From the IMG/VR virus record IMGVR_UViG_3300002231_000752, positions 66,798 through 89,498 of that record: a stretch of DNA of 22,701 nt, one strand, 5' to 3'. A program made the translations under genes and the position numbers. How positions within the stretch are numbered: position 1 is the first letter of the stretch; the number at the start of each line of letters is the position of its first letter. Source of the stretch: a virus. This document shows positions 1 to 22,701 of this stretch, piece by piece. The notes beneath the pieces were generated by a model. It saw nothing but the letters and a program-made list of their open reading frames with translations. It did not search any database and was not told the origin of the DNA.

Positions 1-1785
1 GATCATTGTACATGCAAGACCGTTTGTATCATTAGCCAAACCACCAAGAATAGCAGAACGATTTCCAGATGCAGTATTTTGATAACCCCCTGCAACAACC
101 GAGTGTATAACAGATGCAGTATTACCATCACCACCTGCTATAGTTGAATAATCACCAGATGCTGTATTGTTTCTACCACCACCTACAGTTGAAGCTTTAT
201 AAGCAGAAGCAGTATTACACTCACCACCACCAACTGTATTAGTATAGCTACCAGATGCAGAATTTTCTTTACCACCACCAACTGTACCATAACCACTAGA
301 TGAAGTATTATTTTTACCACCACCTACTGTTGTCCACCCATATCCACTAGTTGATGTGGCACTATTACCACTACCACCACCAATTACAGAACAAGCACCA
401 GAAGCACAATTATGATCACCACCACCAACAAATGATGCTGGGGCAACAGCAGAAACTGCACACCCACCACCAATTGTTGAATAAACAGCACCACTACCAA
501 TACAATTATCTCGTCCACCACCAATGAACGCTTGATCTGAATTAACATCATTTCGGTCACCACCAACTATTACTGATGAGGCTTGACCGTTTCGTACAAT
601 ATTATTACTCCCACTACCAATAAAGGATTGTCCACCACAAGATTCATTAGAAGTACCACCAACAACTATGGCAGTATTAGCAAGTGCTTTATTACAATCA
701 CCACCAACAACAATAGAATAGTATCCTGATGCAGTATTGCATCTACCACCACCAACTGTTGCAAAATCAGTTGTTGCATTATTGCATCTACCACCACCAA
801 CTGTTGCATATCCAATATAGTAACCAGATGCAGTATTCTCTCCTCCACCACCAATAGTGTTTTTGCCATAAGTTCCAGATATTGTGTTAGCACAACCACC
901 AGCAACTAATGAGTGAGGACTTGAAACTGTATTATTTTGTCCACCACCAATTACAGAACAAGCACCAGAAGCAGCTTGAGCAGCACCAGTACGGGATGTC
1001 TGAAAATCAATAGCATTAGCACCTCTAGCATTACCAGCAGGTGAACCCTCATCATCAGGTTTTATAGATTTGTTAGCAGCTTGTGAAGTGCCACCACCAC
1101 CACCAGGAGAAATTGTTCCCGTTGCAGATATATTACCGAAAACTGTTAAATTGTTTGTGTGTAAAGTATTATCAGCAACTGCGGTGATATTGTTACCAAC
1201 AATCATGGCAGCAGAAACTGCACTTGTAACAGTATTAAGTGTTCCACCAAGAATTGCAGAACAAAGACCTGCTACAACGTTATCTTTACCACCACCAACA
1301 AATGTATAACCAGCAGTAGTATGATTATTTCTACCACCACCGATTACTGTACATTCAGCAGTAGCACAATTATTTATACCACCACCAACAAATGATTGTT
1401 GAGATGCACAGTTTGCAGAACCGCCAGCGATTGTCGCATTACTACCAATAGCAGTATTATTGTTACCACCACCAACAAATGAAGCTCCACCACATGCAGC
1501 ATTATCAGTACCACCAGCAATAGTATCACCTGAATCTCCTGATCCAATTTCAGCAGCATTGTTATTAACACCACCACCAATTGTAGAGTAGTATCCAGAT
1601 GCTGTATTATTTTGCCCACCAGCAACTGTTCCAGCGTAGTAAGAAGCACTATTAGAACTACCACCACCTACTGTTGCACAATAGCCAGAAGCGGTATTAC
1701 TAATACCACCAGCAATTGTAGAACCACCACCAGACGCTGTATTATTTTGTCCACCAGCTATTACAGAACTTGCTCCTGCTGCAAT
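1..1785 (-). repeat. Coding repeat arrays (GGG-x-x-N-x-A units) in first fibre gene
   Basis: Imperfect repeats of about 42-54 bases recur throughout, visible on the + strand as CCACCACCAA(C/T)-TGTTG blocks. They keep the reading frame and encode the glycine-rich beta-roll units. The arrays are interrupted around 1020-1240 by the neck and linker between the two cassettes. Confidence 0.8.
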
Positions 1786-2052
1786 TTGTGTTGCTGCTGC
1801 TTTAGATGTTTGTAAATCTACCGAATTAGCACCACGACTATTACCAACAGTTACACCTTCATTGATTGCTGAAATAGCAAGAGAAGTTATGTTTTGTACG
1901 GTACCAGTTTTGCCTGCTATATCCCAAACTGCACTGTTACTTACTACAGTGGTTTGTATTAGATTAACATCGCCAGCATCTGTAACAACACTGCCGCTTA
2001 CAGTAACACTATTCAGTGATAAGATTCCATCATTTACTACTAATTTGCCCAT
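1..2052 (-). CDS. Large repeat-rich tail fibre / adhesin-like protein, 3' end beyond window
   Basis: An open frame of 684 codons starts at the ATG at 2052 and is still open at the window edge, so the C-terminus is missing. After about 90 residues of non-repetitive N-terminus there are two cassettes. Each opens with a RGAN(S/A)(V/I)D(L/F)QTS-type segment and continues as many 14-18 residue repeats of the form GGG-x-x-N-x-A-S-G-x-x-S-(T/V)-(I/V). Array 1 covers roughly residues 91-270, array 2 from about 364 to the edge. Array 1 ends in a neck-like segment (AMIVGNN...LHTNNLTVFGN) followed by a Gly-rich linker near residues 315-325. The repeats resemble the left-handed beta-roll heads of trimeric adhesins, which fits a virion fibre that touches the host surface. 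It lies 22 bases after a paralogue. The upstream GAGAG is a weak ribosome site. Fibre role is inferred; the repeat architecture is seen directly. Confidence 0.75.
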   Translation of the reverse strand, partial: MGKLVVNDGILSLNSVTVSGSVVTDAGDVNLIQTTVVSNSAVWDIAGKTGTVQNITSLAISAINEGVTVGNSRGANSVDLQTSKAAATQIAAGASSVIAGGQNNTASGGGSTIAGGISNTASGYCATVGGGSSNSASYYAGTVAGGQNNTASGYYSTIGGGVNNNAAEIGSGDSGDTIAGGTDNAACGGASFVGGGNNNTAIGSNATIAGGSANCASQQSFVGGGINNCATAECTVIGGGRNNHTTAGYTFVGGGKDNVVAGLCSAILGGTLNTVTSAVSAAMIVGNNITAVADNTLHTNNLTVFGNISATGTISPGGGGGTSQAANKSIKPDDEGSPAGNARGANAIDFQTSRTGAAQAASGACSVIGGGQNNTVSSPHSLVAGGCANTISGTYGKNTIGGGGENTASGYYIGYATVGGGRCNNATTDFATVGGGRCNTASGYYSIVVGGDCNKALANTAIVVGGTSNESCGGQSFIGSGSNNIVRNGQASSVIVGGDRNDVNSDQAFIGGGRDNCIGSGAVYSTIGGGCAVSAVAPASFVGGGDHNCASGACSVIGGGSGNSATSTSGYGWTTVGGGKNNTSSSGYGTVGGGKENSASGSYTNTVGGGECNTASAYKASTVGGGRNNTASGDYSTIAGGDGNTASVIHSVVAGGYQNTASGNRSAILGGLANDTNGLACTMI

Positions 2053-2074
2053 TTTTATTCTCTCAAATACTTAG

Positions 2075-4675
2075 TTATATTGCCCTTCTTGTACCCTTAA
2101 CAGTCCAACCACTAGTTGAGGCATCTGTTATTAGAATTGCGTTATTTTGTGACATTATTCCTGACAATATTAATGGTGAGGTATCACCAATATCCGTTGT
2201 CGCTGTTTGCGTGAATTGGATATAAGGTGAGATATCACTCCATGTCATCATAAAATTGGTTACCCTTGTTGCTGATACATTGTAAACAACCAAATCATAA
2301 AAGACTCCCTTATATGATCCAGAAGGAACAGAATCTATTGTACTTATACCTAGTCCTAATGTAGTACTATCAATTTCAGTACCCCAAATTCCACTAGTGT
2401 CATTAACATTACTATATACCGAATCCCAGTTTGCGCTTGTATCCGCAACATTACTATATACCGAATCCCAGTTTGCACTTGTATCTGTGACTGAAGTATA
2501 TACTGAATTCCAGTTTGCGCTTGTATCCGCAACATTAGTGATATCTATTCTATTATCAATAATCTGTGTCTGAAGATATGTAATGTCATCTTGTACTGCT
2601 ACTGATGATATATCTAACCCACCGATACCACTAGTACCAATAGCCCAGGTATCGTTTCCTTCATTCCAAATAAACAGTGCGTTAGCAGAGGCTCCCCTCT
2701 TAATAGTGATACCAGCATTCTCTGTTGGTAATCCTGCCGTAACATTGGAATTAAGTGTTAATATGTTATCATCTATTGTGACATCTTCAGAATGTATAAT
2801 TGTTGCGGAACCTTCTACCGTTACACTTCCTACTTTGATATCAGCATAGTTAACATCATCAAGTGTACGGAGTTGTAATATGTTACCTACTTGCTTTAAT
2901 ATGGTTCCGTTAGCTGATCCACTAGCAAGAGCAAAGGTTGTTTTAGTAGTTCCTATATCAGTATTTTGTGTATGAGCTAATTCAATTGCTGATCCTACGT
3001 CACTACCATTAACTTCTATACTGTAAGCACTTAAATTACTAATAAGAATCGTACTACCAGTGGATTTGATTGGAACTCCACCAATGAATAATGTATCAGC
3101 AGAAAAATGTCCGTCATTAGCAGAAAGATTTCCTTGTGCAGAAATATTACCAAACACTGTAATGTTGTTTGCATGTAGTGTATCTTCTGATACTGCTGAT
3201 ATATCATTACCAATTATCATGGCACCAGAAAGTGATTTAGTATCGTTATTTCTACCACCAAGAATGCCTGAGTAGTAACCCGAAGCTCTATTGTTTAAAC
3301 CACCAGCTATTGTTGTTGCTAAACCAGGTGCACAGTTTATAGTACCACCAGCTACTGTTGAATAGTCACCACCAGAATAATTCCATCCACCACCACCGAC
3401 TACTGAATATTCTCCACAAGCACTAAGATTAGTACCACCAGCAATTGTGGACCAATTACCAGCCGCTATATTAAATTGACCACCACCTACTGTTCCAGCC
3501 AACATTGTAATGCAATTATTAAAACCACCAGCTATTGTATTATTGCCACTAAGTGTACGATTATATCCACCACCACCTATTGTTGAATTAAGTTGATGTG
3601 TACTATTAAAAGAACCACCAGCTATTACTGATTGCGACCCTAACGCACAATTTGCAGTACCACCACCAATTGTTGATCCTTGTCCAGTAGCAATATTACT
3701 ATTACCACCACCAATTGTTGATTGACAATATGATGCAGTATTGAGCCAACCACCACCTATTGTTGAATGACAACCATCTGCTACACTACTTACTCCGCCA
3801 CCAACTGTTGAATACGGGCCAGAAGCGGTATTACCAATACCTCCAATTACAACGGAAGCCATTCCTGATGCTACTTGGGTAGAGAAACTCCTACCTGTTT
3901 GAAGGTCTACTGAATTAACACCCCTTGCATCCCCAATAGGACTTCCTGGGTTAGTGGCTGAAATTGCAAGTGTGGTTGCATTCTGAACACTACCAGCATT
4001 AGCACCAACAACCCATGATGCACTATTAGCACCTACTGTAGTATATGTTGAATTCCAATTATTGGACGATGTAGAAATAGCAGTAGTATTATCATATATT
4101 GCACCGCTCAAATATACAATATCACTATCATTGTTTGTAATGTTTGTTGAGTTAGTATCTATTGAACTGCTAAGATAAGTAACATCAGATTCTAGATTGG
4201 TAATATTTGTGGAGTTAGTATCAATAGACGCACTCAAATATATTACATCAGAGGTAATAATAGCAATATTAGTCGTGTTGATATCAATTGATGCACTGAG
4301 GTAGGATATATCAGTGGATTCTTCCCAACTATCACTAAGAGTGTTTACTTGTGTATAGGCTGAGTCCCAATTACCAGATACTTGGGCTATGTTTGCAATG
4401 TTTGATGTATTAACATCAATTGATGCACTGAGGTAGGATATATCAGTGGATTCTTCCCATAAGGCACTAAAAGTATTAACTGTAGTGTGGGTAGAATCCC
4501 AATTACCAGAAGCAGCGGTTATTGCTGAAAGACTATTTTGGGAAGTTCCTAGATTATCATCAATAGATTCTATTGCTAATTGAGCAGTTGAACCAGAAAT
4601 GATATCTAAGTTCTTTTCGTTTACTGAGACCTGCTTTGCAGGCATTCTTTGGACATTGAATAAAAATGGACTCAT
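2075..4675 (-). CDS. Large tail fibre / structural protein with coiled N-terminal repeats and glycine-rich head repeats
   Basis: This 866-residue protein is a paralogue of its downstream neighbour. Residues ~45-215 hold repeats of YLSASID-N-(T/S)-(N/T)-I and SGNWDS-type units, likely a trimeric stalk. Residues ~275-475 are GGG-x-x-N-x-A head repeats. Residues ~480-515 carry the same neck segment as the neighbour (AMIIGND...LHANNITVFGN). Around 630-680 lies the element DNILTLNSNVT...PTENAGI...WNEGNDTWAIG, a module I recognise from phage tail fibres. Near 735-790 there are 14-residue tandem repeats (TSANWDSVYSNV), followed by a unique C-terminal domain. A second Met at residue 11 is an alternative start; neither has a good ribosome site. 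GATAAATA lies 8 bases upstream of the ATG and resembles a T4 late promoter. Virion fibre is a strong inference; receptor and tail position are unknown. Confidence 0.8.
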   Translation of the reverse strand: MSPFLFNVQRMPAKQVSVNEKNLDIISGSTAQLAIESIDDNLGTSQNSLSAITAASGNWDSTHTTVNTFSALWEESTDISYLSASIDVNTSNIANIAQVSGNWDSAYTQVNTLSDSWEESTDISYLSASIDINTTNIAIITSDVIYLSASIDTNSTNITNLESDVTYLSSSIDTNSTNITNNDSDIVYLSGAIYDNTTAISTSSNNWNSTYTTVGANSASWVVGANAGSVQNATTLAISATNPGSPIGDARGVNSVDLQTGRSFSTQVASGMASVVIGGIGNTASGPYSTVGGGVSSVADGCHSTIGGGWLNTASYCQSTIGGGNSNIATGQGSTIGGGTANCALGSQSVIAGGSFNSTHQLNSTIGGGGYNRTLSGNNTIAGGFNNCITMLAGTVGGGQFNIAAGNWSTIAGGTNLSACGEYSVVGGGGWNYSGGDYSTVAGGTINCAPGLATTIAGGLNNRASGYYSGILGGRNNDTKSLSGAMIIGNDISAVSEDTLHANNITVFGNISAQGNLSANDGHFSADTLFIGGVPIKSTGSTILISNLSAYSIEVNGSDVGSAIELAHTQNTDIGTTKTTFALASGSANGTILKQVGNILQLRTLDDVNYADIKVGSVTVEGSATIIHSEDVTIDDNILTLNSNVTAGLPTENAGITIKRGASANALFIWNEGNDTWAIGTSGIGGLDISSVAVQDDITYLQTQIIDNRIDITNVADTSANWNSVYTSVTDTSANWDSVYSNVADTSANWDSVYSNVNDTSGIWGTEIDSTTLGLGISTIDSVPSGSYKGVFYDLVVYNVSATRVTNFMMTWSDISPYIQFTQTATTDIGDTSPLILSGIMSQNNAILITDASTSGWTVKGTRRAI
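2385..2540 (-). repeat. 42-base tandem repeats encoding 14-residue units
   Basis: About three units with a 42-base period (for example starts at 2406 and 2448) encode TSANW(N/D)SVY(T/S)(S/N)V-x-D. They form a short repeat before the C-terminal domain of the 866-residue fibre protein. Confidence 0.75.
3250..3850 (-). repeat. Coding repeat array (GGG-x-x-N-x-A units) in second fibre gene
   Basis: The same glycine-rich repeat type as in the first fibre gene, in frame, encoding roughly residues 275-475 of the 866-residue protein. The units are diverged in DNA sequence, so this is an old protein repeat rather than a recent DNA duplication. Confidence 0.75.
4283..4459 (-). repeat. Pair of identical 45-base direct repeats in fibre stalk
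   Basis: The 45 bases at 4283-4327 and 4415-4459 are identical, 132 bases (44 codons) apart, and encode WEESTDISYLSASID. Identity at DNA level points to a recent in-frame duplication of a stalk segment. Confidence 0.85.
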
Positions 4676-4683
4676 AACATAAT

Positions 4684-4691
4684 TATTTATC
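4684..4691 (-). promoter_or_regulatory. Possible T4-type late promoter of fibre gene
   Basis: GATAAATA on the minus strand differs by one base from the T4 late consensus TATAAATA. Its downstream flank (ATTATGT) closely matches that of the exact TATAAATA before the HNH gene (CTTATGT). It ends 8 bases before the ATG at 4675. Confidence 0.4.
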
Positions 4692-4701
4692 CATTAGTCT
4701 C

Positions 4702-7700
4702 TTATCCCTTAGATTTTTTGAGTTTTTCTCGATCCTTTTCTAAATGCTCAGTCAAACCCATCAAATCACATGTTCCGCCTGCACATGCTTGTCCAGCCCC
4801 ACCGAAGTCTTTTGAGGTGAATTCTTCTTCGTAGTATTCTGACCAATCTACATCCTTATAGTCTCGCTTAAGATCACACCAAATCTTCCAATTTTGGACA
4901 TCTTTTAGGCAATATGTCATCTTTCTGATGTCATTGTCAAAGTACTTCTCTGCAAACTTCTCTGCTCTTGTACGAACCTTGCGCTTTTCGTAATAATTCT
5001 TCACGTTACTTTGCAACCAAGCTCGTAAAAGTTTATCTGGAGATTCAGGAGACAATCCTTCTTCTTTCCACTTTACTCCATTGCTTATCAGATCTTCTTC
5101 TATCTTTTTCCTTTAGCTTCTCCACATCCAGTATCTCACCAATACCTAATATAGAATCACAAGCTGACCAAAGAATTCTCATCAAAAGACATCATTGGCT
5201 GCTACAATTAGACCACTGGCTAAAACAGAAGCATCACCATATTCTCTAACTAATTCATAAGGAGTATAGACAGCAGTGAACGGAGATTGTGGATAATCCT
5301 TATCGCCTGACATTGGAAGGATTGAAATACCAGCAAACCAACCTCTGTTCCTATAGATAAAACTTTCTATCTTATCCCATTCATCTGGTTTTACATTAAT
5401 GGTATTTGAAACATTGTGTCTGAGCCATGGTTCAGCACATGTATCTTTACGTGTTCCATACTCAACCCAATTCTGTTGTGTCAATCTAACATTCTCAAGT
5501 AATGTCAAAGCATCAACATCGTTCTTTGTCTTTGCACCATCAGGAACTTCACACAAAAAGGTAATTACTTGATCTGTTCCACCATTTGACCATACAGAAT
5601 TCTCTACGGCTGTTGGGTTATAATTTTTGAAGAACTTCAAAGGAGCTTCAAGATTATTTGCTTGAACTCTTCTGAAATATCTACGTGCATGATGAGGATG
5701 AATACCAGACGCTGTTCCCAAAATGCAGCTTGTTGTACCTGCTGGCTTCACGCACGTTGCTCTCGCGCACCTGTTGACACCAATTATTGGTGCAAGACGA
5801 TCATTCACTTCAAGTATGAGCTTTGCTCCCTTGCGTTGAATCTTGGGATCGAATGCTATCTCTGGTACATCAGCCATTCCTGTCATTGATACACCAAGAA
5901 GTGCTTCTCTCTTTACAATGTTATTTGTCACTTCTCCAAGATATGGGAAGTTATCATAAGAAGCTTGCATGGTTCCTAGAATAGCAGCAGCTTTACACGA
6001 CTCCAAAAACTTTTCCTCGTTGTTGGCCTTCTTCATGTTAATCTCACAGAGATTACAATTATGTACAACTAATCCATTAGCATTAAAATTATGTGTACTA
6101 TTGGCACTTATATCATATACGGGTTCTCTTCCAAGATAAGAAATATTTTCTAGTTTAAATAATCCACGCTTAGATGATCCGTTCTTCTCCCATGTTATGT
6201 TATTTAAATCTGTTTGTTTTCTTGGATGTATTCTAAATCCTATTTTATTTTTAAATAAAGTAATATCATCTCTATGACCAATATACAAAATCGATTGGTT
6301 TTTATTATCTCTTTTTCTTTTATGATTAGTAACTCTTGATGTTATTCCAAATTCCGTTAAAGCAATTTGAAGTGAACTAGCTAAATCTTCATTGGCTATT
6401 GTTATAGATATTCTCTTATTTCCGTTTTTGTTTATAACAGATCCATCAGCGCAGAATAAAGATGAAATATATCTTGCTTTATCATCTTTAGAAGATGTCC
6501 AATAAGACTTCATTATATTTTTGTCATGTGCTCTTCCATTTGATAATCCCCACCTTGATAATATTTTTTCTTTCTTGTTTTTATTTGTTATGTTATATGT
6601 TCTAACTTTGGAATCTTTATCTATATCAAACTTGATATTACCATATCTATTTCCATAATTACCACCATCGATTTCATTAACAAAAGTTTCGAATAATGGT
6701 ACTAACTTCTTTTCGGCTATATTATCTTCTTCGCTTCCAAAAACAATACCAAAACTATTATCACCAGAACACCATCCATCACCTAAATTCCACCCCAAAA
6801 GATCAAAATTATTAGGTTTATAATCTTTAATATCATATGTAACTTTATCATTAGATAATGTTTCATTTGCAGATATTAACATGTCTGTTCCTACAACCAA
6901 ATCACTCACTCTTACATACCCTCGTTGTGTTAACAAAGAATGATTTGCAGTTGCTTTAAGGATAGGTCCACTTTTAGTTCTTATTTCATAAACGTCCTTT
7001 ATACCTGTATTAAATACAGATGCTGGAACAATTATGTTATCCGTTAAATCATTAATTCCTTTATTGTCATTCTTAAATGTAGATACTACATTTATATTAT
7101 TTTCTAATTCATCAATTCTTATATACCCTCTGTCTGTTTGAACTAATGTATCTCCAGTCAAACAGAACTGCCAACCAGAATTACCGTCATCATCATACGC
7201 TCTCATGCCAATCTCTACGCATGGATTGTAAAGAGCTTCTCTGTTGTCTGTCCAAATAAATCCAGGCTCACCAAACTCCTTAACAGATTCCATCAACTTG
7301 GCAAAAAGTTCTCTGGGTGTATCATCTCTCACAAGTAGAGCAGAATTATTGGAACGTCCGCGCTGTGGATTATCTCTTCTCCATGCACCGACCTTTGCAT
7401 TACGCATGTCGTCATCTTCTGGTGAGAATATACAAATAGTTGCGGAGCGTCGAACACCACCAGACAAGACCGCATCAGAAGAATGCATTATAACATCATA
7501 AGCATCAATTGATCTAAGTCTGTTGTTAAACTTGATACACTTGTTCAATAGGACTTGTATCTTGATAATAGAATTGCGAAGACCATCTGGGCCTGGAGCC
7601 TTTGAACCAAAAGATATTGGAGCACCAGCAGGACGGATCAACGAGTAGTCAAAGTTTACTGTGTAGCCTTTATACTCTGGGAATGGAACATCACCAACAA

Positions 7701-8178
7701 AATACGAAGACATTAAAACTCCAATAGCATCTGCCCATCCTTCAATGCTATCTGGAATCACATACGTCTTTGTTCCTTTGGTTCGTTCTTTTATCTTTGG
7801 GAGTTTAGCTATGTGTTGTGATTGAACAGAAAATCCAACCCCACAACCGCAAAGCAAAAGGAACATGGACTCTTGGAAAAAACGTGGCCTATCACAATAG
7901 GAAACTGTGCAGTTATAAAGTCGAGCATTCTTCTTTATAATTGGATCGCCGCCAAATTGCAAAGCTCGTTGGGAACCAAGAACGCGTTTTTGCATGACCA
8001 TTCGTTTTACAAAATCAAAGTCTTCTTTTATTTCAGGTAGTTTGTCAGAAAACTTTTGTTCATGCATATCGAACACTCTATCAACTTGCTCGATCCATGT
8101 CTCTCTTCTATTTTCTTCTGGTATGTAACGCGCATATTTTGAGACTCTAGTATATTCTTGTAACGCTTGAATTGACAT
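4702..8178 (-). CDS. nrdJ: Class II (adenosylcobalamin-dependent) ribonucleotide reductase with intein; 3' end frameshifted
   Basis: Reduces ribonucleotides to deoxyribonucleotides; the family is the monomeric B12 type (RTPR-like). Visible motifs: NCTVSYC (C90, redox partner), NPCVEI (residues 318-323, with radical Cys320 and Glu322), CNLCEIN (second redox Cys, immediately after the intein) and VKPAGTTS. The frame stops at 5182, but minus-strand reading continues in other frames as DEN, LWSACDSILGIGEILD, then IEEDLISNG onward in the original frame, ending with the ACAGGTCDL redox tail typical of the family. Three single extra bases (near 5184-5187 TTTT, 5174-5177, 5105-5109 AAAAA) explain this. 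Corrected length is about 1157 residues, or about 788 without the intein, close to the 739 of the Lactobacillus enzyme. The ATG at 8178 has an AAGGAA site. The 4702-5055 frame is its C-terminus, not a separate gene. Confidence 0.9.
6058..7164 (-). mobile_element. Intein with LAGLIDADG homing endonuclease, inside RNR
   Basis: The 369-residue element starts at Cys339 (CLTGDTLVQTDRGYIRIDEL, block A) and ends in LVVHN followed by Cys (block G and +1 nucleophile). The block B motif TANHSLL is present. LLGWNLGDGW and YISSLFCADG are the two LAGLIDADG helices with their acidic residues. VYDISANSTHNF is block F. Precise removal joins WQF to CNLCEIN, restoring a conserved RNR motif. Splicing residues look intact, so it is probably active in splicing; endonuclease activity is inferred. 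It is visibly more AT-rich than the flanking exteins, consistent with acquisition. Confidence 0.95.
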
Positions 8179-8196
8179 TATTATTTCCTTTAGTCT

Positions 8197-8225
8197 ATTA
8201 TAACACAAGGTTATACTGGAATCAA
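8197..8225 (-). promoter_or_regulatory. Sigma70-type promoter for RNR
   Basis: Minus strand TTGATT (8220-8225), a 17-base spacer, then TATAAT (8197-8202) preceded by TGT (extended -10). Predicted start is near 8190, leaving a roughly 12-base leader holding AAGGAA before the ATG at 8178. It lies just after the portal stop codon, giving RNR its own early-type promoter behind a late gene. Confidence 0.75.
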
Positions 8226-8232
8226 AAAAGTT

Positions 8233-10026
8233 TTATGATGGTTTTGGTGCTTCAGTTGCCTGTGGTCTTTCACCACCAGCAACCATACCAGGTTGATTAG
8301 GACCAGGACCAAACTCTGGAGGAACATCTGGCCTAAACTTACCCAACTCAGCCTGTGCAGAACCAATACCAGCACCAGTAGCACCAGTAATATCGCCTAC
8401 AGCAGCTTCAAGCTCTCCTTGCTTCTCTCTGAAGTCAGGTCCGTTAGTTCTGATCTGTTCAATTTCCCACATAAGTTCGTTATCTTTACGAAGCCACTCT
8501 CTATTTTCAGCCATCATATCGTCTGTCCAATCAAGATAGTGTCTCTGTGAAAATGACTGAGATACTAATTCGTTATTACCCATGTTGTTATAGTTTGTGA
8601 ACTTCAAATCAAATGTCTGCTGTTCACGCATAATCATAAACTGAGTAGGTGTGTTGAAGGTAAGAATAAGTTCGTGTTCCTTAATCTTAAACTTCTCCCA
8701 GAAATTTCTGAGCTTAAGATGGACGATGAAAGAATCCTTCAACGCCATTACGAACTGTCGCTGTAGCCTCATTACGAATTTAGCAAAACGAAGTTCCTCA
8801 CGAGTAATTTCTGTTCCATCCTTAAATGAATCTTCAGGATTAAGTCTTCCAATAGGAACCTTAAGAGCCTTGTAAAGTTTCTTTACAAAGTACATAAGGT
8901 CATCAAGCTGTCCTAAGTTCTCACCACCCTGAAGTAGATCAACCTTAGTTCCTTCCTGGCCCTGCTTCTTAGCAAACCAAAATGAGTCTAGCATTGACTG
9001 TGGATCATAAACGTTCTGTACGCTCTTACCAGTTGTGTTATATGTCTTCCTTGACCAGTATTGCCTGATCAACTTCTGAAGGTAGGCTTCTGCCTTTGGT
9101 GCTGGCATGTTACCAACATCTACATAGAACACCAAACGTTCTGGTGCACGGACAAGTCTGTAAATAACAATAGAGTCTTCAATAAGTGAAAGCTGCTTGT
9201 ACGCTCTACGTGCATTCTCAATATAAGGTACACGCATTGTACGATCTTCATTCCAAAGACCAGAGTGAATATAAGTAATCTGGTTCTTGTCAAACACAAT
9301 GAGTTCTTCCTTCTTATTACCAGCACCTTGCTTGCCTTCTGGGACTGCACGACGAAGTAAGAATCCTGTGATCAATGAGTTCTGTACATTATCATAAACT
9401 GGATTGATCAATTCTGATGGAATACTGACAACACCTAGAACACCAAAGTCTGGTCTGTTCTGGGATATGACATTCTCAAAGAACAACTCGCCATCAATAA
9501 GCAATTGCCTGAAATATTCCCATCCTCTATCTTCTAGCTTAAAAATAGTTATGAACTTCTGCCATTCCTTTTTCAATTCCTTCTTGATATTGTCTTTGTA
9601 CTTGCCTTCGATATCGATTGTGATAATATTGCCCTCTTCATCCTTGACAATTGTTTCATCACAGATTTCATCGATAGCATCTGATACTTCAGCATAAGCG
9701 GCCATTCGCCTGTATTCTTGAATCCTACGAATCTTATCCACGTCCATGTTAGCATACATGTACTGATGATAATCTTTTATTGATCATAATGGCACCTTGG
9801 CCACTAGCAATATCTCTCTGTTCATCTCTTACTACGATGGATTGTTGGGCTATTCGCTCTTCTTTCCTTTTAGTAAGCTCATGAAAATCCTCATATTTTG
9901 GATTCAATGACGAAATATCGTCAATAATCCTGTGTGTATAAGGTAATTTTGAAATTAGTTGATCAATAAATGATTGTACTATTCTTTGTCGTTTCTGTTT
10001 CTATTTGGTCCATGACGTGATGGCAT
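8233..10026 (-). CDS. 20: Portal vertex protein gp20 (T4 type), N-terminus frameshifted
   Basis: The portal is the dodecameric head-tail connector through which DNA is packaged. The main frame (ATG 9759 to stop 8233, 508 residues) has RIQEYRRMAAYAEVSDAIDE, typical of the T4 portal N-terminal region, and the family middle part, and ends in a Pro/Gly-rich tail. The usual 50-90 residues before this are missing but can be read upstream in two other frames: MPSRHGPNRNR from the ATG at 10026 (good GGAG site), then QRIVQSFIDQLISKLPYTHR through QGAIMINK, joining DYHQYMYANMD. One missing base in an A run near 9990-10003 and one extra A at 9775-9778 restore a single ORF of about 597 residues. The start codon lies 20 bases after gp15. 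Identity is secure; that 10026 is the true start is inference. Confidence 0.88.
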
Positions 10027-10046
10027 CTTATTTTCTCCTAAACTAT

Positions 10047-11258
10047 TTAGCTACAATAGTAATAAAACGGGTCAACTCTTACTCCTGAAATAGATGGATG
10101 TTGATACTCAACATAGTTATCATACTGAGGTGTTCCTGATACATATGGGTTTAATGTTGGTCTCACAGCATCCACTGTTAACTTTCCGTAGCCAGCTTCG
10201 TTGAATGCTATAACGTCTATGTATCCCGCACTGACAGCACTTGGCATTGTGAATCTCAAAGCACTGTCACTATCAGTCACCCAGGAATCAATCTCAAGTC
10301 CAGAAAATCCTGGATATGAAGATGAAAGGCTTGGATTGCCGCCAGCAGGATTGTGCCATTGAACATATCCGTCCATTGCACTCAAAGCTGTTCCACTTGG
10401 AGCAACTGGGAACACTCCTGGCGATCCACTTACATATAATGTAGACACTGTATCGAACATAGTGCCGTTTATATGTATCGTCTTGTCTTCAACACATGGT
10501 ATCATCAACCATGGTTCTGCAAGATCAACTTGTGGTCTTCCTGAGATCGTAAAGTAATCTGTGTTGACATCTTCCTCCATGTAAGTCAGCATCGTTTCAT
10601 ATTTTGCATTCAAGTCAGAAATAGCTGTGAAGGAAGTATCAATATTGTAAATCTTACCTGCTGGTTCTTCTGGGTCTTTGTATACCCAACCTTCAATGAT
10701 AAATGATGTATTACCAATTACTCGATATGGAGTCGTTGGTGTTATCTCCAATGGATACTCAAAACTTACATTACCAGACCACTTAATAATTGTTCTGATT
10801 TCCTGCTCTGTATATGGAGCCTTCCAACTGACAACAATATATGGATCGTTGTACGGCATGAAGTTTGTAAGAATCTGATCCATGTCACTTTGGAATCTTG
10901 TTATGATAGACATGTTAATTGAGATGTCAATAGGAACTGGCTGGAGTGGATGTGTGAATCCTGTATCATTAACTCCCATGTTGTAATATGGGCCTTCTAT
11001 CTTATTGAAGACTCGACCAACATTCCTATTCATGTTTGCAACACTGATAGAAATAATTGGAAGCTTAATATGCTTTGCCTTGTTGACAAGATCATGAAGA
11101 GTCCTTGTCTTTGGAGCATAGACAAAATTAGTGTGAATCTTATCTTGAATATTCCTATCAGTGGAATTATCATAACGTCTGATTACAACATCATCAAAAG
11201 CATCACAAAATTGGGCAATCAACGTGCGAATCTCAAAGTTATAAGTTTCTAACTTCAT
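10047..11258 (-). CDS. 15: Tail sheath stabiliser/completion protein gp15-like, with C-terminal Ig-like extension
   Basis: In T4, gp15 caps the tail and joins it to the head. Here residues ~1-220 match the gp15 pattern: an N-terminal YNFEIRTLIAQFCDAFDDV segment, the core PVPIDISINMSIITRFQSDM with ILTNFMPYNDPY, and later VSFEYPL...SFIIEGWVY, all with counterparts in T4 gp15. T4 gp15 has 272 residues and this protein has 403. The additional ~150 C-terminal residues (VSTLYVSGSPGVF ... RFTMPSAVSAGYIDVIAFNEAGYGKLTVD) look like an IPT/TIG Ig-like domain that could decorate the tail. The start overlaps the upstream stop as TAATG, so it is translationally coupled. The gp15 assignment is from remembered family pattern, not a search. 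Confidence 0.72.
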   Translation of the reverse strand: MKLETYNFEIRTLIAQFCDAFDDVVIRRYDNSTDRNIQDKIHTNFVYAPKTRTLHDLVNKAKHIKLPIISISVANMNRNVGRVFNKIEGPYYNMGVNDTGFTHPLQPVPIDISINMSIITRFQSDMDQILTNFMPYNDPYIVVSWKAPYTEQEIRTIIKWSGNVSFEYPLEITPTTPYRVIGNTSFIIEGWVYKDPEEPAGKIYNIDTSFTAISDLNAKYETMLTYMEEDVNTDYFTISGRPQVDLAEPWLMIPCVEDKTIHINGTMFDTVSTLYVSGSPGVFPVAPSGTALSAMDGYVQWHNPAGGNPSLSSSYPGFSGLEIDSWVTDSDSALRFTMPSAVSAGYIDVIAFNEAGYGKLTVDAVRPTLNPYVSGTPQYDNYVEYQHPSISGVRVDPFYYYCS

Positions 11259-11572
11259 TAACCAAGCTTTTCTACTTCCTTAATAAATTCGTGTTCTGCA
11301 ATTTCATTAGTTGTCATTGGTGTTTCAACGATTGCTTCTTCTGCCTTCATTGATTCCCAATCAACACACTTCTTCATACACTTAGGACAGGGCATATAGT
11401 ATTTCTTCTTAGTTTCGTACATGGTGTAGAACCTGCCATAGCACTTCTTACAGCTTTGGCTTGGCTTCTTAATCAGAGGAACCTGAGACTTGTCCAGATT
11501 TGCTACTTCATCTGGTTCAACATAATACATCTCGCCACTAACCAAACTAAAAAACAACTTCAATTCTTGCAT
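11258..11572 (-). CDS. Small zinc-ribbon protein of unknown role
   Basis: This 104-residue protein has two cysteine knuckles, C41-x-x-C44 and C62-x-x-C65, with an additional C69, spaced as a zinc ribbon, and a basic stretch between them (TKKKYYMPCPKC). The C-terminus is acidic. The ATG has an AGGAG site and the gene is coupled to gp15 by TAATG, suggesting a structural or assembly role. I do not recognise a named family. Confidence 0.7.
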   Translation of the reverse strand: MQELKLFFSLVSGEMYYVEPDEVANLDKSQVPLIKKPSQSCKKCYGRFYTMYETKKKYYMPCPKCMKKCVDWESMKAEEAIVETPMTTNEIAEHEFIKEVEKLG

Positions 11573-11622
11573 CCTATTCTCCTGTTACTATCTGTATCTC
11601 TAATATCTTGTTGTAAAACTTG

Positions 11623-11934
11623 TTAATTGCCTTCTGTTGGCAACTGCTCCAACATCTCGCGTATGATTAAATCATTCTTTGACAACGTTGAAAGTCTGTA
11701 GTCAAAATACACTAATCCATCCTCTTCCCACTTCTCAATGGCAAAAGGGATTGGAACCTCAAATCGTTTTATATCAACATCGTTCTTTTTAACAGTAAGT
11801 TCGATATGATAATTGTTTTGTTTGAACAACAACAGCTTTCCCTTTCTATATTGCTTGTTGTTGATATATAACTTTAAATCCTTCTGTAATAACTCCATCA
11901 ATGTTTCTTCAATATATGTATCTGTGATAGTCAT
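11623..11934 (-). CDS. Hypothetical phage protein (103 aa)
   Basis: A 103-residue protein with alternating beta-strand-like segments (LLFKQNNYHIELTVKKND, VYFDYRLSTL) and an N-terminal helix (YIEETLMELLQKDLKLYI). There is no signal peptide or membrane segment. An AGAGGA site lies before the ATG. It sits between the zinc-ribbon protein and another unknown in the structural block. No family is recognised. Confidence 0.7.
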   Translation of the reverse strand: MTITDTYIEETLMELLQKDLKLYINNKQYRKGKLLLFKQNNYHIELTVKKNDVDIKRFEVPIPFAIEKWEEDGLVYFDYRLSTLSKNDLIIREMLEQLPTEGN

Positions 11935-11976
11935 TTATTCCTCTTATATATTTACGCACAAAAGGAATAAAAACAA

Positions 11977-12372
11977 CTACATATTCATAATCATTTGCTT
12001 ATTGCTACTTGACCACTTACTCATGACCTGAGTAAAGTACTCCCAAAACTGAGTCAACTCAGCTTCGTTTCTTATTGGCATTGCTGCTAAAATCACATCT
12101 GTATCAAGATTCACATTCCTATATGCTTGTATCAGAAGGTCGTACACCGTTATTAGATTGTATGCCTCTGCATTGAATGGTGGTCGCTGAGATGGTGCCG
12201 TAAAATGAAAAGCAGTCTTACCAGCGATACTGTTGAGGAGTAATGGGCTATTGGTACAGATAAATTTTCGTCTTGGACCGAATCCAGGCTTTGTATTTCG
12301 CCTAATAACCTTGACTTCAACCACATGACTAGCATATAGCTGCTTCAAACCATCATAATTCATACTAGCCAT
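11977..12372 (-). CDS. Hypothetical protein, first gene of the structural block (131 aa)
   Basis: The 131-residue protein has a basic, beta-rich N-terminal half (VVEVKVIRRNTKPGFGPRRK) and a helical C-terminal half (ELTQFWEYFTQVMSKWSSS). GGAG lies 8 bases upstream of the ATG, and a TAAATAATTA motif resembling a late promoter lies about 15 bases upstream. Orientation makes it the first gene of the run through gp15 and portal. No family is recognised. Confidence 0.7.
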   Translation of the reverse strand: MASMNYDGLKQLYASHVVEVKVIRRNTKPGFGPRRKFICTNSPLLLNSIAGKTAFHFTAPSQRPPFNAEAYNLITVYDLLIQAYRNVNLDTDVILAAMPIRNEAELTQFWEYFTQVMSKWSSSNKQMIMNM

Positions 12373-12383
12373 GTAAATCTCCG

Positions 12384-12395
12384 TAATTATTTACC
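12384..12395 (-). promoter_or_regulatory. Candidate late promoter of the structural block
   Basis: GGTAAATAATTA on the minus strand shares TAAATA-A-TTA with the element before the 866-residue fibre gene. A start about 10 bases upstream of the ATG at 12372 would leave GGAG in the leader. It has two mismatches to TATAAATA, so support is modest. Confidence 0.3.
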
Positions 12396-12421
12396 AATTA
12401 TGGAGGTTTAAAGGGAAAAGA

Positions 12422-12481
12422 CCCACATTCAGAGGTAGGATTTTCTAGCTGTGAGGAGAGAAAATGCACATGAAGTGTGGG
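12422..12481 (+). promoter_or_regulatory. Hairpin enclosing an upstream start site of the HNH gene
   Basis: The outer stem pairs 12422-12429 with 12474-12481 (8 bp, one G-U). The inner stem pairs ATTTTCT (12440-12446) with AGAAAAT (12459-12465). The apical loop contains GTGAGGAG, and the in-frame ATG at 12464 is partly in the inner stem. The structure would form only in transcripts started upstream of the late promoter. Confidence 0.5.
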
Positions 12482-12487
12482 CCTTTG

Positions 12488-12495
12488 TATAAATA
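12488..12495 (+). promoter_or_regulatory. T4-type late promoter TATAAATA for HNH gene
   Basis: An exact TATAAATA. By T4 rules transcription would start near 12501, giving a leader of about 14 bases that begins with GTGAGGAG and ends at the ATG at 12515. It places this plus-strand homing gene under late control inside a minus-strand region. Confidence 0.65.
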
Positions 12496-12514
12496 CTTAT
12501 GTGAGGAGATAATA

Positions 12515-13150
12515 ATGCAAACAAAAATCTGTACTAAATGTAATGCTGAGAAATCTATAGAAGAGTTTTATAAAGCTAAAAGTGGTAAGTATGGACGTAA
12601 CTCTAAATGTAAAACCTGTACAAAGGCTGCTGTGTTGGAATATTACAAAAAGAATACTGAAATATGTAAAGAACGACAATTAAAATGGCGAACAACAAAT
12701 AAGGAACATAAACTAAAAATAGATAAAGAATATAGGGATACACACAAAGATGAAATAAAGGCTTATAGAGAAAAAACTAAAAGTAGAAGATCAGAATACC
12801 ATAAAAATTATTGTTATAATAGAAGACAAACCGATGTGGATTTTAGAATTTTAAGCACATTGAGAAGTAGAATTAGTACAGCTATTAGACAAGATAGTGG
12901 TGATAAAGCGTATAAAACTATAGAATTATTAGGTTGTTCAATTAAAGAACTTAAACAACACTTAGAATCTAAATTCACTGAAGGAATGACATGGGATAAT
13001 TATGGGGATTGGCATGTTGATCACCAGATTCCATGTATCTCTTTTAATCTGAAAAACCCAGAGGAGCAAAAGAAGTGTTTTCATTATACAAATCTTCAAC
13101 CACTCTGGGCTTATGATAATCTTTCTAAAGGTACTAAAATTATTCAGTAG
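12515..13150 (+). CDS. Free-standing HNH homing endonuclease
   Basis: A 211-residue protein that probably cuts DNA to spread its own gene. The N-terminus has a zinc ribbon (C6-x-x-C9, C32-x-x-C35), followed by a long basic helix-rich region with many Lys/Arg. The C-terminal HNH core reads WHVDHQIPC (His167, Asp169, His170) and then FHYTNLQPLWAYDNLSKG. The start at 12515 is chosen because GTGAGGAG lies 6 bases upstream and TATAAATA precedes it. An in-frame ATG at 12464 also has GTGAGGAG and would add 17 residues. The gene is opposite in strand to both neighbours, AT-rich, and its end overlaps the GroES gene end by 11 bases. It interrupts no recognisable gene. Confidence 0.9.
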   Translation: MQTKICTKCNAEKSIEEFYKAKSGKYGRNSKCKTCTKAAVLEYYKKNTEICKERQLKWRTTNKEHKLKIDKEYRDTHKDEIKAYREKTKSRRSEYHKNYCYNRRQTDVDFRILSTLRSRISTAIRQDSGDKAYKTIELLGCSIKELKQHLESKFTEGMTWDNYGDWHVDHQIPCISFNLKNPEEQKKCFHYTNLQPLWAYDNLSKGTKIIQ

Positions 13151-13559
13151 TTTTTTCCTTTGGTTTAACGTGGCAAAATACACGTTCCTCATTGATGAAT
13201 AAAAGATTTTTCCCATCAAACTTAGTGATTGGTATTCCCTTATTATTTGGGAAAAGAACATAGCTACCAACCTCGCACTGATCACTAGCACCAGGTCCAG
13301 CCAAAAGAATTTTACCAACACGCCACATATCTTTACTGACACTAGCGTTAACTAAAACACCACCACGATCAACATATTCACCATCATCACCAACTTCATC
13401 AGCATACTCTATCATAAGAATATCACCTGTAACTCCTGTAATATCCCAATTGTTGGGAATAGCTTGTCCAGTGTACATATCCAAGTCAATTGACTTCATT
13501 GGTGGCAATCCATGTATCTTCGACTCCAACCCGCGCATTTTTAGATGTTCGTCACCCAT
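13140..13559 (-). CDS. GroES-like co-chaperonin (gp31 type)
   Basis: Would replace host GroES on GroEL to fold the large major capsid protein, as T4 gp31 does. The Cpn10 fold signature is visible: DILMIEYADEVGDDGEYVDR with a candidate mobile loop, then WRVGKILLAGPGA, CEVGSYVLFPNNKGIPI, and LLFINEERVFCHVK. The protein has 139 residues against 111 for T4 gp31; the additional part is a ~35-residue N-terminal segment. A GGGAG site precedes the ATG, just after the stop of the 53-residue gene. It is the last gene of the operon starting at 15786. Its end overlaps the oppositely oriented HNH gene. Confidence 0.85.
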   Translation of the reverse strand: MGDEHLKMRGLESKIHGLPPMKSIDLDMYTGQAIPNNWDITGVTGDILMIEYADEVGDDGEYVDRGGVLVNASVSKDMWRVGKILLAGPGASDQCEVGSYVLFPNNKGIPITKFDGKNLLFINEERVFCHVKPKEKTTE

Positions 13560-13561
13560 AA

Positions 13562-13723
13562 TTAATCTCCCAATTCTTTGACGACTTCTTTGATCTCGTC
13601 CTTGATGTCCTTGATCTGATCTCGGTAATCTGCTGCCGCTGTTCTCTTCATGCCAGTGACATCTATCAATCTCTTTTCAAGATTCAACAACTTGTTAAGT
13701 AACTCATCTCTGCTTTCTTCCAT
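13562..13723 (-). CDS. Small coiled-coil protein (53 aa)
   Basis: A 53-residue ORF from the ATG at 13723, reading MEESRDELLNKLLNLEKRL and ending in KEVVKELGD. It is almost entirely charged heptad-like helix, so probably a coiled coil. Its ATG overlaps the preceding stop as TAATG, AAAGGAG lies upstream, and only two bases separate its stop from the GroES ATG. This tight packing supports a real gene. Function unknown. Confidence 0.75.
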   Translation of the reverse strand: MEESRDELLNKLLNLEKRLIDVTGMKRTAAADYRDQIKDIKDEIKEVVKELGD

Positions 13724-14187
13724 TATACTTCTCCTTTAGCCTCTTCTAGATTACATTCTGCTTCAATCTCTTCGTTAACATATTCAGTTGTTGGTGTGTA
13801 AGGGAATTCTATTTTAACCCTGCTGTCTTTTGATGTGTATGCACTGCCATCTTTGTCTACGAAGACCCTTCCTTCTGAATTATACACACCAGTATCATCT
13901 TTGAAGACTGTTGAACAACGTTTGTTCTGCCATGTGCCTTCAATCACCTCGGTCCACTCATCATCTTCCCCTGTAAGTGGAGCTATTGGCTTGAATAATG
14001 CTATCTTCTTGAAAAGGTTTAGTGCGTATGGTGCTGAACTTCCACTATGTCCATATTTTGAAAATACTTCTACTAATTCTAAGACCTGTTTGCATAACAT
14101 TTCTTGCATATCATCTGACCAGTTGCCATCAGAGTCTACCCATCCAGCGGCCTTAAACTCACGCATTGCATGTTCTCTATAACTCAT
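13723..14187 (-). CDS. Conserved phage protein of unknown function (154 aa)
   Basis: Contains the segments HAMREFKAAGWVD and CKQVLELVEVFSKYGHSG, followed by SAPYALNLFKKIALFKPIAP, LTGEDDEWTEV and WQNKRCSTVFKD. I recall this combination from hypothetical proteins of many unrelated phages, with no assigned function. The sequence is soluble and acidic at the C-terminus. The start overlaps the clamp-loader stop (TAATG) with AAGGAG upstream, so it is coupled to replication genes. Confidence 0.8.
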   Translation of the reverse strand: MSYREHAMREFKAAGWVDSDGNWSDDMQEMLCKQVLELVEVFSKYGHSGSSAPYALNLFKKIALFKPIAPLTGEDDEWTEVIEGTWQNKRCSTVFKDDTGVYNSEGRVFVDKDGSAYTSKDSRVKIEFPYTPTTEYVNEEIEAECNLEEAKGEV

Positions 14188-14597
14188 TATTTCTCCTTTA
14201 ATCTCTTTCGTAGACTCTCAAGGTCCAGACCATACTCTTCTACATATAGTTTAACTTCACGCTTTGATAACTCTTTCGTAGATGCTACAAGTTCAATGGC
14301 AATATCCATGTCAGATTTCTTCTTTTCAGCCTTTGGTACCTTCTTGATATATCTAAGTCGTTTGTATTTTGATCTTGGAACGGTTGTCAAGAATAACTTA
14401 TACCATTGACTCTTATTTTCAAGTGATTGATACAGCTTGTTTGTGGTGCCGTTCAATAATCTAACCTGAGCACTTGAATACATCGACACCCAACGCTGAA
14501 TCATGTACGGCTGGAACTCACTCTCGTCATCTTTCTTCTTGAACAAAGAACCCGACTTCTTATAGAGTATGTCATTTATGTAATCAAATATTTTCAT
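14187..14597 (-). CDS. 62: DNA polymerase clamp-loader small subunit, gp62-like
   Basis: In T4, gp62 with gp44 loads the gp45 sliding clamp. This 136-residue basic protein has the order seen in short gp62 relatives of marine T4-like phages: an N-terminal IFDYINDILYKK helix, FQPYMIQRWVSMYSSAQV, a WYKLFLTTVPRSKYKRLRYI segment, and a C-terminal helical region (STKELSKREVKLYVEEYGLD). T4 gp62 is longer (187). Both ends couple to neighbours through TAATG overlaps. The assignment is by remembered pattern; gp44 and gp45 are not in the window. Confidence 0.6.
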   Translation of the reverse strand: MKIFDYINDILYKKSGSLFKKKDDESEFQPYMIQRWVSMYSSAQVRLLNGTTNKLYQSLENKSQWYKLFLTTVPRSKYKRLRYIKKVPKAEKKKSDMDIAIELVASTKELSKREVKLYVEEYGLDLESLRKRLKEK

Positions 14598-15184
14598 TAC
14601 ACAACTTTCTTAGTTGTCTCAACAAAGATATCTTGTAATGAAGTGTAGAAGTATTCAATGCCCCTATGCATTAATACAATCGCTTCGTCATCTTTCAAGT
14701 TTGTAGAGAAGGCAATCGCTGGTGCTTTCTTCCCACACTTGATATTGATACCAGTATACAATAAAACAGCACCGTCTACAAGTGTAACATCACTTACAGA
14801 TGCTTTGCCCTTGGTCTTAATGATACCATCTTCTTCAATTTCTTTGTGGACGATAATAGAAGACTTGTCAATCTCGACATCACACTGAAGAAACTCAGAA
14901 GCAAGTATGTTACCAATACAAGCATTGAATATGCGCTGATAGCACACACCAGCAAACATAGAAATATTAGGTATTTCCATACAAAAGTTAACCGCGTCAT
15001 CTGAATATATACCTTCCTCTCTTATGATGTTATCTTTGTCAACCAAATCCTTGACATCAACAGAAATAGGAGCGCGGAATGCGATTATATTTCCTATAGG
15101 ATGAGTCTTCTCCTGAAAATGGTCATATGCGAATCGCTTACGAAGATAACTACCGTCATATTTTTCTATCTTTTCTACAATCAT
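14597..15184 (-). CDS. DUF366-like protein
   Basis: A 195-residue protein. EKYDGSYLRKRFAYDHF, GNIIAFRAP, IYSDDAVNFCMEI, CYQRIFNACIGNIL, KASVSDVTLVDGAVLLYTGI and a C-terminal YFYTSLQDIFVETTKKV follow the order I recall for DUF366, a small family best known from archaea and thermophiles with unknown biochemistry. The ATG at 15184 is chosen because it overlaps the upstream TGA (ATGA) and places YDGS near the N-terminus as in the family. A GTG at 15220 would add 12 residues but overlap the previous gene by 40 bases. No catalytic claim can be made. Confidence 0.6.
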   Translation of the reverse strand: MIVEKIEKYDGSYLRKRFAYDHFQEKTHPIGNIIAFRAPISVDVKDLVDKDNIIREEGIYSDDAVNFCMEIPNISMFAGVCYQRIFNACIGNILASEFLQCDVEIDKSSIIVHKEIEEDGIIKTKGKASVSDVTLVDGAVLLYTGINIKCGKKAPAIAFSTNLKDDEAIVLMHRGIEYFYTSLQDIFVETTKKVV

Positions 15185-15786
15185 CTTATTGGGTGTATAA
15201 TTCCTTCCTTTTTGGCCCACGCAATGGATTCCTTGATAGCCTTATTCCATTTGGTTTTTGAAACTCCCTTGGGCTTAACAAGTTTAACTTCCTGTCGTAT
15301 TCCACCAACACATTTCTTCTTGCCCCATGATGTTTCATGTATTGGAGGAAGACTTGCAATAGTATTTGATTTTGGCTTTCTCTTCTTACTGACTCTTTTG
15401 GGTCTACCGTTCTGAGTGACATTGTATGTTCGCCTGCATTCGATACAATGGTATTTTTCAAAAACGTCTACAAGAGAACCAAACTTGGAAACAAGACGTT
15501 CCAACTGTTTCTTGGTTGTCTTTTTTTCAGTCTTACATTTTGAGCAGATAATTATGCTCTTACCAATTTTACTCTTCTTGGTTTTCTTGGTTTTCTTGGT
15601 TTTCTTCTTAGTCTTCTTGGCAACTTTATTTTTGGCCTTCTTATGCTTGCGCTGGATGGGTACGCCAGAGAATGGACCCTCAGATTTCTTCTTCTGTACA
15701 ATCTTACCACTTACTCTGTCTTTCTTTACATAAAGACCAGTTCTGGGGTTCTTGTATTGGACGATATCTTTCTTGTTATTTTTCAT
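15181..15786 (-). CDS. Lysine-rich zinc-ribbon protein, probably DNA-binding
   Basis: A 201-residue, very basic protein in three parts. Residues 11-45 hold YKNPRTGLYVKKDR...KKKSEGPFSGVPI, a small module I recall from assorted phage and bacterial proteins. Residues 48-75 are a histone H1-like Lys/Thr tail made by a 9-base repeat (KTK). Residues 81-117 form a zinc ribbon (C81-x-x-C84, C114-x-x-C117), then a basic C-terminal region. It heads the operon running to GroES. There is no ribosome site; the -10 box ends 6 bases before the ATG, so the mRNA is predicted to be leaderless. DNA or RNA binding is inferred from charge and zinc ribbon. Confidence 0.75.
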   Translation of the reverse strand: MKNNKKDIVQYKNPRTGLYVKKDRVSGKIVQKKKSEGPFSGVPIQRKHKKAKNKVAKKTKKKTKKTKKTKKSKIGKSIIICSKCKTEKKTTKKQLERLVSKFGSLVDVFEKYHCIECRRTYNVTQNGRPKRVSKKRKPKSNTIASLPPIHETSWGKKKCVGGIRQEVKLVKPKGVSKTKWNKAIKESIAWAKKEGIIHPIR

Positions 15787-15792
15787 TTGGTG

Positions 15793-15821
15793 AGATTAAC
15801 ACATAAAATTTAGATTGTCAA
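15793..15821 (-). promoter_or_regulatory. Early-type promoter, predicted leaderless start
   Basis: TTGACA (15816-15821), a 17-base spacer, then TAATCT (15793-15798) with TGT just upstream. Exactly 6 bases (CACCAA) separate the -10 from the ATG at 15786, so transcription should begin at the A of ATG. Confidence 0.7.
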
Positions 15822-15823
15822 GA

Positions 15824-16287
15824 CTAATTCAACACTCTTATCTTAACACCCTTTGCTAAAAACATCTTTCTTGCTGCATCTCCCTTATATTTATCCTTTA
15901 CATCCTTTTCCTTTGGATCACCTATAAAAGCCAAGACAATTTCTTTAATACCTGCTTGAATTATAGCTTGTGCACAACCATTGCTACAAGGAAAATACCC
16001 ACGAGAAGAATACATGTATAGCCTACAACCCCGTAAATCTTTTGTGGCATTAAGGATGCATTAATTTCAGCATGTATTACATAATCATCTTTAAGTCCAC
16101 GATCCCAAGGGAACTCATCATCTGATATTCCTGTAGGAAACCCATTATAAGAAACAGAAACTACTCTATTATCCTCATCTACAATACAACAACCATGTTG
16201 ACTTCTTGGATCTTTGCTTCTTTTGGCTGCTAATTCAGCAATTCCAATGAATAACTCATCCCACGATATATAATCTTTACGTTTCAT
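15824..16287 (-). CDS. Deoxycytidylate (dCMP) deaminase, single-base frameshift
   Basis: Deaminates dCMP to dUMP, feeding dTMP synthesis. Zinc and catalytic motif HAE is at His72-Ala-Glu74, and the second motif PCSNGC gives Cys101 and Cys105. The spacing is Cys-x3-Cys rather than the usual Cys-x2-Cys, which is unusual. After HAEINA the frame runs into unrelated residues, while the next frame continues perfectly as ILNATKDLRGCRLYMYSSRG and on to the end. One base is therefore missing near 16057-16060. Corrected length is about 154 residues. Start chosen at MKRKDYISWDE (16287) rather than 16302, because the promoter at 16293-16321 would start transcription there. The gene is leaderless and without a ribosome site. 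Divergent from the plus-strand gene at 16369. Confidence 0.88.
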
Positions 16288-16292
16288 ACCAT

Positions 16293-16321
16293 ATAGTACC
16301 ATGGTTCCTATTGAAAATCAA
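16293..16321 (-). promoter_or_regulatory. Early-type promoter of dCMP deaminase, predicted leaderless start
   Basis: TTGATT (16316-16321), a 17-base spacer, then TACTAT (16293-16298) with TGG upstream (extended -10). Five bases separate it from the ATG at 16287. Its -35 abuts and shares one base with the -35 of the divergent promoter. Confidence 0.6.
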
Positions 16322-16339
16322 TGGTTTTTAGTAAATAAT
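16311..16339 (+). promoter_or_regulatory. Divergent promoter for the 16369 gene
   Basis: TTGAAA (16311-16316), 17 bases, AATAAT (16334-16339). The -10 overlaps AGTAAATAATTC (16330-16341), which resembles the TAAATA late motif, so the class of promoter is ambiguous. Confidence 0.45.
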
Positions 16340-16368
16340 TCAGAGATATATCTATTAAGGAGATTATT

Positions 16369-16794
16369 ATGCCTGAATACAAAAGAGTTTTCGAGAAAAC
16401 GTTGACAGAATTCAAGGATGTCAACATTGAGAGAAATCCAGCGGACGTTGAAATTGCGGATGAAGTTGATCCAGAAGCATTTAACGTAGACCCTATGGAT
16501 GCTAATGTTGGGTTTAAATCTAACAATATGGAACGTGATGTAGAGGAGCTAAAGGGCATCCTCAGTGAAATTGGACAGATGACAGAGAAAATGAAGGGTA
16601 TCAGTGAGAATATTGCTGAACTCGGAAGAAGTTTTTCTGACATAGGAAAGACATCAAAGACTGTTGCTAACATTAACCAGAAACTTCATGACCTAAATGG
16701 AGAATTAGAAGGCTATATCATCAGTCTACCCGCTCAAAAGGATGATAAGGAAGAAGAAATGGCCCCTGAGCAAGAAATGGGAGGGGAATACTAA
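16369..16794 (+). CDS. Hypothetical acidic coiled-coil protein, possible virion component
   Basis: This 141-residue protein has a basic N-terminal 20 residues (MPEYKRVFEKTLTEFKDV), an acidic region, and a predicted coiled coil from about residue 55 to 110 (hydrophobic heptads in VEELKGILSEIGQMTEKMKG). The tail is acidic (KDDKEEEMAPEQEM). AAGGAG lies 7 bases before the ATG. It is followed one base after its stop by the next gene. Composition resembles phage scaffold or internal head proteins, but no family is recognised. Confidence 0.7.
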   Translation: MPEYKRVFEKTLTEFKDVNIERNPADVEIADEVDPEAFNVDPMDANVGFKSNNMERDVEELKGILSEIGQMTEKMKGISENIAELGRSFSDIGKTSKTVANINQKLHDLNGELEGYIISLPAQKDDKEEEMAPEQEMGGEY

Positions 16795-16795
16795 G

Positions 16796-17287
16796 ATGCC
16801 TAGACCTTGTGATGACAGATTGATGTGGGAAGCTCATCAAAAAAGCAAAGAAGAGCTAATTGATGAGGGTCTTTGGGATCGTGCAAAGGCAAAAGCCGCT
16901 GGTTTTAAAGCTGGTGCCAAGCAAGTTGGTAAAAACATTGGTGCTGGTGCTAAGGCTGTTACTCAATTAGCTTCTGGTGAAGGTGAGAAAGCCGTTCAGA
17001 CAGCACAGAGTGTTGCAAAACCTGGTGGTGCAAAGGCTTCAGCACAAGCTTCTAGTTTGGCTAAAAGTCATGTTGCTAAAATACAGAAAGCTGTACAGAG
17101 ATTTCAAGCAGATATGGATAAGCTTGGTTTAACCCAAGAAAAGATTGCAGAAGTAAGTCCAGAAGCTGGACAGGCAATACAGAATATTCTTAGTGGATTA
17201 CAGACAATCAATGTAGTCATAGATAAAGGATATTTGGCACAGGCACCGTCTGCTGCTCCTGCTGCAACTCCTGCTCCAACAGCATAA
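16796..17287 (+). CDS. Hypothetical Ala/Lys/Gly-rich helical protein, possible virion component
   Basis: A 163-residue protein. After a short N-terminus comes IDEGLWDRAKAKAAGFKAG, a low-complexity Ala/Gly/Lys segment, then amphipathic helices (residues ~85-140) and an Ala/Pro-rich tail. The EGLWDR-KAK-AG segment reminds me of small structural proteins in marine T4-like phages. The ATG at 16796 is preceded by GGGAGGGG within the previous gene, so the pair is one operon ending at a terminator. Confidence 0.7.
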   Translation: MPRPCDDRLMWEAHQKSKEELIDEGLWDRAKAKAAGFKAGAKQVGKNIGAGAKAVTQLASGEGEKAVQTAQSVAKPGGAKASAQASSLAKSHVAKIQKAVQRFQADMDKLGLTQEKIAEVSPEAGQAIQNILSGLQTINVVIDKGYLAQAPSAAPAATPAPTA

Positions 17288-17309
17288 ATTCAGACATAAT
17301 AACTAAGTC

Positions 17310-17339
17310 AGGGCTATTGAAAAATAGCCCTTTCTTTTT
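17310..17339 (+). terminator. Rho-independent terminator
   Basis: A perfect 9-bp stem AGGGCTATT/AATAGCCCT with a GAAA tetraloop, followed by TTCTTTTT. It ends the two-gene unit starting at 16369 and isolates it from the primase. Confidence 0.92.
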
Positions 17340-17341
17340 GC

Positions 17342-17370
17342 TTGCATTGTGATATAATATATTGTATAGT
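17342..17370 (+). promoter_or_regulatory. Early-type promoter of primase, predicted leaderless start
   Basis: TTGCAT (17342-17347), 17 bases, TATAGT (17365-17370), then exactly 6 bases (CACGAT) to the ATG at 17377. A competing TATAAT at 17353-17358 has a poorer -35 and would give a 12-base leader without a ribosome site. Confidence 0.5.
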
Positions 17371-17376
17371 CACGAT

Positions 17377-18389
17377 ATGAATAGATTACTTCCATCTGAA
17401 TACGTCATGTCCAAGTTCTATCAATTGGCTGGATTTGTACGTTACAAAAAATCCTCTGGCATATACGAGGGTTGTTGTCCTACCTGTCGAGAAGGCAAAT
17501 CCTGGGGCAAGAAACGAAGACTTTATTACATCCCAGACAAAGACTTGATCTGTTGCAAGAATTGTAGCAGAAACTGGAGTCCTGTTAACTGGGTTAAAGA
17601 ACTTTCTGGTCTTACATTTCATGAAGTAATGGAAGAAGCCAAGGATTATGATTTTGCCAGCTTTGAAATCAAGGATGAAAAGTTTGTCCGTCCTAAATCA
17701 GAAGCACTACCTGTTGATTCTATCAACCTATTCGATCAGCAGCAAGTTAATTATTACATCAAAGAAAAGGTAGTAATTGATGCGCTGAAGATAATCAAAA
17801 GATAGAAGGCTAGATACTGCCATCAACAAACCTAAAGCACTTTACGTTAGCTTGAAAGACTTTGTTCATAAGAACAGGTTGATCATTCCTTATTATGACT
17901 ATAGAGGCAAGCCTGTTTGGTATCAGTCAAGAACCATATATAGAAAAAAATAATGATACTCCAAAGTACATGAGCAAACTAAACGCAGATAAGACCGTGT
18001 ACGGTGTTGATAAGATTAATGAGCAACTTAATCACTTGTTCATATTTGAAGGCCCGATTGATTCTATGTTTGTACAAAATGGTTTGGCTATGGGTGGTAT
18101 CACTATGAGTGAGGTCCAAGAAGAACAAATGAATCGCTACAGACTTTACCAAAAAATCTGGGTTCTTGATAATCAATTGAAAGAAAATGATGACGTAAGG
18201 TATCAAATCAATAAACTACTTGAACGTGGTGAACGGGTATTCTTATGGCCAGATAAATTCAAAGGAATCAAAGACATAAATGAACTATGTGTTAAAGTTC
18301 GTAAGGATAGTATTAAGGCAGACTTCTTTGTAGATAATTCCTACGAAGGTAGTAAAGGTCTTGCTAAAATAGTTGAATTAACTCGTTGA
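17377..18389 (+). CDS. 61: DNA primase (gp61/DnaG-type, zinc ribbon plus TOPRIM), two frameshifts
   Basis: Makes RNA primers for lagging-strand synthesis. The N-terminal zinc ribbon has C34-P-T-C37 and C60-K-N-C63 with the usual GKKRRLYYIPDKDL strand between them. The TOPRIM part has LFIFEGPIDSMFVQNG (catalytic Glu and Asp) and later KIWVLDNQ and GIKDINEL. The frame stops at 17805, continues in a second frame as KDRRLDTAINKPKALYV to TIYRK, and then in a third to 18389. One extra A at 17797-17800 (AAAA) and one at 17944-17950 (A7) explain both breaks. Corrected length is about 336 residues, against 342 in T4 gp61. The ATG at 17377 has no ribosome site. The 3' end overlaps the convergent gene by 12 bases. 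Confidence 0.85.
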
Positions 18390-18836
18390 CACTTCAGTTT
18401 CAACAGGGTCCATAGAACTATTTCTCTTTAGAACCAACCTCTTGCACTTACAAAGCTTTTCTTTCTTTGGCTCTGTATTTTTAGGTGCATCATTTTGAAC
18501 TATTTCTTTTTTGTCACCAGCTACTTTTACCTCTGGGACACGCTCATCATTAGACTCTTCAACGCCAGACTCGTCAGCAAAACGTTGCTTCATAGCTTCT
18601 AGTTCTACAGCGGCTGTATCTTCCAAATGGCTAACATGGAATCTCAAAGCTTTCACAAATTTCTGTGCTCTATTTCTGACAGGCTTTGTGTTATCTTCTT
18701 CTAGCTTATGCTGATAATATTCTTTCTTGAGGGCTTCAAGAAATTCTTCTGATATTTTGATCTCTCGTGGATATCTCTCACGAGTGGTCTTTTTCATTAT
18801 TCCAAACCCTTCACATAGTTCATCGAATTCACTCAT
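18378..18836 (-). CDS. Hypothetical protein with possible capsid-targeting N-terminus (152 aa)
   Basis: The start at 18836 (MSEFDELCEGFGIMKK) is chosen for its AAGGAG site; a longer reading to 18911 lacks one. A helical, basic middle part (ISEEFLEALKKEYYQHKLEE, RNRAQKFVKALRFHVSHLED) is followed by a low-complexity acidic/basic tail with a Cys-Lys-Cys. The FDELCE opening is shared with the gene at 19972 and resembles, in position and style, the N-terminal targeting sequences of T4 internal head proteins. Function unknown. Confidence 0.7.
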   Translation of the reverse strand: MSEFDELCEGFGIMKKTTRERYPREIKISEEFLEALKKEYYQHKLEEDNTKPVRNRAQKFVKALRFHVSHLEDTAAVELEAMKQRFADESGVEESNDERVPEVKVAGDKKEIVQNDAPKNTEPKKEKLCKCKRLVLKRNSSMDPVETEVSTS

Positions 18837-18846
18837 TGTTTTCTCC

Positions 18847-19443
18847 TTACGAAAATACGCCAGTACTACCAGCGGCTGTTGGTGACACAGCACCTGCAAC
18901 AGATTTGACACCCTTTTTTGCTATTCCACCAACTGTCTGTAATTTCTTTAATAGACTTCCATTTTTAATCCAATACCATGTATCCCAAATAGCATTTTCT
19001 ATATCAGACTGATATGGACTATATTGTATATTACCAAATTCTGCTCCTGATGGTGCTTTTCCCTTCCAAAAACTTTTTTTATCTTCTTTAGATGCAGAAT
19101 CTGGAATACTAGCATCAGTATCATTAGCATTTGGTGAAGGATTAGTCATTTGTTGTTTAATAGCTTTCTCTGTAATACCAATAGCTTTCATAAAAGCAGC
19201 AAACTCTTCTGGACTATCCATTCTTTTGTCCAGCATTCCCTTGAGTTGTGCATTCTTTCCTAGATATGCATCTAATTCTCTAACCGCATCTGGTTTACTT
19301 GAGAGTGCCTTTTTCATGACTGCAAGTACATCATTTCCAGTTATTACACCACCTGGACCACTACCAGAAGATATATCTGAAATACCATGTTGAGTAGCGT
19401 CCACTTCTAATAGTTGTTCTATGAAACTGTTGAATTTGTTCAT
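18847..19443 (-). CDS. Hypothetical protein, possible internal virion protein (198 aa)
   Basis: Starts at MNKFNSFIEQLLEVDA (19443), two bases after the upstream stop; the frame extends further but only over the previous gene. It has a Gly/Ser-rich patch (SDISSGSGPGGVITGND), a helical middle (EEFAAFMKAIGITEKAIKQQ) and a short hydrophobic Gly/Ala C-terminus. The N-terminal F-x-x-F-I-E pattern recalls capsid-targeting peptides. No enzymatic motif. The ribosome site is weak, suggesting coupling. Confidence 0.65.
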   Translation of the reverse strand: MNKFNSFIEQLLEVDATQHGISDISSGSGPGGVITGNDVLAVMKKALSSKPDAVRELDAYLGKNAQLKGMLDKRMDSPEEFAAFMKAIGITEKAIKQQMTNPSPNANDTDASIPDSASKEDKKSFWKGKAPSGAEFGNIQYSPYQSDIENAIWDTWYWIKNGSLLKKLQTVGGIAKKGVKSVAGAVSPTAAGSTGVFS

Positions 19444-19444
19444 C

Positions 19445-19972
19445 TTAGTAATACATACTTTCGTCTTCAGGATGACCAGTTGAACGAGGTATTGAACCAC
19501 CATAACGTTTCACGTCATGCATTGATGGTTCTCCAGTGATATCATCTGCAATATCCTTGTCTAAATCTTTTGCCAAGCTTTCGATGTCTTCTTTGTTATT
19601 CTTCTTAGGAATACCAGGTGTGATGAGTTTTTTCTTCTTAAGAAAAGCAAACAATACGTTTGCTGCTCTGGCAGACTTCTTCTCAGACTCATCAAATGCT
19701 GACCAGATATTTCTCTTGAGCATGTCCTTAAGATCAGGTGTCTCTGCTGGGAGATAATCCATGAGGTCTTCTACTACCAAGTTCACAAGATACTTTGTTG
19801 TGAAAGGAAGTGTGGTCTTTCTAATTAGTTCTTTCACTGCATTGAGGTCTATTGATTGAACCGTCTCTTCTGCATAATCTGAAAGCGAGAAAATCTTACC
19901 CTTTCCAGTCAAACTATCATAATCAGCTTCATTAACCAATACAAACTCACACAATTCATCGAATTTCATCAT
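19445..19972 (-). CDS. Hypothetical protein, possible internal virion protein (175 aa)
   Basis: Opens with MMKFDELCEFVLVNEADYD and continues with helices (NAVKELIRKTTLPFTTKYLV, NVLFAFLKKKKLITPGI) and an acidic linker, ending in ESMYY. AAAGGAG precedes the first ATG. It is the first of three consecutive small genes that share an FxxxxE opening. A stable hairpin lies immediately upstream. No known family is recognised. Confidence 0.7.
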   Translation of the reverse strand: MMKFDELCEFVLVNEADYDSLTGKGKIFSLSDYAEETVQSIDLNAVKELIRKTTLPFTTKYLVNLVVEDLMDYLPAETPDLKDMLKRNIWSAFDESEKKSARAANVLFAFLKKKKLITPGIPKKNNKEDIESLAKDLDKDIADDITGEPSMHDVKRYGGSIPRSTGHPEDESMYY

Positions 19973-19992
19973 CTTAATACTCCTTTAAACTA

Positions 19993-20030
19993 AAATATTC
20001 CAGGAAGAAGCCTATCTTCCTGAAATATTT
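19993..20030 (-). terminator. Long hairpin, probable terminator or processing site
   Basis: A 16-bp stem on the minus transcript (19993-20008 with 20015-20030, one G-U) with loop TAGGCT, followed by a short T-rich stretch (TATTTTAGTTT). It separates the P-loop gene from the structural-type genes. The T tract is weak, so an RNase-processing or stabilising role is possible. Confidence 0.55.
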
Positions 20031-20058
20031 AGTGTTTTACGGATTAAAATGTCTCGTT

Positions 20059-20790
20059 TTAGACTATATCTTTTGTTTCCTTGTCCATTTGCTCAAAATC
20101 TTCCATAAACTTAACGCCCTCTTCCATATGCTGTGCAATCAGGCTATTATCTTCACCGTAAGCTGCTCCCGATTCATCAAGATATAGCTTTGTCATTCCA
20201 ACTCTCTGCTCTGGTGTTCCGAAAATCTCTATCAAGGCTGGAGTGTCTTCCCTTGGAAGCCAATTCCTCTTGCCATCAAGATATTCCTTCTGGAGAGCCT
20301 TCATAATATTGTCACACTCGGACCTAAAAATGATTTCCCTGTCCAGATCAGTATTACCTTCTGGAATCACTGGTGTTGAATAGCCATCCAGAAGAGGAAT
20401 GAAGAAAATTATGTCGTATGACTTGAACGCTTCTTTGAAAATAGGAAGCTGCTCCTTCATCCATTCACCGTCACAACCTTCAATTCCCACTCCACATAGG
20501 TAAAGCGAGTACATTAGATTGTCGAACAATCCCCTATCATAAATTATGTTGTCTTCTCTTGTATGACCAGCGATATCTTCGATGATTGCATCTCTGATAA
20601 GCTCCTGATTCTCTCTATTACCTAGAGTGCTCAAGGAACGGTACTCGGTTCCACCCTTCTCACCAAGCTTCTCTTGTACCTTCTCTCTATATGTAAGATC
20701 GCCATGTTTGTACGTTGGCCATGCTTCCAAAAAGTCCTTTACAAAGGTTGATTTGCCCATATTGTTCGCGCCACTAACACATATTCTCAT
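20059..20790 (-). CDS. P-loop NTPase, nucleoside/nucleotide kinase-like
   Basis: A 243-residue protein with a Walker A motif GANNMGKST (residues 7-15) directly after the first beta strand and an IIYDRGLFDNLMYSLY motif in place of the DRS/DRG lid segment of thymidylate- and nicotinamide-riboside-kinase-like enzymes. Further on, YDIIFFIPLL is a core strand. This layout fits small phosphotransferases of the AAA_28/NadR type, so a nucleotide-salvage role is reasonable, but the substrate cannot be read. The acidic C-terminus is unusual. AAAGGAG precedes the ATG. It sits downstream of the deoxyribosyltransferase-like gene. Confidence 0.75.
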   Translation of the reverse strand: MRICVSGANNMGKSTFVKDFLEAWPTYKHGDLTYREKVQEKLGEKGGTEYRSLSTLGNRENQELIRDAIIEDIAGHTREDNIIYDRGLFDNLMYSLYLCGVGIEGCDGEWMKEQLPIFKEAFKSYDIIFFIPLLDGYSTPVIPEGNTDLDREIIFRSECDNIMKALQKEYLDGKRNWLPREDTPALIEIFGTPEQRVGMTKLYLDESGAAYGEDNSLIAQHMEEGVKFMEDFEQMDKETKDIV

Positions 20791-20810
20791 TATATCTCCT
20801 TTTCAATTCT

Positions 20811-21647
20811 TCATCCTACTAGCTTATCCTTTAAGGTTTTAAGCATTTCCTCTACTTCTTTCTTATCGACATTATCTTTTGATATGTTACTAAAACTGAA
20901 CTTGGCCATTTCTAGTTCTTGTTTCAAATCATTCAAAAGGTCATAGCGGCTTTTGTAAAAATCATCATTGGTAATTTTCAACTTACCTACTATCTCTTGC
21001 AAAGTGGCAAAACATGAAGTCATATCTGGGATGCTGTTTTTGATCCTATTATATGTCACTAGTAAATTTTGTAGTTTATCCGCTTCAACACAATGGAATT
21101 GTTTAGAATTACCTGTAAACTGCTTAGAAAACTCCCGTTCTAAAAAATCTTGTCTAGTTAATGCCCCATATATTTTTGCACACATCAAATCATAAGAACT
21201 AAGTTGATTCCACCAGTCTTCATTCATAAAGTTTTGGGGAGAAGCAGATTTATCAAACTTTGTTTTTCCTAATGCAAATCCTGTAACATATGGTCTATTT
21301 TTAAGGAGATTAAATTCTACATCTTCTATTTTTAGATAGTTTTTATCATTGCCATTATAATCATTGGATTTTGTCTGGAGGCCACATTCATAATCTGCTC
21401 CCCCATCTCCACCATTAGGTATAATATTATAGTTTGGACTCTCGTTTATAATGTCACCAATAAGTTGTTCTGTTGTTTTAGCTTCTGCTAATTTATATGC
21501 TTCATAATGCATACTCTCTTTGGTTTTTGTCTTAAACTTCAATTGTACTAAATCGATACAAAATGGTTTAATCTTAGTTTGAAATATATAATTAAACTCC
21601 TCGGTATGAACATGGTCTAGACAATCTATTACATTAGTTTCTTTCAT
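20811..21647 (-). CDS. Unknown protein, possible PD-(D/E)xK nuclease fold
   Basis: A 278-residue AT-rich gene. The only suggestive motif is NGGDGGADYECGLQTKS (residues 78-94): GDGGAD followed by QxK resembles the catalytic core of Mrr-type restriction nucleases (Asp85, Gln91, Lys93), though the gap between Asp and Lys is shorter than usual. The C-terminal third is helical and charged, ending in a coiled-coil-like segment (KEVEEMLKTLKDKLVG). The start overlaps the previous stop (ATGA) with the deoxyribosyltransferase-like gene, so they are co-translated. Nuclease function is speculative. Confidence 0.7.
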   Translation of the reverse strand: MKETNVIDCLDHVHTEEFNYIFQTKIKPFCIDLVQLKFKTKTKESMHYEAYKLAEAKTTEQLIGDIINESPNYNIIPNGGDGGADYECGLQTKSNDYNGNDKNYLKIEDVEFNLLKNRPYVTGFALGKTKFDKSASPQNFMNEDWWNQLSSYDLMCAKIYGALTRQDFLEREFSKQFTGNSKQFHCVEADKLQNLLVTYNRIKNSIPDMTSCFATLQEIVGKLKITNDDFYKSRYDLLNDLKQELEMAKFSFSNISKDNVDKKEVEEMLKTLKDKLVG

Positions 21648-22090
21648 TTCCTCTTCTCTCTATTTATTAATGCTTGATAATAACCAATTGCATCATTAAT
21701 TGATTTTACATACTCTGCACCATCTAAACAACCAATTACCCACATGGGTAATTTTTCTACCTTAATTTCTTTGTCAAGGTAACACACAATATCTTTACCT
21801 AGCAGTGCAGCTAGTGAAAGCTCTCCGTATGTTCCACTTGAATATACATGATCTATATATACAAAGAAGTTGTTACACACCATAACATCTTTCATGTCAG
21901 GAAGAATAAAGTTATTCTTAACCCATGCACCATATTCATCATCCTTCTTAGTAAAAGGACATGGAATAAGATCAGGAATGATTATGTCGTAATCTTCGTG
22001 TAGATCACGATACATATGATTTCTCCATACATATGCGCTATCTGTGAATTCAATAGGACCACTAAGGTATAACGATTTATTAACACTCAT
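21644..22090 (-). CDS. Nucleoside 2-deoxyribosyltransferase-like protein
   Basis: A 148-residue protein. YLSGPIEFTD (residues 8-17) matches the SGP(I/M) opening of the family, WRNHMYRDL follows it, and SSGTYGELSLAALLGKDIV carries the conserved S-x-GT-x-x-E (Glu90, the likely nucleophile) and the GK strand. Relatives exchange or hydrolyse bases on deoxyribonucleosides or their monophosphates, so it may recycle host nucleotides. It has no ribosome site; the -10 box ends 6 bases before the ATG. Coupled to the downstream gene by ATGA. Confidence 0.75.
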   Translation of the reverse strand: MSVNKSLYLSGPIEFTDSAYVWRNHMYRDLHEDYDIIIPDLIPCPFTKKDDEYGAWVKNNFILPDMKDVMVCNNFFVYIDHVYSSGTYGELSLAALLGKDIVCYLDKEIKVEKLPMWVIGCLDGAEYVKSINDAIGYYQALINREKRK

Positions 22091-22096
22091 GCAGAT

Positions 22097-22124
22097 ATAT
22101 TAACACATTAAAAACAAAAGTCAA
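22097..22124 (-). promoter_or_regulatory. Early-type promoter, predicted leaderless start
   Basis: TTGACT (22119-22124), a 16-base spacer, TAATAT (22097-22102) with TGT upstream (extended -10). Exactly 6 bases (ATCTGC) separate it from the ATG at 22090. TGTGTTAAT is also found at the promoter at 15793-15821. Confidence 0.65.
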
Positions 22125-22131
22125 TACTTAA

Positions 22132-22560
22132 TTATCTATATATGTCATGATAATGCTGTGTAGGAATATTTTCTCCTCCATTGCTAGCAATATCTTTCAT
22201 ATCATCCATAAACTTCTGAGTCCACTTCGCAATATATTCTTCACTGGCATCATCAACCCACCAGTCCATATAAGGGTAGAGCATTTCAACATCTGTTCCT
22301 GCTGGGTACTCTTTGCCACCTATGTTTATATCGTCAGTAGTTTTTATGCTTTGAATATCGACACCACCCTGCCAAAACTTATGACCACCAACATATTCAG
22401 TAGGTTCTTTATCGTATTCAATAGACAATTCTACTGGTACTTCTTGATCAGCCTTATCATCATAAATTTTTATGGTTGTGAATGTCTCATCATAATTTTG
22501 TCTTCGTTCTGTGACATTCTTATATTTCTCTTCCAGAATCTTAGTGTCTTTATCTCTCAT
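22132..22560 (-). CDS. Hypothetical protein (142 aa)
   Basis: An acidic 142-residue protein with a charged N-terminal helix, a beta-rich middle (TTIKIYDDKAD, VPVELSIEYDKEP, HKFWQGGVDI) and aromatic MLYPYMDWWVDDASEEYIAKW. No signal peptide, membrane segment or metal motif. Its ATG overlaps the upstream stop (TAATG). Function not recognised. Confidence 0.65.
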   Translation of the reverse strand: MRDKDTKILEEKYKNVTERRQNYDETFTTIKIYDDKADQEVPVELSIEYDKEPTEYVGGHKFWQGGVDIQSIKTTDDINIGGKEYPAGTDVEMLYPYMDWWVDDASEEYIAKWTQKFMDDMKDIASNGGENIPTQHYHDIYR

Positions 22561-22701
22561 TATCTTTCCTCTGCTGGGATTACTTCATCCATATCATTCT
22601 CGCCCATGAGTTTATCAACTTGATCAAAGAAAGTAACAGCGGCTGATACTATGTTGGCATCAAACTTGTCTCTGATATTTGGTGACTCTCTTACGTTTAT
22701 A
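22560..22701 (-). CDS. 3' end of a gene, 5' part beyond window
   Basis: The last 46 codons of an open frame running in from the right edge, reading INVRESPNIRDKFDAN and ending DEVIPAEER, with the stop overlapping the next ATG (TAATG). It is helical and acidic. Too short to assign, but frame continuity and coupling support a real gene. Confidence 0.65.
   Translation of the reverse strand, partial: INVRESPNIRDKFDANIVSAAVTFFDQVDKLMGENDMDEVIPAEER

Follow-up and report, generated by a model that had tools for sequence, protein, structure and literature searches.

A stretch of viral DNA of 22,701 nucleotides (referred to here as the window) carries on its minus strand a ribonucleotide reductase (RNR) gene that is interrupted at positions 6058–7164. 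We read this insert as a class 1 LAGLIDADG homing intein with predicted splicing and cutting activity, and give this reading a probability of about 0.92. The insert lies directly before the codon of a cysteine that aligns with a redox cysteine of class II RNR, and this residue would also serve as the +1 nucleophile in splicing.

The virus record from which the window was taken comprises 93,596 bases. The phage was classed as T4-like because the neighbours of the RNR gene match the profiles of portal protein gp20 and tail-sheath stabiliser gp15. The RNR open reading frame (ORF) runs from 8178 to 5182 (−) and has 998 amino acids counted from ATG, interrupted by 369 codons at 7164–6058. The N-extein (7165–8178, −; RTPR-type class II RNR residues 1–338, ending in NSGWQF) was delimited from the ORF and from alignments with profiles and with 1l1l, the RTPR of L. 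leichmannii. The C-extein, as open in the record, covers 5182–6057 (−) and stops after AANDVF. When the RNR part was compared with 1l1l, the RTPR fold was recovered with a Z score of 34.3 over 556 aligned residues (rmsd 3.4), in agreement with the class II RNR host named in a first-pass annotation of this DNA. The whole-protein RTPR profile TIGR02505 gave 193 bits against a cut-off of 340, with the intein-interrupted, truncated ORF as query. As written in the record, the host gene is an interrupted gene for a monomeric class II ribonucleotide reductase (RTPR type, NrdJm), with the C-terminal cysteine pair lying outside the RNR chain. Elsewhere in the window, a gene at 12464–13150 (+), which runs in the opposite direction to the adjacent genes, matched an Endonuclease VII/HNH-type nuclease (phrog_1035, E 8.5e-24) and is possibly another mobile nuclease. 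The ORF at 2075–4675 (−) encodes a protein of 866 amino acids with many GGGxxNxAxGxxSTI-type repeats; it matched no Pfam or PHROG family, and has a fibre- or adhesin-like look.

The insert is free of stop codons over its 369 codons and is in the RNR frame on either side. Its GC content is 28.4%, versus 40.6% and 39.9% for the flanking exteins. The intein, 369 residues from CLTGDTLV to LVVHN, was delimited from the ORF, profiles, fold and an alignment of same-site inteins (A4), in which splicing and endonuclease motifs are conserved at 43–51% identity. All of its motifs are on the minus strand. Cys1 of block A (7162–7164) is invariant in A4, and the Thr and His of the block B motif TANH (6940–6951; T72, H75) are invariant both in A4 and in a further alignment, A5. 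LAGLIDADG motif 1, DLLGWNLGDGW (6772–6804), has G124, D129 and G130 conserved in A4 and A5. Motif 2, ISSLFCADGSV (6436–6468), has D240 and G241 conserved, and Pfam LAGLIDADG_3 extends across residues 229–309. Blocks F and G (6058–6120), VYDISANSTHNFNANGLVVHN, were recognised from the sequence, the profile and A4, and end with His368-Asn369. It is clear that Cys1, TxxH, the C-terminal His-Asn and Cys+1, which define class 1, are all present.

Profile searches gave 52.4 bits for Pfam Intein_splicing (PF14890; cut-off 35.8) and 52.4 bits for LAGLIDADG_3 (PF14528; cut-off 22.5). The NCBIfam model intein_Nterm (TIGR01445) scored 43.9 against a cut-off of 24.5 with the intein alone as query, and intein_Cterm scored 20.3 against 15.6 with the whole ORF as query. 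The fold model of the intein had a pLDDT of 87.3, and matched HINT and endonuclease folds over its full length, the matches including 1dq3 (PI-PfuI; Z 27.6, 327 residues, rmsd 5.1) and 7qss (Z 27.3). A structure model of the whole precursor was weak within the intein part. The first-pass annotation had placed a LAGLIDADG intein at 6058–7164 and had described blocks A, B, F and G and both endonuclease motifs as intact; the coordinates proved exact, and every one of these motifs was found. A real intein is thus confirmed at the sequence level, far beyond chance.

To which residue of the enzyme the insert is adjacent was read by alignment with 1l1l, in which the redox pair is taken to be C119 and C419, with C408 as thiyl cysteine and the tail pair at C731/C736. 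In a phmmer alignment, residue 708 of the ORF, i.e., Cys339 of the mature RNR (codon 6055–6057, −), aligned with residue 419 of 1l1l. A profile built from 12 intein-free relatives (A2) gave the same placement, so that the earlier claim that the +1 nucleophile is itself the redox cysteine came through the alignment proposed for checking it. Cys339 is a cysteine in 109 of 109 loci. The thiyl-radical cysteine, Cys320 of the NPC motif (7219–7221, −), aligned with NPC of 1l1l and is a cysteine in 95 of 95 loci. In redox chemistry the +1 Cys is expected to pair with Cys90 (7909–7911, −), whose counterpart in 1l1l is presumably Cys119. HMMER left the C119 region of 1l1l unaligned, and the assignment of C90 therefore rests on its invariance (A2, and 109/109 loci) together with the overall fold match. 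Exactly five cysteines are invariant in A2, namely, in window numbering, C90, C320 and C339, together with the two of the tail; between A2 and 1l1l, the NPC and CNL cysteines align, and the tail pair aligns weakly. Excision of the insert joins WQF to CNLCEIN, which, as had been predicted, is the exact sequence of the empty sites in loci L083 and L003.

Occupancy of the site was examined in viral contigs drawn by their exteins and not by the intein (80 loci retained from 599 matches, and 31 more), and was assigned from read junctions. At C339, 110 loci were read; L111 (at a contig edge) and L092 (on the same contig as L036) were removed to give 108, L001 (a weak intein match) having been left out before counting. 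The intein-free relatives that the first-pass annotation had asked for were plentiful, the site being empty in 104 of the 108 and occupied in four (window, L066, L074, L085). Inteins were also found before C90 (3 of 109 read loci: L066, L072, L097) and before C320 (7 of 95 loci: L042, L083, L095–L098, L113; L086 and L088 carry one too). The counted loci include near-copy contigs (L095, L096 and L098; L086–L088). Further inteins occur in L066 at KPAG^T and in L113 at KPSGNA^S, the caret marking the insertion point. The RNR of L066 (3798–9059) is a single ORF of 1754 amino acids; its three inteins precede C90, C339 and the KPAG^T threonine. The NP^C intein of L113 (2078–3259) ends in ARR rather than HN or GN, and may not splice.

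The position of the insert is explained by the tendency of inteins, already known, to settle at conserved sites, because the inteins of relatives precede other catalytic cysteines as well as Thr and Ser sites. The conserved-site rule predicts such a position (PMC2814812). All four occupied C339 sites read CNLC, versus 16 of the 104 empty ones (Fisher p 0.0009, which ignores kinship, the contigs not being independent). This association fits an endonuclease that would read its target DNA.

When loci were drawn by similarity to the intein, L134 and L135 were found to be occupied at C339, L137–L139 at NP^C (L139 with a second intein at C90), L142 at GGVRR^S and NP^C, L144 at NP^C, and L152, a phage record, at NP^C. 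A scan of viral contigs for HN-CNLxxIN, a pattern limited to leucine codons of the form CTN and to inteins ending in HN, and blind to other forms, returned 12 stretches. Two of these were on contigs already in hand (L163 on that of L085, L161 on that of L135), and nine gave no match to the intein in the reading frame inspected, the match of L159 being confined to 7 extein residues. The other, L156, is a new fragment of what reads as a class I-like RNR and carries CNLGSIN; its intein is 27% identical to that of the window over 369 residues; another intein, before CTEI, is visible there only by its end. A cellular source was sought by an A4 profile search of genome contigs (19 loci, junctions read at 8), and the inteins found were distant or elsewhere. 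L114, L116, L117, L118, L120 and L126 were set aside as distant inteins (21–27%), that of L114 lying before a cysteine region of another RNR. L122 and L127 were rejected as inteins before CHML in another gene, though the best segment of L122 exceeded 50%. Plasmid matches came to three records, all in helicases. In phage records, megablast found no match to the window DNA, and a similar intein was present in 32, always below 60% identity.

In a tree of the inteins, those of the window, L085 and L074 formed one clade (100/100), the three C90 inteins another (100/100), and the C320 inteins two separate groups. L134 and L135 carry the same type of intein as the window at the same C339 site. The C339 intein of L066 fell outside the C339 clade, a placement that is unsure because of its long branch; more than one lineage of inteins seems to have reached C339. 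Occupied and empty alleles occur in close relatives. The closest relative of the window, L083, has exteins 80/88% (N/C) identical and an empty C339, and L074 (occupied) and L075 (empty) have exteins 90/84% identical. Between the window and L085, the inteins are 50% identical, below the exteins (68/74%), and no recent transfer is visible from these values. For the window and L074, transfer and descent are not separable, since the intein (41%) and extein (45/36%) identities are similar.

Downstream of the C-extein, the RNR reading frame is broken at 5058–5185 (−), where relatives such as L083 and L089 have a single open frame. The frame is lost after codon 998 with a stop at 5182, and it shifts more than once within 5058–5185. 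The C-terminal tail, with its cysteine pair CAGGTC, follows in another frame (4702–5055, −), and is 81% identical to that of L083, which is in frame. Since the break is 3′ of the C-extein, an active mature enzyme is not readable from the record as written. Of the 103 contigs whose 3′ end is closed, 101 have the tail pair in the same ORF, the exceptions being the window and L113; six short-tailed loci fell under the length filter of that count, and their ends show the pair. Two unrelated genes of the window are likewise cut. The dCMP deaminase gene (15961–16302, −) matched its profile in the initial portion alone, with unrelated residues at its end, so that a frame break is likely, and a DNA primase of family phrog_47 is split across two ORFs (17362–17805 and 17895–18389, +). 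For this reason a sequence error is the likeliest cause of the RNR frame break, and the intein itself is unaffected. A programmed frameshift or a natural nrdJ-a/nrdJ-b split at 5058–5185 was judged less likely, because the frame changes more than once and the two other genes are cut. An Rfam search of the window gave no match, so that the break is not a described self-splicing intron. In L155 (1150–1390), a non-coding stretch of about 240 bases breaks the nrdJ gene of KLEP7 at its NP^C codon; a group I intron was not called there, Rfam giving no match at either threshold.

The broken frame, with the tail cysteines out of frame, could also mean that a dead or decaying intein sits in a decaying RNR gene, and the NP^C intein of the closest relative, L083, is indeed not open in one frame. 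Such decay is unlikely for the window, whose intein is fully open, has every motif and gives a confident fold, while the cuts in the dCMP deaminase and primase genes point to sequence error.

We return to a homing class 1 intein, which would have invaded a phage gene for monomeric class II RNR at its conserved CNL motif. In class 1 chemistry, the +1 residue accepts the N-extein, the terminal Asn cyclises and an S-to-N shift follows. Here, after translation, Cys1 would form a thioester with the N-extein and the chain would be handed to the +1 Cys; Asn369 would then cyclise with the assistance of His368, and the S-to-N shift would restore WQF-CNLCEIN. The restored redox cysteine would pair with Cys90 in catalysis. 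In co-infecting phages, the endonuclease would cut alleles that lack the intein, at these same codons, and the intein would thereby spread. Both activities, splicing and cutting, are inferred, as is the inactivity of the precursor. It is plausible that deletion scars would not be tolerated at this site and that unspliced enzyme would be inactive.

As the +1 nucleophile is the redox cysteine, its oxidation, by a disulfide with Cys90 in the folded precursor or with Cys1, might block splicing, and the RNR would then mature only in a reducing cell. There is a precedent in M. smegmatis DnaBi1, in which a disulfide between catalytic Cys118 and Cys48 underlies a redox-sensitive splicing model (PMC6195587). 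DnaBi1 belongs to class 3 and has its partner cysteine within the intein, unlike the window type, which has no conserved one: across the five inteins of this type (window, L085, L074, L134, L135), a partner inside the intein was sought and Cys1 was the sole common cysteine. Moreover, phage RNR inteins are found in front of Cys90 itself and of the thiyl cysteine, and some precede a Thr or Ser. Such a switch, which the first-pass annotation had thought plausible, found no support in this analysis and is accordingly quite improbable. Its more specific form, in which a turnover disulfide between Cys90 and the +1 Cys of the folded precursor locks the nucleophile and gates RNR maturation, is very improbable. 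If true, phage dNTP synthesis would be released only when thioredoxin-type reductants are plentiful, and the inteins of separate lineages before three catalytic cysteines would be three forms of one thiol switch. A further reading is that the intein aids maturation of the RNR. This has been proposed for the R2 intein of Aquifex aeolicus, which separates two metal ligands in an RNR subunit; the construct encoding the intein yielded more iron and a doubled activity (PMC8772380). Such a role is barely credible for a class II enzyme, which has no such metal site, and with 104 of 108 related contigs lacking an intein at C339.

Ordinary homing-intein biology at a conserved site thus describes the insert, and related cases are on record. 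Bacillus phage SPBc2 bnrdE (NC_001884) and Staphylococcus SPbeta-like nrdE2 (KT429160) have inteins before the Cys of SNL^CSE and SNL^CTE, respectively, 22–24% identical to the window intein over the whole length. These belong to class Ib RNR and precede a different catalytic cysteine, read here as the thiyl cysteine. The SPBc2 bnrdE intein was deposited as putative, and a catalytic-cysteine position is thus already on record. The best whole-length fold match was the archaeal intein endonuclease PI-PfuI (1dq3), 20% identical to the window intein, whose host gene is presumably also an RNR. Many insertion sites of RIR1 (RNR) inteins have been named, with alleles up to rir1-m (PMC4071816). Thermus virus g20c NrdJm, also a monomeric class II phage RNR, has a likely intein (PMC6459318). 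In A. aeolicus R2, a LAGLIDADG intein at the RNR catalytic centre was shown to splice (PMC8772380); unlike the window case, it is in a class I beta subunit and adjoins metal ligands. In the literature searched, mostly outside subscription papers and available in part, the three-cysteine intein pattern was not found stated for RNR.

To these cases the window adds a class II RNR of a phage, whose homing intein would use one of the catalytic cysteines of the enzyme as the nucleophile for splicing. Across this RNR family, resident inteins are found at each of the barrel cysteines C90, C320 and C339. The conserved-site rule may therefore be tested on one enzyme, and these genes would provide natural precursors for tests of redox-dependent splicing.
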